Shown here one piece after another: positions 1 through 64,000 of a stretch of DNA of 64,000 nucleotides. A program made the translations under genes and the position numbers. The notes under the pieces were generated by a model. The model was not told the origin of the DNA and made no database searches. It saw only the letters and a program-made list of their open reading frames with translations. Within the stretch, counting starts at the first letter, position 1; every line of letters starts with the position of its first letter. This DNA comes from Allocoprobacillus halotolerans (GTDB lineage Bacteria > Bacillota_I > Bacilli_A > Erysipelotrichales > Coprobacillaceae), in NCBI RefSeq assembly GCF_024399475.1, contig NZ_CP101620.1, forward strand, positions 973,608 through 1,037,607, in the 5' to 3' direction.

Positions 1-696
<696 letters not shown>

Positions 697-738
697 AAAA
701 GGTTTCAGAATGTCAAATGGCATCTGAAATCTTTTTTA
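697..738. terminator. bidirectional rho-independent terminator
   Basis: An inverted repeat (GGTTTCAGA ... TCTGAAATC) is flanked by A-runs on the left and T-runs on the right, between the convergent GH1 gene and deoC. It can serve both strands. Confidence 0.8.
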
Positions 739-1404
739 TTATTGTTCAAATTCTTCTAATATTTTAAGTGAACTGCTTGTTCCAATACGGCTTGCTCCAG
801 CGTTAATCATAGCTTGACATGTTTTCCAATCACGAATACCACCAGCTGCTTTTACTAACACATCATCACCAACTGTTTCTTTCATTAAACGCACATCTTC
901 TACGGTCGCTCCTGAAGTGCCAAAACCTGTACTTGTTTTAATATAATCAGGTCTTACCTTTTTTGCTATTAGAGCAATTTGTTTAATTTCTTCTTTTGTC
1001 AAATAACAGTTTTCAAAAATCACTTTACATATAATATGATGTTGATGACAAAGTGATACAATCTCCTGCATTTCTTTTTCAATATAATCCCAATCATGCA
1101 TTTTCGCTTTCCCGACATTAATCACATAGTCAATTTCATCTGCACCATCTTGAATTGCTTGTTTTGTTTCTGCAAGTTTGACTTCCAATGTTGTTTGTCC
1201 TAAAGGAAATGAAATAGCTGCACCAACATGTACATCTGTTCCTTTTAATAACTCTTTACAAAGTTTCACTGGTTCACTATTAATGGCTACCATTGCTGCT
1301 TTCATATCTTTTGCTTCTTGACACAATTTGATGAAATCATCATCTGTGGCATAAGCCTTTAAGAATGTATGATCAAACATTTTTGCTAGTTCTTCTTTTG
1401 TCAT
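739..1404 (-). CDS. deoC: deoxyribose-phosphate aldolase
   Basis: 221-residue class I aldolase that splits 2-deoxyribose-5-phosphate into glyceraldehyde-3-phosphate and acetaldehyde, the last step of deoxynucleoside salvage. The Schiff-base lysine is K156 in IKTSTGFG, the proton-relay lysine is K185 in VKAAGG, and the catalytic Asp is D92 in DEIDYVINVG. Length is normal for the short bacterial DeoC form. The ATG at 1404 is preceded by an AGGAGG-type ribosome site. It stands alone: no pyrimidine phosphorylase or cytidine deaminase gene is adjacent. Downstream it shares the bidirectional terminator with the GH1 gene. Confidence 0.97.
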   Translation of the reverse strand: MTKEELAKMFDHTFLKAYATDDDFIKLCQEAKDMKAAMVAINSEPVKLCKELLKGTDVHVGAAISFPLGQTTLEVKLAETKQAIQDGADEIDYVINVGKAKMHDWDYIEKEMQEIVSLCHQHHIICKVIFENCYLTKEEIKQIALIAKKVRPDYIKTSTGFGTSGATVEDVRLMKETVGDDVLVKAAGGIRDWKTCQAMINAGASRIGTSSSLKILEEFEQ

Positions 1405-1489
1405 GCTTTTTCCTCCTCATTTTTATATTTCAATTATAACACAAACAAAAAAGAAAAACCTATGGATTCTATGTCCATAGGTCATCAAT

Positions 1490-2428
1490 CTATCTCCAAA
1501 AATTTGCATTTCCACTACCAAGTGAAACAACTTCAAATTTGGTATTATGTGAGGTGCCTCCACTAAAATATCTTTTTCCTGAACCTTCACTACCATTAAA
1601 AATATCAATTTTATTTCCCTTAATAGCACCACCACGATCTACAACAATTCCATAAATAGTACCAGCTGTATTTAAATTATGATTAGAAATCTTAATCACT
1701 GTTCCAAATGGAATCGAACGATCAGCTGCTAAGCAATAATATTTCTTTCCTTTATAATATAAATATGGTGAATTCGTATTATTGACACCACTTGTAGGTG
1801 ATAACTTCACACCAGAAGAAGATGTTCCTCCACATCCTGTACAATCTCCACCATAAAGTGTCAATCTTCCAGTAAATGTTGTTCCTTCTAAAACACCACC
1901 ATATTGAATAATTTTATCCACTGGTTCTTCAATGATCTCTTCTTTAATCATTTGTTGATTCGTTTCTTTTCCATTAGCATAAGTGAAAAGATAAGTTCTT
2001 TTCGCTTTTCCGTCTTTTCCTTCTTGAACAACAGTTTTTGTCCAGCTTCCACTACCTTTTGTTTTTGTTGAGTATGGTATTGTTTCTATTTTTTCTACTG
2101 TCTTTGTTTCAACTCTTGTAATTTCAATATAATCATCTTGTTGAACAATGTCATCTTTATCTTTATTTAAAGTATCCTTTTGATCTAACTCAACATTTAA
2201 TTCATTTAAGACATTTGATACTGTATCCTGCTTGACCAAATAATCTTTTTCCACCTGTAAACCATCTTTTAAACGAATATCCACAGTTGGAATAAAATCT
2301 GTAATCTGATTAACAGCTCCTGATGATACAGTTGCTAATATAATAACAACATATACCACGGCCATTGCTAAAATTCCTTTTGTTCGGCTGTCAGCCGAGA
2401 CAATCGCCTCTTTAGCTCTTTGTAACAT
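1490..2428 (-). CDS. YabE-like cell-wall protein with G5 and 3D domains
   Basis: 312 residues. An N-terminal membrane anchor or uncleaved signal lies at about residues 17-39. A DUF348/ubiquitin-like stretch with alternating charged residues follows, then a G5-like segment at about 95-180, then a C-terminal 3D domain. The 3D domain carries the conserved Asp motifs (AADRSIPFGT, VVDRGGAIKGNKIDIF), as in resuscitation-promoting factors and MltA-type lytic transglycosylases, with Asp residues as the likely catalytic groups. The protein should act outside the membrane on peptidoglycan. It lies 12 bp downstream of tatD, the same order as yabD-yabE in Bacillus subtilis. Exact enzymatic activity is inferred from the family. 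Confidence 0.88.
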   Translation of the reverse strand: MLQRAKEAIVSADSRTKGILAMAVVYVVIILATVSSGAVNQITDFIPTVDIRLKDGLQVEKDYLVKQDTVSNVLNELNVELDQKDTLNKDKDDIVQQDDYIEITRVETKTVEKIETIPYSTKTKGSGSWTKTVVQEGKDGKAKRTYLFTYANGKETNQQMIKEEIIEEPVDKIIQYGGVLEGTTFTGRLTLYGGDCTGCGGTSSSGVKLSPTSGVNNTNSPYLYYKGKKYYCLAADRSIPFGTVIKISNHNLNTAGTIYGIVVDRGGAIKGNKIDIFNGSEGSGKRYFSGGTSHNTKFEVVSLGSGNANFWR

Positions 2429-2440
2429 AAAATATCCTCC

Positions 2441-3199
2441 TTATTTAATCCCAAACATTTTTTTGGCATTAAATGTTGTGATTCTAGCAACGTCTTCTAT
2501 CTCCATGTTCTTTAGCTTTGCTATTTCCTGGGCAATATACACAACATTTGCTGGCTCATTCAACTTTCCTCGAAATGGGTGAGGTGTTAAATAAGGGCAG
2601 TCCGTTTCAATCATTAAATGTTCTATATCAACTGATTGAGCAACTTCTTTAGGGACTTTTGCATTCTTAAAGGTCACTGGTCCAGCTAACGATATTTCAA
2701 AACCAATGTCAATATATCGTTTTGCCATTTGAGCAGAACCACTATAACAATGCATAATGCCATAATGTGCAGACTGTTTTAAGATTTGATAGGTATCTTC
2801 ATAAGCATCTCTCGCATGAATCACAATGGGCTTTTGATATTTTTTTGCCATTTCAATTTGTTTTGTAAAAATATCTTTTTGTTTTTCATGAGAAACTTCA
2901 TCCCAATAATAATCTAAACCTATTTCTCCTAAAGCCACCACACGTGGGTCTTGAAGCATTTTTTCAATTTCACTTAAATCTTCATCTGTTGTATCTTTAC
3001 AATCATTAGGGCTGATACCAACTGTCGCATAAATAAATGGATATTCATGAGCAATCTCAATAGCCTTTCTAGATGAGTCTAAATCATATCCAACGACAAC
3101 CATATTTTCAACGCCATTTTCTAATGCACAATGAATAAAGTCATCACGATTTGAATATAATTGTTCACTGTTTAAATGTGTATGTGTATTGAAATACAT
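2441..3199 (-). CDS. tatD: TatD family metal-dependent DNase
   Basis: About 252 residues, beginning MYFNTHTHLN with the first metal-binding His pair (HTH). GEIGLDYYW holds the metal-bridging Glu, IVIHARDA the third His, MHCYSGS the fourth, and ETDCPYLTP the catalytic Asp, so all metal ligands are present. TatD enzymes are cytoplasmic 3'-5' DNases/deoxyribonucleases. The frame extends upstream to a TTG at 3226, but the ATG at 3199 has an AGGGTG ribosome site six bases upstream and gives the usual family N-terminus. It forms a tight pair with the yabE-like gene, as in Bacillus. Confidence 0.95.
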   Translation of the reverse strand: MYFNTHTHLNSEQLYSNRDDFIHCALENGVENMVVVGYDLDSSRKAIEIAHEYPFIYATVGISPNDCKDTTDEDLSEIEKMLQDPRVVALGEIGLDYYWDEVSHEKQKDIFTKQIEMAKKYQKPIVIHARDAYEDTYQILKQSAHYGIMHCYSGSAQMAKRYIDIGFEISLAGPVTFKNAKVPKEVAQSVDIEHLMIETDCPYLTPHPFRGKLNEPANVVYIAQEIAKLKNMEIEDVARITTFNAKKMFGIK

Positions 3200-3205
3200 C
3201 TCCAT

Positions 3206-3538
3206 CACCCTGAGGCATAATAACAAATATTTAACACTTTGTCAAATTTCTAAATATACAAAAATACTTTTATTCTCATTTTATCGACTTTTTTCTTATT
3301 TTCATCATTCTATATTTGTCATTATAACAAACATTATTCATTTCTCTTTTGAAATATTCCAAGATTTCTACTTTTGTCAAAAAACGTTAAAATCACCAAC
3401 ATCATATTTATAGTATGTCTATTTCACATAGATTTAATCAAATTTTATAGTAGCTCTTTTTAAGCATATGTTTTACTTTTATTTATAAACTCATTTACAA
3501 CATAGTTGGTCAAAACTAACTAACAAAGGAGGAATACT
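3206..3538. other. intergenic region upstream of tatD and dps
   Basis: About 330 bases of very AT-rich DNA between the divergent tatD and dps genes. It holds the ribosome site of dps (AAGGAGG) and, just before it, an imperfect palindrome AGTTGGT-CAAA-ACTAACT (about 3503-3520) that could be an operator for the stress gene. I see no RNA gene or other coding sequence. The short open frame on the plus strand here has no ribosome site and no family resemblance. Confidence 0.4.
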
Positions 3539-3967
3539 ATGTTAGAAAAATTAAATATTTTATAATCAGATCTTGTCGTTGAATACCATAAGTTACAAAA
3601 TTTTCATTGGTATGTAAAAGGTAGTGATTTCTTTACAGCTCATGCAAAATTAGAAGAACTTTATAATTATATAAACGAAGCAATTGATGAAGTTGCTGAA
3701 AACATTCTTATGTTGAATGGAAAACCAACGTGTTCTTTAAAAGTATTTCTAGAACTTTCTCACATTCAAGAAGTGGATGATTGTTATCTGTCCTCACATG
3801 AAATTTATAAGATTGTGATTGAAGATTTTCAATATTTGTTAGATAGTTTATTAGAAATTAAAAAACAAGCTGATAAAGATAATCAAGTTTTAATTTCATC
3901 ACTTATGGATAATTATATTAGTGAATTTTATAAAACATTATGGATGTTACGACAAGCTTTTAAATAA
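3539..3967 (+). pseudogene. dps: Dps-type ferritin-like protein with a nonsense codon at position 9
   Basis: An ATG with a strong AAGGAGG site opens a frame of 143 codons that carries a TAA at codon 9 (3563-3565). Beyond it the frame is clean to the natural stop and reads as a Dps/mini-ferritin: HKLQNFHWYVKG holds the ferroxidase His/Trp pair, and DFFTAHAKLEELYNYINEAIDE the Asp and Glu ligands of the adjacent subunit. Dps proteins oxidise and store iron and protect DNA from peroxide. An in-frame ATG at 3710 would omit the ferroxidase helix, so restarting there would not give a working enzyme. One base change (for example TTA to TAA) explains the lesion; a read error is also possible. Confidence 0.85.
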
Positions 3968-4044
3968 TGATGAATGGAAGGTGGTAAAAATAAAGCCACC
4001 TTTTCTTTTGGTATGTTATAATCAATATGAATTGGAGGGATTGT

Positions 4045-4662
4045 ATGAATCAAAAATGGTTAGAATGGGCAATTGAATTACAAAGTCTGGCTCAAGCTGG
4101 ATTAACTTATGGTAAAGATGTTTATGATCACGAAAGATATGAAAGAATACGTCAAATTTCTGCAGAAATGATTGCTTATAAAACAGAAATTCCACTTGAA
4201 AAAGCTAAAGATTTATTTTGTAATGAAACTGGCTATCAGACACCTAAGTTGGATACCCGTGCCGCAATCTTTAAAGACAATAAAATACTTTTAGTACAAG
4301 AAAGCAATGGCACTTGGTCCTTGCCTGGTGGCTGGGTGGATGTCAATCTTTCCGTTAAAGAAAATACTATCAAAGAAGTCAAGGAAGAAAGTGGTTTAGA
4401 TGTTGTAGCTGATAAAATCATAGCCATTCAAGATCGCAATAAACATAATTTCCCTGTTTATGCTTATGGTGTCTGCAAAATATTTGTTTTATGTTCTGTA
4501 TTAGGTGGCGAATTTGTAGAAAATATTGAAACACTAGGATTTGATTATTTTGATGAAAGTGAGCTTCCTAATCTTGCTAATGAAAAAAACACTAAAGAAC
4601 AAATTGCGATGTGTTTTGAGGCTTATCAATCAGGTAAGAATTGGGAAACTGTATTTGACTAA
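4045..4662 (+). CDS. NUDIX hydrolase with N-terminal helical domain
   Basis: About 205 residues. Residues 1-60 form the helical domain found before the NUDIX fold in this family, and the NUDIX fold follows. The NUDIX box reads GGWVDVNLSVKENTIKEVKE then ESGL. It keeps the EV-x-EE metal-binding core, but the first conserved Glu (G-x5-E) is replaced by Leu and the REUxEE Arg by Lys. Such enzymes hydrolyse nucleoside-diphosphate-linked compounds; the substrate is unknown. The frame opens at 4027, but the GGAGGG ribosome site fits the ATG at 4045. It is a single gene with its own terminator. Confidence 0.85.
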   Translation: MNQKWLEWAIELQSLAQAGLTYGKDVYDHERYERIRQISAEMIAYKTEIPLEKAKDLFCNETGYQTPKLDTRAAIFKDNKILLVQESNGTWSLPGGWVDVNLSVKENTIKEVKEESGLDVVADKIIAIQDRNKHNFPVYAYGVCKIFVLCSVLGGEFVENIETLGFDYFDESELPNLANEKNTKEQIAMCFEAYQSGKNWETVFD

Positions 4663-4707
4663 AACAAATTTTTAACTATATTAAAATAACTTATTTTTCA
4701 GAAGAAT

Positions 4708-4747
4708 AAAAATCCAACTATGTGTATTTTTCATAATTGGATTTTTT
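4708..4747. terminator. rho-independent terminator after the NUDIX gene
   Basis: Inverted repeat AAAATCCAACTATG / CATAATTGGATTTT with one mismatch, with a T-run on the plus strand and an A-run for the minus strand. Confidence 0.75.
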
Positions 4748-4764
4748 AATATGGGATTTGAATA

Positions 4765-4828
4765 AGAAAAAAGGTGTGGTCCTGCATCAATCTGCACATC
4801 CAGCGACAAGACGCCAGGGGCTACACCT
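4765..4828 (-). ncRNA. candidate small structured RNA, about 60 nt
   Basis: A GC-rich island within AT-rich intergenic DNA. Read on the minus strand it starts GGTGTAG and ends CCACACC followed by six T, so the outer stem closes the whole molecule and doubles as an intrinsic terminator. Inside are two hairpins: GCG-TCTTGT-CGC (extendable with wobble pairs) and TGCA-GATTGA-TGCA. This gives a three-way junction. A minus-strand -10 (TATACT, 4835-4840) places the start at about 4828; a weak -35 (TTGTAT, 4860-4865) is spaced 19. It matches no RNA family I can name and has no open frame. Whether it is transcribed is inferred. Confidence 0.5.
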
Positions 4829-4834
4829 ATAAAG

Positions 4835-4865
4835 AGTATATTCTTTTTCTACTCATAATATACAA
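4835..4865 (-). promoter_or_regulatory. putative promoter of the small RNA
   Basis: TATACT at 4835-4840 as -10 and TTGTAT at 4860-4865 as -35, spaced 19. The predicted start coincides with the first base of the closing stem of the candidate RNA. Confidence 0.4.
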
Positions 4866-4871
4866 TTTTAG

Positions 4872-5191
4872 TCAGAATACCTCATTAACATTAGAAAACA
4901 GACGATAAAAATTAATGTTTTGAGATGTCTTATATAAACGAATTGCACTGCATATATTATCAATAAACTTCAATCCTGCTTCCACCTGTAAATCTTGTTT
5001 ATTGATAGATAATACATTATCCAGAATACCAATGCTTCTGATAATTTTTTCTTCAAAATCTTTCTTTTTAAATGCATCAAAAATAATATCAATATCGTCA
5101 TATATATTAGAAACAATATTGTTTAGCATACGAATATACTCTTGCTCTTGATAAATCTTTTTTCTTTTTTGTAATAAAAAAGCGACTTCAT
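4872..5191 (-). CDS. hypothetical small helical protein, frame broken at an A-run
   Basis: The clean part (85 codons from 5129) encodes an acidic, helical protein without signal or membrane segment. Upstream, an ATG at 5191 behind GTGGTGAT starts MKSLFYYKKEK. It then runs into the AAAAAAGAAAAAAG stretch near 5159-5172, and one base changed there would join it to KIYQEQEYIRMLNN and give one protein of about 106 residues. I recognise no family. It begins just after the prs terminator and ends just before the small-RNA promoter. The joining is inferred from the absence of a ribosome site before the internal ATG. Confidence 0.45.
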
Positions 5192-5216
5192 ATCATCACC
5201 ACTTTAAAAAACAAGT

Positions 5217-5245
5217 ATAAAAAAAGGAGATTTTTCAATCTCCCA
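5217..5245 (-). terminator. terminator of the glmU-prs transcript
   Basis: On the minus strand GGAGATT-loop-AATCTCC is followed by seven T, directly downstream of the prs stop codon. Confidence 0.85.
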
Positions 5246-5252
5246 TCATACA

Positions 5253-6212
5253 TTATTCACCTTTAAAATCGAAATGTTTGAAAACATCACTTACAGGTAA
5301 ATCATTTTCAATACTTTCAATTGTATATGCTAATAGCTCAGCAACACTGATTTGTACTAATTTATCAAAACGTTTTTCTTCAGGAATAGCAATTGTATCA
5401 GTAATAATGACTTCTTTTGCTACACAGTTATTTAATCTTTCAACTGCTGGTCCAGATAATACACCATGTGTACAAGCAATATAGACATCCTTTGCACCTT
5501 TTTCTTTTAAAACTTGTGCTCCAGCAACAATTGTTCCAGCTGTATCAATCATATCATCAATTAATACACAGTTCTTTCCTTCAACATCCCCAATAATCCC
5601 CATAACTTCAGCAACGTTTGGTTTAGGACGTCTTTTATCAATAATCGCAATTGGACAATCCAATGCTTCTGACATTTTTCTCGCACGAGTTGCTCCACCA
5701 TGATCTGGTGATACAACACATAAATCTTCAATATTTTTATTTTTAATATATCTACAAATAAGAGGTAAAGCTTCCATTTCATCAACTGGAATATCAAAGA
5801 ATCCCTGAATTTGACGTGCATGTAAGTCCACTGTTACAACTCTATCCACACCTGCTACTGATAATAAATCAGCAACTAAACGTGAAGTAATGGGTTGTCT
5901 TGGTTTTGCCTTACGATCTTGTCTAGCATATCCAAAATATGGTATAACTGCTGTAATTTCTTTTGCTGATGCACGTTTTAAAGCATCAGTTAAAACTAAG
6001 ATTTCCATTAAGTTTTCAGTTACAGGATTAGATGTAGATTGAACAATAAAAACATCTTTTCCACGTACTGATTCTTCAATTTCAACTAAAATTTCACCAT
6101 CTGCAAAATGATGAACAACACTCTTTCCAACTTCTGTCCCTAAAATATCAGCTATAGAATTAGCTAATTCTTGATTTGATGATAAAGCAAATATCGTTAT
6201 GTTATTTTTCAT
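5253..6212 (-). CDS. prs: ribose-phosphate pyrophosphokinase (PRPP synthetase)
   Basis: 319 residues, the normal length for class I PRPP synthetases, which make phosphoribosyl pyrophosphate from ribose-5-phosphate and ATP for nucleotide, His, Trp and NAD synthesis. Visible motifs: the flexible ATP loop PYFGYARQDRKAKPRQPI (91-108), the metal/His segment VDLHARQIQGFF (128-139), and the PRPP-binding loop VLIDDMIDTAGTI (216-228). It is the second gene of glmU-prs, 18 bp behind glmU, the same order as in Bacillus, and ends at a clear terminator. Confidence 0.98.
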   Translation of the reverse strand: MKNNITIFALSSNQELANSIADILGTEVGKSVVHHFADGEILVEIEESVRGKDVFIVQSTSNPVTENLMEILVLTDALKRASAKEITAVIPYFGYARQDRKAKPRQPITSRLVADLLSVAGVDRVVTVDLHARQIQGFFDIPVDEMEALPLICRYIKNKNIEDLCVVSPDHGGATRARKMSEALDCPIAIIDKRRPKPNVAEVMGIIGDVEGKNCVLIDDMIDTAGTIVAGAQVLKEKGAKDVYIACTHGVLSGPAVERLNNCVAKEVIITDTIAIPEEKRFDKLVQISVAELLAYTIESIENDLPVSDVFKHFDFKGE

Positions 6213-6230
6213 TTTTACCCCATATTCTCC

Positions 6231-7625
6231 TTATTTTTTATTTCGTCTTTCGTATTCTTTTTCTCTAATTTCTTTTAATATTTTACTATAACCTTTTTTA
6301 TTTTCCTGTCTTGATCTAGCAATAGCCATCGCATCTTCATCAACTTCTTTTGTGATTGTTGAACCAGCTGCAATATAAGCATTCTTTCTTACAGTCACTG
6401 GAGCGACTAAGTTTGTATTACATCCAATGAAAACATTGTCCTCAATCTTTGTCAGTGACTTATTCTTTCCATCATAGTTAGAAGTAATCGTTCCACAACC
6501 AAAGTTAACATCTTTTCCAACTTCAGCATCTCCAACGTAAGTTAAATGTGAAGCCTTACTTCCTGCTCCAAAATCAGCTTTCTTCATTTCCACAAAGTTA
6601 CCTAAGTGTGCATGTTCATGAATATGACAATTTGTTCTTAATCTTGCATAAGGACCAATATCAACACCATTTTCAATAATAGAATCACTTAAAACAGAGA
6701 ATTTGATTTCTACATGATCCTTAATTTCCATGTTTGTAAACTCACAATAAGGTCCGATATGACAATGACTACCAATCACTGTTTTGCCCTTAATAATACA
6801 TCCTGGTTCAATAATTGTATCTTGTCCAATCACAACATCTCTACCAATATAAGTATTTGATGGATCAACAATTGTCACACCATTTAATAAATGTTCACGA
6901 TTAATACGATCTCTTAAAAACTGTGTTGACTCAGCTAATGCCACGCGATCATTAATTCCACCAACTTCATTGAAATCATCAATCTTATAAGCATCTACTT
7001 TTAATCCATCTTGATTCATAATTCCAATCACATCAGTCAAATAATATTCATTTTGAGCATTGTCATTTGTTACTTGACTTAATGCTTCAAATAAAGCTTG
7101 GTTATCAAAACAATATTCACCTGTATTCATTTCAGTAATATCTTTTTGGCTATCCAATAAATCTTTAAATTCAACAATACCATTCACTTGACCATTGTCT
7201 TTGATAATTCTTCCATAATGTGTACTTGGATCACAATCTGCACTCATAATCGTTGCTTGATTATGATGTTCTTGATGATAAGCAATAAATTCTTGTAAAG
7301 TTTCTTTACGAATTAATGGTGCATCACCACATAAAACCAATGTCATACCTTCACGATTAGCTAAAATATCTTTAGCCTGTAACACTGCATGACCTGTACC
7401 TAACTGTTCCTTTTGATCAACAAAAGTCACATCATCAACAATTGCTTTCACCTGATCAGCCTCATGACCAACCACTACAATTGTTTCATCTACACCTAAA
7501 TCCTTTAATTCATCAACCACATGATTAATCATTGGCTTATACAATACTTCATGTACTACTTTCGGTTTATCAGACTTCATTCTTGTGCCTTTACCAGCAG
7601 CCAATACAATAGCATATACTTTCAT
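6231..7625 (-). CDS. glmU: bifunctional GlmU: GlcNAc-1-P uridyltransferase / GlcN-1-P acetyltransferase
   Basis: 464 residues. The N-terminal nucleotidyltransferase domain opens with VLAAGKGTRMKSDKPK (about 7-22). The C-terminal left-handed beta-helix with hexapeptide repeats runs from about 250 and holds the acetyltransferase site (KKADFGAGSKASHLTYVGDA). The enzyme makes UDP-GlcNAc for peptidoglycan and wall polymers. The frame runs up to 7646, but the ATG at 7625 has an AAGGAG site five to six bases upstream and starts with the standard MKVYAIVLAAG. It is co-transcribed with prs. Confidence 0.98.
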   Translation of the reverse strand: MKVYAIVLAAGKGTRMKSDKPKVVHEVLYKPMINHVVDELKDLGVDETIVVVGHEADQVKAIVDDVTFVDQKEQLGTGHAVLQAKDILANREGMTLVLCGDAPLIRKETLQEFIAYHQEHHNQATIMSADCDPSTHYGRIIKDNGQVNGIVEFKDLLDSQKDITEMNTGEYCFDNQALFEALSQVTNDNAQNEYYLTDVIGIMNQDGLKVDAYKIDDFNEVGGINDRVALAESTQFLRDRINREHLLNGVTIVDPSNTYIGRDVVIGQDTIIEPGCIIKGKTVIGSHCHIGPYCEFTNMEIKDHVEIKFSVLSDSIIENGVDIGPYARLRTNCHIHEHAHLGNFVEMKKADFGAGSKASHLTYVGDAEVGKDVNFGCGTITSNYDGKNKSLTKIEDNVFIGCNTNLVAPVTVRKNAYIAAGSTITKEVDEDAMAIARSRQENKKGYSKILKEIREKEYERRNKK

Positions 7626-7743
7626 TTTTTCTCTCCTTATCGCCAATATTCTAACAAAAAAACATAAAAAAAAAGAGGAAACAGGGAAATACTTATCTTC
7701 TTACCCATATTTTTCCTTACTTTTTTACAAAATCAAAAGTTAG

Positions 7744-8606
7744 CTATTTGTAACCATGTTCATCTTTATTCAAAATCTCTGTTTTTCTTACAAACGCATA
7801 CTTCTTAAAAAAGAAATCATACCCCTTATCCAACAACTCTTTATCTTGTGTTAAACCAAAAACACAAGATCCACTTCCAGACATTAAGGTGCCATCAAAT
7901 CCAAGTAATTTCATTTCTTCTTTAATCTTTAATATATCAGGAACTATCTTTAATGATGGTTCTTCCAAAGTATTACCTAAACAATCCACAACACCTTGAT
8001 AATCATTGTTTTCAATGGCTTCTTTCATCTTTAAAATAGGTGGATGCATAGCTTTTTTAAATCTAACATACCAAAAGATTTCTTTGTTGAAACACCTTTT
8101 TTAGGTTTCACCAATAACATATAACAATGAAAATCTTGGTTAATAAATTCTAACTGTTCACCAATCCCTTTAACAAAAGCCATTTTTTCATAAATACAAA
8201 ATGGAATATCAGCACCGACTTCTTTTCCAATTTCAGCTAAAGTTTCCAAAGATAAATTTAAACGAAACATTTGATTCATTGCTTTTAAAACAGCTGCCCC
8301 ATCACTACTTCCACCAGCTAAACCAGCTTGTGTAGGAATATGTTTATAAATATGAATCTTAATACCATAAGGAATATGATAGCGCTCAATTAATAATTGA
8401 GCCACTTTATACATAATATTTCTTTCATCCGTTGGCATACGATTTGTATTTGATGTAATCTCAATCCCCTGATCAATCTTTTCAATATAAATCAAATCAT
8501 GTAATGTAATGGGCGCCATAATCATTTCTAAATCATGATAACCATCTTCTCTTTTTCTCACAACATCCAATGCTAAATTGACTTTTGCATATGCTCTTAT
8601 TTTCAT
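7744..8606 (-). CDS. ispE: 4-diphosphocytidyl-2-C-methyl-D-erythritol kinase, frameshifted at A6
   Basis: GHMP kinase of the MEP isoprenoid pathway. The first part starts MKIRAYAKVNLALDV and carries the glycine-rich loop TQAGLAGGSSDGAA; the second carries MSGSGSCVFGL. They are read in different frames. The break is at 8053-8058, where TTA AAA AAG CTA should read TTA AAA AAA GCT: one A short. With that base restored the protein is about 287 residues and intact. The site is also a textbook -1 slippery heptamer (A AAA AAG) in the right phase. The start at 8606 is chosen because GAGAGG lies nine bases upstream. The gene is essential in organisms relying on the MEP pathway, so a base-calling error is the simplest reading. 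Confidence 0.88.
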
Positions 8607-8611
8607 TTCCC

Positions 8612-9358
8612 TCATCCTCTCGTTGGATATATTTTCCTTGCGACACCTCTTGTATCAATACCACCAATACCACTTTGTTTATGCGATGTATGATTAATAA
8701 TATCTTCTACATCACAATAGTTCCTCACACTTTCATTGGCGACTAAACTGGCGATATAAACAGGATCTAAAGCATGTATATTAATACGTTTTGGACTTGA
8801 TGCAAAGTTTGCTCCACTCGCTAACAACATCTCATAGTAAGATTGACACGCTCCAGCAATAATAATCAAAGCATCTTTATCCCCCTGATATTGACGAGCT
8901 TTTTTCACTGCTGCCATATAATCTAACGAATGTTGATAATTTTGTCCAATGCTTTTATCCGCATTTTTCCTTAAAGCATCATGTCCTGTAATCACTAAAA
9001 TCTGTGGCTTATGTTTTTCTAATAATTCTTCTACACGATTAACCATTTCACTTTCTGGCATATAATAACAATCCGCTCGAATCTTTAATTCTTCATATTT
9101 TCTTTGACACATTTTTAAATATTTTTCATCACCATCAAGATGTAAAACTTTTCCTCTAATCACAGGATGTCTTTCCATAACAAAATCATCGTCATCACGA
9201 GGCTGCACTTCACTAAGTTCTAAATCATCTAACTCACTATCCGCAATTAGCCTCAATTCAACCCCTCTTAAATAATAAATATCATCTTTTATATCAAAAA
9301 TCTCAAACAAAATATCTCGATTATACTTTTTTCTAACAACATAATCTCCAATCTTCAT
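8612..9358 (-). CDS. yabG: sporulation-specific protease YabG
   Basis: About 248 residues, recognisable as YabG by overall sequence: N-terminal MKIGDYVVRKKYN, then VLHLDGDEKYLKMC, ILVITGHDAL, IIIAGACQSYYEMLLASGANFASSPKRINIHA in pieces, and a conserved C-terminus ending GGIDTRGVARKIYP. YabG cleaves spore coat and cortex-associated proteins (SpoIVA, coat proteins; pre-SleC in Clostridioides) during sporulation. It lies between ksgA and ispE exactly as in Bacillus, although veg and the small acid-soluble protein gene usually found next to it are missing. An upstream GTG at 9367 is an alternative start. This gene is the best sign that the host forms spores. Confidence 0.93.
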   Translation of the reverse strand: MKIGDYVVRKKYNRDILFEIFDIKDDIYYLRGVELRLIADSELDDLELSEVQPRDDDDFVMERHPVIRGKVLHLDGDEKYLKMCQRKYEELKIRADCYYMPESEMVNRVEELLEKHKPQILVITGHDALRKNADKSIGQNYQHSLDYMAAVKKARQYQGDKDALIIIAGACQSYYEMLLASGANFASSPKRINIHALDPVYIASLVANESVRNYCDVEDIINHTSHKQSGIGGIDTRGVARKIYPTRG

Positions 9359-9384
9359 AAACCTCACCCATATATATTATGTAT

Positions 9385-10199
9385 TTATAAATAATGTGTG
9401 AGTTGAATATAATCTTCTATCTTTAATTCTTCTGGTCTTTTTTCAAATCAATACCACATTCATTTAAAATCTTTTCCGTATCTTCTAAAAATAAAGTCTT
9501 TAAATTATTGTAGATTGTTTTTCTTTTTTGGGTAAAAGATTGTTTTAAAATCTTTGTAAGATTAGGATTGTATGTTTTTTGAATATGTATAGAAAGAATA
9601 GCACTATCAACTCTTGGTGCTGGTGAAAAGACATTTTTAGAAATCAGCATGTCTAAAGAACTTGTTCCGATACTTTCAATCATAAACGTTAAAGGGCTAT
9701 GATAGCTGACATCTGTTAATTTTAATGCCACTTCTTTTTGAACCATTACATGAATACTGTCAATCATTGCTTCACTTGTCAAAATATATTCTAAAATATC
9801 AGAAGTAATATAATATGGTAAATTTGCAACAATACAAACTCTTTGATACTCTTGTTTATATTTTTTCACAACCTCTTTTAAATCCACTGTTAAAAAGTCT
9901 TGAAAAATAACTTCTACATTATCACAATCAGCTAATGATTCAGCCAAAACGTCTTTTAATCTTGTATCAATTTCATAACAAACTACATGTCCTGCCTGAT
10001 AGGATAACTGTTCACTTAAAGATCCTATTCCTGGTCCAATTTCAATCACACATGTTTGCTTATCAATCTGTGTACAACCAACTATCTTTTGGACAACATT
10101 TAAATCAATGAGAAAGTTTTGTCCAAACTTCTTCGTTGCTTTCATATTATATTTTTCTAATAAATACATAGTATTTGATTTTTTTGCAATATCTTTCAT
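9385..10199 (-). CDS. ksgA: 16S rRNA dimethyladenosine transferase, frameshifted near the C-terminus
   Basis: RsmA/KsgA dimethylates A1518 and A1519 of 16S rRNA. FGQNFLIDLNVVQKIV and the SAM-binding EIGPGIGSLSEQL (GPGIG at about 55-59) are present, as is the catalytic NLPYY. The open frame stops early at 9423 after 258 residues. One A added to the A6 run at 9438-9443 restores the family C-terminus (KKRPEELKIEDYIQLTHYL) and a stop at 9385, for about 271 residues. The short form lacks only the last helix. It is in the usual order with yabG and ispE, while rnmV, normally just upstream, lies 4 kb away. Confidence 0.92.
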
Positions 10200-10362
10200 T
10201 CTCTCACCTGAACTTATTATAATCTAAATATTCATAAAAGGAAAGAAAGCATTGTCTATTAAAAGATAAAAACAATTATACAAGGAAAAAATGAAGACTA
10301 TAAAAGAAGTTTAATCTTTCTTTTTAAATTAAGGGTATAATATATAAAAGGAGCTGATACTT

Positions 10363-11767
10363 GTGGATATAAAAGAATTAATCGGTGAAACAACTGAGTA
10401 TGATAAGAAAAATTAGCAGTAAAAAAAGGAAAGTGAAAAGTTGGTTAAAAGCGTAAGTGTTTTTTCAAATACTGTTGGGGGAATATTAATTTTTGGAGTT
10501 TCAGATAATGATGAAATGATTGGACTGAATCAAGTCAAAGAAGATTCTGAATTTATCAGTCAAAAAATCAAAGAAAGAATTGATCCTATTCCACAAATTA
10601 ATATGTATATCAAACAAGTTGATGGAAAAAATATATTATTAGTAGAAGTTGCAAGTGGTGAAGAAACACCGTATTACTATTATGGTGATAGTGTTATGGA
10701 AGCATATGTTCGTTTAGGCAATGAAAGTATAGTTGCTGATGCAAGGGAGTTAAAAAGATTAGTATTAAGAGATAAATAGTTCTTTTGATTCATTAAGTAC
10801 AAGATATAAATTTGAAGATTATTCATTTTCCAAGCTAAGAGAACGTTATAAACAATGGACAGGCAAAAGTTTTGAAGATAAATTATTCAAATCATTTGGC
10901 ATAATTGATAGTAATGGAAATCTTACAAATGCAGGTGCTATACTAGCTGATGAAACACCTATCTATCAAAATAGATTATTCTGTACAAGATGGAATGGCT
11001 TAACAAAAGCAGATGGATTAATCGATGCTTTAGATAGCGATGAATATTCAGGAGGTTTGATTTCTTTATTACGTGATGGTGAATCATTTATGAGAAGAAA
11101 TACAAAAAGAATGTGGAAAAAAACACCTTTCTCTCGTATTGAAATGCCTGAATATGTTTTTCAAAGTGCTTCTGAGGCTCTTGTCAATGCATTAATTCAT
11201 CGTGACTATATGATATTAGGAAGTGACGTTCACATTGATATTTTTGATGATAGAATGGAAATATATTCTTCTGGAAGTATGGTTAATGGAAGTATGATTC
11301 AAAATTTAGATATTCGTTATATATCTTCTGAAAGAAGAAATCCAATTTTGACGGATATATTTAATAGATTAGGATTAACGGAAAGACAAGGCAGTGGATT
11401 AAGCAAAATTGTAGAGGGCTATAAATTAGAGGAAAACTATACTGATGATAAAACTCCAACTTTTTATTCTGATAGAACTCAATTCAGAGTTATACTACCT
11501 AACTTAAACTATGGAATTGATACCAATGAACCTCATTTTGAACCTAATGAGCTTAATTTAAATTTATATTTAAGTAAGAAAGAAATTCAAGTTTTCAATA
11601 TGATAAAGAAAAATTCTAATATTACACAAAAACAATTATCATCCAAAACAGGATTATCAATATCTTCCATTAAAAGAATATTGAAAATTTTAAACGAAAA
11701 CAAATATATTGAAAGAATAGATGGAACAAGAGGTTATTGGAAAATATTAAAAGAAATTGATGACTGA
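10363..11767 (+). pseudogene. AlbA_2-domain ATP-binding transcriptional regulator-like gene, several frameshifts
   Basis: A GTG at 10363 behind AAAGGAG and a TATAAT box starts MDIKELIGETTEYDKK, the standard beginning of this family (schlafen-type AlbA_2 domain, GHKL-like ATPase domain, winged helix). The frame breaks around 10410-10450 and again at 10776, where GATAAATAG should be GATAAAATAG. The middle part (10441-10779) holds the AlbA_2 core SNTVGGILIFGVSD. The rest (open from 10778) holds SASEALVNALIHRDY, then GLTERQGSGLSKIVEGY, then a C-terminal HTH (TQKQLSSKTGLSISSIKRIL). At least three one-base deficits are needed to restore it, so true decay is possible. The function of the family is poorly known. 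Confidence 0.75.
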
Positions 11768-11838
11768 TGTATTTTAAATAGTTTTATACAAAATATCAAA
11801 AAACATGAATTTTATTCCATCATTAACAATAACTAAGG

Positions 11839-11875
11839 AAAGCATTTAGACTTTATGAAAAGTTTAAATGCTTTT
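11839..11875 (+). terminator. terminator after the AlbA_2-family gene
   Basis: AAAGCATTTAGACTT / AAGTTTAAATGCTTTTT hairpin with a T-run on the plus strand. Confidence 0.8.
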
Positions 11876-11901
11876 TAATATTCATACAAAACTTACATTT
11901 T

Positions 11902-11929
11902 AAAAAGCAACCAGGTAAGTGGTTGCTAA
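11902..11929 (-). terminator. terminator of the LytTR operon
   Basis: On the minus strand AGCAACCA-loop-TGGTTGCT is followed by five T, overlapping the end of the LytTR gene. Confidence 0.8.
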
Positions 11930-12567
11930 AGTATTTCAATATTATTTTTATAAGCTCTACCAATCTGTAATATTTCAGCATTTTTGAGTACAATTTGATG
12001 AGCAGAAACTTTTTGAATCCATTGTTTATTCACAATAAATGATTTATGAATTTGCACAAAAGCTGGAGAGTGAATATGTTTTAGAAAATCTCTTAAATTC
12101 TTTCTTTCGATCAATCTGCCACTAACTGAATGAATAATAATAGAATGGCGTAATGATTCAACATAATAAATATGCGATAAACGAATTTGAGAACTGATGC
12201 CATTTCTTTGATACTCATAGTATTGGAATTTATCTTGAATATCTTGAAGAATATTCGCTTTATACTTTTTCAGTTCATCTAAGAATGTTTGTTTAGAAAA
12301 GTATAAATCCACTTTTAAACGAATACACTCACTGGCAAGTTCATAATCTTCAGGTCCAATCACATAGTATAAACAATGGGATGAATGAGGAAGAGTTGAA
12401 ATAAATTGTAAATCTTTTTGATTTTGTATTTCAATAATATAAATATCTTGATGGCTTTGTTGTTGATAAGGAACAATTTGGTATTCAAGATGTTCTTCAA
12501 TAAAGAAAGTTTCAAAAGCTTGTTTTACAAATGACATATCAGGCGATGCAATAGCGATTCTAATCAT
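11926..12567 (-). CDS. LytTR-family regulator with degenerate receiver domain
   Basis: 213 residues. The C-terminal half (from about 110) is a LytTR DNA-binding domain (IYYVESLRHSIIIHS, FVQIHKSFIVNKQWI). The N-terminal half has the outline of a response-regulator receiver, with D10 at the acidic pocket and K92 at the end of beta-5. The phosphoacceptor position in DIYIIEIQ is Glu46 instead of Asp, which could mimic the phosphorylated state. No histidine kinase gene is adjacent. It overlaps by 4 bp a membrane-protein gene, an arrangement like LytTR regulatory systems in which the membrane partner restrains the regulator. Target genes are unknown. Confidence 0.82.
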   Translation of the reverse strand: MIRIAIASPDMSFVKQAFETFFIEEHLEYQIVPYQQQSHQDIYIIEIQNQKDLQFISTLPHSSHCLYYVIGPEDYELASECIRLKVDLYFSKQTFLDELKKYKANILQDIQDKFQYYEYQRNGISSQIRLSHIYYVESLRHSIIIHSVSGRLIERKNLRDFLKHIHSPAFVQIHKSFIVNKQWIQKVSAHQIVLKNAEILQIGRAYKNNIEIL

Positions 12568-13151
12568 TTTGATTGCTCCTTTTCTAATCTTTCTAAATAA
12601 TAAGGAAGTGGTTCTTTGGTATGCAAAGCATCTAAAATATGATAACCATCTTTAAAATGAATACCTTGTTCCTTTAAATAATCAACCGCCTGATTAAAAT
12701 CTTTTCTACCACTCAAAGTTAAAGAAATAAAACTATATATTGAACCATCATACATATGAACGTTAAACCAGACATCATAACCATAAGCACCATAGGGAGG
12801 ACGTGGTACTTTAGCATATGTTACTACGATATAATCAATTTGATCAATATTAATTGTCATTTGATATTCTAAACGATGTGTAACAAAAAGATGTCTAAAG
12901 AATGCTGCTTGCTTTTGAATTAATGTTTCATGATGCGTATACTGTATGGTTTGATTATCTACTTTCCACATTAATTCACAATAGGCTTCACCCGGAAGAA
13001 CAATAAAGATACTGACAAGAATAATAACGATACAAACAAAATCCATACCTTGCCAAGGTGAAAATACATACAAAACAATGGCTAACGCAATACTAAGAAT
13101 TATATTTAGAAAAGCCAATTTCATTTTTGGTTTACCTACGATATATTTCAT
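12564..13151 (-). CDS. membrane protein paired with the LytTR regulator
   Basis: 195 residues. Two transmembrane helices lie near the N-terminus (about 12-31 and 36-54). A soluble domain of about 140 residues, rich in beta structure and aromatic residues, follows and is probably cytoplasmic. No enzymatic motif is visible. The ATG at 13151 has an AGGAGCG-type site, and the stop overlaps the start of the LytTR gene by ATGA, so the two are translationally coupled. By analogy with other LytTR pairs it may be an inhibitor or sensor; this is inference. Confidence 0.65.
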   Translation of the reverse strand: MKYIVGKPKMKLAFLNIILSIALAIVLYVFSPWQGMDFVCIVIILVSIFIVLPGEAYCELMWKVDNQTIQYTHHETLIQKQAAFFRHLFVTHRLEYQMTINIDQIDYIVVTYAKVPRPPYGAYGYDVWFNVHMYDGSIYSFISLTLSGRKDFNQAVDYLKEQGIHFKDGYHILDALHTKEPLPYYLERLEKEQSK

Positions 13152-13291
13152 ATATCATCGCTCCTTTCACTTATTATTCTATGCCTTTTCAAATATATGT
13201 AAATATCTATGACACCAACGACATCTTATAGACTTATTCTACTTTATTTTCAACTTAAAATCATTTATAATTTGATTTGAGGTAAAGAATT

Positions 13292-13801
13292 ATGGATAGA
13301 AAAGAAAAGATTATTGAAGAAATTCAAAAAAGTACAAAACCCATATCAGCATCAACACTTGCTAAAAAACTTGGTGTTTCAAGACAAATTATAGTTGGTG
13401 ATGTGGCTTTAATTCGTGCAAGTGGAACTCATATTATTGCAACTCCAAGAGGTTATCTGTTGGATAGTCAACAAACTCAAAATACCTATACAATTGCAGT
13501 CAAACATACACAAAATCAATTAGCTGATGAACTTTATACAATTGTTGATTTAGGTGGTTCTATCATTGATGTCATTGTTGATCATGCCATTTATGGTCAA
13601 CTTACTGGTAAACTTCATTTATCGTCACGTTATGATGTTGATCAATTCTTGAAAAAGATTCAAAGTGATGAAGCAAAACCTTTAAGTCAATTAACAGATG
13701 GATTGCATTTACATACCATTCAATGCCAAAATCAAGAAGCTTATCAGCGTATAATAAAAGCATTAGATGATAAGGGATATTTATTTTATAAGGACAATTA
13801 G
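13292..13801 (+). CDS. niaR: NiaR, nicotinate-responsive transcriptional repressor
   Basis: 169 residues: an N-terminal HTH_11 domain (ISASTLAKKLGVSRQIIVGD) and a C-terminal 3H domain with its three His-containing segments (AVKHTQ, IVDHAIYGQ, GLHLHTI) that bind metal and nicotinic acid. NiaR represses NAD-biosynthesis and niacin-uptake genes when niacin is plentiful. It lies just upstream of a niacin transporter gene with a NiaR-type palindrome in its promoter, which supports the assignment. Its own promoter has TATAAT at 13268-13273, and the start is an ATG behind GAGG. Confidence 0.92.
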   Translation: MDRKEKIIEEIQKSTKPISASTLAKKLGVSRQIIVGDVALIRASGTHIIATPRGYLLDSQQTQNTYTIAVKHTQNQLADELYTIVDLGGSIIDVIVDHAIYGQLTGKLHLSSRYDVDQFLKKIQSDEAKPLSQLTDGLHLHTIQCQNQEAYQRIIKALDDKGYLFYKDN

Positions 13802-13813
13802 TCCTTTTTTTTG

Positions 13814-13867
13814 TTGACACATTTTATTTTTTGAATATAATAGGTCATAACATGTGTCTTGACACAT
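13814..13867 (+). promoter_or_regulatory. niaX promoter with NiaR-type operator
   Basis: A consensus sigma-A promoter, TTGACA (13814-13819) and TATAAT (13836-13841), spaced 16. The perfect inverted repeat ATGTGTC-TT-GACACAT follows at 13852-13867, over the expected start site. The same half-site GACACAT recurs at the -35. A repressor bound there would block transcription; NiaR is the adjacent candidate. Confidence 0.75.
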
Positions 13868-13889
13868 TGATTGACAAGGAGAGAAAACA

Positions 13890-14465
13890 ATGAAATCACA
13901 AAAACATATGAAAGTCTTAGTTATGGCATCTTTATTAATTGCTGTAGGAACTGTTGTTCCTATGATTATGCCAAAAGTTATGATAGGTCCAATGTCTTTT
14001 ACATTGGCTTCGCATGTTGCGGTTATGGTTGCTATCTTTATTAGTCCAGCTGTCGCACTAGCTGTGGCATTAGGTACAACACTGGGATTCTTTATGGCAG
14101 GTTTTCCATTTGTTGTTGTTATGCGTGCTTTAACACACGTGATATGGGCATATCTAGGAGCAAAATACGCTCAAAAGAATCCACAAATCTTTGAGAAACC
14201 ATTAAAAACATTACAGTTCAATATTGTTATTGCATTGATTCATGCAATCGGTGAAATAATTATTGTGATTCCTTTCTATTATGGTAATGGTATGGATATG
14301 CAAAGTTTTGCATATATGATTTTTGGTTTAGTTGGCTTAGGAACTGTTATCCATAGCTCAATTGATTTTTGTATTACACTTCCAGTATGGAAAGCTTTAA
14401 GTCAAAGTCGTAGTATTAATGATATTTCTCAAGTGAAGACAATCAATTTGATTAAAAATGCGTAG
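13890..14465 (+). CDS. niaX: niacin ECF transporter substrate-binding subunit (NiaX-like)
   Basis: 191 residues with five to six hydrophobic segments and the small, very hydrophobic layout of ECF S components. These capture a vitamin and rely on a shared EcfAAT energising module encoded elsewhere. The gene follows niaR by 88 bp and has its own promoter carrying a probable NiaR operator, which points to nicotinate or nicotinamide as substrate. The start ATG has AAGGAG eight bases upstream. Confidence 0.85.
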   Translation: MKSQKHMKVLVMASLLIAVGTVVPMIMPKVMIGPMSFTLASHVAVMVAIFISPAVALAVALGTTLGFFMAGFPFVVVMRALTHVIWAYLGAKYAQKNPQIFEKPLKTLQFNIVIALIHAIGEIIIVIPFYYGNGMDMQSFAYMIFGLVGLGTVIHSSIDFCITLPVWKALSQSRSINDISQVKTINLIKNA

Positions 14466-14505
14466 AAAAAAACATATAATCAGTGATGGTTATATGTTTT
14501 TAATT
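14466..14505. terminator. terminator between convergent niaX and rnmV
   Basis: AAAACATATAA ... TTATATGTTTT hairpin with A-run and T-run on its two sides; it includes the last codons of rnmV. Confidence 0.75.
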
Positions 14506-15040
14506 TCTCTATAATATCTGCTTTTGTAATAGCTGCCATATTTAATCTTTTAAATAATGTTTTAGCATTACCATAGCCTAAATGAAACAACTCATAAATA
14601 GCTAACCTTTTTTGTTTATCCCCAATAATATCCAATGATATAAATTCTTCCCATGTGATGGATTGTCTTTCCTTAGAAAAACTTACAACATTTTCTAGAG
14701 CTTGAACAATGGCTTCTTCTCTTGCTTCAGCAATGCCTAATTTCTTTTTACCAATGGCATCCTTTTTATCCACAAAAGCTTGTTTCACATCAGGAATACG
14801 TTTCATTATCATATTTCTAATTTTCATACCTGGATAATCAGGATCTGTTAATATAATAATTCCTCTTGTTTTATGAACTTCTTCTATCAAATCCAAGGTT
14901 TCTTTGGTTAGTGCTAACCCATGTGTTTCAATCGTATCTGCATCAAATAATTTCTGTATCATTGCTGTATCCGTTTTTCCTTCAACAACAATGACTTCTT
15001 TAATCTTTTTTTCATTCTTTTCACCACAAATATTATACAT
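14480..15040 (-). CDS. rnmV: ribonuclease M5 (5S rRNA maturation)
   Basis: 186 residues. A Toprim domain carries the Glu motif VIVVEGKTD (E20) and the DPD motif ILTDPDYPG (D66, D68), followed by the M5-specific C-terminal domain. The enzyme makes the double cleavage that matures 5S rRNA. The family usually begins M-K-K-I-K-E-V. Here an out-of-frame ATG at 15014 is followed by seven A, and one more A would give exactly that start behind GTGGTGAAAAG, so the real N-terminus may be shorter. In Bacillus the gene lies between yabE and ksgA; here it is separated from both. Confidence 0.93.
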   Translation of the reverse strand: MYNICGEKNEKKIKEVIVVEGKTDTAMIQKLFDADTIETHGLALTKETLDLIEEVHKTRGIIILTDPDYPGMKIRNMIMKRIPDVKQAFVDKKDAIGKKKLGIAEAREEAIVQALENVVSFSKERQSITWEEFISLDIIGDKQKRLAIYELFHLGYGNAKTLFKRLNMAAITKADIIEKLKTYNHH

Positions 15041-15052
15041 GATTTTATCAAA

Positions 15053-15085
15053 TTAAAAAACCCATATCTTCTGATATGAGTTTTC
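15053..15085 (-). terminator. terminator of the DUF1703 remnant
   Basis: On the minus strand AAAACTCATATC-AGAA-GATATGGGTTTTTT forms a compact stem with a T-run. Confidence 0.75.
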
Positions 15086-15100
15086 ACATATAATATTTAT

Positions 15101-15886
15101 TCACTTTTCCTGCCACTCTATCGCTGCATCCTTACCATGATGTGCAAGTCCGATATAAATAACTTTTCCACCTATTCCAATATCATATTGTCTATCTCTA
15201 ATTTGTTCAACTGCCTGTTTTGCAGATGTCTGCAATCTTTCCTGGTTCATTTCGTTATCTGTTCCAATATACTTAAGCTCAAATACAAAAGATGTCTTAT
15301 TTTCATCTTTTGACTGTAAAATGATATCACATCTGCCTTTGCCTACTTCTCGGTTGCTGATGATTTTATAACCATTCTTCAGCCATGCACACATGCTTAG
15401 AAATAAAACATGATAGCTATTTTCATCCTTTAAGTTATGATAAGATGGCAATGTCATTAGTAGTTTTTGATATCTAATTTCAAATGTCTTTTGTTCTTGA
15501 TTAATCAACGCATCCAACAAATCATCTAGTTCCGTATCGGATACTTTGAGATAGTAAGATGTCAAATCCTGAAACTCTTTTTGTACTTCTTGGTTTGGTA
15601 TACGAATAATATATTTATTCTGATCAAAAGAAATCGTTCTATCTATTGTAAGATACCCTGCATTAATCAGCAAACCCCATAGACTAGCTGTCGTATTGAC
15701 TTCAAAGAAACTCGTTTCCATGCGAACTCGTGTTTCTAGCTCTCCAGTTTGAATAAGTTTCTCATATCCATCATTAAATATATCATCTGCTTTTTGCATG
15801 GCTTGTTTAATCATTGAATTACTGCTTGTATTAACCCAATATGATTTGAGTTTTCTAGAAGCTGCATAACCTAATATTGACCATGG
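15101..15886 (-). pseudogene. AAA-ATPase-like / PD-(D/E)XK nuclease protein (DUF1703), 5' truncated
   Basis: Only the C-terminal half of a protein normally around 550 residues. Reading in frame from about 15886 gives the family segment PWSILGYAASRKLKSYWVNT. It continues through an ATG at 15814 to the C-terminal nuclease-like core GRCDIILQS ... FVFELKYI (Asp, Glu-x-Lys). The N-terminal ATPase domain (Walker motifs) is missing. It stops at sequence belonging to an IS200-type end (the CCGGGTCAAGACCCGG hairpin at about 15899-15914), so an IS event or deletion removed the front. These proteins are common in Bacteroides and gut Firmicutes; function unknown. Confidence 0.8.
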
Positions 15887-15889
15887 AAT

Positions 15890-16240
15890 GAAGCTCTCCG
15901 GGTCAAGACCCGGCTATCTTCACGCTTCGCTTATGCGTTGCTGTCATATACTCAAATACAACTGCTTATATTCCGTATCTTGTTTGCCATGTTCTTTCAC
16001 ATATTCTCTGATTACTTTTTCGTTTTGATTTTTACCGACGGATGCAATAAAATATCCGTCGCTCCAGAATTGTCCTCCCCATAGTTGTTTTTTGACCTGC
16101 GGACACCCAGCAAATATTTGCCTTGCAGTTATACTTTTTATGATTTTTACCAATTTTGAAGGAGCATACTCAGGTGTACTTTGAACAAGAAAATGCCCAT
16201 TGAGTTCTTCCGTATCCTTCACTCGGATACTTCAGAACTT
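15890..16240 (-). mobile_element. IS200/IS605-type remnant
   Basis: Contains a 3'-end hairpin (CCGGGTC-AA-GACCCGG) and the C-terminal half of a Y1 transposase. No second end or intact transposase is present. Confidence 0.55.
15944..16222 (-). pseudogene. tnpA: IS200/IS605 TnpA transposase, C-terminal fragment
   Basis: 92 codons. The sequence GHFLVQSTPEYAPSKLVKIIKS, split here as GHFLVQSTPEYAP and SKLVKIIKSITAR, followed by KKQLWGGQFWSDGYFIASVGK, is the second half of a Y1 HUH transposase. The segment FWSDGYFIASVG carries the tyrosine helix region. The N-terminal part with the first His of the H-x-H motif is missing, and I see no trace of it upstream, so the enzyme cannot work alone. Confidence 0.75.
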
Positions 16241-16563
16241 ATTATACTTTGTATAATTTATCACACACTACTAAATATTATTATTTAAAATACATTATAT
16301 ATTTACAGCTATTTTTTTCACTTCTCCTCCTTTTAATTTCTCTAGATATGCAACAAAGCACCATTATATTCCTAAAAGAACATAATGGTGCTTTTGATTG
16401 CATTATTTTTTGTATACGCTTATAAGTTAATCTAAATAAGGTTTTTGTCATTAGAATTAATATTTTATATCATCTAACACTTCATAACAAATAAATTCTT
16501 TTTCTTGTTTTGCAATAGAATTTTTATTATCATTTTTATATTTTTTGAGTATAATATGTAAAC
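16223..16563. other. intergenic region with one hairpin
   Basis: About 340 bases of AT-rich sequence. It holds a strong hairpin at 16355-16395 (AAAGCACCATTAT ... ATAATGGTGCTTTT), probably a terminator left from a lost gene, and the promoter region of the HAD gene (TATAAT-like ATATAATAT just before 16560). No coding sequence is seen. Confidence 0.5.
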
Positions 16564-16578
16564 AAGGAGTTGAATGGA

Positions 16579-17259
16579 ATGAAAAAATATAAATGTTTGT
16601 TGTTTGATGTTGATGGAACTTTATTAGATTTTGATAAAACTGAAGAATATGCTTTGTATCATACTTTTGAAGATTATGGCATTGTACTATCTGATGAAAT
16701 GAAGCAAAGATATGAAGAAATTAATAAACAGTTATGGAAAGATTTTGAAAATGGCTTGATTGATAAAAAAACAATTGTTTATACACGTTTTGTCCAATTA
16801 TTTAAAGAATTTGATATAAATGAAGATGGTATTGCTTTTGAAGATGATTATCAAGAAACATTAGGCAAAGGTTACTTTGTTTTACCTCACGCTAGAGAAA
16901 TGCTTGAAAAACTTTCTTTAAAATATCCTTTATATGTTGTGACAAATGGTGTTTCTAAGACACAATATAGTCGTTTAAAAGGAACACATATTGATCAATA
17001 TTTTCAAGATATTTTTGTATCAGAAGATATTGGTTATCAAAAACCTAGAAAAGAGTATTTTGATTATTGTTTTGAAAAGATAGAAAATATTGATAAGGAG
17101 CATACATTAATTATAGGTGATTCTTTATCAAGTGATATGCAAGGTGGAATCAATGTTGGCATTGATACTTGCTGGTTTAATCCACATCATTTAAAAAAAC
17201 CTCAAGATATGGATATAACATATGAGATACATGATTTAAGAGAATTATTGAAATTATAA
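16579..17259 (+). CDS. HAD-family phosphatase, YjjG/YfnB type
   Basis: About 226 residues. HAD motif I is LLFDVDGTLLDFDKTE, motif II VVTNGVS, the conserved lysine is in YQKPRKEYF, and motif III/IV is LIIGDSLSSDMQGG. The alpha-helical cap between motifs I and II fits the YjjG/YfnB group, whose members dephosphorylate nucleotides such as dUMP and 5-modified pyrimidines. The frame opens at a TTG (16570), but the AAGGAG site lies nine bases before the ATG at 16579. A monocistronic gene; substrate inferred from family. Confidence 0.88.
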   Translation: MKKYKCLLFDVDGTLLDFDKTEEYALYHTFEDYGIVLSDEMKQRYEEINKQLWKDFENGLIDKKTIVYTRFVQLFKEFDINEDGIAFEDDYQETLGKGYFVLPHAREMLEKLSLKYPLYVVTNGVSKTQYSRLKGTHIDQYFQDIFVSEDIGYQKPRKEYFDYCFEKIENIDKEHTLIIGDSLSSDMQGGINVGIDTCWFNPHHLKKPQDMDITYEIHDLRELLKL

Positions 17260-17308
17260 AAAGGATATTTTTATAGAGTTGAATTTTAATATGAGTCGTT
17301 GAATCCAA

Positions 17309-17786
17309 TAGGGTAGAGGAATAAATTCAATGATTTATTGCCCCTCCCTTTGAACCGTACGTACGGGTCTCGTATACGGCTCTACATTTATATCGCTATC
17401 ACAAACTCTTAAGATAGTAATTAAGGAGATGGACTAAACCTGGTCTGTCCCCTTTCTTTATGCCTAGAACCGTTGGTGATAATATGAAGTTGACTACTTG
17501 TAATCCACTTCTCCTATACTCAGGGTAAGACATACATCTTTTTTCTATCTTCACAAGTTCTTGATTTACTGTCTTGGTTTTACGTTTACCTTTTGGATTT
17601 CGGTTTGTGTAGCAACTTTATCCACCATTTAGCCTCATCAAGTTTCTGTTCGTAACCTCGAAGATTTCACTACACCACTTCCTTCACCCCTAACTTCACT
17701 GTTAACAGCTTGTGGTTCACTACACTTGGCGGTAAATACCCGTGGTTGGACTTTCACCAACTAGATGTATGCCATGCCTGGCACAC
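17309..17786 (-). mobile_element. ORF-less group II intron, class C-like
   Basis: Read on the minus strand, the element starts GTGTGCC (the GUGYG 5' consensus) at 17786. It contains typical domain I stretches (for example TGGTGAAAGTCCAACCACGG). Near its end it has a domain V hairpin: GAGCCGTATACGAGA paired with GTACGTACGGTTC. A domain VI stem and an end near CTACCCTAT (about 17309) follow. The length of about 478 bases leaves no room for the reverse transcriptase/maturase, and none is encoded. It lies three bases behind the T-run of the aldolase terminator, the target preference of group IIC introns. Exact 3' end is uncertain by a few bases. Confidence 0.8.
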
Positions 17787-17789
17787 TAC

Positions 17790-17819
17790 AAAAGAGAAGT
17801 TCCCAAAAACTTCTCTTTT
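17790..17819 (-). terminator. terminator of the sugar operon ending in the aldolase gene
   Basis: On the minus strand AAAAGAGAAGT-loop-ACTTCTCTTTT overlaps the aldolase stop codon. The group II intron begins three bases downstream. Confidence 0.8.
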
Positions 17820-18647
17820 AAGCTTTATTTTGTGATCCATAAATTTTAATCATCTCTTTAAGCTTTTCTTCAATTGCTTTTTCAATAATTTCAGTTATGC
17901 GATAAGCATTATTTCCAGTCAAATCTGTATGTTGACAAGCATAGACTGCTGCCTTACATAAATCATTTGCGATGTTGACTTTATTAATGCCTAGTTGACA
18001 AACTTTTTGTAATGAATCATTATCCGTTCCTGATGATCCATGCATAACAAGAGGAAAATGATTTGTTGCTTTTTTTATTTTAACCAACCTTTCAAAATCT
18101 AGTTGTGGATAAACATTAGGAGGATAAGCACCATGAGCTGTTCCAATCGCAACTGCTAGACAATCTACTTGTGTTCGTTCAATAAATTCTCTGGCAAGAT
18201 TGGGATCAGTTAGATAGTCATGACTATAATCATTCGCCTGTCCAACATGTCCTAGTTCGCTTCTACTGTTATATTTAAAGCATGTGCAAATTCAACAATT
18301 TCTTTGACTTCTTTAATGTTAATTTCAAAATCTTTATCACTACAATCATACATAACAGAAGTAAATCCTCCTTTAATTGCCTGCATAATTTGTGTTTTAT
18401 TTGTTCCATGATCCAAATGAATAGCAATTGGTATAGTGGCCTTATTAGCAAGATATTCACAAATTCTTCCTAATAAAACCAAATCAGGATTAGCAATATC
18501 TGCAATATCAATAATTAATGGTGCATTCATCTGCTGAGCTGCACTGATAACAGCTCTGGCATCTAATTCGCTCCAAACATTGGGTGCAGCTACTGCATAG
18601 TTCTCAGCATTGGCTTTGTCGAGGATTTCTTTCATTGTAACAAGCAT
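17818..18647 (-). CDS. class II fructose/tagatose-bisphosphate aldolase family protein, one frameshift
   Basis: The first part starts MLVTMKEILDKANAENYAV with the zinc ligand His in HLDHGTN. The second, open from 18255, reads EAELGHVGQANDYS, then LAVAIGTAHGAYPPN, then HGSSGTDND, all class II aldolase motifs (Glu and His zinc ligands, glycine-rich phosphate loop). The two are joined if one base is restored in GAAGCGAAC (18252-18256; expected GAAGCAGAA). This is not a homopolymer, so it may be a genuine mutation. The last gene of the operon, it would split a ketose-1,6-bisphosphate made by the PfkB kinase upstream. Confidence 0.82.
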
Positions 18648-18649
18648 AA

Positions 18650-19744
18650 TTATAATTCCATACTTTTTATTTCTTCAGCAATCAAATGGCATAAATCTTC
18701 TGCTTGTACAACTGTCCCTAACATATCAAAGAAACCATGATCACAACCTAAATATCGAATAGATTTTACATCTTTATCTAACTCTGTTAATCTTTTCACA
18801 AAATAATCACTTGATACTCTTAAAAAATCATATTCTGATGCAACAACAACTACTGGTGGCAATCCTTTTAATTGTTCATCACTAGCACACACAATAGATA
18901 CAACTGGATTGTCAAAAGATGTTTTTCCTTGTAAATATAAACTATCCTGCTCAGTTCCACACATATTTTTACGAATACGATCAATACGACTTTTTGCGTA
19001 TTCTTCTTGTTCTGGAATAACTGGATATGCATCATATGACCAAGTATAAGACTTTTGTTCTAAATAATGACGACTATCAACCGCTGGATAAATTTCAAAA
19101 GCTTTCTTAATATCATGTTTTTGGTCTAATATCAAACAAGAATTTGTTAGCCCGCCTCCAGCACTATCACCTGCAACCATCAATCTATTTACATCGATTC
19201 GTAATTCTTCTGCATGATTAACCACATATTCAATCGTTCCTTTAGCATCGTCTATTGGACCAGGATACGGACATTCGGGTGCCAATCGATATTCTGGGAA
19301 AATAACCACAGCATGTGAAAGTTCGGCAATGTATTTCATTTGATTTGCATATAATCTCATATCTCCTGCTGTCCATCCTCCACCATGAAGATAGATCATA
19401 GCCGGTCTTAAGCCTTCATCATCTGTTCTTTGATAGATATAAATATCAATCATATGATCATTATTAATAGGTATAAGACGTTCTTCTATATCAATATCCA
19501 CTGTTGTTAAATCATAAGTCACTTTATCAGGTCGATAACGTTCTTGAGATAATCGAAAACCTTTTTGACTTCTTTTCGCAAACATTGTTTTTTTCTGTTT
19601 CACAATTTCTAAAACTCGAGGATCTAAAACATGTTCTCTTTCATCATCAGGAACAGGTTTCATTAAAATATCTATTCCATCAACAGATTTGATATATTCT
19701 TTTACTTTTATTTGTGAAACAAGATTTTTATCATATTTTCTCAT
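18650..19744 (-). CDS. alpha/beta hydrolase, hormone-sensitive-lipase-type esterase
   Basis: 364 residues. The oxyanion motif HGGGW is at 120-124 and the nucleophile elbow GDSAGGG at 192-198 (Ser194). The acid is in ASEYDFLRV and the catalytic His in CDHGFFD. This is the HSL group (family IV) of carboxylesterases, here with a longer N-terminal cap of about 110 residues. No signal peptide, so cytoplasmic. It sits inside a PTS/kinase/aldolase operon (3 bp from the PTS gene, 2 bp before the aldolase), an unusual partner. Removing an acyl group from an imported sugar ester is a reasonable guess but not proven. Confidence 0.88.
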   Translation of the reverse strand: MRKYDKNLVSQIKVKEYIKSVDGIDILMKPVPDDEREHVLDPRVLEIVKQKKTMFAKRSQKGFRLSQERYRPDKVTYDLTTVDIDIEERLIPINNDHMIDIYIYQRTDDEGLRPAMIYLHGGGWTAGDMRLYANQMKYIAELSHAVVIFPEYRLAPECPYPGPIDDAKGTIEYVVNHAEELRIDVNRLMVAGDSAGGGLTNSCLILDQKHDIKKAFEIYPAVDSRHYLEQKSYTWSYDAYPVIPEQEEYAKSRIDRIRKNMCGTEQDSLYLQGKTSFDNPVVSIVCASDEQLKGLPPVVVVASEYDFLRVSSDYFVKRLTELDKDVKSIRYLGCDHGFFDMLGTVVQAEDLCHLIAEEIKSMEL

Positions 19745-19747
19745 TTA

Positions 19748-21601
19748 TCACACCTCTGCAATCAATCTAGCATTTTGAGAATCATTTTCAAAACGATTAT
19801 ATGCACTACTATTTAATAAAATCGCAATAATTGTTTTATCCATATTCTTATTTGTAAATGCATCCATATTTAATTTTGCTAATGTATCACCAGCTTTAAC
19901 TTTATCGCCAACCTTAACGAATACAGAAATATCTCCTTCTTCGATTCTTGTAGATTCAATACCGATATGCACCATAACTTCTGCACCACTATCTCCTTTA
20001 ATAGTAATTGCATGTTTTGTTGGTGCTACTGAGTTAATGACACCACTAATTGGTGCTATAATATTTTCTTCACTTGCTTCAACTGCAAAGCATTGTCCTA
20101 ATGTACCTTTTGCAAATACAGGATCTTTAATTTCATTCATAGGAACATATTCACCTTTTGCCGGTGGACAAATTGTCACTTTAGGTCCAATTTTGAATTC
20201 TTCTTCATCATCTTCATCATCATAAACTGAATCATCCCATTTTGCTAAAAATACAAAGACGAATGAGCATATAAACATAATACCAACACCAATTAATGCT
20301 TTAATGAAGTTTGATGTATCATTATCTGGTCCTAAATATAATAAGATATTTGTAAGTGAATAGCCACCAAAACCATAGCATTTTAAATGGACAATACCTG
20401 CATAAATAGATGTAATAATAGATGTTGCCGTTGAGCAAGCATAAATGATTGGCATTTTATATGAAATACCATATGTTGTTGGTTCTGAAATACCTCCAAA
20501 TAAAGCTGATAAAGCAGCTGGATAAGCAATCTGTCTTAAATTATTGCGCTTTGTTTTTAATGCGACTGCTAAAGCGATGAAACCTGGCGTAATTGTACAA
20601 CAATAGAACCAAATGTTAATTAAATCATCATATCCAACAGTAGCCAAACTTGCTGTTGCGATAGGAATTAAAGCTAAATGGAAACCTGGACATAATACAC
20701 CAATTGTTGATGCAAAAATGATAATAATAGCAACTGCTGCCCAAGATGCATATGTACGTACCCATTCAATAAATGCAGCAATATAATTTGTAAATAGACC
20801 ACCTAATGGTCCTGTTACTGTTAAAGTAATCACAGATGTAAATAAAATCAATAAAAATGGTTTTAAGAAATGTCTAGCTGATATAGGGATATATTTCTTT
20901 AATTGCTTATCAATCAATGACATGATCCATACTGATAAAATAATCTGCAATACAGCACCATTATATGTTGTTAAAAGCGTTGGTATACCAAAATAAGAAG
21001 TCCATCCACCTGCAGATGCCATTGTCACCCAATCTGGATATAATAACCAACATGCTAAAACCATTGCTAACACGGGTTCAGTATCAAATTTTTTAGCTGA
21101 AGTGTAAGCAACAAATACAGGTAAGAAATAAAATACTGTCTGTGCTAAATTATTTAAAATAACATATGTTGAATTGTCTGTTGGTAAGCCACATAAATTC
21201 AAAACCAATAACAAACAAGTTAAAAATCCAGCTGCAATTAATGCCGGAATAACTGGACTCATAATACCCGCCATTAATTGTAAGAAATTTGCGAAAATCG
21301 AAACAATATTCTTATCTTTTTTTGTTTCTCCTGATTGTGACGTTGTTCCTACCTGTTTTTCAACTGCTAAGAATAAATCTTCGATAATCGCTCCAACAAT
21401 AACTTGAACCTGTTCATCTCGAAATTCAACGCCTAAAACTCCGTTAATTTTCTTTAATGCTCCTTCTTTAACAAGACTGCTATCATTCACAACAACTCTT
21501 AATCTTGTTGCACAATGATTCACATTTGATAAATTGTCTTTGCCACCTAAATTCTCAATAATCTGAGTAGCCATTTGATTAAAATTCAATTTTTGACTCA
21601 T
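19748..21601 (-). CDS. PTS beta-glucoside-type transporter, EIIBCA
   Basis: 617 residues in the order IIB-IIC-IIA. IIB has the phosphocysteine C30 in HCATRLRV. IIC has about ten membrane segments (100-460). An acidic linker (DDEDDEEE) leads to the IIA domain with phospho-His545 in MVHIGIEST. It imports a glucoside or related sugar and phosphorylates it at C6. It lies second in the operon, after the PfkB kinase. Sugar specificity cannot be read from the sequence; the partner genes suggest a ketose- or hexose-6-phosphate product that is phosphorylated again and cleaved. Confidence 0.94.
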   Translation of the reverse strand: MSQKLNFNQMATQIIENLGGKDNLSNVNHCATRLRVVVNDSSLVKEGALKKINGVLGVEFRDEQVQVIVGAIIEDLFLAVEKQVGTTSQSGETKKDKNIVSIFANFLQLMAGIMSPVIPALIAAGFLTCLLLVLNLCGLPTDNSTYVILNNLAQTVFYFLPVFVAYTSAKKFDTEPVLAMVLACWLLYPDWVTMASAGGWTSYFGIPTLLTTYNGAVLQIILSVWIMSLIDKQLKKYIPISARHFLKPFLLILFTSVITLTVTGPLGGLFTNYIAAFIEWVRTYASWAAVAIIIIFASTIGVLCPGFHLALIPIATASLATVGYDDLINIWFYCCTITPGFIALAVALKTKRNNLRQIAYPAALSALFGGISEPTTYGISYKMPIIYACSTATSIITSIYAGIVHLKCYGFGGYSLTNILLYLGPDNDTSNFIKALIGVGIMFICSFVFVFLAKWDDSVYDDEDDEEEFKIGPKVTICPPAKGEYVPMNEIKDPVFAKGTLGQCFAVEASEENIIAPISGVINSVAPTKHAITIKGDSGAEVMVHIGIESTRIEEGDISVFVKVGDKVKAGDTLAKLNMDAFTNKNMDKTIIAILLNSSAYNRFENDSQNARLIAEV

Positions 21602-21618
21602 AAGTAAACTCTCCTCTC

Positions 21619-22539
21619 CTAAATTTTTTTCACTTTCACTTGATTAAAAAACTTTTGAATTGTAGATATATCAATATCTTTATATCCTGAAACAACAGCA
21701 CTTCCCGCTGCTCCACCCCATTTAAGTGCTTCTTCTATACTTTCTCCTGAGTATAGCTTTCCTATGAAGGCAGCCAGCATAGCATCCCCAGGCCCTACAG
21801 AATGCACTGCTTTCATCTGATTTTGTGATAATTGATAAAAATGTTCTTTATTAGCAAATATTGCACCTTTCTTTCCCATAGAAAGCAATATGTTATCTAC
21901 TCCACTTTCTATTACCAATTGTAAACTTTCTTTGAGTTCTTTTTCATCTGCTAAAGACTTTTGAATTAAATTCTCAAATTCATAGAAATTAGGCTTAATT
22001 AAATATGGTTTTAACTTTTTTAAAGTTTCTATTTCAAGTTCCATATCAATAATAAATTTAGCTTTTCTATCATGAACGATTTTAGCCATTTCTAATAGAA
22101 ACTGAACATTCATATTTTTAGCTAAACTTCCACAAATCAATATCCAATCATTCCTTGTAATTGTTTTTAAATAGTCAAGAATCTTATTTTGAATTTCTTT
22201 ACTAATTGTTGGACCTTGCCCATTAATACAAAATGTTTGTTTTTCTGTTTGAAGTTTCACATTGATTCTGTTATTCTCTGTAACTTGAAAGCTTTTTCGT
22301 TTGACACACTTCATTTTATCTATTTCATTACAAATAAATTGACCTGTAAATCCACCAGATAAAATAACTGCTGTAGAATCAATTCCTAATTCATTGAGAG
22401 TCTTCGACACATTAATTCCTTTACCACCTACTTTAAATATTTCTTTACTTGATCGATTGACTTCTGTATCCATCAAAATTGGTTTATTGACTTCTATAAA
22501 ATGGTCAATGGATGGATTAAATGTGAATGTGTATATCAT
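21619..22539 (-). CDS. PfkB-family hexose kinase (1-phosphofructokinase / tagatose-6-phosphate kinase type)
   Basis: About 306 residues, starting MIYTFTFNPSIDHFIEV, a typical FruK/LacC beginning. The substrate loop VGGKGINVSKTLNELG and the C-terminal ATP/catalytic motif HSVGPGDAMLAAFIG (catalytic Asp) are intact. Upstream codons to 22578 are rejected because GGAGA lies right before the ATG at 22539. It is the first gene of the operon and follows a promoter with a cre site. With the class II aldolase at the operon end it forms a kinase-aldolase pair as in fructose-1-phosphate or tagatose pathways. Confidence 0.92.
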   Translation of the reverse strand: MIYTFTFNPSIDHFIEVNKPILMDTEVNRSSKEIFKVGGKGINVSKTLNELGIDSTAVILSGGFTGQFICNEIDKMKCVKRKSFQVTENNRINVKLQTEKQTFCINGQGPTISKEIQNKILDYLKTITRNDWILICGSLAKNMNVQFLLEMAKIVHDRKAKFIIDMELEIETLKKLKPYLIKPNFYEFENLIQKSLADEKELKESLQLVIESGVDNILLSMGKKGAIFANKEHFYQLSQNQMKAVHSVGPGDAMLAAFIGKLYSGESIEEALKWGGAAGSAVVSGYKDIDISTIQKFFNQVKVKKI

Positions 22540-22560
22540 AACTATTCTCCTTACGACTAT

Positions 22561-22590
22561 ATTATAAAGCGCTTTCATTTAAAAAATCAA
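22561..22590 (-). promoter_or_regulatory. operon promoter with overlapping cre site
   Basis: Minus strand: TTGATT (22585-22590), 18-base spacer, TATAAT (22561-22566). ATGAAAGCGCTTTAT at 22564-22578 fits the CcpA cre consensus (core GAAAGCGCTTT) and overlaps the -10, so CcpA should repress transcription when glucose is present. Confidence 0.75.
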
Positions 22591-22601
22591 TCATTTATTT
22601 A

Positions 22602-22672
22602 TCGTTTCAATCAAACAATCATCCTTCGTATTTATACCAATCATATTTTTGAATGAAACAATCATTTCTTAT
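22602..22672 (-). promoter_or_regulatory. repeated TGATTGTTT elements, possible DeoR-type operators
   Basis: Minus strand TGATTGTTTCATTC (about 22659-22672) and TGATTGTTTGATTGAAAC (about 22604-22621) share the half-site TGATTGTTT upstream of the promoter. The second is close to a palindrome (GTTTGATTGAAAC). FruR/LacR-type DeoR regulators bind similar repeats, and a DeoR-family gene lies 1.6 kb away beyond an IS. Confidence 0.45.
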
Positions 22673-22694
22673 GAATTTATTATTCTACTTATGT

Positions 22695-24165
22695 TTTTGA
22701 GTTTCGGTAAAAAAATAAAAAACAGGTAAAAAGTTATTCACAAATTGCCTGTTTTGCTTTATTTATAAGGAAAATCAGCCTCTAAAATGTTATAATAATT
22801 TTATCTCAATAAACAAAATTTAGGAGGGATTTTCCATGAGTTATTTTACCACAGATCTATATGAAACGAAAAGAGAAATTGTCAATTTTTCTAATAAATT
22901 ATCAGACAGTCTTGATAAACCTGCTGCCAAGTTTGTCATGGACATGATGTTTGGTCTTGCAAGAAGTCAAAGTGTTCTACTTAGCGATATTGCCAGAGCT
23001 CTTGATGAAAATATCAAGCTCAATTATACAATTGACAGATTATCCAATCATTTGGCTCAATTTGATGATGAAGCAATGAACCAAATGAAATCCAATTATA
23101 ATGATATGGTTATCAAGCATCTTAGCGAAGACAGGATCATTTTACTTGATAACAGTGAAATCATCAAAAAATATGGAAGAAAATTTGAAGATCTTTGTAT
23201 GGTCAGGGATGCTTCCTCACTTAAGGATGACATTTATCCTGGATACCATGTATGTGAGGCAACTGCCCTCACACAGGATCAACATCATCCAATATCTTTG
23301 TATAGCCATATCTATTCAACTGAAAGTGAAGGATTCAGGTCAATGAACGATGAAACAATAAAGAGCATAAAATATGTCAAATCTCTCATTCCTGAAAGAT
23401 GTACATTTGTATGTGACAGAGGATATGATGCCAATGTATTTTATGATTACTTCATAGATGAAAATCATAATGCAGATAATTTCATCATCAGACTCAAAGA
23501 AAATAGAACGTTATTGTTTAAAGGGAAGCCAAAGAAAGTAGGAGAAATCGCCAAAAGAAGAAAAGGCAAGATTAAGATGAACATGTATTTTTCTAAGGAA
23601 GATAGTGAAGTCTATGTATCACATACGAGAGTGGAACTGCCATCACAAAAGGGAAGGATATTAAATCTAGTCATTGTGTATGGATTAAGTGAAGAAAAAC
23701 CGATGATGCTTTTAACGAATAGAGAGATCAGGAATAAAAGAGATGTGCATAAGATAGTGAGGGCATATATGTCAAGGTGGCGAATCGAGGAGAAATTCAG
23801 ATTCAAAAAGAATCAGTATGGTTTTGAAAATATAAGAGTAAGGACAATGAAATCAATAAATGTATTGAATACGATATTGATGATGCATATAGGGCATATA
23901 ACACTGTTGGCAGAGAAAGTAGACAAGAAATTACTGGTCATAAAGATGATAGAGAGAAGCAAATCGCTTAAAGGAAAGAGATATTACTGGTGCTATCAGA
24001 TCAGTAAAGGGATACAGGAAATATTAAAATATGCACAAAAGGGAATCAAGGAGTTTCAAAATATAAGAGAGAAGCAGGAATACAGGCAGCTGCAACTGAA
24101 ACTATAAAATGAACATATAGTAAATAATAAAAAAGGTCATGAAAATGACACTTTTTCAGCTACAA
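22695..24165 (+). mobile_element. IS4-family insertion sequence
   Basis: One transposase gene with flanking non-coding ends; ends placed only approximately. Candidate imperfect terminal repeats are GTTTCGGTAAAAA (from about 22700) and TTTTTCAGCTAC (to about 24165). No convincing target duplication was found. A hairpin AAAAAGGTCAT-GAAA-ATGACACTTTTT (about 24130-24156) lies behind the transposase. Confidence 0.6.
22836..24107 (+). CDS. IS4-family DDE transposase
   Basis: 423 residues. Catalytic residues: Asp in IILLDNSE, Asp in FVCDRGYD, Glu in WRIEEKF. The Y-(2)-R-(3)-E-(6)-K signature of IS4 transposases is exact in YMSRWRIEEKFRFKK. AGGAGGG precedes the ATG. Codon use is richer in GC third positions than the neighbours, as for the other IS genes here. 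The frame is intact, so the element may be active. It separates the PTS operon promoter from the DeoR regulator gene. Confidence 0.9.
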   Translation: MSYFTTDLYETKREIVNFSNKLSDSLDKPAAKFVMDMMFGLARSQSVLLSDIARALDENIKLNYTIDRLSNHLAQFDDEAMNQMKSNYNDMVIKHLSEDRIILLDNSEIIKKYGRKFEDLCMVRDASSLKDDIYPGYHVCEATALTQDQHHPISLYSHIYSTESEGFRSMNDETIKSIKYVKSLIPERCTFVCDRGYDANVFYDYFIDENHNADNFIIRLKENRTLLFKGKPKKVGEIAKRRKGKIKMNMYFSKEDSEVYVSHTRVELPSQKGRILNLVIVYGLSEEKPMMLLTNREIRNKRDVHKIVRAYMSRWRIEEKFRFKKNQYGFENIRVRTMKSINVLNTILMMHIGHITLLAEKVDKKLLVIKMIERSKSLKGKRYYWCYQISKGIQEILKYAQKGIKEFQNIREKQEYRQLQLKL

Positions 24166-24221
24166 TAAAAAGAGAATAAAATTATGTTATAATGAAATAA
24201 AGATAGAAAAGGTGATATTAT

Positions 24222-24959
24222 ATGGCAAAGCAACAAAGATGGGCTAAAATTTTAGAATTATGTGAAAAAAATGATGCAGTTTATGTACAAAATCTCGTTG
24301 ATATTTTACATGTATCTGAAGCAACAATTAGACGTGATTTACAACAAATGGAAGATTTATCTCTTGTTTCTCGTTTTCATGGAGGTGTAAGAACTAATAA
24401 TAAAGGAAATAATGAACCCCCTATGTTATATAAAGCTGAAACAAATTATGAACAGAAAAAAATGATTGCTAGACTTGCAGCTAGACAAATCAAGGATAAT
24501 CAAATGATTTTTATTGATGCGGGAAGTTCTACATTAGAAATGTTAAAGTATATTACAGCTAAAAATATCACTGTTGTCACAATAGGAATTCCCCATATTC
24601 AAAAGCTTATAGAACGAAAAATCAGAACCATTTCTTTAGGTGGTACTGTTCGTTTTACAACAGAGGCTATTACTGGTAATCAGACACTTCAACAGTTAAG
24701 TGAACTCTATTTTGATATCACTTTTTTAGGTGTAAATGGTATTCATGTCAAAGGTGGCCTAACAACAACCAACGAACAAGAAGCAGCTGTGAAAAGCAAA
24801 GTTATTGAGCATAGTCAAAAAACTTTTATTTTAGCTGATCATTCTAAATTCAATAGATTATACCCTGTGAAATTCGGTAATTTGGATGATGTCACGGTTA
24901 TTTGTTATAGTATAGAAAATTTTGATTCATCACTCATTAAACATATCTGTGTAAAATAA
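24222..24959 (+). CDS. DeoR/GlpR-family transcriptional regulator
   Basis: 245 residues. The N-terminal DeoR HTH (VYVQNLVDILHVSEATIRRDLQQME) ends in the family signature, followed by the sugar-phosphate-binding DeoRC domain (IFIDAGSSTLEML, FLGVNGIH, EQEAAVKSKVIEHS, ILADHSKFN). Such proteins repress sugar-catabolic operons until a phosphorylated sugar intermediate binds. The likely target is the divergent PfkB-PTS-esterase-aldolase operon, whose promoter carries TGATTGTTT repeats. The IS4 element is inserted between regulator and operon. GGTGAT is the ribosome site. Confidence 0.9.
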   Translation: MAKQQRWAKILELCEKNDAVYVQNLVDILHVSEATIRRDLQQMEDLSLVSRFHGGVRTNNKGNNEPPMLYKAETNYEQKKMIARLAARQIKDNQMIFIDAGSSTLEMLKYITAKNITVVTIGIPHIQKLIERKIRTISLGGTVRFTTEAITGNQTLQQLSELYFDITFLGVNGIHVKGGLTTTNEQEAAVKSKVIEHSQKTFILADHSKFNRLYPVKFGNLDDVTVICYSIENFDSSLIKHICVK

Positions 24960-24987
24960 TATTCTATTTTGAAGTTTTCTATTTATA

Positions 24988-25023
24988 TACATAAAAAAAG
25001 TCCTGCTTTCCTGCAAGACTCTC
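24988..25023 (-). terminator. terminator of the lipoprotein gene
   Basis: On the minus strand AGTCTTGC-AGGAAA-GCAGGACT is followed by a run of seven T. Confidence 0.8.
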
Positions 25024-25028
25024 ATCAT

Positions 25029-25469
25029 TTATTTTAAATTTTTAAAAATATCTAATACATCTTCAGATAAACCATCTGATACAATAACCATATGATCGTT
25101 AACCTCTACCTTTTTCTTATCATCACCAATTGTTTTTTCATCCATGACTCGGTCAAATTCATCACCATCTTCATAACGATAAACATCAATATTGCCATTA
25201 TCTGTCACATAACGATAACCTTCTGCACCACCAACACTTGTAGCATCTAAAACATTTTTAGATGAATAAGAAACATTTCCTTCTTTTAATCCATTTTCAA
25301 ATTTCGCATACCAATCATCTGTTTGATTAGGTGTTGTTGTATTATTTTCATTTTCTGTTACATTATCAGTTGAATTGTTATTTGATATTGTATCCTTTGT
25401 TGAATCATTTTGATTACTGCAACCTGTAAATACTGTCATACATAAAAGTAATGCCAAAATTTTCTTCAT
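25029..25469 (-). CDS. small secreted lipoprotein of unknown function
   Basis: About 146 residues. A lipoprotein signal MKKILALLLCMTVFTGC has the lipobox cysteine at 17. A Ser/Thr/Asn-rich linker of about 40 residues and a compact domain of about 85 residues (from WYAKFENGLKEGNVSYSSK) with several acidic patches follow. The longer frame to 25520 is rejected because GGAGG lies eight bases before the ATG at 25469. The domain resembles small Firmicutes surface lipoproteins, but I cannot name a family. Confidence 0.8.
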   Translation of the reverse strand: MKKILALLLCMTVFTGCSNQNDSTKDTISNNNSTDNVTENENNTTTPNQTDDWYAKFENGLKEGNVSYSSKNVLDATSVGGAEGYRYVTDNGNIDVYRYEDGDEFDRVMDEKTIGDDKKKVEVNDHMVIVSDGLSEDVLDIFKNLK

Positions 25470-25574
25470 ATTCTTAACCTCCACATACATATCATGGACA
25501 AAGATACAAGAAATATACAAAATTTATAAAAAATAACACTTTTTGATTAATGACCAATAAATTGAATCATATTT

Positions 25575-26428
25575 TTACTTAGCACCTTTATTTATTTGAA
25601 ACTGATACATATCAGAAACTTTTATGAAATAAATTGGTAATGATTTTGGTAAAATTGTTGGCAAGTATTCCTCACCATACCATTTCATACCAGGTTCTTC
25701 TAAATTAAAATGTCCTACTGCTAAAATACATTTATCAATATTTAACATTGCTGTATCTTTAATATAAATGCCAAGCGTATAATCAATACATTCCATAGAT
25801 ATAATAGTATCAATATTTTCTTTATCTACAATTGTAATTTTATCATTATCGTTTCCAGTAATATGCATAGGAATATATATTCTTTTTGTATAACCATCAA
25901 TATTTCCAAAACATTTGAGTCCATTCAAACCAAGTTTTTCCATCAACTCATTAATAAACTCTTTTGTTGATATTTTAGGAACATCAATAATCAATGGAAA
26001 TCCAATATCTCTATCAATGTATTTTTCCCATCCAAACATCTTTAATAGGCCATAGAAAATGCCATCCACACGTTTTCCATGACAAAGAATCCCTGCATGG
26101 ATATAATCATGATTACGCCAAACAGTAATATAATTATCCTGTAACATTTTCTTTTTCATTTGATATGTTTTGTTGTCTATCAACCAATCTGTATGATCTC
26201 CATGATTCCAAAATAATGACTCGTGGGCTATAATTAAATTGACGTTTTTTTCAATAGCTTGTTTAATCACATCAACACTTGCATATATACATGTTATAAT
26301 ACCTGTACACTCATCTTCTACATCGCCAAAAAGAATTTGATCACGTGTTGTTTGCTCATTAATCTCTCTTCCATTCCACTCATGATAGTGATTTTTTTAA
26401 TACAATCAATAATTTCTCTATGCTTCAT
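25575..26428 (-). CDS. Nif3-like dinuclear metal centre protein, one frameshift
   Basis: The N-terminus (MKHREIIDCIKK from 26428) and the rest (open to 25575) are in different frames. One extra A in the A7 run (26392-26398) joins them through NHYHEWNGREINEQTTRDQI and continues into YASVDVIKQAIEKNVNLIIAHE. The IIAHESLFW segment and the C-terminal AVGHFNLEEPGMKW carry the His and Glu ligands typical of Nif3/DUF34 proteins, about 284 residues in all. The biochemical role of Nif3 proteins is unsettled (proposed GTP cyclohydrolase-like or metal insertion). It is the last gene of the PTS operon, four bases after nagA. Confidence 0.8.
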
Positions 26429-26432
26429 ACTT

Positions 26433-27581
26433 TTAACCTTTCTTTAATTGCGGAACACCTTTACAATATGTTTCCATAACAGAATAGTCATCTTCTAAAA
26501 CAACAATATCAGCATCATAACCAACCACTAAACTACCTTTTTGGTTATCAACATTAAGTAATCTAGCAGGATTTGAAGTACATGATTGAAGTGCGACATC
26601 AAAAGGAACCATTGCTTCTGTAACTAGTTTTTTTAATCCTTCATTCATTTTTAATGTACTACCTGCAAAATTCCCTTCTTTAACTAGATGAGCACTTCCA
26701 TCTGAATAAATTTCTACTTCAAGATTAGCAAATTGAAATTTTTTTCCTACCTCATATCCCTTACACATTAAAGAATCAGTAACCATAATGGCTTTTTCTT
26801 TACTTTTTGAACGGAAAAATACTTGAATAGCTTCAGGTGTAACATGATTACAATCACATATAATCTCACTGTATAATGAATCACATCTTAATGCCCCACC
26901 AACAACACCATTTTCACGATGATTAAATGGACTCATTCCATTAAAAGTATGTGTAACTGATTTTGCACCATTTGCGATTGCAAAAGTTACTTGTTCTAAT
27001 GTTGCCGAACTATGGCCAATTGAAACAACAATGCCATTAGATGCACAATATTTCGTTAATGAAAAATTTTTATCATGTTCTATTGCCATAGTCATGATTT
27101 TTATTAAACCATCAGCTGCATTTTGATATTCTTGAAATTCTTCAATAGTAGGCTGAACAACTGCCTGAATAGGTTGTGCTCCGTGATATTTTTTATCAAT
27201 ATAAGGACCTTCCAAATGAATTCCTAATATATCCGCACCTTGAGAATTCTCTTTTTTTACTTTCGCAATATTCTTTAACGCTTTTATTAATTCATCTTTG
27301 GATGCTGTAACAGTGGTAGGTAAAAATGATGTTACCCCTTCTTTGGCTAAATGTTGTTGCCATTCTTTCAAACCATTTTCTTGACCACTATTTGTATCAA
27401 AGCCATATGCTCCATGTGTATGAATATCAATAAATCCAGGAACTATTCTTTTGTTTCCATAGTCTTTATCTACATGACTATCATCATATTGTAAAATATT
27501 AACAATTTTATCTTTTTCAATTTCAATAATAGCGGGCACAAATCGATCCGCTATATATACTTTCTTACTTTTGATAAGCAT
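26433..27581 (-). CDS. nagA: N-acetylglucosamine-6-phosphate deacetylase
   Basis: 382 residues, amidohydrolase fold. Motifs: GFIDIHTHG (H54, H56), IHLEGPY (metal ligand E124), IGHSSAT (H190), VTHTFNGMSPF (H211) and MVTDSL (catalytic D269). It converts GlcNAc-6-P to GlcN-6-P plus acetate. A nagB (deaminase) gene is not in the window. It sits in the PTS operon behind the MupG-like gene, so GlcNAc-6-P is probably one product of this pathway. Confidence 0.96.
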   Translation of the reverse strand: MLIKSKKVYIADRFVPAIIEIEKDKIVNILQYDDSHVDKDYGNKRIVPGFIDIHTHGAYGFDTNSGQENGLKEWQQHLAKEGVTSFLPTTVTASKDELIKALKNIAKVKKENSQGADILGIHLEGPYIDKKYHGAQPIQAVVQPTIEEFQEYQNAADGLIKIMTMAIEHDKNFSLTKYCASNGIVVSIGHSSATLEQVTFAIANGAKSVTHTFNGMSPFNHRENGVVGGALRCDSLYSEIICDCNHVTPEAIQVFFRSKSKEKAIMVTDSLMCKGYEVGKKFQFANLEVEIYSDGSAHLVKEGNFAGSTLKMNEGLKKLVTEAMVPFDVALQSCTSNPARLLNVDNQKGSLVVGYDADIVVLEDDYSVMETYCKGVPQLKKG

Positions 27582-27599
27582 ACCATATTCACCTACCTT

Positions 27600-28787
27600 T
27601 TAGTATTCATAATATTCAAGAAATTCAACCAAATCTTCATTATTAATCAACTCTAACATTTGATCTTCATAAGTAGCAAGTTTAGCAATCAAATTTCTTT
27701 TACCATCATTTTTTATTGGAATCTTTACAATTTGAATTTCTCCAGAATAATGTTTATTCACATCATTAACAATCACAACACTTCCTACTGGAAAGTATTC
27801 TCCAACATATTTTCGAGGAGGAATATCTCTATTTTTATTAATTAATCTACCACTTCTTGAACGCCATATCCATTCTGATGAATCACCATTATCTAGCTGT
27901 GGTACTAAATCTAATAGATTCTCTCTTTCAATTTCTGTAATGTCATCTTCAAGAATAACTTTCAATCTTTTGCAAGGTCCAAATTTTGGTAGTATTGGTC
28001 CATATGCCTTAATTTGGGCATAGACAGGTGAATCTTCAAATTCTTTAGGTGGTTTAACCACTTCTGCAATAGCTTTTAATTCTGCTTCTGAAGCATATGC
28101 ATTACCAATTAAAATATCGTCTACATCTCCTGTTGCTAAAATAATTCTTGTTTGTAAATCAATTGGTAAATCTCGTAATCTTTCAACAGTAGGAAGTCCA
28201 TCTTCTGCATTCCAAATTCCATGAGTATTTGGGGCATTAGAGCTTACAATTGCAGCAATTTTATATCCATATTTCTTTAATTGCTGATTTTTTGTTAAAA
28301 AATCATTCCATTTTAAACCCGTATAACGTTGTGGATAGGCATTATGTCCTAATAAAATTTTATCTTTTGCTACACCTTTTCCATAAAAATACTCGATTTC
28401 CTGCGCAACTTTAGATGAAGTTGCATTCATTTCAATTTTAATTCCATAAGGATTTTGAATCATTATATAATCATTTTCAGCACCATATGAACCATCTAAA
28501 CGAATAATGTCACATTTTATTTCATTAAACAAAGATATATCATCATAAGATTGATTCATACGTTTTAAAAAATTTGTATTCACGTCCAAAGAAACTTTCA
28601 TTCCAAATTCATGAGCAATCTTATTAAACTCTTTAAAATAATTGATGATTTCTTCATTCGTACCCTCAACAGAAAGCATACTAGAAGATACTCTTGTAAA
28701 TCCGTATCGAGATGCTAACTGCAAGTATTCTTTTATTTTTTCCATCGGACTTAAATCCGGATAAGCTAAAACTCCTAATTCTGTCAT
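27600..28787 (-). CDS. DUF871 / MupG-type 6-phospho-N-acetylmuramidase-like protein
   Basis: 395 residues. An N-terminal TIM-barrel-like domain (1-about 240; LGVLAYPDLSPMEKI, ISLDVN-type and DIIRLDG strands, LGHNAYPQRYTGL) is followed by a cyclophilin-like C-terminal domain (about 275-395). This is DUF871. Its member MupG of Staphylococcus aureus cleaves MurNAc-6-P-beta-1,4-GlcNAc inside the cell. With the PTS, nagA and a deacetylase in the same operon, recycling of a wall disaccharide is likely. No murQ etherase is seen here, which leaves the fate of MurNAc-6-P open. Confidence 0.88.
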   Translation of the reverse strand: MTELGVLAYPDLSPMEKIKEYLQLASRYGFTRVSSSMLSVEGTNEEIINYFKEFNKIAHEFGMKVSLDVNTNFLKRMNQSYDDISLFNEIKCDIIRLDGSYGAENDYIMIQNPYGIKIEMNATSSKVAQEIEYFYGKGVAKDKILLGHNAYPQRYTGLKWNDFLTKNQQLKKYGYKIAAIVSSNAPNTHGIWNAEDGLPTVERLRDLPIDLQTRIILATGDVDDILIGNAYASEAELKAIAEVVKPPKEFEDSPVYAQIKAYGPILPKFGPCKRLKVILEDDITEIERENLLDLVPQLDNGDSSEWIWRSRSGRLINKNRDIPPRKYVGEYFPVGSVVIVNDVNKHYSGEIQIVKIPIKNDGKRNLIAKLATYEDQMLELINNEDLVEFLEYYEY

Positions 28788-28819
28788 TCTGACTTCTCCT
28801 TATTCTATATATTGTAAAA

Positions 28820-30168
28820 TTATGATATTGTTTTAATAATTGATTTGATTTGTATGACTCCATATATTGCTAATATAATATCTGCAATATAGCCTGCAAA
28901 TCTAATCCCATATTCATGGAAAATAATATTAAGCAAAAAAATTGCTGGTATCTCCAAGATGACTTTTCTCAAAATTGCAAACCAAAGTGATTTTTTCCCA
29001 TTCCAACACTTTGAAAAACACCTATTGCCATAAAATCTACAAGCATAAAAGACATCGATGCACTGTATCCACGTAAAAATAAAGTTCCATAAAAAATAAT
29101 TTGTTCTTGATCTATAAATAATCTCGTTAATTGAGCTGAGAAAAACCAGCATAATACTGCAATGATACACATACTTGGAATCATTAATTTAGCAGTAAAA
29201 TAAATTGTTTCTTTAAAACGCTGTTTATTTTTACTCGTATATGAATAACTAATAAGTGGCATAATTCCCTGAGTTCCACCTGTTGCTATTTGCAACGGTA
29301 TCATATATATTTTCTGTACAATTCCCACAGCTGCTATGGCTGATGCATCATATCCAGAAACAAAATTATTCATGACTGTCACAGTCGTAACATTTAAAAG
29401 GTTTTGAATAGATGCTGGTATTCCAACATTACAAATTTCATAAACAATTTTTTTATTTAAAGATAGAAGATATTTTGGATGTAATCGTATTGATGTTTTA
29501 TCTTTTTTCATGATTAATAAAATTATAAAATACAAACACGAAATACAATTAGAAATCAAAGTTGCTAAAGCTGCTCCAGCCGCTCCCATTTTAAAACCCC
29601 ATGCCATTATGAAAATTGGATCCAAAAAATATTAATCATACACCCAAGCATTGTTCCAACACTTGCATGAGTCACTTGTCCTTCTGCTCTTACCAAATAG
29701 GCTAAAACAACATTTAAAATAGATGGAACAGCCCCAAATATAACATTCCATAAAACATACTGACTGGTTGCATAAAAAGTATCTAAACTAGCTCCAAGTA
29801 ATAATAAAAGTGGTTTTAAAAAACAAAACATAAAACAGATAAAACACTAGCTAAAATAATAGAACCATATATTCCAAAAGAAGCACTCGTTTTAACAATT
29901 TGATAATCTTTTTTCCTAAACCTCTACTCATCAAACTTGAAGCACCGATACCAAACAAATTATTCACAATCTTAAAAGATATTAAAAGAGGAGATGTTAA
30001 TGATACAGCAGCACTTTGGATTTTATTATTAAGTAAACCTACAAAATATGTATCAGCCAAACTATATAACACCATCACCAAAGAACCTAAAATTGTTGGA
30101 ATCATAACTTTAATTGCTGCCTGAGATATATCCATTTCTTCAAAAAGTTCAGAATTTGTATTTCCCAT
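28820..30168 (-). CDS. MATE-family multidrug/sodium antiporter, three homopolymer frameshifts
   Basis: Four overlapping open segments on one strand together give a MATE transporter of about 450 residues with 12 hydrophobic helices. The N-terminus is MGNTNSELFEEM, with LYSLADTYFVGLL and the repeat-2 hallmark GIPASIQNLLNVTTVTVMN. The frame is lost at GGAAAAAAG (about 29910), ATTTTTTGG (about 29629) and GGAAAAAAT (about 28996). In each case one more A or T restores the expected sequence. The gene is therefore probably intact. It lies between PTS IIA and the MupG-like gene; its substrate and link to the sugar operon are unknown. Confidence 0.85.
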
Positions 30169-30180
30169 ATGACTAAACAC

Positions 30181-30538
30181 CTCGTTCTCTTTTTAATTCA
30201 TCAGCAAATAAAAAGATAAACTTTTTATAAATTGAAAATTTTTAACCTTACAACTAAACAATTTACCTAAAGTATCATATGTTTTCTTTCTCATTCTACA
30301 AAATTGAAACATCAAATAAATATAATCATTTCATAAGTTCTCTATTCTAAGATATTTTAAGGGGAAATAGGTTGGGAAAAGCACTCATAATATTTTCCCA
30401 ACACATGCTTTTGCTAATCTCAAAATATTAAGGTCATTTTATAAATATCTCTAAATATGTATAATGATTATTGTTACATAAACACATTATGTTCTTTCAA
30501 AATATATCTTTATATAACTTATGTTATTGTATAAGGTC
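30181..30538. other. intergenic region with a long inverted repeat
   Basis: About 350 AT-rich bases between the MATE gene and PTS IIA, both on the minus strand. It contains the inverted repeat TTGGGAAAA ... TTTTCCCAA (about 30372-30402) separated by about 13 bases. There is no T-run, so an operator or processing hairpin is more likely than a terminator. A new promoter for the downstream half of the operon could lie here. No coding sequence seen. Confidence 0.4.
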
Positions 30539-31020
30539 TTATCCAAGTTCAATTTCTTCTATTAAAGTTTGACCAGCTTGAACCATTTCTCCATAACAAT
30601 TTAATGCTATAGATTTATTAAGAGGTGATGTGAATACAACCATAGTTGTCATATCAATTCCTAAATTTTTCATATACTCACTATCAAATGATACCAATGG
30701 ATCTCCTGCTTTAACTTTCATTCCTTGTTTTATTTTTACTGTAAAGCCTTTACCATTTAATTCTACTGTGTCTAGTCCAATATGCACTAAAACTTCAATA
30801 CCTTTTTTTGTTTTTAATCCCACAGCATGACTTGTTTGCGCAATAAGAATAATTTCCCCATCAACAGGTGATACGACTTCTCCTACTGTTGGTACAACTG
30901 CAAATCCATCACCCATTGCTTTTGAAGCAAATACTTCATCTTTGACTTCTTCAATAGGTATGCATTTTCCAGTAACTGGTGAAACAACTTTTTCACAACT
31001 TTTTTAATAATATTAATCAT
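30539..31020 (-). CDS. PTS glucose-type EIIA component, one frameshift
   Basis: About 160 residues once one A is added to the A6 run at 31000-31005. ATG at 31020 (behind GGAGGAGTGTAG) then reads MINIIKKSCEKVVSPVTGK and continues into the open frame MGDGFAVVPTVGEV. The phospho-His is in LVHIGLDTVE, with the usual second His in QTSHAVGL. As a stand-alone IIA (crr/PtsG-type) it would donate phosphate to the IIBC protein encoded 2 kb upstream in the same operon, which lacks its own IIA. Confidence 0.9.
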
Positions 31021-31038
31021 CTACACTCCTCCTGTCAT

Positions 31039-31815
31039 TTATATAATATCTTTATATCGAATTAACTGAACATTATTTTTATGAATCCATTCTAATACTT
31101 CTGGATTACATGCACCTTCTAAATCATTTAAACGATAAAGATGATAACTAGATAAATCCACCAATTCTCTATCGACATATCCCATATGGCCCACAAGTAA
31201 ATTATATTCATTTTTTAATAAATCATCTGCATGCGTTAGAATATAGCTAGAGAGTGATGAATTCATTTGATTTTCTAAATTCGCCGGTTTTAAATACCAT
31301 GGTATCCTATATTCTGTCACTTGACACCCAAATGTTTTCTTCCAAACATCTGATGCAAAAGGAATATCATATTTTTTACTTAACTGTCTTTGCACTTCTA
31401 ATATGCTTTCGTTAGTAAAGGCATGAGAGTGAATATAATCTGGTTTCTTTCCAACTAATTCTATAAATTTTAATATTTGTGTTTCAAATTCAGCATAAAC
31501 TTCTATTTTGAAAAGTGTGCTTTCATGTTTTTGTAACTCTCTCATTTCCCAACTTGTAAAAAATTCTCCATTTTCTTTGACTAAAGATGGAATTTTTTCT
31601 TTAGGTAATAATGGTTTCCCTGTTGTTATATTTAAATCAATCCCAAAATCAATTTGATCTAAATAAGGTTTAATGTATTCAACACATTCTTTAGTCCATT
31701 CCATATTAGCAAATAATCCTGTGTTACGAATCATACCATTTTTTATTCCATGTATAATTCCTAAACTTACTGCTTTTGATATACCATAATCATCTGCTTG
31801 TACTAATAATTTCAT
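31039..31815 (-). CDS. ChbG/YdjC-family carbohydrate deacetylase
   Basis: 258 residues, starting MKLLVQADDYGISKAVSLGI with the metal-binding Asp pair (DD). HSHAFTN holds the metal His residues, and NLLVGHMGYVD the late His. The family removes an N-acetyl group from phosphorylated chitobiose or related beta-linked GlcNAc sugars before glycosidase attack. It lies 11 bp downstream of the GH1 gene and 18 bp upstream of IIA, so a deacetylate-then-hydrolyse order fits. Confidence 0.9.
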   Translation of the reverse strand: MKLLVQADDYGISKAVSLGIIHGIKNGMIRNTGLFANMEWTKECVEYIKPYLDQIDFGIDLNITTGKPLLPKEKIPSLVKENGEFFTSWEMRELQKHESTLFKIEVYAEFETQILKFIELVGKKPDYIHSHAFTNESILEVQRQLSKKYDIPFASDVWKKTFGCQVTEYRIPWYLKPANLENQMNSSLSSYILTHADDLLKNEYNLLVGHMGYVDRELVDLSSYHLYRLNDLEGACNPEVLEWIHKNNVQLIRYKDII

Positions 31816-31826
31816 ATTTTTCCTTT

Positions 31827-33260
<1,434 letters not shown>

Positions 33261-33265
33261 TCACT

Positions 33266-34702
33266 TTATTTATACATTGATTTCTTTTTTTCAAATTTTA
33301 ATTTCTTTTTCCCAATATTTAATTTATCTTCACCTTGGAAACCAAAGATAATTCCAATAGCAAGTGCAACAACCAAACCAACAAGACAACCAATTGTTCC
33401 TTTTACAATATCTTCTCCAAAACGTAATGGATTTAAGAATGGGAAACCTACCCCAGCAAAAATATAAACTTTAGCCTGTAATAAATAACATACTAATGAT
33501 CCACAAGCATTTGCAATCATAGAATAAATCAATGCTTTACGATCAGCCAAAATAATACCATATAATCCTGGTTCAGATATATTGGCTAATGTCATTGATG
33601 TAAAACAACTCCATCCAACACTTTTCTTTTCTGCTCCTTTTGCACGTAATGCATAAGCCAAGAATAATCCCATATATGTAAATGTACCAACAATCATTGC
33701 TGGATAGACAATCATATCATATCCAATTTCCATTTGAGCAGGAAGTAATGCTGTTAAAACTGGAACATGCATACCAAATAAAACAACAAATGGCCATAAT
33801 GGAGCAACAATAACAGCTGCTAATAATCCAAAATTTGCTGTTAACCATAATAATCCATCAGCAACCCAACCCATGATAATATAACAAGCTGGTCCTAAAA
33901 TACATAAACCAATTGGAAGCATAATAACAATTGTTAATACTGGAACACCTATGATTCTAAGCATATCAGGAATATATTTCTTTAAGAATTTTTCCACATA
34001 TGACATGATCCAAACAATGATAATAATTGGAATAACTGCTTGAACATAGCTAGTTAAATGCATTGGGATACCAAAAACCGTAAATGCTTTTTGAGCTTCG
34101 ACAATACCTAACATATTAGGACTTAACATAATCCCAGAAAATAACAATGCCATCATTGGACTAACTTTAAATTTGACTGCTGAACTATATGCTGCATAAA
34201 ATGGTAAGAAATAATAACCAGCATTTCCAACCATTTCAAACAAAACAATTAAGTCACTATCTTCAGCTAACCATCCTAATTGTTCAGGTCCAAAAAGGAT
34301 TACTAACATTTTAAAAATACCGGCTACTATCATGATAGGTAATGTTGGAATAATACATCCACTTAAAGTACTCATGATATTATTAGCAACTGATTTAATT
34401 GTTAGTTTTTCCTTTTTCCTTTCAGGTTCATCTTCTATGGATTCTGTTTTATTAAAACCACCCATTTTACATAATTCATCATAAACTTTACTTACCTGTT
34501 GCCCAATAACAACCTGAACTTGACCACCAGCATGAACAACTTTAATAACACCTTCTACTTTTTCTAATTTTTCTTTTTCTTCTAAACTTTCATCTTTTAA
34601 TACGAGTCGAAGTCTTGTCATACAGTGAGTAGCATTTGCGATATTCTCCATACCTCCAATATACTCTACAATTTCCCCTAATGATTTTTGAATATCTTTC
34701 AT
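33266..34702 (-). CDS. PTS EIIBC (beta-glucoside / N-acetylated sugar type)
   Basis: 478 residues. IIB (1-about 85) has phosphocysteine C27 in THCMTRLRL. A charged linker leads to IIC with about ten membrane helices and no IIA domain; the separate IIA gene lies in the same operon. An AAGGAGG-type site precedes the ATG. Transcription reaches it through an attenuator at 34760-34832. The substrate is inferred from partners: a beta-linked sugar containing GlcNAc and/or MurNAc. Confidence 0.93.
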   Translation of the reverse strand: MKDIQKSLGEIVEYIGGMENIANATHCMTRLRLVLKDESLEEKEKLEKVEGVIKVVHAGGQVQVVIGQQVSKVYDELCKMGGFNKTESIEDEPERKKEKLTIKSVANNIMSTLSGCIIPTLPIMIVAGIFKMLVILFGPEQLGWLAEDSDLIVLFEMVGNAGYYFLPFYAAYSSAVKFKVSPMMALLFSGIMLSPNMLGIVEAQKAFTVFGIPMHLTSYVQAVIPIIIIVWIMSYVEKFLKKYIPDMLRIIGVPVLTIVIMLPIGLCILGPACYIIMGWVADGLLWLTANFGLLAAVIVAPLWPFVVLFGMHVPVLTALLPAQMEIGYDMIVYPAMIVGTFTYMGLFLAYALRAKGAEKKSVGWSCFTSMTLANISEPGLYGIILADRKALIYSMIANACGSLVCYLLQAKVYIFAGVGFPFLNPLRFGEDIVKGTIGCLVGLVVALAIGIIFGFQGEDKLNIGKKKLKFEKKKSMYK

Positions 34703-34759
34703 TTTTTTCTTTCCTCCTTGTTAATTTTTTACAAAAATGAACGTTCTCCTTCCTTTTTA

Positions 34760-34832
34760 AAATAAAAACCTCCAAAACAGTCTTTAATTTCTGTCTTTTG
34801 GAGGTCATGCCCTGTATTGCAGGTTACAATCC
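34760..34832 (-). promoter_or_regulatory. RAT antiterminator site overlapping a terminator, within the end of the antiterminator gene
   Basis: Minus strand: GGATTGTAACCTGCAATACA followed by GGGCATGACCTCCAAA (34832-34797) matches the LicT/SacT RAT pattern (GGATTGTTACT-loop-AGGCAAAACC). It overlaps ACCTCCAAAAGACAG ... CTGTTTTGGAGGTTTTT, an intrinsic terminator ending near 34760. RAT and terminator are mutually exclusive. The first half of the RAT encodes the last residues of the antiterminator protein itself. Confidence 0.8.
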
Positions 34833-35659
34833 TTTCTTACACATATCCTATTAACGTGTAACATTAAATATAATTTTTCATCTTCAGATAATTGTACTTT
34901 CCATTTTTCTTCAATATGGTGGCATATTTTAGAAACACATATTTCAATTGAAGGGAACTTATCTACTAAATCTTTATACAAAATATAATTTGCACTATTT
35001 ATTGTTTTATTATTTCTAATACGTTGAAATAAATATAATAAATGAGTAGCATAACGTGAATAATCAAAAGAATCTTTATCAATAATAATGCGTTGTGTTT
35101 GCTCAATAATCTCAGTAACTTCATTAAGCATATCTTCATATTCAAGTCCTGTTGCTTTATTGGCTGTATCTTTAACTTTTAATCTTGAATTGATTAAATT
35201 AAGAGCTATTCCTGTTATCTCATCATTAGGCAAATCAATTTCAAACTCTCTCTTTATTTTCTTTAATGCATATTTTCCAATCTTATATTCTAATGGATAC
35301 ATTTGTTGAACTTCATATAATAATGGCATCTTTACAACAATATTTTGTTTTGCTCTTTCTATCGCAAATGCAATATGATCAGCCATCACTAATGTCGCAT
35401 TACTACTTAAATCATAAGGAAGTTCATTTTTAATTATATCCATGAGACTAGCTGTAAATAAGACTACATCAGCAGGTAAATCCTTTAAGATATTTTGTTC
35501 TGAAACTTCAAAATCATAAAAGGTACGCTCTATTTCACTTAAAGATACTTCTCTTGGTAATGATTGAAATCCTAAGCCTTTTCCCATCGCTATTAGTTCT
35601 CTACCTTTTCCATCAACACATACCACAACATTATTATTTAACTTTTTTATAGCTTTCAT
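34805..35659 (-). CDS. licT: BglG/LicT-family transcriptional antiterminator
   Basis: 284 residues. The RNA-binding CAT domain (1-55) starts MKAIKKLNNNVVVCVD, followed by two PTS regulation domains, PRD1 (about 65-170, with HIAFAIERAK) and PRD2 (about 171-280, with RYATHLLYLFQRI and LMLHVNRI), holding the His residues phosphorylated by the PTS. When active it binds RAT hairpins and stops termination ahead of the PTS IIBC gene. GGGGAG is its ribosome site. Its own leader with RATs lies at 37381-37539, beyond an IS, so expression in this strain is uncertain. Confidence 0.93.
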   Translation of the reverse strand: MKAIKKLNNNVVVCVDGKGRELIAMGKGLGFQSLPREVSLSEIERTFYDFEVSEQNILKDLPADVVLFTASLMDIIKNELPYDLSSNATLVMADHIAFAIERAKQNIVVKMPLLYEVQQMYPLEYKIGKYALKKIKREFEIDLPNDEITGIALNLINSRLKVKDTANKATGLEYEDMLNEVTEIIEQTQRIIIDKDSFDYSRYATHLLYLFQRIRNNKTINSANYILYKDLVDKFPSIEICVSKICHHIEEKWKVQLSEDEKLYLMLHVNRICVRKDCNLQYRA

Positions 35660-35682
35660 ATCATCTCCCCTTCAACTTCAAA

Positions 35683-37375
35683 GGTAGTGTCAAAAATAGT
35701 TAGTTTATTTTTTGAAATAAATTAACCTAAAACCTCATTCTACCTTGGTTTTTTTATATTTTGATTATCTTCCCCTCTTTAATCTTGAAGATAATCTATA
35801 AACTTGACCATTTTTCTCTATACAAAAAAGGTAATAGTTCCTATAATTGTAAGTGACCAAACCACAATAAAAGGAGGGCTATTACCATGGTCAAGATTAT
35901 ATCATTAATTATTAAATTTTTAAATATCATTCGTAAATTTTTATTTAAATTAGAATGCTTTCTTTTGAAATTCCTTCCTAATGATTCCAATCCTTCTTCA
36001 ACCTCTGAGGTTTATAGAAGATTTAAGGTTCATCCTTTGCCTGTCATTGAGCCTGAACATCTTCCCGTATCTTTCAATCAGGCTAAGGCTGATTATGAAG
36101 TTAGGCACAACAAACCTTTAAAGCCTGTCTTTAGACACGCTGATAAAATCTATCCTCCAAAGGGAACCGTTTGCCCTCATTGCGGTGCCACTCATGAATA
36201 TCTTTCCTACAACAACGGTGATAAAAGAACACAGATCAGATGCAAGGTCTGTGAAAAGACTTTCTCTACCCAAAAGACTTATTCTCAGCAGGTTGTAAGA
36301 AAATGTCCTCATTGTGGCTGCAAGCTTTCTCATATAAAATCTCGAAATGATTTTGATATTTACAAGTGTACGAATCCAAAGTGCTCTCACTATAAAAACG
36401 AACTCAAGAAGCTTTCCAAGGCAGACAAGGCAAAATACAGGCAAAATCCTTCTGCTTTCTCGCTTCATTATATCACTCGTGTCTTCAACGCTTCCTTGGA
36501 TAGGCTTGAAAAGATTCAGCTTAAAATCGTTCCTTCAAAAGTCGATTTGTCAAGAATCCGCAATTCAAGACATGTCCTTGGTCTTGTTTTGACCTATTAC
36601 GTGAATTATGGCCTTTCACTCAGAAAAACAGCATTGATTCTATGGGAAGTTCATGACATAAAGATTTCTCATCAGACAATAGCCAATTATGCTCAGGCTG
36701 CCAGCCATCTTCTTTTTCCATGGATGGATAATTTCAAGCATGACCTTAACGATTACCAATGTGGCGATGAAACTTATGTCAAGGTTCTAGGCAAGAAAGC
36801 CTATGTTTTCTTCATGTGCGATGTCAAGAAGAAGATCATCACTTCCTATAGAATATACATGAAGCGTGATACATTCAGTGCCATTGATGCCTTCTATTCC
36901 GTATTAAGAAAATTCAGTGAGATACCTGAAAATCTTGAGTTTGTGGTTGATGGCAATCCCATATACAAGGCTGCACAGCAGTATTTTCAGCTCAAACGTA
37001 TCTTTTTCAAGGTAACGCAGGTGATTGGGCTTACGAATGATGATCCTGTTTCCATGGAACATCGTCCTGCCAAACAAATCATCGAAAGGCTCAATAGAAC
37101 ATTCAAATATTCATACGCTGTCAAAAATGGCTTCAATTCACTTGAAGGTGCCAATGATTTCATGTGCCTGTTTACGACATATTTCAACTTTCTAAGAAAT
37201 CATACAAGTCTAGGATACAGACCTCCAGTTAAACTGGATTGTCTTAAAAAGACGCATAATATGCCAAGTAAATGGAACATACTGTTGGATGAAGCATTGA
37301 ATTACTTCATAGAATCAACCATGGAATTCTAGTTATGAAAAAATTTTATTTTTTCATAACTTATTTGACACTACC
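35683..37375 (+). mobile_element. IS element with zinc-ribbon DDE transposase, copy 1
   Basis: 1693 bp bounded by the inverted repeat GGTAGTGTCAAA / TTTGACACTACC and flanked by a perfect 8-bp target duplication ACTTCAAA (35675-35682 and 37376-37383). Removing the element plus one duplicate restores an uninterrupted leader-terminator to ribosome-site sequence before the antiterminator gene. IRs beginning GG and 8-bp duplications resemble IS6-type elements. Confidence 0.93.
35887..37332 (+). CDS. DDE transposase with N-terminal zinc ribbons (IS6-like)
   Basis: 481 residues. Two zinc-ribbon motifs (CPHCGATHEY ... CKVCEKTF and CPHCGCKL ... CTNPKCSHY) are followed by an HTH region and an RNase H-like catalytic core. 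Asp is in YQCGDETYVKVLG, Asp in VVDGNPIY, Glu in IIERLNRTFK. The DETYVKV motif is like IS6/IS26 transposases, but the protein is twice as long, so family placement is tentative. The frame is intact. Confidence 0.85.
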   Translation: MVKIISLIIKFLNIIRKFLFKLECFLLKFLPNDSNPSSTSEVYRRFKVHPLPVIEPEHLPVSFNQAKADYEVRHNKPLKPVFRHADKIYPPKGTVCPHCGATHEYLSYNNGDKRTQIRCKVCEKTFSTQKTYSQQVVRKCPHCGCKLSHIKSRNDFDIYKCTNPKCSHYKNELKKLSKADKAKYRQNPSAFSLHYITRVFNASLDRLEKIQLKIVPSKVDLSRIRNSRHVLGLVLTYYVNYGLSLRKTALILWEVHDIKISHQTIANYAQAASHLLFPWMDNFKHDLNDYQCGDETYVKVLGKKAYVFFMCDVKKKIITSYRIYMKRDTFSAIDAFYSVLRKFSEIPENLEFVVDGNPIYKAAQQYFQLKRIFFKVTQVIGLTNDDPVSMEHRPAKQIIERLNRTFKYSYAVKNGFNSLEGANDFMCLFTTYFNFLRNHTSLGYRPPVKLDCLKKTHNMPSKWNILLDEALNYFIESTMEF

Positions 37376-37380
37376 ACTTC

Positions 37381-37497
37381 AAAAAATCCTCAAGGCAACT
37401 ATTTTAGGTATTAGTCATGCCTCGAGGAGTAACAATCTAAAAATTATATTTAATTTATATTATGCATCTCAGTAATGCCTACTTAAAGTAACAATCT
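37381..37497 (-). promoter_or_regulatory. leader of the antiterminator operon with two RAT-like sites and a terminator
   Basis: Minus strand, in order: AGATTGTTACTTTAAGTAGG then CATTACTGAGATGC (RAT-like site 1, 37497-37464), AGATTGTTACTCCTCGAGGC then ATGACTAATACCTAAA (site 2, 37438-37403), and an overlapping terminator CCTCGAGGCA ... TTGCCTTGAGGATTTTTT ending at 37381. Sites share ATTGTTACT and fit LicT-type RATs. The terminator would stop transcripts unless antiterminator protein is active. The IS inserted right after the T-run. Confidence 0.82.
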
Positions 37498-37510
37498 TCT
37501 ATGCACTTTT

Positions 37511-37539
37511 ATTATAATTCTAAAAAATAGACGTGTCAA
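37511..37539 (-). promoter_or_regulatory. consensus promoter of the antiterminator/PTS operon
   Basis: TTGACA (37534-37539) and TATAAT (37511-37516) with a 17-base spacer on the minus strand, a perfect sigma-A promoter leading into the RAT leader. Confidence 0.85.
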
Positions 37540-37807
37540 CCAAAAAATTTTTATATTTTATATTATTCTCTGGATACAATCATTATCCTCTTTAAACTTT
37601 GGAAAACATTCTTTTTATAGCTGAATACAAAAATAGAAATATTTCTTCCCATCTTGTCTTGATATATCAAAAAAAGAAAAAATGTGAGAAAAATACTAAA
37701 AAATAGATGTAAAAATGTGTATAATGAAGTTAAAAATATAGGTAAAATTGTGAAAAGCATATACAAATATTGAAATGGTAAAAAATTTTATGATACAATA
37801 ATTCATA
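37540..37807. other. short divergent control region before the second IS
   Basis: AT-rich, with no credible gene. On the plus strand TTGAAA (37770-37775) and TACAAT (37794-37799), spaced 18, look like the original promoter of the DUF4143 ATPase gene, now cut off from it by the IS at 37808. Confidence 0.45.
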
Positions 37808-39757
37808 GGTAGAGTAAAAAATCTATGAAAGTTTTACTCTTTGCAACTTTATAAAGTGTACGATGACTCTGGCAGGATGCATTTATTTGAAAATCTTTCT
37901 TTGTCTTTTCCCAAAATTTACGGACTGCCATCTTTCCAATAAAAAAAGCCCATTTTTGGGCGCAATGAGGGTATCGTTTCTCACGTCATTTTTTTAAAAA
38001 TGGTGAACTTTCTATGCTGCGTGATATTGTGAGCTGTACTCGATAAGTTGCAGCCATCTGTCAGGCATAAGCATATCCTTTTTGAACAGACCGTCATCAA
38101 CAGGCGTCTTATAGTTCAGTGCTGAATGCCTTCTTAAGAAATTGAAGAAGCATACAAACAGGACCATATAACTATTTGCACATTCAAGCCTGTCATAGCC
38201 ATTTGTTCCCTGATAGTTTTGCTTGTATGTCCTGTTGAGGCGCTCCTCAATCTGCTTGAAAGGTCTGTATTTCTGTGATTCCTCATCAAGATTCTTTACA
38301 CCGATGACCTGATGCAGGTCAAACTTGATTCCATTGATTTCAAAGAAAACCTGTGCTGCATTATAGATTGGATTCCCATCTGTTATAAGAGTCATGTCAT
38401 CTGGGATTTCACTGTAATGACTTAGACACTCATAAATAGATGTACAGGCACATTTTGTATCTCTTACGGGATAAATTGTGTAAGAAGTGATGATCTTTGT
38501 CTTGGGATCAGACCAGAAGAACACGTAATGATTCTTGCCTCTTATCTTAATATAGGTTTCATCGCCGGACAATATGGAGCCAAGCCTGTATGGATACCTG
38601 TCAACAAGAGGCTTGACTAGACGTGATACAGTTGTCGCATAGTTGATGACTGTCTGGTGTGATATTTTAAAGCCATGGACTTCCCTGATGATCAGTGCAG
38701 TCTTTCTTGAAGAAAGACCATAGTTGACGTAATAGGTCAATGCCAATCCAAGGATTCTGTGATCAAAATGAATTCTTGAAAGATTGACAGGAGTTGTGAT
38801 GTTTTCTTCAGCCTTTTTAAGACTGTCAAGATTGAACTTGAAGTCACGATAGTGATAGCGAAGCCTGTACTGATTGCTTGAAGTCAGAAGGTGTTCTCCC
38901 TTTCCTTCATCGACAAGCTTTTTGTTTTTGATGTAATAGGGGCATTTCATGCTTGGGCATACAAAAACAAGATATCCCTGGCGGTCGTGCTTCATATCAA
39001 GCTTTTTGCCACAATGAGGACAGAAGATGCCCGTTTCACCGGAAAGAGAGATCTTCAGGGAGAATGTCTGGCAGCATACCTTGCACATGAACTGACCGCG
39101 ACCATTGTTGTCATAGATATATTCATGAGGAGCACCACAAAAAGGGCAGACACCCTTAAAGTCAAAATTATTGTTTCTTCTGTTGACAGGCTTGATAGGA
39201 CGACCATCCTTTAATGCATTTCTAAGAATATCTTCAAAACTCAGCTGAACAGGTGCTTCCTTTTTGAAGACAGGAGGCTCGTCAATTTTAAAGTCGGCAT
39301 AAGGAATGGTATGATCATTCTTATTGGATTTCTTTAATTTCTTAAACTCTTTTTTAAGAGTGGGATTGATGTGTTTATCAAAGAAATCAATCATCCAGTC
39401 GAGATGGATTGTCACCTGCTCAAGGTGATAAATAAAATCAGAGGAATTAAGATGATACTCAACAGAATGAGGGATAGACTTTATCAACTGAAAGAAATCA
39501 ATATATTTGGAAAACTTAAAGTTAGATTTAGAAAAAGAATTTAAATTATTTAAGATATGTGTTATAGTATTCATGTGAAATATCCTTTCGTTAGATTTTG
39601 TGTAAAGAATACTATAACATGGATATTTCACTTTTTTAATACAAATTTTAGAGAAATAGTAAAAAAATAAGAATACAAATTATTATTAAAATAGAACAAA
39701 TAAAACAAATCAAGAGTAGTGCATTTGTGTTGTCATATAGCAACTTTTGACACTACC
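37808..39757 (-). mobile_element. IS element with zinc-ribbon DDE transposase, copy 2 (diverged, opposite orientation)
   Basis: 1950 bp with ends GGTAGAGTAAAA and TTTTGACACTACC and a perfect 8-bp target duplication AATTCATA (37800-37807 and 39758-39765). Ends and transposase are related to the element at 35683-37375 but clearly diverged, and it is inserted in the other orientation. Insertion separates the DUF4143 ATPase gene and its ribosome site from the upstream promoter-like sequence. Confidence 0.92.
38012..39574 (-). CDS. DDE transposase with N-terminal zinc ribbons (second family member)
   Basis: About 520 residues from the ATG at 39574 (AAAGGA site upstream; the frame itself opens at 39631). 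It is a homologue of the transposase at 35887-37332: zinc ribbons CPFCGAPHEY ... CKVCCQTF and CPHCGKKL ... CPSMKCPYY, catalytic Asp in LSGDETYIKIRG, Asp in LITDGNPIY, Glu in IEERLNRTYK. The N-terminal part before the ribbons is about 40 residues longer. Intact frame. Confidence 0.85.
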   Translation of the reverse strand: MNTITHILNNLNSFSKSNFKFSKYIDFFQLIKSIPHSVEYHLNSSDFIYHLEQVTIHLDWMIDFFDKHINPTLKKEFKKLKKSNKNDHTIPYADFKIDEPPVFKKEAPVQLSFEDILRNALKDGRPIKPVNRRNNNFDFKGVCPFCGAPHEYIYDNNGRGQFMCKVCCQTFSLKISLSGETGIFCPHCGKKLDMKHDRQGYLVFVCPSMKCPYYIKNKKLVDEGKGEHLLTSSNQYRLRYHYRDFKFNLDSLKKAEENITTPVNLSRIHFDHRILGLALTYYVNYGLSSRKTALIIREVHGFKISHQTVINYATTVSRLVKPLVDRYPYRLGSILSGDETYIKIRGKNHYVFFWSDPKTKIITSYTIYPVRDTKCACTSIYECLSHYSEIPDDMTLITDGNPIYNAAQVFFEINGIKFDLHQVIGVKNLDEESQKYRPFKQIEERLNRTYKQNYQGTNGYDRLECANSYMVLFVCFFNFLRRHSALNYKTPVDDGLFKKDMLMPDRWLQLIEYSSQYHAA

Positions 39758-39780
39758 AATTCATACAGGAGGCGAGTATA

Positions 39781-41118
39781 ATGGAAAGACTAAGAAGAAA
39801 AGTTGATGATTTTCTAGAAGAATGGAAACAAAAGGATAATAGAGATCCTCTAATTATAAAAGGTGCTCGTCAAATTGGCAAAACTGAGGCCATTGAACAT
39901 TTTGCAAGAAAACATTATAAATCAGTCATAGAGATTAATTTTGTTCTTCAAAAGCAGTATAAGACCATCTTTGATGATGGATTTGATGTTGATACTATCA
40001 TAAAAAATATTTCCTTGATTAATCCTGATTTTCAATTTATCGAAGGAGAAACGTTATTTTTCTTTGATGAAATACAAGACTGTATCAATTGTGCAACAAG
40101 TTTAAAATCATTCATGCTTGATAAAAGATATGATGTTATCTGTTCAGGTTCACTGATGGGAATCAATTATAGAGAAATTGAATCAAACAGTGTTGGATAT
40201 AAACAGGATTATGATATGTATTCTCTTGATTTTGAGGAGTTTTTATGGGCCAAAGGGTACAAAAATGAACAAATTGAAAATTTTTTACTAAAAATGTTAA
40301 AAACTGAGCCTTTATCACAATTGGAATATGATATTCTTTTAGAAAATTTTAGAGAATATATGGTTTTAGGAGGTATGCCTAGAATAGTCTTTACTTTTGT
40401 CAAACAGAAAAATTACAGCGTAACACTCCAAATGCAAAAACAACTGCTGTTGGATTATGAAGAAGATATAACAAAGTATGCTGGAGGATTGGATAAAGGA
40501 AGAATCTTGGATGTATATAGAAAGATTCCTGCATTTTTAGGAAATGACAACAAGAGATTCAAAATTTCTAAAGTACGAAGAAACGCTAGAAATAGAGAAT
40601 ATGTAGGGGTAGTAGACTGGCTATCAAATGCTGGTATTGTCAATCTTTGTTATTGTATGGAAACACCATCCTTACCATTAGGTGGCAACTATAATCCTGA
40701 TGCCTACAAGATTTATTTTGGAGATACAGGATTGTTGATTGGTTCATTAGACGATGAAGTTCAGGAGGACCTTCGCTACAATAAGAACTTTAATACTTAT
40801 AAAGGCGCAATCTATGAAAATGTCGTTGCAGATATGCTTGTCAAACAGGGATATAAATTGTACTTTTATAGAAATGAAAGAAATACGCTTGAAATAGATT
40901 TTATGATAAGAGATGCGACTTCATTAATTCCAGTTGAAGTGAAAGCCAATGATCAAGCGACAGCTTCCTTAAACAGATTAATAAAAAGCAATAAATATTC
41001 TGATATTCACTTTGGAATAAAACTTGCAAATAAGAATATAGGATTTAATGAACAATTCTATACATTTCCATATTTTCTAGCTTTCTTATTAAAAAGATTT
41101 CTAAAAGAGAGAACATAA
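39781..41118 (+). CDS. AAA ATPase with C-terminal DUF4143 domain
   Basis: 445 residues. Walker A is GARQIGKT at 28-35 and Walker B is LFFFDEIQDC (D96, E97), followed by an AAA_14 domain. The C-terminal DUF4143 domain has a PD-(D/E)XK-like pattern (LEIDFMI ... PVEVKAND). Such proteins are frequent in gut bacteria and archaea, often many copies per genome; the function is unknown. AGGAGG precedes the ATG. An IS ends 23 bp upstream, so transcription must come from the IS or a chance promoter. Confidence 0.88.
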   Translation: MERLRRKVDDFLEEWKQKDNRDPLIIKGARQIGKTEAIEHFARKHYKSVIEINFVLQKQYKTIFDDGFDVDTIIKNISLINPDFQFIEGETLFFFDEIQDCINCATSLKSFMLDKRYDVICSGSLMGINYREIESNSVGYKQDYDMYSLDFEEFLWAKGYKNEQIENFLLKMLKTEPLSQLEYDILLENFREYMVLGGMPRIVFTFVKQKNYSVTLQMQKQLLLDYEEDITKYAGGLDKGRILDVYRKIPAFLGNDNKRFKISKVRRNARNREYVGVVDWLSNAGIVNLCYCMETPSLPLGGNYNPDAYKIYFGDTGLLIGSLDDEVQEDLRYNKNFNTYKGAIYENVVADMLVKQGYKLYFYRNERNTLEIDFMIRDATSLIPVEVKANDQATASLNRLIKSNKYSDIHFGIKLANKNIGFNEQFYTFPYFLAFLLKRFLKERT

Positions 41119-41151
41119 AAAATAGAGCGAAATATCGTTTCTATTTTTTTG
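41118..41151 (+). terminator. terminator of the DUF4143 ATPase gene
   Basis: AAATAGA-GCGA ... TCGT-TTCTATTTTTTT hairpin with T-run directly behind the stop codon. Confidence 0.7.
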
Positions 41152-41159
41152 TTTTAAAT

Positions 41160-41191
41160 AAAAAAGATAATGATAAAAACTATCATTACCT
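41160..41191 (-). terminator. terminator of the yhgE-type gene
   Basis: On the minus strand GTAATGATA-loop-TATCATTATC is followed by six T, directly behind the YhgE/Pip stop codon. Confidence 0.75.
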
Positions 41192-43639
41192 TTATTCATT
41201 TACTTTTTCAAAGGCTTGAGGGATAAGATGATGATCTTCTTTATTTTTATAACGATAATAAAGAATTGTTAATAATGAACAAATAATCAATATTCCTACA
41301 AAAACAATCATTTCTGTTGTGATTGTCGCATTTGACATACTAATGACTTTTCTAAAGCCATCAACACTATACGTATAAGGTACAAATGGATGAATTACTT
41401 GATAAAAGACACTAGATGTTTCTAATGGATATGTTCCTGCTGAACCACCTAAATTAATAATCATAAAGACAAGCAATAAAAATTCTCCAATATATCCTGT
41501 TGTCAATGACAACAACATCACAAGTGACATAAATGCTGCTGATACAATAATCGCAAAAACATATGTCATGAATAATTGTTGAGGTTCAAATCCACATATC
41601 CATCTTAAACTTGTGATTAAAACAATAGCCGCTATTGTGGAAACACTATACATGACAGAAGCTTTTGATAACCAATATCGAAATGGTGAAGATGCTTTTT
41701 CAATACCTTTTCTAATGGGATACATTAATGTCCATGCGAGAGCTGCGACATATAATGCGACACTCATCATATAAGGTGCCATTGCGTGTCCATTGTTTTC
41801 TACAACTGAAATTTCTTGATGTGACGTTTCGACTGGAGCTGACATCATCTCAAAAGTTTGTTCACCAACATCAAGACTAGCTTTTTCTACACCTTTGGCT
41901 AGACTTTCATCTAAAGTTTGCAATCCTTCTTGAAGCGTTTCTAATCCAGTTGTTAGTGTTTGGGAACCATCACTTAATTGCCAAGCACCATCTTTGATTT
42001 GCGTTGAGCCTTGACTTAATTGTGCAGAACCATCCATTAATGTTTCATTATTTGAAACAATTTGTGAAGTTCCTGCATATAATGTCTTTACTCCTTGATC
42101 TAATTGTTGAATACCATTTATCAAATCTGGTGTTTGATTAGTCAATGTTGATAAACCATCAACCATTTGTTGACTCCCATTTAATAAAACTTGATTTTGA
42201 TTTTCTAATTGTTTTAATCCATCGTGAATTTGCGTTACACCACCCATATAACTTTGAAAACCAGGCATCAATGTTTTTTCAAAAGAAGTTTTTAAAGATT
42301 CTAAATTCGTTTGAATTGTTTGACTTCCTGTTTCTAGTTTTTGAGTATTTTCATAAACCTGTGTCAATCCAGTGCTCAATTGATTGATAGCTTTCTGATT
42401 TCCACTGGTAACAGTTTTAACCAAACCACTATAAGAATAATGAGTTAATAAATATTGAGCAGTTTGATTATTTGGAACGATTTGCATAGCTTGATCTGAA
42501 TTCAATGGATTATTCATCCAACTCTGTGCTATTGATGAATCTTTGGAAAGAATTTGATTCATCAAAGTGGTTGCTTGATTTAATGAATCATTTGCTTGAC
42601 TTGCAGCTGTTATTTTTTCAACATTCGCTGATGATAAAGTATTCGCTAATGTTTGATTAAGCTGTGTTAAACCTTGAGAAACTTGTGCATTTCCTTCAAC
42701 AAGCTGACTCACACCTTGTTCAAAGGCATCCATTCCTTGATTTAATTGTGTTTGATTTTCAGTAAGTTGCTTTGCTCCTTGATAAGCTTGTTCAACGCCA
42801 TTTGTATATTGTTGTAGTCCTTGATTCAATGAAACAGAACCTTTTGATAATTGTTGTGTTCCATTATACAAGGGTTGTGTTGATTGACTCAATGTATCTA
42901 AACCTGTTTTTAAGGAATAAACACCTTGATGAACAGTCAATACACCATCAGTATAATCTTCTAATCCTTCAGTGAGTGTATAAGCTCCATCTTCAAAAGT
43001 CAGTGAACTGCTAGCTAAAACTTTTAAATTATCTGAAATTAACTGGTTGCCATCAACTAATTGTTCTGTCCCATTAACCATTTGTGTGGTTCCATCATTG
43101 GCTTCTTTTAATCCATCTGTTAAAGTAGACACTTGCTCAAAAATAGTTTGTGCATATGTTTTGGTAACAGTTTGAGAAACTTCTGTTTTTATTTTTTCAA
43201 TTGCTGAATCATCCATTTTAGAAGCAATATAATTACTTCCAGGATTTGTCGTATATTGCAGTTTCATCTTTTGAGGCTGTTGATCTAAAAGAGTTGTCGC
43301 ATTTTGTGAGAAATCTTCTGGTATATGAATAATCATATAATATTTCCCATTCTTTAAACCTTCCTGTGCCTCTTGTTCATCCACAGTTTGAAAATCCATA
43401 CTCTGATTTTCATTAAGATTCTCTACCAGTTCCTTTCCAACTTCTAATGTTTGATTTCCATATGTGACTGGCTGATCTTGATTGACAAGGGCTACTGGTA
43501 TATTCCCAGTGTTGCCATAAGGATCCCACATAGACCCTAAAAAGATACATGCATATAAACTTGGAATAAGAATAATCGCTATTAAAACAATTTTCATCCA
43601 AGTCTGATGAAAAATATTTTTCCATTCCTGCTTAAGCAT
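41192..43639 (-). CDS. yhgE: YhgE/Pip family membrane protein
   Basis: 815 residues. One N-terminal helix (about 13-33, followed by MWDPYGNTGNIPVALVNQD, the family hallmark) and five to six helices in the last 190 residues flank a long extracellular domain. That domain is built of many G-containing near-heptad repeats (L-x2-G-x2-QL-x2-G), probably a long coiled-coil stalk. Family members include the phage infection protein of Lactococcus and ESX/type VII-associated proteins, structurally related to ABC-2/RND-like exporters. It has a strong promoter with two tandem palindromes and lies divergent to an Rrf2 gene. Confidence 0.9.
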   Translation of the reverse strand: MLKQEWKNIFHQTWMKIVLIAIILIPSLYACIFLGSMWDPYGNTGNIPVALVNQDQPVTYGNQTLEVGKELVENLNENQSMDFQTVDEQEAQEGLKNGKYYMIIHIPEDFSQNATTLLDQQPQKMKLQYTTNPGSNYIASKMDDSAIEKIKTEVSQTVTKTYAQTIFEQVSTLTDGLKEANDGTTQMVNGTEQLVDGNQLISDNLKVLASSSLTFEDGAYTLTEGLEDYTDGVLTVHQGVYSLKTGLDTLSQSTQPLYNGTQQLSKGSVSLNQGLQQYTNGVEQAYQGAKQLTENQTQLNQGMDAFEQGVSQLVEGNAQVSQGLTQLNQTLANTLSSANVEKITAASQANDSLNQATTLMNQILSKDSSIAQSWMNNPLNSDQAMQIVPNNQTAQYLLTHYSYSGLVKTVTSGNQKAINQLSTGLTQVYENTQKLETGSQTIQTNLESLKTSFEKTLMPGFQSYMGGVTQIHDGLKQLENQNQVLLNGSQQMVDGLSTLTNQTPDLINGIQQLDQGVKTLYAGTSQIVSNNETLMDGSAQLSQGSTQIKDGAWQLSDGSQTLTTGLETLQEGLQTLDESLAKGVEKASLDVGEQTFEMMSAPVETSHQEISVVENNGHAMAPYMMSVALYVAALAWTLMYPIRKGIEKASSPFRYWLSKASVMYSVSTIAAIVLITSLRWICGFEPQQLFMTYVFAIIVSAAFMSLVMLLSLTTGYIGEFLLLVFMIINLGGSAGTYPLETSSVFYQVIHPFVPYTYSVDGFRKVISMSNATITTEMIVFVGILIICSLLTILYYRYKNKEDHHLIPQAFEKVNE

Positions 43640-43664
43640 AAAATTCCTTCTTTCTTTTATTCTT

Positions 43665-43732
43665 TAGATATTAAATATCCATAGATATTAAATATCTAAG
43701 ATTTATTATATGAATTTCCAAATATTTGTCAA
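43665..43732 (-). promoter_or_regulatory. yhgE promoter with two tandem palindromic operators
   Basis: Minus strand TTGACA (43727-43732), 16-base spacer, TATAAT (43705-43710). Immediately downstream lie two copies of the perfect palindrome GATATT-A-AATATC (43667-43679 and 43684-43696), 17 bp apart, the second extending to TAGATATTAAATATCTA. They cover the start site and would fit a dimeric repressor bound twice. Confidence 0.8.
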
Positions 43733-43790
43733 CTCTTTTAGATACAAAGTCTTGATTTTCTGTTAAAATAGAAAAGAAGGTGATGAAAAT

Positions 43791-44219
43791 ATGAAGATTA
43801 GAAAAAGTTTTGAACAAGCAATATGCATATTACTTTTAATTGGTGCTCACGAAAAACCTATTAAAAGTCATGAATTAAGTGAAAAATTACTTGTATCTGA
43901 TTCTTATTTAAAAAAAATCACCAGACAACTGGTTGTAGCTGGTTTTATTGCATCTATGGCTAATAAACGTGGTGGTTTTGCTTTAACTAAACCCCTTGAT
44001 CAAATATCTTTATTAGATATTTTTGAAGCTATGGAAGGTAAAGAACCTTTTGTTAAAACAACCCATTTAGTAGATAAAGTCTTTGATCCTCATTTAAGAG
44101 TAAAAGAAACAGAAGATTTTATTGTTGATTATTTAAATGCGGCTGAAAAACAGTATAAAGAAAAGTTAAAAGAAATTACTTTATCTCAAATTATTGAAGC
44201 TGCCCATCAAAAAGAATAA
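43791..44219 (+). CDS. Rrf2-family transcriptional regulator
   Basis: 142 residues. An N-terminal winged helix (HELSEKLLVSDSYLKKITRQLVVAGFIAS) and the family signature RGGFALTKPLDQISLLDIFEAMEG are present. The three cysteines of the Fe-S type (IscR, NsrR) are absent, so it is of the cluster-free CymR/YwnA-like type. Divergent from yhgE with a shared control region, it is the nearest candidate to bind the tandem palindromes. GAAGGTG is the ribosome site. Confidence 0.9.
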   Translation: MKIRKSFEQAICILLLIGAHEKPIKSHELSEKLLVSDSYLKKITRQLVVAGFIASMANKRGGFALTKPLDQISLLDIFEAMEGKEPFVKTTHLVDKVFDPHLRVKETEDFIVDYLNAAEKQYKEKLKEITLSQIIEAAHQKE

Positions 44220-44232
44220 AAGGAGATTTTTT

Positions 44233-45267
44233 ATGAATGAATATATACTTTCTATTTTAAAAGATATTATGGCAATTGATAGTCCTTCAGGATATACAAA
44301 AGAAGTGATTCAATATTGTCAAAACGAAGCTAAAAATTTAGGTTTTCAAACAAAATTAACTCAAAAAGGAAATTTACAAGTTTTTGTAGAAGGACAAGAT
44401 AATTATACAATTGGTTTTTGTGGACATGTTGATACACTTGGATTAATGGTAAGAAGTATTAAAGAAGATGGAACATTAGCTTTTACTAATGTTGGTGGTC
44501 CTATTATTCCTACACTAGATGGTGAATATTGTCGTATTATCACAAGAGATCATCAAGTTTATACAGGAACTATTCTTTCTAATTCACCAGCTGCTCATGT
44601 TTATAAAGATTCTAAAGATAAAGAAAGATCTTGTGATACAATGCATATTCGTATTGATGAAATGGTGAAAACAAAAGCTGATGTTCAAAAATTAGGAATT
44701 AATAATGGTGATTATATTGCGATTGATCCTAAAACAACGATTACCGACTCTGGTTTTATCAAATCACGTTTCTTAGATGATAAAATGAGTGTAGCCATTT
44801 TATTTGGTGTTTTAAAACATCTTTCACAAAATCAAATAAAACCTCAACATAATCTTTATTTTATGATTTCTACATTTGAAGAAGTTGGTCATGGAAGCAG
44901 CTATATTGATAGCCAAGTTGATGAATTAATAGCGGTAGATATGGGTTGTATTGGTGAGGATTTAGCTTGTAAAGAATATGATGTCAGCATTTGTGCAAAG
45001 GATTCAAGCGGTCCTTATGATTATGATATGACTTCTACTTTTATTAGTCTTGCAAAAGAACATCAACTACAATACGCTGTGGATATTTATCCATTTTACA
45101 GCAGTGATGTTTCAGCTGCTTTAAGAGGTGGACAAAATATTAAAGGTGCATTAATTGGACCTGGTGTTCATGCAAGTCACGGTATGGAAAGAACACATAT
45201 TCAAGCTGTTGAAAATACATATCAGTTAATTTTAGCTTATATCAACAAAGGAGAAAATCATGGATAG
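44233..45267 (+). CDS. M42-family metallo-aminopeptidase
   Basis: About 344 residues from the ATG at 44233, which has AAAGGAG upstream (the frame opens at 44194). Metal ligands and catalytic residues: CGHVDTLGLMV (H65, D67), FLDDKMS (bridging Asp), FEEVGHGS (Glu pair), VDMGC (Asp) and GVHASHGMERTH (His). M42 enzymes (glutamyl aminopeptidase/TET type) trim peptides in the cytoplasm. It overlaps the following HAD gene by 8 bp, so the two are co-expressed. Confidence 0.93.
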   Translation: MNEYILSILKDIMAIDSPSGYTKEVIQYCQNEAKNLGFQTKLTQKGNLQVFVEGQDNYTIGFCGHVDTLGLMVRSIKEDGTLAFTNVGGPIIPTLDGEYCRIITRDHQVYTGTILSNSPAAHVYKDSKDKERSCDTMHIRIDEMVKTKADVQKLGINNGDYIAIDPKTTITDSGFIKSRFLDDKMSVAILFGVLKHLSQNQIKPQHNLYFMISTFEEVGHGSSYIDSQVDELIAVDMGCIGEDLACKEYDVSICAKDSSGPYDYDMTSTFISLAKEHQLQYAVDIYPFYSSDVSAALRGGQNIKGALIGPGVHASHGMERTHIQAVENTYQLILAYINKGENHG

Positions 45268-46071
45268 AAAATTATTATTATTTGATGTAGATGGAACATT
45301 AGTCAGTTATGATGGCACTATCCCTCAAAGTTGTATTGATGCTTTAAAACAAGCCAAAGACAAAGGACATTATATTTTTGTTGTGACAGGAAGAACACGC
45401 AATCGTGCTACAGTTGGAAATATCGATGTCAGTGGTATTATTTGTGGTAATGGTGCTTATATTGAATGTGAAGGAGAAGTCTTAAAAGATAAAAAACTTT
45501 CATTAGAGCAAGTCAAAGAAATCACTGATTATTTAGATAGTCATGATATATGTTATTTTATGGAAGGTAATGATGGTTTATATGGTTCTCATGATTTTGA
45601 AACAAGAGCTGTTCCAACTTATCAAAAATATGGACATTCAGGAACACCAAAGATTCGTGAAATTTATCCAATGATGGAATTTCCTGAAAGCATGTATCAA
45701 GAAAACATTACAAAAATTAATTATGTTTTAAATACATATCAAGATTATCTTGATTTTAAAGCCCATTTTCCTCAATTCCAATGTTTAACTTGGGGTGGAC
45801 AAGGTGAAGATGCTTTATTTGGAGATTGTGCTTTACCTCATATTGATAAAAAGATGGCTATTGAACAATTGATTGAATATCTTGATATGGATAAACAAGA
45901 TATTTATGCTTTTGGTGATGCTGAAGTGGATATCCCTATGTTTCAATGTGCGGGAACAAGTATTTGTGTAGGCAGTGGTAGAGAAGCAGCAAAAAAGCCG
46001 CTGACTATGTCACAAAAGATGTCTTAGATGATGGTATATATGAAGCTTTAAAACATTTCCATTTAATCTAA
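45260..46071 (+). CDS. Cof-type HAD phosphatase, one frameshift near the end
   Basis: HAD-IIB (Cof) protein. Motif I is LLLFDVDGTLV, motif II VVTGRTR, the Lys is in IDKKMAIEQL, and motif III/IV is IYAFGDAEVDIPMFQ. The open frame ends at 46027 in a non-family tail. One A added to the A6 run at 45991-45996 gives AAKKAADYVTKDVLDDGIY and a stop at 46069-46071, the usual Cof C-terminus (about 270 residues). Substrates of this group are sugar phosphates or cofactors such as FMN/PLP. It overlaps the M42 gene. Confidence 0.9.
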
Positions 46072-46083
46072 AGGAGGCATTTT

Positions 46084-46629
46084 ATGTCAACAATTACTAA
46101 GGATGCGATGGTCATTGCATTTTTGAAAATAGCTGCACATAAACCCATTGACAACATCACTGTCAAAGATATTGTGACAACTTGTGGTATTGCCAGACAA
46201 ACATTCTATTATCATTTTCAAGATATTTTAGAAGTCATTGAATATGCTTTACAACAACAAGGAGAAATTCTTCTTCAAAAAACATTAGATGCGCCTACAC
46301 TGAAAGATGCTTTACGTATTTTTGTTTCAACACTTGATGATAAACCTGAGATTATCAACAGATTTCTACAAACTCATAAATATGATCAAGTCAGACAATT
46401 GCTGTTATCAGCTGTAAAAACTTATTTTCAAAATTTAATTTATTTAAGAAATGTTCTACCTGATTTAACGCAATCCCAAATTGATATCGTTGTTACATTT
46501 TATTCATCTGCTATTATTGGAACATTGATGGAATATAGTGAAAAGAAAAATGTTGATTTAGATACTCTTACAAATGATTTATATGATCTTCTATGTGGAA
46601 AGTATATTCCTGATATTGAAAATAAATAG
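46084..46629 (+). CDS. TetR/AcrR-family regulator (DhaS-like)
   Basis: 181 residues. The N-terminal TetR HTH (NITVKDIVTTCGIARQTFYYHFQDILEVI) and an all-helical ligand/dimer domain of about 130 residues resemble the DhaS/TetR_C group. AAGGAGG precedes the ATG. It follows the HAD gene by 12 bp and may be in its operon. Its target is unknown; yhgE genes are often next to TetR regulators, so the yhgE operators are an alternative target. Confidence 0.88.
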   Translation: MSTITKDAMVIAFLKIAAHKPIDNITVKDIVTTCGIARQTFYYHFQDILEVIEYALQQQGEILLQKTLDAPTLKDALRIFVSTLDDKPEIINRFLQTHKYDQVRQLLLSAVKTYFQNLIYLRNVLPDLTQSQIDIVVTFYSSAIIGTLMEYSEKKNVDLDTLTNDLYDLLCGKYIPDIENK

Positions 46630-46665
46630 AAATGCTATATATCATTACAAAAAGGGATGAAAGTG

Positions 46666-47736
46666 ATGAATAATAATTTAATGGATTTTAATCACCTTTT
46701 TGAAGTTAAAAAGGCTGAAGATATATTATCAGATTTAAAGTACATTATTGATGCATCACAAAAAAATGCATATCAGGCTGTTAATGTTGCTTTAGTATAT
46801 CGTAACTGGCTAATTGGTTATCGAATAGCTGAAGAATCTTTAAATGATGACAATCGTGCAGAGTATGGGGCTGAAATAATTAAAAAATTATCAAAAGAAT
46901 TGACGAAAATATATGGAAAAGGTTTTGATAGAGTTACTTTGTATCGTTGTTATAGATTTTATAATTTATTTCCAGAAATTGTTGCCACACTGTAGCAACA
47001 ATCTGAAAAGGTTCTTTCCTGGTCACATTATCGCGTATTAATTCAAGTAGAGGATAAAGTCGCAAGAGATTGGTATGAAAAAGAATCTATCGAACAATCT
47101 TGGAGTGTTAGGACTTTACAACGTAATGTTTCATCGCAATATTATTATCGCTTACTCAAATCACAAGTAAAAGAACTAGTGATTGAAGAAATGAAACAAT
47201 TGACTTCAAAATATCAATACGATAAGTTAGAGTTTATTAAAAATCCAGTCATAGCTGAATTTCTAGGCTTATCTCAAAATACTGATTTTACAGAAACTAA
47301 TCTTGAAAAAAATATTATTTCCAATCTTCAAAAATTCTTGATGGAACTTGGTAAAGGATATGCCTTTGTCGCTAGACAACAACATATTCATACAGAAAAA
47401 CAAGATTATTTTATTGATTTGGTTTTCTATAACTACTATTTAAAATGCTTTGTGCTTATTGATTTGAAAACAAGCAAAGTTACACATCAAGATGTAAGAC
47501 AAATGGATATGTATGTTCGTATGTATGATGAATTAAAGAGAACAGATGGAGATAATCCAACAATTGGCATTATTCTTTGTACCGATACAGATGAAGATAT
47601 TGCGTGTTATTCAATTTTAAAAGGAAACGAACAGTTATTCGCAAGTAAATATAAATTGTATTTACCAACTGATGAAGAATTAAGAGCTGAAATTAAAACG
47701 CAAAAGACAATATTCAAATTACAACATAATAAATAA
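46666..47736 (+). pseudogene. YhcG-type PD-(D/E)XK nuclease (DUF1016) with an in-frame amber codon
   Basis: A single frame of 357 codons interrupted only by TAG at 46993-46995. The first part is the DUF1016 N-terminal domain (ALVYRNWLIGYRIAEE, KIYGKGFDRVTLYRCYRFYNLFPEIVATL). After the TAG the frame continues QQSEKVLSWSHYRVLIQVED through the C-terminal nuclease domain (DYFIDLVFYNYYLKCFVLIDLKT, with the Asp and the Asp-x-Lys pattern). One base change would restore it. AAAGGG lies before the ATG at 46666. Family members are linked to DNA restriction and junction processing; role not established. Confidence 0.85.
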
Positions 47737-47855
47737 GTCATAACGACAAAAAACAATCAAAAATAACGTTCTAAAAAAGATGAAATTTGATGCAAAAAAG
47801 TATAAATAAACCAAAATCAATATCATAAACAAACAATAAATTTTAGACAGAAATT

Positions 47856-47891
47856 GACAAGTGTAAAAATTTGTGACACTTGTCTTTTTTT
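47856..47891 (+). terminator. terminator after the YhcG-type gene
   Basis: GACAAGTGT-loop-ACACTTGTC followed by seven T on the plus strand. Confidence 0.85.
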
Positions 47892-47970
47892 GTCATGTCA
47901 CATCAACAATTCTGATTATGTTCATTCATAAATAAAGATGATATAACATCATTGTAAGGAGGTCATAAAG

Positions 47971-48384
47971 ATGGATATGCAAAATCATTTATTTGCGATT
48001 AAGCTGTATGAACTACAACAAAACGCTTTGCTTCTTGAAAGTAGAATTCGCTTATGTCAAAAAGCATCTTATCAGGAAATTCTAAGTGAAAAAGAAAAAA
48101 TCAAAAAAGAGTTAGAAGAAAATGAATTGATTTTAAAAAATCAAATTCAAAGCGGACGTTTTACAGGTGTTAAAGAATTTGCGAGAGCACAGGAAGAATA
48201 TTGTGAACATGTTGATCAAATACTTAAACAAATGACAAATACGAGAGATCAAACGGAAATGCTTGCTTTATGTGGAGAATATTCTATTGATCTTGCGATT
48301 CAAGCTATGCGTTATGCATTATTATCAGTTTATAATGCGATGGAATCACAATATAAAGAAAAGGAGGAAAATGAAAATGAATGA
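47971..48384 (+). CDS. hypothetical coiled-coil protein upstream of ftsH-type gene
   Basis: 137 residues, entirely helical, with a charged coiled-coil stretch (about 30-65, [19 protein letters not shown]) and no signal, membrane helix or cysteine motif. AAGGAGG precedes the ATG. The last codons overlap the start region of the FtsH-type gene, so the two are probably translated together. It may be an adaptor or regulator of that protease, which is inference from position only. I do not recognise a family. Confidence 0.7.
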
Positions 48385-50123
48385 AGTGAAACAACCTAAA
48401 AAGCCGTTAATTTATTATTATGGAATTGTGATGTTGATTTTAGTTTTATTGAATTTTATCGCATTTCCTTATTTAGCTCAAAGACAAATTAAGGAAGTTG
48501 ATTATAGTACTTTTATTGAATTAACAGAAAACAAAGAAATTGAACAAGTTGAAATTCAAGATAATCAAATCTTATTTACACAAAAAGATGATAATCATGT
48601 TTATAAAACAGGAATTATGAATGATCCCCAATTAGTCGATAGACTTTATGAATATGATGTTGTGTTTACAAGTGAAATTGTAGAAGAAATGTCACCACTT
48701 CTAAGTATTTTACTTTCTTGGGTATTACCTTTATTAATCTGTATAGGTATTGGTCAAATATTCTCAAAGAAATTAATGGATAAAGCCGGTGGTGGACATA
48801 ATGCCATGTCTTTTGGTATGGGTAAATCTAATGCAAAAATATATGTGAAATCTTCTGAAGGTATTAATTTTAGTGATGTGGCTGGAGAAGATGAAGCCAA
48901 AGAAAATTTAGCTGAAATTGTTGATTATTTACATAATCCTCAAAAATATAAAGAAATTGGAGCATCTATGCCAAAAGGTATTTTACTTGTAGGTCCTCCA
49001 GGTACTGGAAAAACAATGCTTGCGAAAGCTGTAGCTGGTGAAGCCAATGTTCCTTTCTTTTCAATGTCAGGTTCTGAGTTTGTAGAAATGTTTGTGGGTA
49101 TGGGTGCTTCTAAAGTACGTGATTTATTTAAACAAGCAAAAGAAAAAGCACCGTGTATCATTTTTATTGATGAAATAGATGCTATTGGAAAGAAACGTAA
49201 TGGAAATATTGGTGGTAATGATGAAAGAGAACAGACCTTAAATCAATTATTAACAGAGATGGATGGTTTTGAAGGGAATAATGGTGTTATCATTTTAGCA
49301 GCAACCAATAGACCTGAATCTCTTGATCCAGCTTTAACACGTCCAGGACGTTTCGATCGACGTGTTCCAGTTGAATTACCTGATTTAAAAGGACGTGAAG
49401 AAATCTTAAAAGTTCATGCGAAAAAATTAAAACAGAACCAAATATTGACTATAATAAAATCGCTAGAATGGCTTCTGGCGCTTCTGGTGCTGAACTTGCA
49501 AATATTGTCAATGAAGTAGCATTACGTGCTGTTAGAGATCATCGTCAATATGCAACTCAAAGTGATTTAGAAGAAAGTATTGAAGTTGTTATAGCTGGTT
49601 ATCAAAAGAAAAATGCTATTTTAACAGACAAAGAAAAATGGACTGTTGCTTATCATGAAATTGGACATGCTTTAGTTGCGGCTAAACAAACAAACTCTGC
49701 TCCTGTACAAAAAATCACTATTATTCCACGTACTTCTGGTGCATTAGGTTATACAATGCAAGTTGATGAAGGCAATCATTATTTAATGACAAAAGAAGAA
49801 ATTGAAAATAAAATAGCTACTTATACAGGTGGTCGTGCTGCTGAAGAAATTGCCTTTCATACAATTTCCACTGGTGCTTCTAATGATATTGAACAAGCCA
49901 CAAAATTAGCACGTGCTATGATTACCCGTTATGGTATGAGTTTAGACTTCGATATGGTCACTCTCGAAACACAAACAAATCAATATTTAGGTGGCGATAC
50001 AACACTTGCATGTTCTAGTGAAACGCAAAAGGAAATTGATAAACAAGTCATTGCCTTGATTAAAAAACAACATGCAAAAGCTATTCAAATCTTAAAAGAT
50101 AATAAAGATAAACTTGATGAATT
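48377..50123 (+). pseudogene. ftsH: FtsH-family membrane AAA+ zinc protease, frameshifted and IS-interrupted
   Basis: Two transmembrane helices (about 12-33 and 110-135) flank a small extracytoplasmic domain. The AAA domain has Walker A GPPGTGKT (about 206-213), Walker B IIFIDEID and the second region of homology ILAATNRP ... RPGRFDRR. The zinc site HEIGH lies at about residue 427. The frame is lost at the A6 run 49421-49426; one more A joins [21 protein letters not shown]. At 50123 an IS66 element interrupts codon 3 of the last DEL motif; the remaining C-terminus lies at 53913-53996. The protease core is complete, so a shortened protein might still fold. The paralogue status is unknown. Confidence 0.88.
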
Positions 50124-50207
50124 GTAAGCGTCAAATGAAATAGCACTGATATTTATAAAACAAATCATATAAAATGTAACTACCAATTGAAAAGGAGGTT
50201 TAGCTAC

Positions 50208-50471
50208 ATGAAATATGATTGGAAAAAGATCATTGATGATCAGCTGAACAGTGGACTCACTGTTAATAAATACTGTGATGAACATCATCTTGCTCTCAGC
50301 TCTTTCTATAAAAATAAAAGGAAGATTCAAAAGGATTCGGTTTCTACTGATATCTTTCTGCCTGTTGGAGTTATTGATGACATGCCAACACTTGTATCGA
50401 TGAATATTGATGGTCATACTGTTGAATTTGATTCTTCATTGCTTGATAAAGTCATTGGTGCATTAAAATGA
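50208..50471 (+). CDS. tnpA: IS66 TnpA accessory protein
   Basis: About 87 residues from the ATG at 50208 behind AAAAGGAGG. HTH-containing IS66 OrfA (NSGLTVNKYCDEHHLALSSFY). Its stop overlaps the start of tnpB by ATGA, as usual in IS66. Confidence 0.88.
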   Translation: MKYDWKKIIDDQLNSGLTVNKYCDEHHLALSSFYKNKRKIQKDSVSTDIFLPVGVIDDMPTLVSMNIDGHTVEFDSSLLDKVIGALK

Positions 50472-50815
50472 TCATTAACACCGATGAAATCAAGAATATA
50501 TATGTTTCAAGCCATTATGTTGATATGCGAAAGTCGATTGATGGTTTGACACAGATCGTGAATCTTCACTTTCAGATGAATGTTCTTGATCATAGTTTGT
50601 TTATCTTTACAAACAAAGCCAGAAACAGGATCAAGATACTCTATTATGAATCCAATGGTTTCTGGCTGTTTATCAAAAGACTTGAACATGGCAGGTTCAA
50701 GATTGAAGAACATGATGATTCCAATACAAGAAAAATAACTTCCACTCAGCTCAACTGGCTTCTGGAAGGCCTTGAATTTGAAGAAAAATTCAAAGAAAAA
50801 CAGCTTCTCATCTAA
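50468..50815 (+). CDS. tnpB: IS66 TnpB accessory protein
   Basis: 115 residues with the IS66 OrfB pattern YVSSHYVDMRKSIDGL, LFIFTNKARNRIKILYYESN and GFWLFIKRLEHGRF. It is required with TnpA and TnpC for transposition. Intact. Confidence 0.92.
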   Translation: MIINTDEIKNIYVSSHYVDMRKSIDGLTQIVNLHFQMNVLDHSLFIFTNKARNRIKILYYESNGFWLFIKRLEHGRFKIEEHDDSNTRKITSTQLNWLLEGLEFEEKFKEKQLLI

Positions 50816-51849
50816 TAATTCATATTGAAATATGGTACAATACTATTCGTTGAATTATTAAGATATGGAGTGAATTATACAATGAATCTGAGAAATCTAA
50901 GTCAGGAAGAACTAATCAAAAAAATCAATATGCTTGAAGAAAGAATCAAAAGACAGGATAACGAGATCAATGTTTTAAGTGAACAGTTAAACTGGTACAG
51001 TCAGCAGATCAGACTTCAGCAGAAGAAGCTTTTGGTTCATCATCAGAAAAAACTGTTCTTCCTGACCAGATTTCTCTTTTGATGAAATTGAAATTGAATC
51101 AACTCCAATCAAAGCAGAGCCAAAACTTGAAGAAGTGACATATAAACGAAAAAAGAAAAACAATAAACGTGGCATTGATATTTCATCATTACCCGCTGTA
51201 ACAAAGATTTATGATCTAGAAAACAAGAACTGTCCTGACTGTGGTGAACCATTAAGAAAGATTGGTGAAAACATCAGAAAAGAACTTGTCTATTATCCTG
51301 CAAGGTATGAAGTTATTGAGCATGTTCAATATGTCTATACCTGTGACAGATGTGAGGAAGATTCATTAAAATCAAAAATATTCAAGGCAGATATGAAAGC
51401 TTCTGTTATCTATAAGAGTTTTGCATCACCATCACTTTTATCATATATTATTGATAATAAATTCAATAAGGCATTGCCTTTATACAGACAGGAAGTGATG
51501 TTCAATCAGATTGGATTGAAACTATCAAGACAGACAATGGCCAACTGGATGATCAAGCTTCATGATGAATATTTCAAAAGAATGACTGATTATATGCATA
51601 AGACACTTCTTCAAAGTGAATATCTGCATGCGGATGAAACAACAAATCAGGTTTTGAATGTTCCAGACCAGAAACCAACAACAAAATCCTATATGTGGGT
51701 ATACAAGACAGGACGAAGTGAAGACAAGCAAATTGTTCATTTCATTTATGAAAACACAAGAGGTCATGAACATGCAAAGAAACATCTTGAAGGATATCAT
51801 AATATACTTCAGACAGATGGATTGGTACTATGTCAAGATTTCGGACAAC

Positions 51850-52704
51850 TTAAATTGCAGAATTTGTAATAAAAGTTGTTTGATTTTTGTTAGTCACTGC
51901 TAACATATAGTTTTTCTCGTATTCGTTGGGTGACTGATACCCACAATGTGAATGAATCCTTATTGTATTGTAGAATCCCTCTATGTATTCAAATACAAGT
52001 TGATATGCTTCTTCATAATTCATTATCTTATAAAAATTCAACCACTCCCTTTTGATTAATGCATGAAATGATTCTATACAGGCATTATCCCATGGTGTTC
52101 CTTTTCTTGAGTAACTTGTTACAAATCCTTCTGTCATCTCCTGATATTTAGTTGATGTGAACTGCACGCCCCTGTCACTTTGCACCACTAATGGTTTTTC
52201 TACCTTCCTTCTTTCCTTTGCCTTTTCAATACTTTTTAGAACTTCATCTGTTTCCATCGTTTTTGTCAGCACCCATGATATGATTTTTCTTGAGTATAGG
52301 TCCATGACGCTTGTCAAATAGACAAAGCCTTCATCAACTGTTCTTATATAAGTTATATCTGTACACCAGGCACAATCAGGTCTTGATGGATTAAAATGTC
52401 TATTGAGCAGATTTTTAAGCCTTGAAGAGAAATCCTCACTTATTGTTGTTTGAACGTATGGCTTTACATATCTAGCCTTCCAGCTGTTTTCTCTCATGAT
52501 GGAATAAATGTATCTTTGACTGACTTTTTCACCATTTTGATTGAGCATCTCTGTTATTTTTGGTGAGCCATATATTTCATGAGAATTTCTATAAATTTCC
52601 TCAACTTTCTTTGTAATTTTTTCTCTTCTTTGTTTTGTATAGCTTGGCTTTCTATTAATGTAATCATAATAACCTGATTTGCTGACATCTAACTGTTTTA
52701 GCAC
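51850..52704 (-). CDS. IS3-family transposase OrfB
   Basis: 284 residues from the first ATG; in use it is fused to OrfA by -1 frameshifting and is longer (IYESVKESKKKD upstream in the same frame). HTH_21 is followed by an rve domain with catalytic Asp in CAWCTDITYIR, Asp in VVQSDRGVQFTS and Glu in ACIESFHALIK. Intact. Confidence 0.92.
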   Translation of the reverse strand: MLKQLDVSKSGYYDYINRKPSYTKQRREKITKKVEEIYRNSHEIYGSPKITEMLNQNGEKVSQRYIYSIMRENSWKARYVKPYVQTTISEDFSSRLKNLLNRHFNPSRPDCAWCTDITYIRTVDEGFVYLTSVMDLYSRKIISWVLTKTMETDEVLKSIEKAKERRKVEKPLVVQSDRGVQFTSTKYQEMTEGFVTSYSRKGTPWDNACIESFHALIKREWLNFYKIMNYEEAYQLVFEYIEGFYNTIRIHSHCGYQSPNEYEKNYMLAVTNKNQTTFITNSAI

Positions 52705-52772
52705 ACTGGAAATCGAAATTGTTGAATCTTTCTTTTTTGATTCTTTAACACTTTCGTAGATGTCCTTTTGGT

Positions 52773-53063
52773 TTATTTTCCCAGTATGCCAATAGCCTTT
52801 TTTAGGATTTCTAATGCATCCTTTGTATCTTTAAGTTCTTTTCTTAATTTGGCTATTTCCTTAGCTTCATCACTTGAATAATTTCCACTTCCTCTTATAA
52901 TCACTTCATCATTATTTTTCTTGTAACTTTTCATCCATCCACCAATCGTCGTATCATGAATTCCAAATCTTTTTGATACACTTACATATGATTCATCTGG
53001 ATGATCTAAACAGTACTGAATCACTCCTTCTCTAAAATCTTTATCATAAGTATGTTTTGCCAT
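52773..53063 (-). CDS. IS3-family transposase OrfA
   Basis: 96 residues, an HTH_Tnp_1 protein (SYVSVSKRFGIHDTTIGGWM) ending in a leucine-zipper helix (KLRKELKDTKDALEILKKAI). The slippery heptamer G GGA AAA (52776-52782) stands just before the TAA, in phase for a -1 shift into the OrfB frame, the standard way IS3 elements make the fused transposase. Confidence 0.9.
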   Translation of the reverse strand: MAKHTYDKDFREGVIQYCLDHPDESYVSVSKRFGIHDTTIGGWMKSYKKNNDEVIIRGSGNYSSDEAKEIAKLRKELKDTKDALEILKKAIGILGK

Positions 53064-53912
53064 ATGTTTCTTCCTCTCATTCTGTTTGTTTTATAATTCA
53101 TATGACATTGTACCATCAATGATTTTCTCTGTCATTTACCTTGTACAGTTTTTATTCTACCATCAGATATCAGGCCTATGACAAACTTGATGATATCAGA
53201 CACATGGGATGCTGGGCACATTGTCGTCGAAAGTATTTAGAAGCACTTGATGGTGCACCATCTGATACAGATCTAAAAGGTACTGCAAGTTACAGACTTC
53301 TTCATAAGATCAATAAGCTTTTTACGCTTGAAAAGAAATTAAAAGGCAAAAGCTATGAAGAGATCAAAGACACAAGGCAAAAAGAAGCAAAGCCAATCAT
53401 TGATGATTTCTTCAAGGATGTCAAGGAATGTGCAAAAGTAGCAGTTGAAAAGACCAAACTCAGCCAAGCCTTAACATACAGCATCAACCAGGAAGAAAAC
53501 TTAAGATTGTATCTTGAAGAAGGTCGTATTGAAATATCCAACAATCGAGCAGAAAATTCAATTCGTCCATTCTGCGTAGGTCGTCGCAACTGGCTGTTTT
53601 CAAACACAGTTAAAGGAGCAGAAGCAAGTGCAGCAATCTATTCGCTCCTTGAAACAGCAAAACTTAATAATCTCAAGCCATATGATTATTTTGAATATCT
53701 TTTAACAGCATTAACTGAAATAGATATTAATGATGACAAGGAACTAGAAAAGATCATGCCATGGTCAAAATCATTACCAGAAAACATATATCTGACTAAA
53801 AAATCGTAGAAATACGATCTTTTAGTCGTTAAATGAAATCCAATAAATACTTACAGTCCTATTATAGTGTTTCTTCAGCATTATTTATAGGGCTTTATTA
53901 TTTGACGCTTAC

Positions 53913-53996
53913 GATGAATTAGCCCGTTATCTCTATGAAAAAGAAACGATTACCGGTGAAGAATTCATGGATATTTTGAATAAAAACCACGCCTAA
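53913..53996 (+). pseudogene. ftsH: C-terminal end of the ftsH-type gene behind the IS66 element
   Basis: Starting with the duplicated target GATGAATT, the frame reads DELARYLYEKETITGEEFMDIL, an FtsH C-terminal helix, and ends in a TAA that lies inside the IS200 end hairpin. The last residues (NKNHA) may therefore come from the IS200 element. Confidence 0.85.
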
Positions 53997-54760
53997 AAGG
54001 CGTGGTTTTCTCTGCGACTATAAGCCTTTGTTACTTGCTCGCGTCTAAAGGCGCTGCTTTCACTTCGTTCAAGCTATCGCTTTTGACTCTCGCTATCCCT
54101 CAAAGGGATTATTTCTCTTTCTTAACTGTCTTTTTCTTTTTCTCCTGTTTTTTCTTCTCTTTTTCTATTTCTCTGTCTTCAAATGGATTTTGATATTCTT
54201 TCACACTGAGTTTGTCCATCGCTATGTCATGTCGCTCTTGTTCCCTTATATATTTTGCGACCGTTGCATCATTCAATCCCACTGTGCTCACATAATATCC
54301 TTCTGCCCAGAAATGTCTGTTTCCATATTTATATTTCAGATTTGCATGTCGATCAAATATCATCAGTGCCGATTTTCCTTTTAGGTATCCCATGAATGAT
54401 GATACACTTAATTTTGGTGGTATCATCACTAATATATGGACATGATCTGCCATCAGATGCCCTTCTATGATTTCTACTCCTTTATATCGGCATAATGTCC
54501 TTAATATCTCTCCTATGTCATTTCTTAGTTGATTATAAATCACTTTTCGTCTATACTTTGGAGTGAAGACGATGTGATATTTGCACATCCACTTCGTATG
54601 TGCCAAAGAATTAGCTTTTTGAGCCATACTTTATCACCTTTCCGTTCCTATAATGATAGCTTGAACACTTTCATTATAATGGAAAGGTGATATTTTGTAT
54701 AACTTTTTATCGCTCCACCCGCATAGCAGGTGGTTTTTTGTTTCGCATACTTTGTATGCT
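53982..54760 (-). mobile_element. IS200/IS605-type element with tnpA only
   Basis: Left hairpin AAAACCACGCC-TAAAA-GGCGTGGTTTT (53983-54009), a complete Y1 transposase gene, a long hairpin before the gene (CCTTTCC ... GGAAAGG, about 54640-54687), and a right-end hairpin CCACCCGCATAGCAGGTGG (54715-54733). No TnpB gene. Ends are approximate because IS200 elements make no target duplication. Confidence 0.75.
54109..54627 (-). CDS. tnpA: IS200-type Y1 HUH transposase
   Basis: 172 residues. The H-x-H motif is in LMADHVHILVMIPPK, and the catalytic Tyr is in the helix TVAKYIREQE following HFWAEGYYVSTVGLN. An unusual Lys/Glu-rich tail of about 25 residues (EIEKEKKKQEKKKKTVKKEK) ends the protein. Intact, so the element may be mobile. 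Confidence 0.93.
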   Translation of the reverse strand: MAQKANSLAHTKWMCKYHIVFTPKYRRKVIYNQLRNDIGEILRTLCRYKGVEIIEGHLMADHVHILVMIPPKLSVSSFMGYLKGKSALMIFDRHANLKYKYGNRHFWAEGYYVSTVGLNDATVAKYIREQERHDIAMDKLSVKEYQNPFEDREIEKEKKKQEKKKKTVKKEK

Positions 54761-55129
54761 CAACTGACTAAAGTCAATATATTCATACTAGTATGAATAT
54801 TTAAAATAACTAGGAAAAGCTGACACATTCAGCTTTTTCTCTATTTTTATATAAATTTAACATTTTATGTTCATACAACAACCCAAACCAATAACAAATT
54901 CCTAGTTTATAAAAAACATAGCTTGTCATATCTATAATCAATACGAACAGATAAGTAAAGTCAGAGAATTTTAATTTTAGACTTGATTACTTTAAAATCT
55001 AAGAATACTTTAATTCTCGTTTTCAACTTTACTTTTTTCTTTTATCGGCAAAATTCTAACTATTTTATTTTAAAATATATTTTTTGTCGATAATATGTTA
55101 TACGTATAAAATAAGAAGGAGGTTTTGAT
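54761..55129. other. intergenic region before the Fic gene
   Basis: About 370 bases of AT-rich sequence with an inverted repeat ATATTCATA-CTAG-TATGAATAT (about 54778-54799) near the IS200 end. No gene is visible. The AAGGAGG site of the following gene ends it. Confidence 0.45.
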
Positions 55130-56006
55130 ATGCGATATTTTTAAGTAGCTCAAATAGCTAAACAATGGAATATATCCAAGCGAAGTGTTAGAAACTACTG
55201 TGCTCAGGGGCGTGTAAAAGGTGCTTTTCTTAATGGTAAGACATGGAATATTCCTGAAAATGCAAAAAAGCCAACTAGAAAAAACTAGCAAAAAAATTAT
55301 CTAGAACCCTATTGAATGTTTTAAAAGAAGAAAAAGAAAATAAACTTCATGGAGGTATCTATCATAAAACACAAATTGATTTTACCTATAATTCTAATCA
55401 TATAGAAGGAAGTCGTTTGACTCATGATCAAACAAGATATATTTTTGAAACCAATACAATTGAAGTTGAGGGTGAAGTTTTAAATGTTGATGATATTATT
55501 GAAACATCAAATCACTTTCGTTGTATTGACATGATTATAGATCATGCTCATTTGACATTAAATGAAAAATTCATTAAAGAACTAAAACGGAACAAAAGAT
55601 GCTCGTCAAGATTGGTTCACTGTTGGTGAGTATAAGAAAATTCCTAATGAGTAGGTGGAAGAACAACTGCACTTCCTGAAGAAGTTCCTGATAAAATGAA
55701 GGAATTATTAAATGAATATAATAAAAAAAGAAAAAAACATTAGAAGATATATTAGCGTTTCATGTAAAATTTGAAAGGATTCATCCCTTTCAAAATGGTA
55801 GTGGTCGTGTTGGTAGATTGATTATGTTTAAAAAATGTTTAAAAAATAACATTGTTCCTTTTATTATTGAAGATAAAATAAAAATGTTTTACTATCGTGG
55901 TTTAAAAGAATGGGATTATGAAAAAGGAATTTTGTGGGATACTTGTTTATCAGCACAAAATAACTATAAAGCCTATCTAGATTACTTTAGAATCACTTAT
56001 AATTAA
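55130..56006 (+). pseudogene. Fic-domain protein with N-terminal HTH, multiply damaged
   Basis: The reading MRYF-stop-VAQIAKQWNISKRSVRNYCAQG (HTH) is followed, after a frameshift, by an N-terminal Fic region and then the catalytic loop HPFQNGSGRVGR near 55785-55815. The region TYNSNHIEGSRLT fits the (S/T)xxxE(G/N) inhibitory helix of auto-inhibited Fic AMP-transferases. Lesions: TAA at codon 5, an A-run deficit near 55274, a break near 55585, loss of a base at GAGTAGGTGG (about 55650) and another A-run near 55733. Some may be read errors, but the number suggests a genuine pseudogene. Fic proteins AMPylate target proteins or act as toxins. Confidence 0.8.
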
Positions 56007-56083
56007 AAACATATATTTTATGAAAAAAGCTGTAATGAAATCACTATTATAAAGTAACTTCATTACAGCTTTTTACATTTATC

Positions 56084-57046
56084 TTAATTTATATTTTGAT
56101 CAATAAAATCAAAAACTTTATTCCAATAAGTTTCTACATCATAATCTTTAGATTGAGCATGACCTGCTTCTTCTACAATATAGAGTTCTTTAACTGTTGG
56201 ACAGGCATCATAAACTTCATAAACCATTTCAACGGGTACAAAATCATCTTTGCCACCATGAATAAACAACATTGGTTGATTGGCTTTTTTGACTTGTTCA
56301 ACACTTGAAGCTTCTTTAAAATTGTATCCTGCTTTCGCCTGAGCCATTAAATTAGAAATATCTAAAATAGGAAACGATGGTAGAGAAAAACGTTTATCTA
56401 ACTCACTCGCAAAAATATCCCATACACTCGTATATCCACAATCTTCAATATAACCTACAACTTGTGGTAAATGTTCACCTGAAACCATCATCACTGTAGC
56501 TCCACCCATGGAAATACCATGTAAAATAATTTGTGCTTGATTATCTTTTTCAATAATCCAATTCACCCAGCAACCAATATCATCTTTATCTAACCAGCCC
56601 ATACCAATATATTCGCCATCACTTTTTCCATGTGCACGATTATCAGGTAAAACAACATTATATCCTCTATCGTAATATTCACTACCATATGACATCATAT
56701 TTTCATTACTTGATTTATATCCATGTATCAAAATAACCCATTGATGACTATCATCATGATCAAGATATTTTCCTTTTAGACTTATAGAATCCAAACTACT
56801 TACAATCATTGGTTTTGTTTGAGCCTCAAAGTCCATACCTTTCATCATTTCTTCATTTTTATTTTGATTTATTTGATTTTGAATACTATCTGATAATTTA
56901 ACTTCATCACTTTCATCAATTTCTCTTTGATCTGAATTGCTACTTGGTGACAGGGCATAATTGACAAAATATGTTCCTACTCCATATCCCACACTGACTA
57001 AAATAGAAATAATGACAAAAGTGATAATAAACCATTTTTTCTTCAA
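56084..57046 (-). CDS. membrane-anchored alpha/beta hydrolase (YqkD/BAAT-like)
   Basis: About 320 residues from a TTG at 57046, chosen because AAAGGGTGA lies just upstream and the protein then starts with a signal-anchor helix (KKKWFIITFVIISILVSVGY). The hydrolase fold has HGYKSSNENMM (oxyanion region), nucleophile Ser in LHGISMGGATVM, Asp in HGGKDDFVP and His in EEAGHAQS. It probably acts on the outer face of the membrane. Substrate unknown; similar proteins are annotated as serine peptidases or esterases. Monocistronic. Confidence 0.87.
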   Translation of the reverse strand: MKKKWFIITFVIISILVSVGYGVGTYFVNYALSPSSNSDQREIDESDEVKLSDSIQNQINQNKNEEMMKGMDFEAQTKPMIVSSLDSISLKGKYLDHDDSHQWVILIHGYKSSNENMMSYGSEYYDRGYNVVLPDNRAHGKSDGEYIGMGWLDKDDIGCWVNWIIEKDNQAQIILHGISMGGATVMMVSGEHLPQVVGYIEDCGYTSVWDIFASELDKRFSLPSFPILDISNLMAQAKAGYNFKEASSVEQVKKANQPMLFIHGGKDDFVPVEMVYEVYDACPTVKELYIVEEAGHAQSKDYDVETYWNKVFDFIDQNIN

Positions 57047-57122
57047 AGTTATCACCCTTTCATATTGCCTTATTTTACTGAAAACATGTGAATTCTTCAA
57101 GAAAAAAACCATAAATATATCA

Positions 57123-57550
57123 TTATACAATGAAAAATATTATATATCTCATTTGGACTATCTGCATAAAAACAAATAATGCAGTTAAAAACAACAAAAT
57201 TCCTATAAGAATACAAAAATTAAAAATTTTTGGTACACTAAAAGAAACAGATTTTACTCTTTCATCAATAATTATTGCACGAGGTACTTTATTTTTGGTA
57301 AAAAAATATTTGATTTTTACTTTCTCATGTGGATGAAGACTTGGTGTCTTTGATGAATAATGTTCAGTTTGAGTCATTATTGTATGAGCGTTCTCCTCAA
57401 AGACAACATAATATTCAACATTTCCTGTATCAGAGAATATAACTCTATCTATTGTACATTGATAATCTCTTTCTTCACATTCACTTTTTTCAAATTTCTT
57501 TTACCCATAAATGCAATGACAAAGAAAATAATAGACATTAAAAAAATCAT
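57123..57550 (-). CDS. small two-helix membrane protein (DUF3592-like), frameshifted
   Basis: The open frame from 57377 can be extended upstream through ECEERDYQCTIDRVIFSDTGNVE... to about 57485. Before that, another frame encodes a hydrophobic helix (MIFLMSIIFFVIAFMGK from 57550). A one- or two-base change near 57500 (AAAAGAAATTTG) would join them. The product would have an N-terminal helix, an extracytoplasmic beta-rich domain and a C-terminal helix (FNFCILIGILLFLTALFVFM), as DUF3592 proteins do. Family assignment is tentative and function unknown. Confidence 0.5.
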
Positions 57551-57755
57551 AAAACATTTTATCGTATGATGTTTCTCCTTAAATTCAATATGTTTACAAC
57601 AATACTTTATATCACATAATTTTCAATATATATCACTGAATAGAGTTGTTGAATATATTTGACTTTAGAAGTCATTCTATCTCCCCTATCTTCAACAATG
57701 TTTCACTTTTTTATATTATAAACTGATTTATAAAAAATGTCATGAAAAGAAAGAA

Positions 57756-58058
57756 TCAGCTTGATTGTTTATTCAATTTGGATTCTATATCATTCATTTT
57801 CTCTTTCAGTTTATCTAAAGCCTCATTTAAAATATCAAAATTATCTTTATCATTATTTTAACTGTCACTTTGAGTATTATCATATCGAGCCTGTAATAAA
57901 ACAAGATAACTAGAATTAGAAGATAAAATATCGCCTATGACATTAAACCGTGCTCCCAATGCTGCCTGCTCATTTACATCAAATTCTAAAGTTAGTAATT
58001 ATCCTAGGATAACAGCTGTTCCAGTAAAGCCATAAACATCTATATCAGGAATATACAT
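57756..58058 (-). pseudogene. small hypothetical protein gene with two in-frame TAA codons
   Basis: An ATG at 58058 behind AGAGGTGGG starts a 101-codon frame: MYIPDIDVYGFTGTAVILG, TAA, LLTLEFDVNEQAALGARFNV and so on to DNTQSDS, TAA, then a coiled-coil end (LNEALDKLKEKMNDIESKLNK) and TGA. Apart from the two stops (codons 20 and 67) the frame is clean and reads like a real protein. Both stops could be CAA changed by C-to-T. I recognise no family. Confidence 0.5.
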
Positions 58059-58122
58059 TTTCCCACCTCTTATTATAAAATATGTGTATTTTGTTTCATA
58101 TTCGCAAAAAGAAGAATATGAA

Positions 58123-61100
58123 CTATTCTTTGTTCATATTCTTAAATGCAGTTGACAACATCAACTTAATTCTATTTAACTGATTGACTTCACTAGCACC
58201 TGGATCATAATCAACAGCTACAATATTACTTTGTGGATATTTTTTACGTAAAGCTTTAATTACACCTTTTCCAGTGACATGATTTGGTAAGCAGGCAAAT
58301 GGCTGCATACATACAATATTTGGTGCTCCCTCTTCAATAAGTTCAATCATTTCTCCAGTCAAGAACCATCCTTCACCAGTTTGATTTCCGATAGAAACAA
58401 CTTCACTGGCTTTTTTCGCAATCTGATCAATTGGTGTTGGTGAATCAAAACGCTTAGAAGCTTTTAAAGCTTTAATCATATCTTTGCGTAAGAAGTCTAC
58501 AAACCATATTGCAAAGTTACATAACCACACTGATGATTGAGAAGCATCAAAATGTTCATGTTCGTACCATGTGTTATAGAAACAATATTGGAAGAAATCA
58601 ATTAAATCAGGCATCACTGCTTCTGCACCTTCTGATTCAATGATATTGACAATTTCATTATTAGCAGTTGGATGGAATTTGACTAAGATTTCTCCAACCA
58701 ATCCAACTCTAGGTTTTTTTATGTCTAATAATGGAAGTTCATCAAAGTCTTTAACGATCTGATAAACATTTTTCTTAAATTCTTTCATATTTCCATTTTT
58801 AACATTTTCCTGACATTTTGCTACCCATGATTCATAAAGTTTATTAGCAGAACCTTTAACTTTTTCATAAGGACGCACACGATAAAGAACACGCATAAAT
58901 AGGTCCCCATACATCGCTCCAATAACAACTTTTTTAGCCATTTTATATGTGATTTTGAATCCTGGATTGCTTTCCAATCCTGATAAGTTCGCTGAAATCA
59001 CAGGAATTTGTTCCATACCGGCATCTTTCAATGCTTTTCTAATAAAGGCAATATAGTTAGTGGCACGACATCCTCCACCTGTTTGAGAAATAATCAAAGC
59101 CACTTTATTTAAATCATATTTCCCACTATTAAGTGCATTCATCATTTGTCCTACAACCAAAATACTTGGATAACAAGCATCATTGTTGACATATTTTAAA
59201 CCCTGTTCTACAGCATTTTTATCTACTGATGGTAAAACTTCAAAATTATAGCCTTCTGAGTTTATTGCTGTTTCAACAAATTGAAAATGAATAGGTGACA
59301 TTTGTGGACATAAAATTGTATAACGCTCTTCTTTCATCTGTTTTGTGAAAGGAACTTTCACTTGTTCATATTTTTGTGATAAATCAATAATATCTTCTTT
59401 CTTTTCAATTGTTGCTTTTAAAGAACGAATGCGAATACGAATAGCCCCTAAGTTACTTCCTTCATCAATTTTAATTAAAGTATAAATCTTATTTCTCGCT
59501 TTTAAAATTTCAGCTACCTGATCGGCTGTCACTGCATCCAATCCACAACCAAATGATGTTAATTGAATAAGTTGTAAATCTTTTTGTGAAGATACAAATG
59601 AAGCAGCTTTGTACAAACGAGAATGATATGTCCATTGATCAACAACACGTAATTTTAAATGTTCTTCATCTAAATAACAAACACTATCTTCACTTAATAC
59701 GACAAATCCTTCACTTGTGATTAAATCAGGAATACCATGATTGATTTCAGGATCCACATGATAAGGTCGACCTGCTAAAACAATACCCTGCATATTGTTT
59801 TCACGCATATATTCCATAGCACGTTTTCCTTCTTGACGAATGTCTTGTTGACAATGATTTAATTCTTCATAAGCTTTATCAATGGCTTGATGTAATTCAT
59901 TATCAGTAATATTGAACTCACTTAATTCTTCTTTTAAGACATGGAATAATGTCTTTTTATTATTTAATGAAATAAATGGATTTTTAAATTTTATATTTTT
60001 TTGTTGGAGATTATCAACATTATTTCTAATGACTTCCGGATAAGAAGCGACAACTGGACAGTTATAATGATTTCCTGCATCATCGTTTTCTAAACGTTCA
60101 TAAGCAACTGATGGATAGAAGATAAAAGGCACTCCTCTTGCAATCAGGTTTTCAATATGTCCATGTGTAATCTTTGCTGGATAACAAGCACTTTCACTTG
60201 GAATGGATTCAATTCCTTTTTCATAAATTGCTTTTGAAGAACGTGAAGATAGAATAACTCTAAACTTCAATTCTGTAAAGAATGTATGCCAGAATGGATA
60301 GTTTTCATACATATTTAAGGCTCTTGGAATACCTACAACTCCACGAGAGGCATCTTCAATTGGTAATGAATGATAATTAAACACACGACGATATTTATAA
60401 TCAAATAAGTTAGGAAGTGATTTTGATTTTAATGGAAGATTCGCTCCTCTTTCACATCTATTTCCACTAATAAATTCTCTTCCATCATTAAACGATGTGA
60501 TTGTCAACATACAGTTATTTGTACATTTTCCACAATTTCTCATCGTATTTTGATATGTCAAGTTTTCTAATTCTTCACGTGTTAATAATGTTGTGCCTTT
60601 GCCATCATCTTTTTCTTTCGCAATTGTTGCCATTCCGTAGGCTCCCATTAATCCGGCAATATCAGGTCTGACAACTTCTATGCCAGCTTCTTTTTCAAAA
60701 GCACGTAAGACGGCTTCATTATAGAAAGTTCCACCTTGTACAACAACATTTTTACCAATTTGTTCTTTACTTCTTAATTTAATAACTTTATACAACGCAT
60801 TTTTAATGACAGAATAAGATAAACCAGCTGAAATATCAGCTAAAGAAGCCCCTTCTTTTTGTGCTTGTTTAACCTTAGAATTCATGAAAACTGTACAACG
60901 ACTTCCTAAATCCAAAGGATGTTTGGACATTAAAGCCATCTGAGCAAATTCATCAATTTCATAACCTAAAGAATGAGCAAATGTTTCAAGGAATGAACCA
61001 CAACCTGATGAACAAGCTTCGTTTAAAGTAATATCTTGAATCACATCATCTTTAATTGTGATAGCTTTCATATCCTGTCCACCAATATCTAAAATAAAGT

Positions 61101-62345
61101 CAACATTGGGTTCAAAGTGTTTAGCAGCTGTATAATGAGCAATTGTTTCTACTTCACCATAATCAACTTTTAAGGCTGCTTTAATTAATGATTCACCATA
61201 ACCTGTTACTCCAGCTTTTTGAATATGACATCCTTCAGGAATGAGATCATAGATTTCTTTCATAATTCTAATAATTAAATCTAAAGGATTTCCTTCATTA
61301 GAATTATAGAAAGAATATAAAATAGATCCTTCATTATCAATTAATACGACTTTAGAAGTTGTTGAACCAACATCAATACCCACATAAATATTGCCTTTAT
61401 ATTTTTTTAGATTTCTTTTCTTTGTCATTGCTTGAAGATGTCGATCTCTAAATCCTCTTAATTCATCTTCATTATAGAAAAGTGGTTCTAACGTATGAGC
61501 AGCTTCTGTCCCATGATCTTTTAAAGCCTTTAAATCTTCAATGAGTTTTTCTAAAGATATTGATTCTTCCACATCTTTAGCATTTAAAGCAGCACCCATT
61601 GCCACAAATAATTGTGGATTTTCAGGGAAAATAATATCATCATCTTGAAGATTTAAGGTTTCAATAAAACGTTGTCTTAATTCACTTAAAAAGTATAATG
61701 GTCCTCCTAAAAAAGCAACTTTTCCTTTAATAGGTTTCCCGCATGCTAAACCACTGATTGTTTGATTAACAACGGCTTGAAAAATAGATGCCGCAATATC
61801 TTCTTTTCTTGCTCCTTCATTAATTAAAGGTTGGACATCTGTTTTCGCAAAACACCGCAACGAGAAGCAATGGGATAAATACGTTGATGATTTTTCGCAA
61901 GCTCATTTAACCCAGTCGCATCTGTTTGTAATAAAGTTGCCATCTGATCTATGAATGCTCCTGTTCCACCAGCACAAGTTCCATTCATACGTTGTTCTAA
62001 CGAACCTTCAAAATATGTAATTTTGGCGTCTTCGCCACCTAATTCAATCGCAACATCCGTTTGTGGAATATATGTTTCAATTGTCTTGGTACAGGCAATG
62101 ACTTCTTGGACAAACTTTACATTTAACGATTGAGAGATAGATAATCCCCCTGATCCTGTAATGACAGGGTGAATTTCAATATGAGGATACTCTTTATTGA
62201 TTTCTTCTAATAATGTCAAAATTGTATTTCTAACATCTGAATTATGTCTGACATAACGAGAAAATAAACATGTATCCTTTTCATCTGTTAAATAAGCTTT
62301 TACGGTTGTAGAACCTACATCAATTCCTAAATAATATTGACTCAT
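58123..62345 (-). CDS. 2-hydroxyacyl-CoA dehydratase activase-related giant protein, one frameshift
   Basis: About 1407 residues once one T is added at the T4 run (61849-61852): YPIASRCGVFAKTDVQPLI. It contains two ASKHA ATPase domains of the BcrA/BadF/HgdC type, GIDVGSTTVKAYL with CAGGTGAFIDQ, and from about 322 GIDVGSTTSKVVL with EACSSGCGSFLET. The cysteines in those motifs bind the bridging [4Fe-4S] cluster. A long C-terminal part related to the dehydratase subunit (COG3580/3581) follows with many Cys (MRNCGKCTNNC, CYPSILVVGQ). Such fused proteins are widespread in anaerobic Firmicutes; the substrate is unknown. A MarR regulator gene lies just upstream. Confidence 0.92.
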
Positions 62346-62424
62346 AACACTTCTCCTTTAAACATAACCACTCAGTAGTTTTTAACTATATCTTATTTCG
62401 ACATAATCTTCAATTCATTTGCAT

Positions 62425-62850
62425 TACTTTAAATCTTTAATGATTTGATTAATCTTACCAGATAAACGTAAGTATTCTTTAGTATCTTCGTCTCCTAGAT
62501 GTTCTAAAAGAGTTACAAAATAACTTTCTATTTCTTTTTTCTTTCATAAGCAAATGCTTTTCCCTTATCTGTAATAAAAACTCTTATCTTTCTTTTATCC
62601 AAAGGATCTTCTTCTCTTTTATGAATCCTTTTTTAGATAAAGTATTTAAAACTGCAGCTACCCTTGATGTATTAATATCAAAACGTTGACTAATTTCCGA
62701 TGCACAAACACCATCTCCGCCCATTAAATAAATCAGGACAGCACCTTCCCCTCTAGCAATTTCACTGATATCACCATGACAGAATTTAAAAGACTGTTCA
62801 TTCTCTATCATATATCCTATTAATTCTCTAGCATATTTTTGATAATCCAT
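62425..62850 (-). CDS. MarR-family transcriptional regulator, two frameshifts
   Basis: A winged-helix MarR protein of about 141 residues. The open frame (from 62850) gives MDYQKYARELIGYM, then ASEISQRFDINTSRVAAVLNTLSKKGFI, and breaks at the wing. One extra A gives KREEDPLDKRKIRVFITDKGKAFAYE, and a second A in the A6 run near 62540 gives KEIESYFVTLLEHLGDE and a stop at 62425. Both corrections are at A-runs, so the gene is probably intact. It precedes the dehydratase activase gene on the same strand and may control it. Confidence 0.85.
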
Positions 62851-62997
62851 TTCTATTTACCTCACACTATGAGCATTTTAAACAACTTTTTTGTATTTGT
62901 CAAATTATTTGTTATTTTGCCTATTTTCATGAAAACTTCAATATTATTTGATGTTCTTATTTGTTGTTGATAAAATAAAGAAAAGGGGAGATACTTC

Positions 62998-64000
62998 ATG
63001 TATGAAAAAATCAAAAAACTAGCTGAATTATATTATCCTAAAACAGTAGAATGTCGTCGAGATTTACATAAGTTTGCTGAAAAAGGTTGGCTGGAAGTCA
63101 GAACTGCTTGTATGATTGCGACAACATTAGAAGATTTAGGATATGAAGTGCTTATTGGTGAAGATATTATGAAAAAAGAGGCAAGAATGGGTGTACCACC
63201 AGAAACTGTTTTACATTTAAATTATCATCGTGCCCAGAAACAAGGAGCCAATCCTTATTATCTTGAAAAAGTTAAAATGGGAATGACTGCTGTAGCTGGT
63301 GTTTTAAAATGTGGTGAAGGACCTACGCTTGCTTTAAGATTTGATATTGATGCTTTAGGATTGATAGAAGAGTCTTCTTCCTGTCATTATCCTTTTACTC
63401 AAGGTTTTGCCTCTGTGCATCGAGGAACTATGCATGCTTGTGGACATGATGGACATACAGCTATTGGTTTAGCAACCGCCAAGATTCTCATGGATATTAA
63501 GGAACATCTTCATGGAACGATTAAACTTATTTTTCAGCCTGCTGAAGAAGGTGTGATGGGAGCAAGAAGTATTGCAGAAAGTGGTTTTCTAAATGATGTT
63601 GATTATATTTGTGCTGCGCATATTATGCCTCAAGAAAATCAACCCTATGATTTGTATTTTGGAATGAATGAATCGTTTGCGACTACCAAATTAGATGTGA
63701 CTTATCATGGCGTATCAACGCATGCGGCTGAATCTCCACAGTTTGGTAAAAACGCCCTATTGTCAGCTGCTAACTGCATTTTAAACTTACATTCTATCCC
63801 TCGTAACAGTAATGGACAAACTCGTGTCAATGTTGGGACTGTGCGTGCTGGAACAGGACGTAATGTCGTGCCTGAAACAGCCAAACTAGAAATAGAAGTA
63901 CGTGGTGTCACAAGTGAACTGAATCGTTATATGGAAATCTATGCTAGAGATATTATTGAAGGTTCGGCTCGTATGCATGATACTGTTGTTGAAATCAAAG
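62998..64000 (+). CDS. M20-family amidohydrolase (AbgB/HipO type), 5' part
   Basis: An ATG at 62998 with GGGGAG upstream opens a frame that runs off the right edge (334 codons). Metal ligands are in HACGHDGH (C148, H150), QPAEEG (E183 catalytic, E184 ligand) and CAAHIMP (H208), and the dimerisation-domain motif VSTHAAESPQFGKNA is present. The group hydrolyses N-acyl amino acids, aminobenzoyl-glutamate or related amides. An insertion of about 35 residues after residue 55 (MKKEARMGVPPETVLH) is typical of the AbgB-like branch. The C-terminal end lies outside the window. Confidence 0.92.
   Translation, partial: MYEKIKKLAELYYPKTVECRRDLHKFAEKGWLEVRTACMIATTLEDLGYEVLIGEDIMKKEARMGVPPETVLHLNYHRAQKQGANPYYLEKVKMGMTAVAGVLKCGEGPTLALRFDIDALGLIEESSSCHYPFTQGFASVHRGTMHACGHDGHTAIGLATAKILMDIKEHLHGTIKLIFQPAEEGVMGARSIAESGFLNDVDYICAAHIMPQENQPYDLYFGMNESFATTKLDVTYHGVSTHAAESPQFGKNALLSAANCILNLHSIPRNSNGQTRVNVGTVRAGTGRNVVPETAKLEIEVRGVTSELNRYMEIYARDIIEGSARMHDTVVEIK

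What the first reader, a model, noticed from the sequence alone, without database searches (positions are those of the whole stretch)
35675..37539. Leader with tandem RAT sites cut off from its antiterminator gene by an IS
A perfect promoter leads into two RAT-like sites and a terminator. Removing the IS (35683-37375) and one 8-bp duplicate puts the terminator T-run directly before the ribosome site of the antiterminator gene. In this strain a 1.7-kb IS on the opposite strand lies between them. The operon is probably poorly transcribed or driven from an IS promoter. Two RATs in one leader is itself unusual.
Basis: partly seen in the sequence, partly recalled or inferred. Interest (0 to 1): 0.6.

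Follow-up and report, generated by a model that had tools for sequence, protein, structure and literature searches.

The report
Transposon that inserts at gene starts
The insertion that splits this sugar-operon control region belongs to a group of bacterial transposons that land, almost every time and in one orientation, 22-24 bases before the start codon of a gene, a precise target choice I found no report of.

Summary
A 12/12 promoter, two RAT sites, a terminator, a 1,693-bp IS (35683-37375, 12-bp inverted ends, 8-bp duplication ACTTCAAA) and licT are all there. A syntenic IS-free relative has the same promoter, both RATs and the terminator joined directly to licT, so the tandem RATs are old and the split is secondary. 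RAT1 has no terminator of its own.

The larger finding is the IS. Reading outward from 80 left ends of this clade (unrelated genes, two families of one order), 75 reach an ATG at offset 22-24 after an 8-bp duplication and a Shine-Dalgarno sequence (random positions: 6.5%). SD and ATG are both more tightly placed than in ordinary genes. Eight of nine further relatives, including Geobacillus, Pediococcus and Levilactobacillus plasmids, obey the rule; so does the second IS in the window. The elements resemble long zinc-finger transposases at the edge of the IS6/IS26 family. licT is probably silenced: LicT is needed for its own read-through, and the IS carries a terminator facing licT. Targeting pattern: well supported. 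Recognition mechanism and silencing: inferred.

The parts
35683..37375 (+). IS element (left end 35683 = end upstream of the transposase; right end 37375), intact, single copy in the genome
   Evidence: Perfect 12-bp inverted ends; 8-bp duplication; single full-length match in the 2.93-Mb genome; relatives in other genomes end at the same bases 1 and 1693
35675..35682 (.). 8-bp target duplication ACTTCAAA, copy next to licT
37376..37383 (.). 8-bp target duplication ACTTCAAA, copy next to the leader terminator
35887..37332 (+). Transposase, 481 aa, zinc ribbons plus IS240/IS6-type DDE domain
   Evidence: Pfam PF13610 34.7 bits, PF12760 27.1 bits; NCBIfam IS6 model 81 bits, below its cut-off of 125
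35823..35886 (-). Hairpin with T-run facing licT, complementary to the transposase ribosome site: terminator and candidate antisense RNA
   Evidence: Fold -18.5 kcal/mol; sub-threshold Rfam matches Ref64, sau-5949, Srn266, Spy392987; equivalent hairpins with different sequence in diverged relatives
35896..35924 (-). Promoter-like site inside the IS pointing towards licT, upstream of the hairpin terminator
   Evidence: 10/12 with TG before the second hexamer
37511..37539 (-). Leader promoter TTGACA-17-TATAAT
   Evidence: also perfect hexamers in the relative L021
37471..37497 (-). RAT1, inside an extended 5'-end hairpin (37506-37462), without its own terminator
   Evidence: core conserved 18/19 in L021
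37413..37438 (-). RAT2, overlapping the terminator
   Evidence: core conserved 23/24 in L021
37381..37428 (-). Leader terminator; the last three T lie in the target duplication
34805..35659 (-). licT-like antiterminator, 284 aa, CAT domain and two PRDs; ATG at offset 23 from the IS end
   Evidence: Pfam; (site L262)
34759..34832 (-).
   Evidence: same place in most licT-type relatives
33266..34702 (-). PTS EIIBC, beta-glucoside/sucrose type
   Evidence: 87% identical and syntenic in L140
31827..33251 (-). GH1 6-phospho-beta-glucosidase
   Evidence: 85% identical in L140
25575..31815 (-). Rest of the operon: YdjC/ChbG-like, EIIA, (MatE remnant), MupG, amidohydrolase (NagA-like), NIF3-like
37808..39757 (-). 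Second IS of the same clade, upstream of the leader promoter; duplication AATTCATA at 37800-37807 and 39758-39765; its left end is 23 bp before the ATG at 39781
   Evidence: site L271; about 8 copies in the genome

Best explanation
The IS belongs to a clade of IS6-like elements that insert in one orientation at translation starts. The transposase-upstream end joins the target so that, reading outward, there is an 8-bp duplication, a Shine-Dalgarno sequence, and an ATG at offset 22-24. I think the transposase, probably through its extra N-terminal zinc-ribbon region, reads a two-part DNA motif: purine-rich GGAGG plus ATG about 12-13 bp further on. Shown: ends, duplication, orientation, spacing, generality. 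Inferred: that DNA itself is read, and the transposase domain that reads it. In this strain the event separated promoter, RAT1, RAT2 and terminator from licT. Without LicT, leader transcripts should stop at the leader terminator; any that pass should stop at the hairpin terminator inside the IS that faces licT, and the third RAT terminator before EIIBC stays closed. The operon is therefore probably off (inferred).
For: Left ends were collected with a pattern that says nothing about the flank (TTTTGACACTACC). Of 80 left ends that share inner sequence with another copy, 75 have ATG at offset 22-24 (51 at 23), 70 also a listed SD word, and 68 open a frame of 40 codons or more or to the end of the fragment. 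Random positions give 6.5% for the ATG and 0.5% for both. SD-like sites alone in local DNA lead to ATG at that offset in 14%, or 31-52% if intergenic; 75/80 against 52% gives P about 3e-16. ATG position sd 0.55 and SD position sd 1.33, against a natural SD-ATG spacing sd of 2.5. Further check on nine relatives found by transposase, not by end pattern: ATG at 22-24 in eight, namely Geobacillus L355 and L358, Levilactobacillus L357, Pediococcus L356, and L363, L365, L366, L367; L361 has it at 30. Exact 8-bp duplications in 5/5 intact copies of the second IS and in L358, L361, L365, L366. Empty site: L021. Hairpin plus T-run facing the target gene in five diverged elements.
Against: No transposition was observed; only surviving insertions are seen, and selection against insertions inside genes contributes. 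Five of 80 sites have no ATG at that offset, and L361 is off by seven. The motif null rests on about 85 kb with crude gene calls. No structure supports a reading domain (AlphaFold pLDDT 40). No RNA data for the operon.
Confidence: 0.78

Rival explanations
1. The transposase recognises only a GGAGG-like DNA word; gene starts are left over because insertions inside genes are lost by selection.
For: SD core is the most informative part of the target (G at offsets 11, 13, 14 in 78-90%). SD-like sites between genes do lead to an ATG in 31-52% of cases.
Against: Observed 94%. ATG is placed more tightly than the SD, and the SD-ATG spacing is narrower than in ordinary genes. Insertions into SD-like words inside non-essential genes should survive often.
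Confidence: 0.13
2. The target is not read as DNA but marked by translation or transcription, for example through the initiating ribosome or a component bound to it.
For: The ATG is the tightest feature (sd 0.55). A ribosome-defined site would be anchored on the start codon.
Against: The SD position is also tighter than natural, which DNA reading explains more simply. No known DDE element does this (own knowledge).
Confidence: 0.1
3. The IS does not silence licT but drives it, giving sugar-independent expression by bypassing the leader terminator.
For: A 10/12 promoter-like site with TG points towards licT at 35924-35896; the licT ribosome site and frame are intact.
Against: It is followed at once by a hairpin plus T-run; no site of 9/12 lies between that and licT. 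The TTGACA in the IS end has GGGGAG, not a -10 hexamer, 17 bp on (sequence).
Confidence: 0.15
4. The tandem RAT is only a relic: RAT1 is a leftover of a duplicated RAT-terminator module and has no present role.
For: No terminator follows RAT1 in either genome. Complete doubled RAT-terminator modules exist elsewhere (L111).
Against: RAT1 core 18/19 conserved between two genera while the 32-34 nt spacer has drifted; extended 5' hairpins form in both with different outer stems.
Confidence: 0.35

Closest known systems
IS6/IS26 family, clade VIII (Harmer and Hall, PMC6807381), apparently the same as clade i (Varani et al., PMC7986276): ISHahy6, ISHco2, ISTet2
   Same: Length (1,713-1,761 bp against 1,693), transposase 453-454 against 481 aa, zinc finger plus further N-terminal extension, 8-bp duplication, ends of the type GGnnnTG
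   Different: Harmer and Hall found no experimental data for this group, and the passages read report no preference for gene starts. NCBIfam IS6 score is below cut-off; no tree with the named elements was made
Elements with precise targets: IS110/IS1111 (seekRNA or bridge RNA), CRISPR-associated transposons, Tn7, REP-targeting ISs
   Same: Fixed site and orientation
   Different: Different enzymes or guides; none targets SD plus start codon in many unrelated genes (own knowledge; IS110/IS1111 guide RNA, PMC11187229, seen as title and abstract)
bgl operon of Clostridium acetobutylicum (bglGTH, PMC12628678)
   Same: One promoter, RAT-terminator before the antiterminator gene and another between it and the PTS gene
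   Different: One RAT per leader there; here two in the first leader
IS insertions at the E. coli bgl operon (PMC8836124, PMC11043490)
   Same: An IS alters a bgl-type operon
   Different: There the IS lies upstream of the promoter and activates; here it lies between terminator and gene and probably silences (abstracts)

Membership tests
IS6/IS26 family proper | Transposase scores above the curated IS6 model cut-off | tested here: not met
   81.3 bits against 125 (window IS), 67.8 (second IS). Hence called IS6-like, not filed as a member
IS6/IS26 family proper | 8-bp target duplication | tested here: met
IS6/IS26 family proper | Terminal inverted repeats beginning GGnnnTG | tested here: met
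   GGTAGTG at both ends; feature as stated in PMC6807381
IS6 clade VIII / clade i (long zinc-finger transposases) | Zinc finger and further N-terminal extension ahead of the DDE domain | tested here: met
   PF12760 at residues 91-125, second CxxC group at 140-166, DDE domain from 294, about 90 residues before the zinc region
IS6 clade VIII / clade i (long zinc-finger transposases) | Groups with ISHahy6, ISHco2, ISTet2 in a transposase tree | not tested
   Reference sequences were not at hand
IS6/IS26 family proper | Moves by cointegrate formation | not testable with these tools
   Needs an assay
BglG/SacY antiterminator with RAT control | CAT RNA-binding domain followed by two PRDs | tested here: met
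   PF03123 48 bits, PF00874 two stretches
BglG/SacY antiterminator with RAT control | RAT overlapping an intrinsic terminator ahead of target genes | tested here: met
   RAT2 and RAT3; RAT1 does not overlap one
LicT in the narrow sense (NCBIfam NF046042) | Score above the equivalog cut-off | tested here: not met
   213.8 against 300; called LicT-like
BglG/SacY antiterminator with RAT control | Protein binds these RATs in response to sugar | not testable with these tools
   Needs an assay

The most novel reading that the evidence does not exclude
The transposon senses translation starts as such, through the initiating ribosome or an element-encoded RNA with anti-SD sequence, instead of a DNA motif, which would be a new way for a DDE element to choose a target.
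Probability: 0.1. Interest if true: 0.92.

Novelty: new variant of a known kind. Interest (0 to 1): 0.72.

Why it matters
Most ISs insert with loose preferences. A clade that lands at one distance before start codons, leaves the coding sequence and ribosome site intact, and points its transposase away from the gene, would be a clear case of a safe-site strategy in a DDE element. It would predict which genes such elements disconnect from their promoters, give a testable target rule in gut and food bacteria, and might supply an insertion tool aimed at gene starts. The tandem RAT leader, conserved across two genera with one RAT free of a terminator, is a smaller point for studies of antitermination.

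Tried and rejected
Exact search of 84,980 species for close tandem RATs: 53 hits, none beside a BglG-type gene, taken as chance; the pattern is strict, so rarity is only partly shown. In the relative L021 the 3' flank of RAT1 can pair with the terminator arm in the minimum-energy fold; not seen here, so not used. Rfam matches in the IS are below gathering scores and are used only as a hint. AlphaFold model of the transposase unusable. A three-member end group (L314, L336, L337) without the gene-start pattern was read as right ends and left out of the 80; counting it gives 75/83. Nineteen singleton pattern matches were not counted; most look like chance matches, a few obey the rule. LicT relatives by the search for related loci: none. 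No strain of the same species without the IS could be fetched. L359 and L362: no IS end recognised upstream of the transposase, left out; L360 masked; L368 without a recognisable end.

Full report
What is there. On the minus strand a promoter with both consensus hexamers and 17-bp spacing (37539-37511) is the best of 26 promoter-like sites found in the region. The transcript should start near 37506-37504. RAT1 follows almost at once (37497-37471), RAT2 at 37438-37413, and the 3' half of RAT2 is the 5' arm of a terminator ending in six T at 37381. The leader folds better than shuffles (z -2.9). At 37375 the IS begins; it ends at 35683, with perfect 12-bp inverted ends and the 8-bp duplication ACTTCAAA. 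The licT ribosome site and frame follow.

IS-free state. The closest LicT in the relatives searched (74% identity, genome G009, another genus of the family) has the same promoter hexamers, RAT1, RAT2 and terminator, and the T-run is followed directly by ATGGAAAAGGGGAGATGATATGAAAGC. The genes behind are syntenic: EIIBC 87%, GH1 85%, YdjC-like 62%, EIIA 63%, then MupG-type, amidohydrolase and NIF3-like genes. So the split is secondary. RAT1 is 18/19 and RAT2 23/24 identical in their cores, while the spacer between them has drifted. RAT1 has no terminator in either genome but lies in an extended 5' hairpin in both.

How unusual two RATs are. Among 118 distinct BglG-family genes from the class, 41 had at least one RAT-like site upstream at a threshold that shuffled leaders pass 0.019 times each. 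Five had two; in three of these the extra site scores at the threshold and lies far away, as expected by chance (about 2). The remaining two are this operon (flanks joined) and its ortholog. One other locus (L111) has two complete RAT-terminator modules in a row. An exact search of 84,980 species found no further case beside a BglG-type gene, with limited sensitivity. A paper found mentions RATs not tied to terminators in E. coli and B. subtilis (PMC12502629). The C. acetobutylicum bgl operon has one RAT before bglG and one before bglT (PMC12628678).

RAT3 plus terminator lies over the licT stop codon at 34832-34759, in the same place in most licT-type relatives of the family. EIIBC and the genes behind it therefore also need LicT.

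Effect on the operon. The IS carries, between transposase start and left end, a hairpin followed by T6 on the strand that faces licT (35886-35823, -18.5 kcal/mol). A promoter-like site (35924-35896) lies just upstream of it. Equivalent hairpins with T6-T8 and unrelated sequence are present in the second IS and in the Geobacillus, Pediococcus and Levilactobacillus relatives. The hairpin is complementary to the transposase ribosome site, so it may be both an antisense RNA with its terminator and a structure that hides that site in transcripts entering from outside; Rfam matches to small RNAs of other Firmicutes are below threshold. For licT it means a terminator in the way. No other site of 9/12 or better points to licT from the stretch between. 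I infer that the operon is off or very low. This is not shown.

The insertion rule. While reading copies of the IS in related genomes I noticed that the left end faced a ribosome site and an ATG each time. I then collected left ends by their own sequence only (TTTTGACACTACC): 53 sites in 43 genomes of the family (reversed control 2) and more in 315 genomes of the order. Of 102 distinct sites read, 83 share inner sequence with another copy; three of these are read as right ends, leaving 80 left ends. In 75 of 80 an ATG starts at offset 22, 23 or 24 (17, 51, 7) after the last IS base, and 68 of these open a frame of at least 40 codons or to the end of the fragment. Random positions: 6.5% for the ATG, 0.5% with an SD word. 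The five exceptions still have a purine-rich SD-like word at the right place.

Is it only GGAGG plus selection? Sites in local DNA that match the SD part of the target at least as well as three quarters of the real sites lead to an ATG at that offset in 14% (31% between genes; 52% for stronger matches between genes); real sites of the same score do so in 56 of 60. At real sites the ATG position has sd 0.55 and the SD position sd 1.33, while SD-ATG spacing in ordinary genes has sd 2.5. Both parts are constrained, which fits a two-part DNA motif. A ribosome-anchored choice would leave the SD free; a GGAGG-anchored choice would leave the ATG free.

Further check on other members. A tblastn search with the transposase found plasmid relatives of 40-47% identity. 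Their left ends lie before ATG at 23 (Geobacillus L355, Levilactobacillus L357, Pediococcus L356), 24 (Geobacillus L358) and 30 (Geobacillus L361), with exact duplications in L358 and L361. A genome search with the Geobacillus transposase then gave four new loci with a recognisable end, three outside the order; ATG at 24, 22, 22 and 23 (L363, L366, L367, L365), duplications exact in L365 and L366. The second IS in the window has the duplication AATTCATA and lies 23 bp before the ATG at 39781; five of five intact copies of it in the genome have exact 8-bp duplications at different genes.

Placing it. Pfam and NCBIfam put the transposase near IS6 but below the IS6 cut-off. Length, ends, 8-bp duplication and the zinc-finger plus extra N-terminal region agree with clade VIII / clade i of two IS6 reviews (PMC6807381, PMC7986276). 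The first of these found no experimental data for that group and proposes separating it from the family. Searches of the paper library for SD- or start-codon-directed insertion found no report; the library lacks most subscription journals, so prior description is not excluded.

Limits. All insertions seen are survivors. The motif comparison uses about 85 kb with simple gene calls. Genomes of the order share ancestry, but the sites are at different genes. The transposase model was unusable. No expression data.

Noticed in passing
window 28820-30180 (minus): Broken MatE-type transporter gene in several frames lies between EIIA and mupG inside the operon; the relative L140 has no gene there.
   Followed up: partly
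window 26271-26433 (minus): NIF3-like gene appears frameshifted near its start at a run of seven A compared with L140, where it is intact; decay or a sequencing error.
   Followed up: partly
window 35823-35886 and 39571-39640: Conserved hairpin plus T-run between transposase start and left end in this IS clade, a candidate antisense RNA with weak matches to Rfam small RNAs of Enterococcus, Staphylococcus and Streptococcus.
   Followed up: partly
window 34805-35659 (minus): The second histidine of PRD1 is asparagine (IALN) here, in the ortholog and in two more relatives, where others have IALH; sugar sensing may differ from LicT.
   Followed up: no
L111: Two complete RAT-terminator modules in tandem, 113 nt apart, downstream of a BglG-type gene.
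   Followed up: no
window 17308-17705 (minus): Group II intron RNA domains.
   Followed up: no
window 25575-31815 (minus): Operon content (GH1, ChbG-like, MupG, NagA-like amidohydrolase) suggests an amino-sugar disaccharide, perhaps from cell walls, not a plain beta-glucoside (inference).
   Followed up: no
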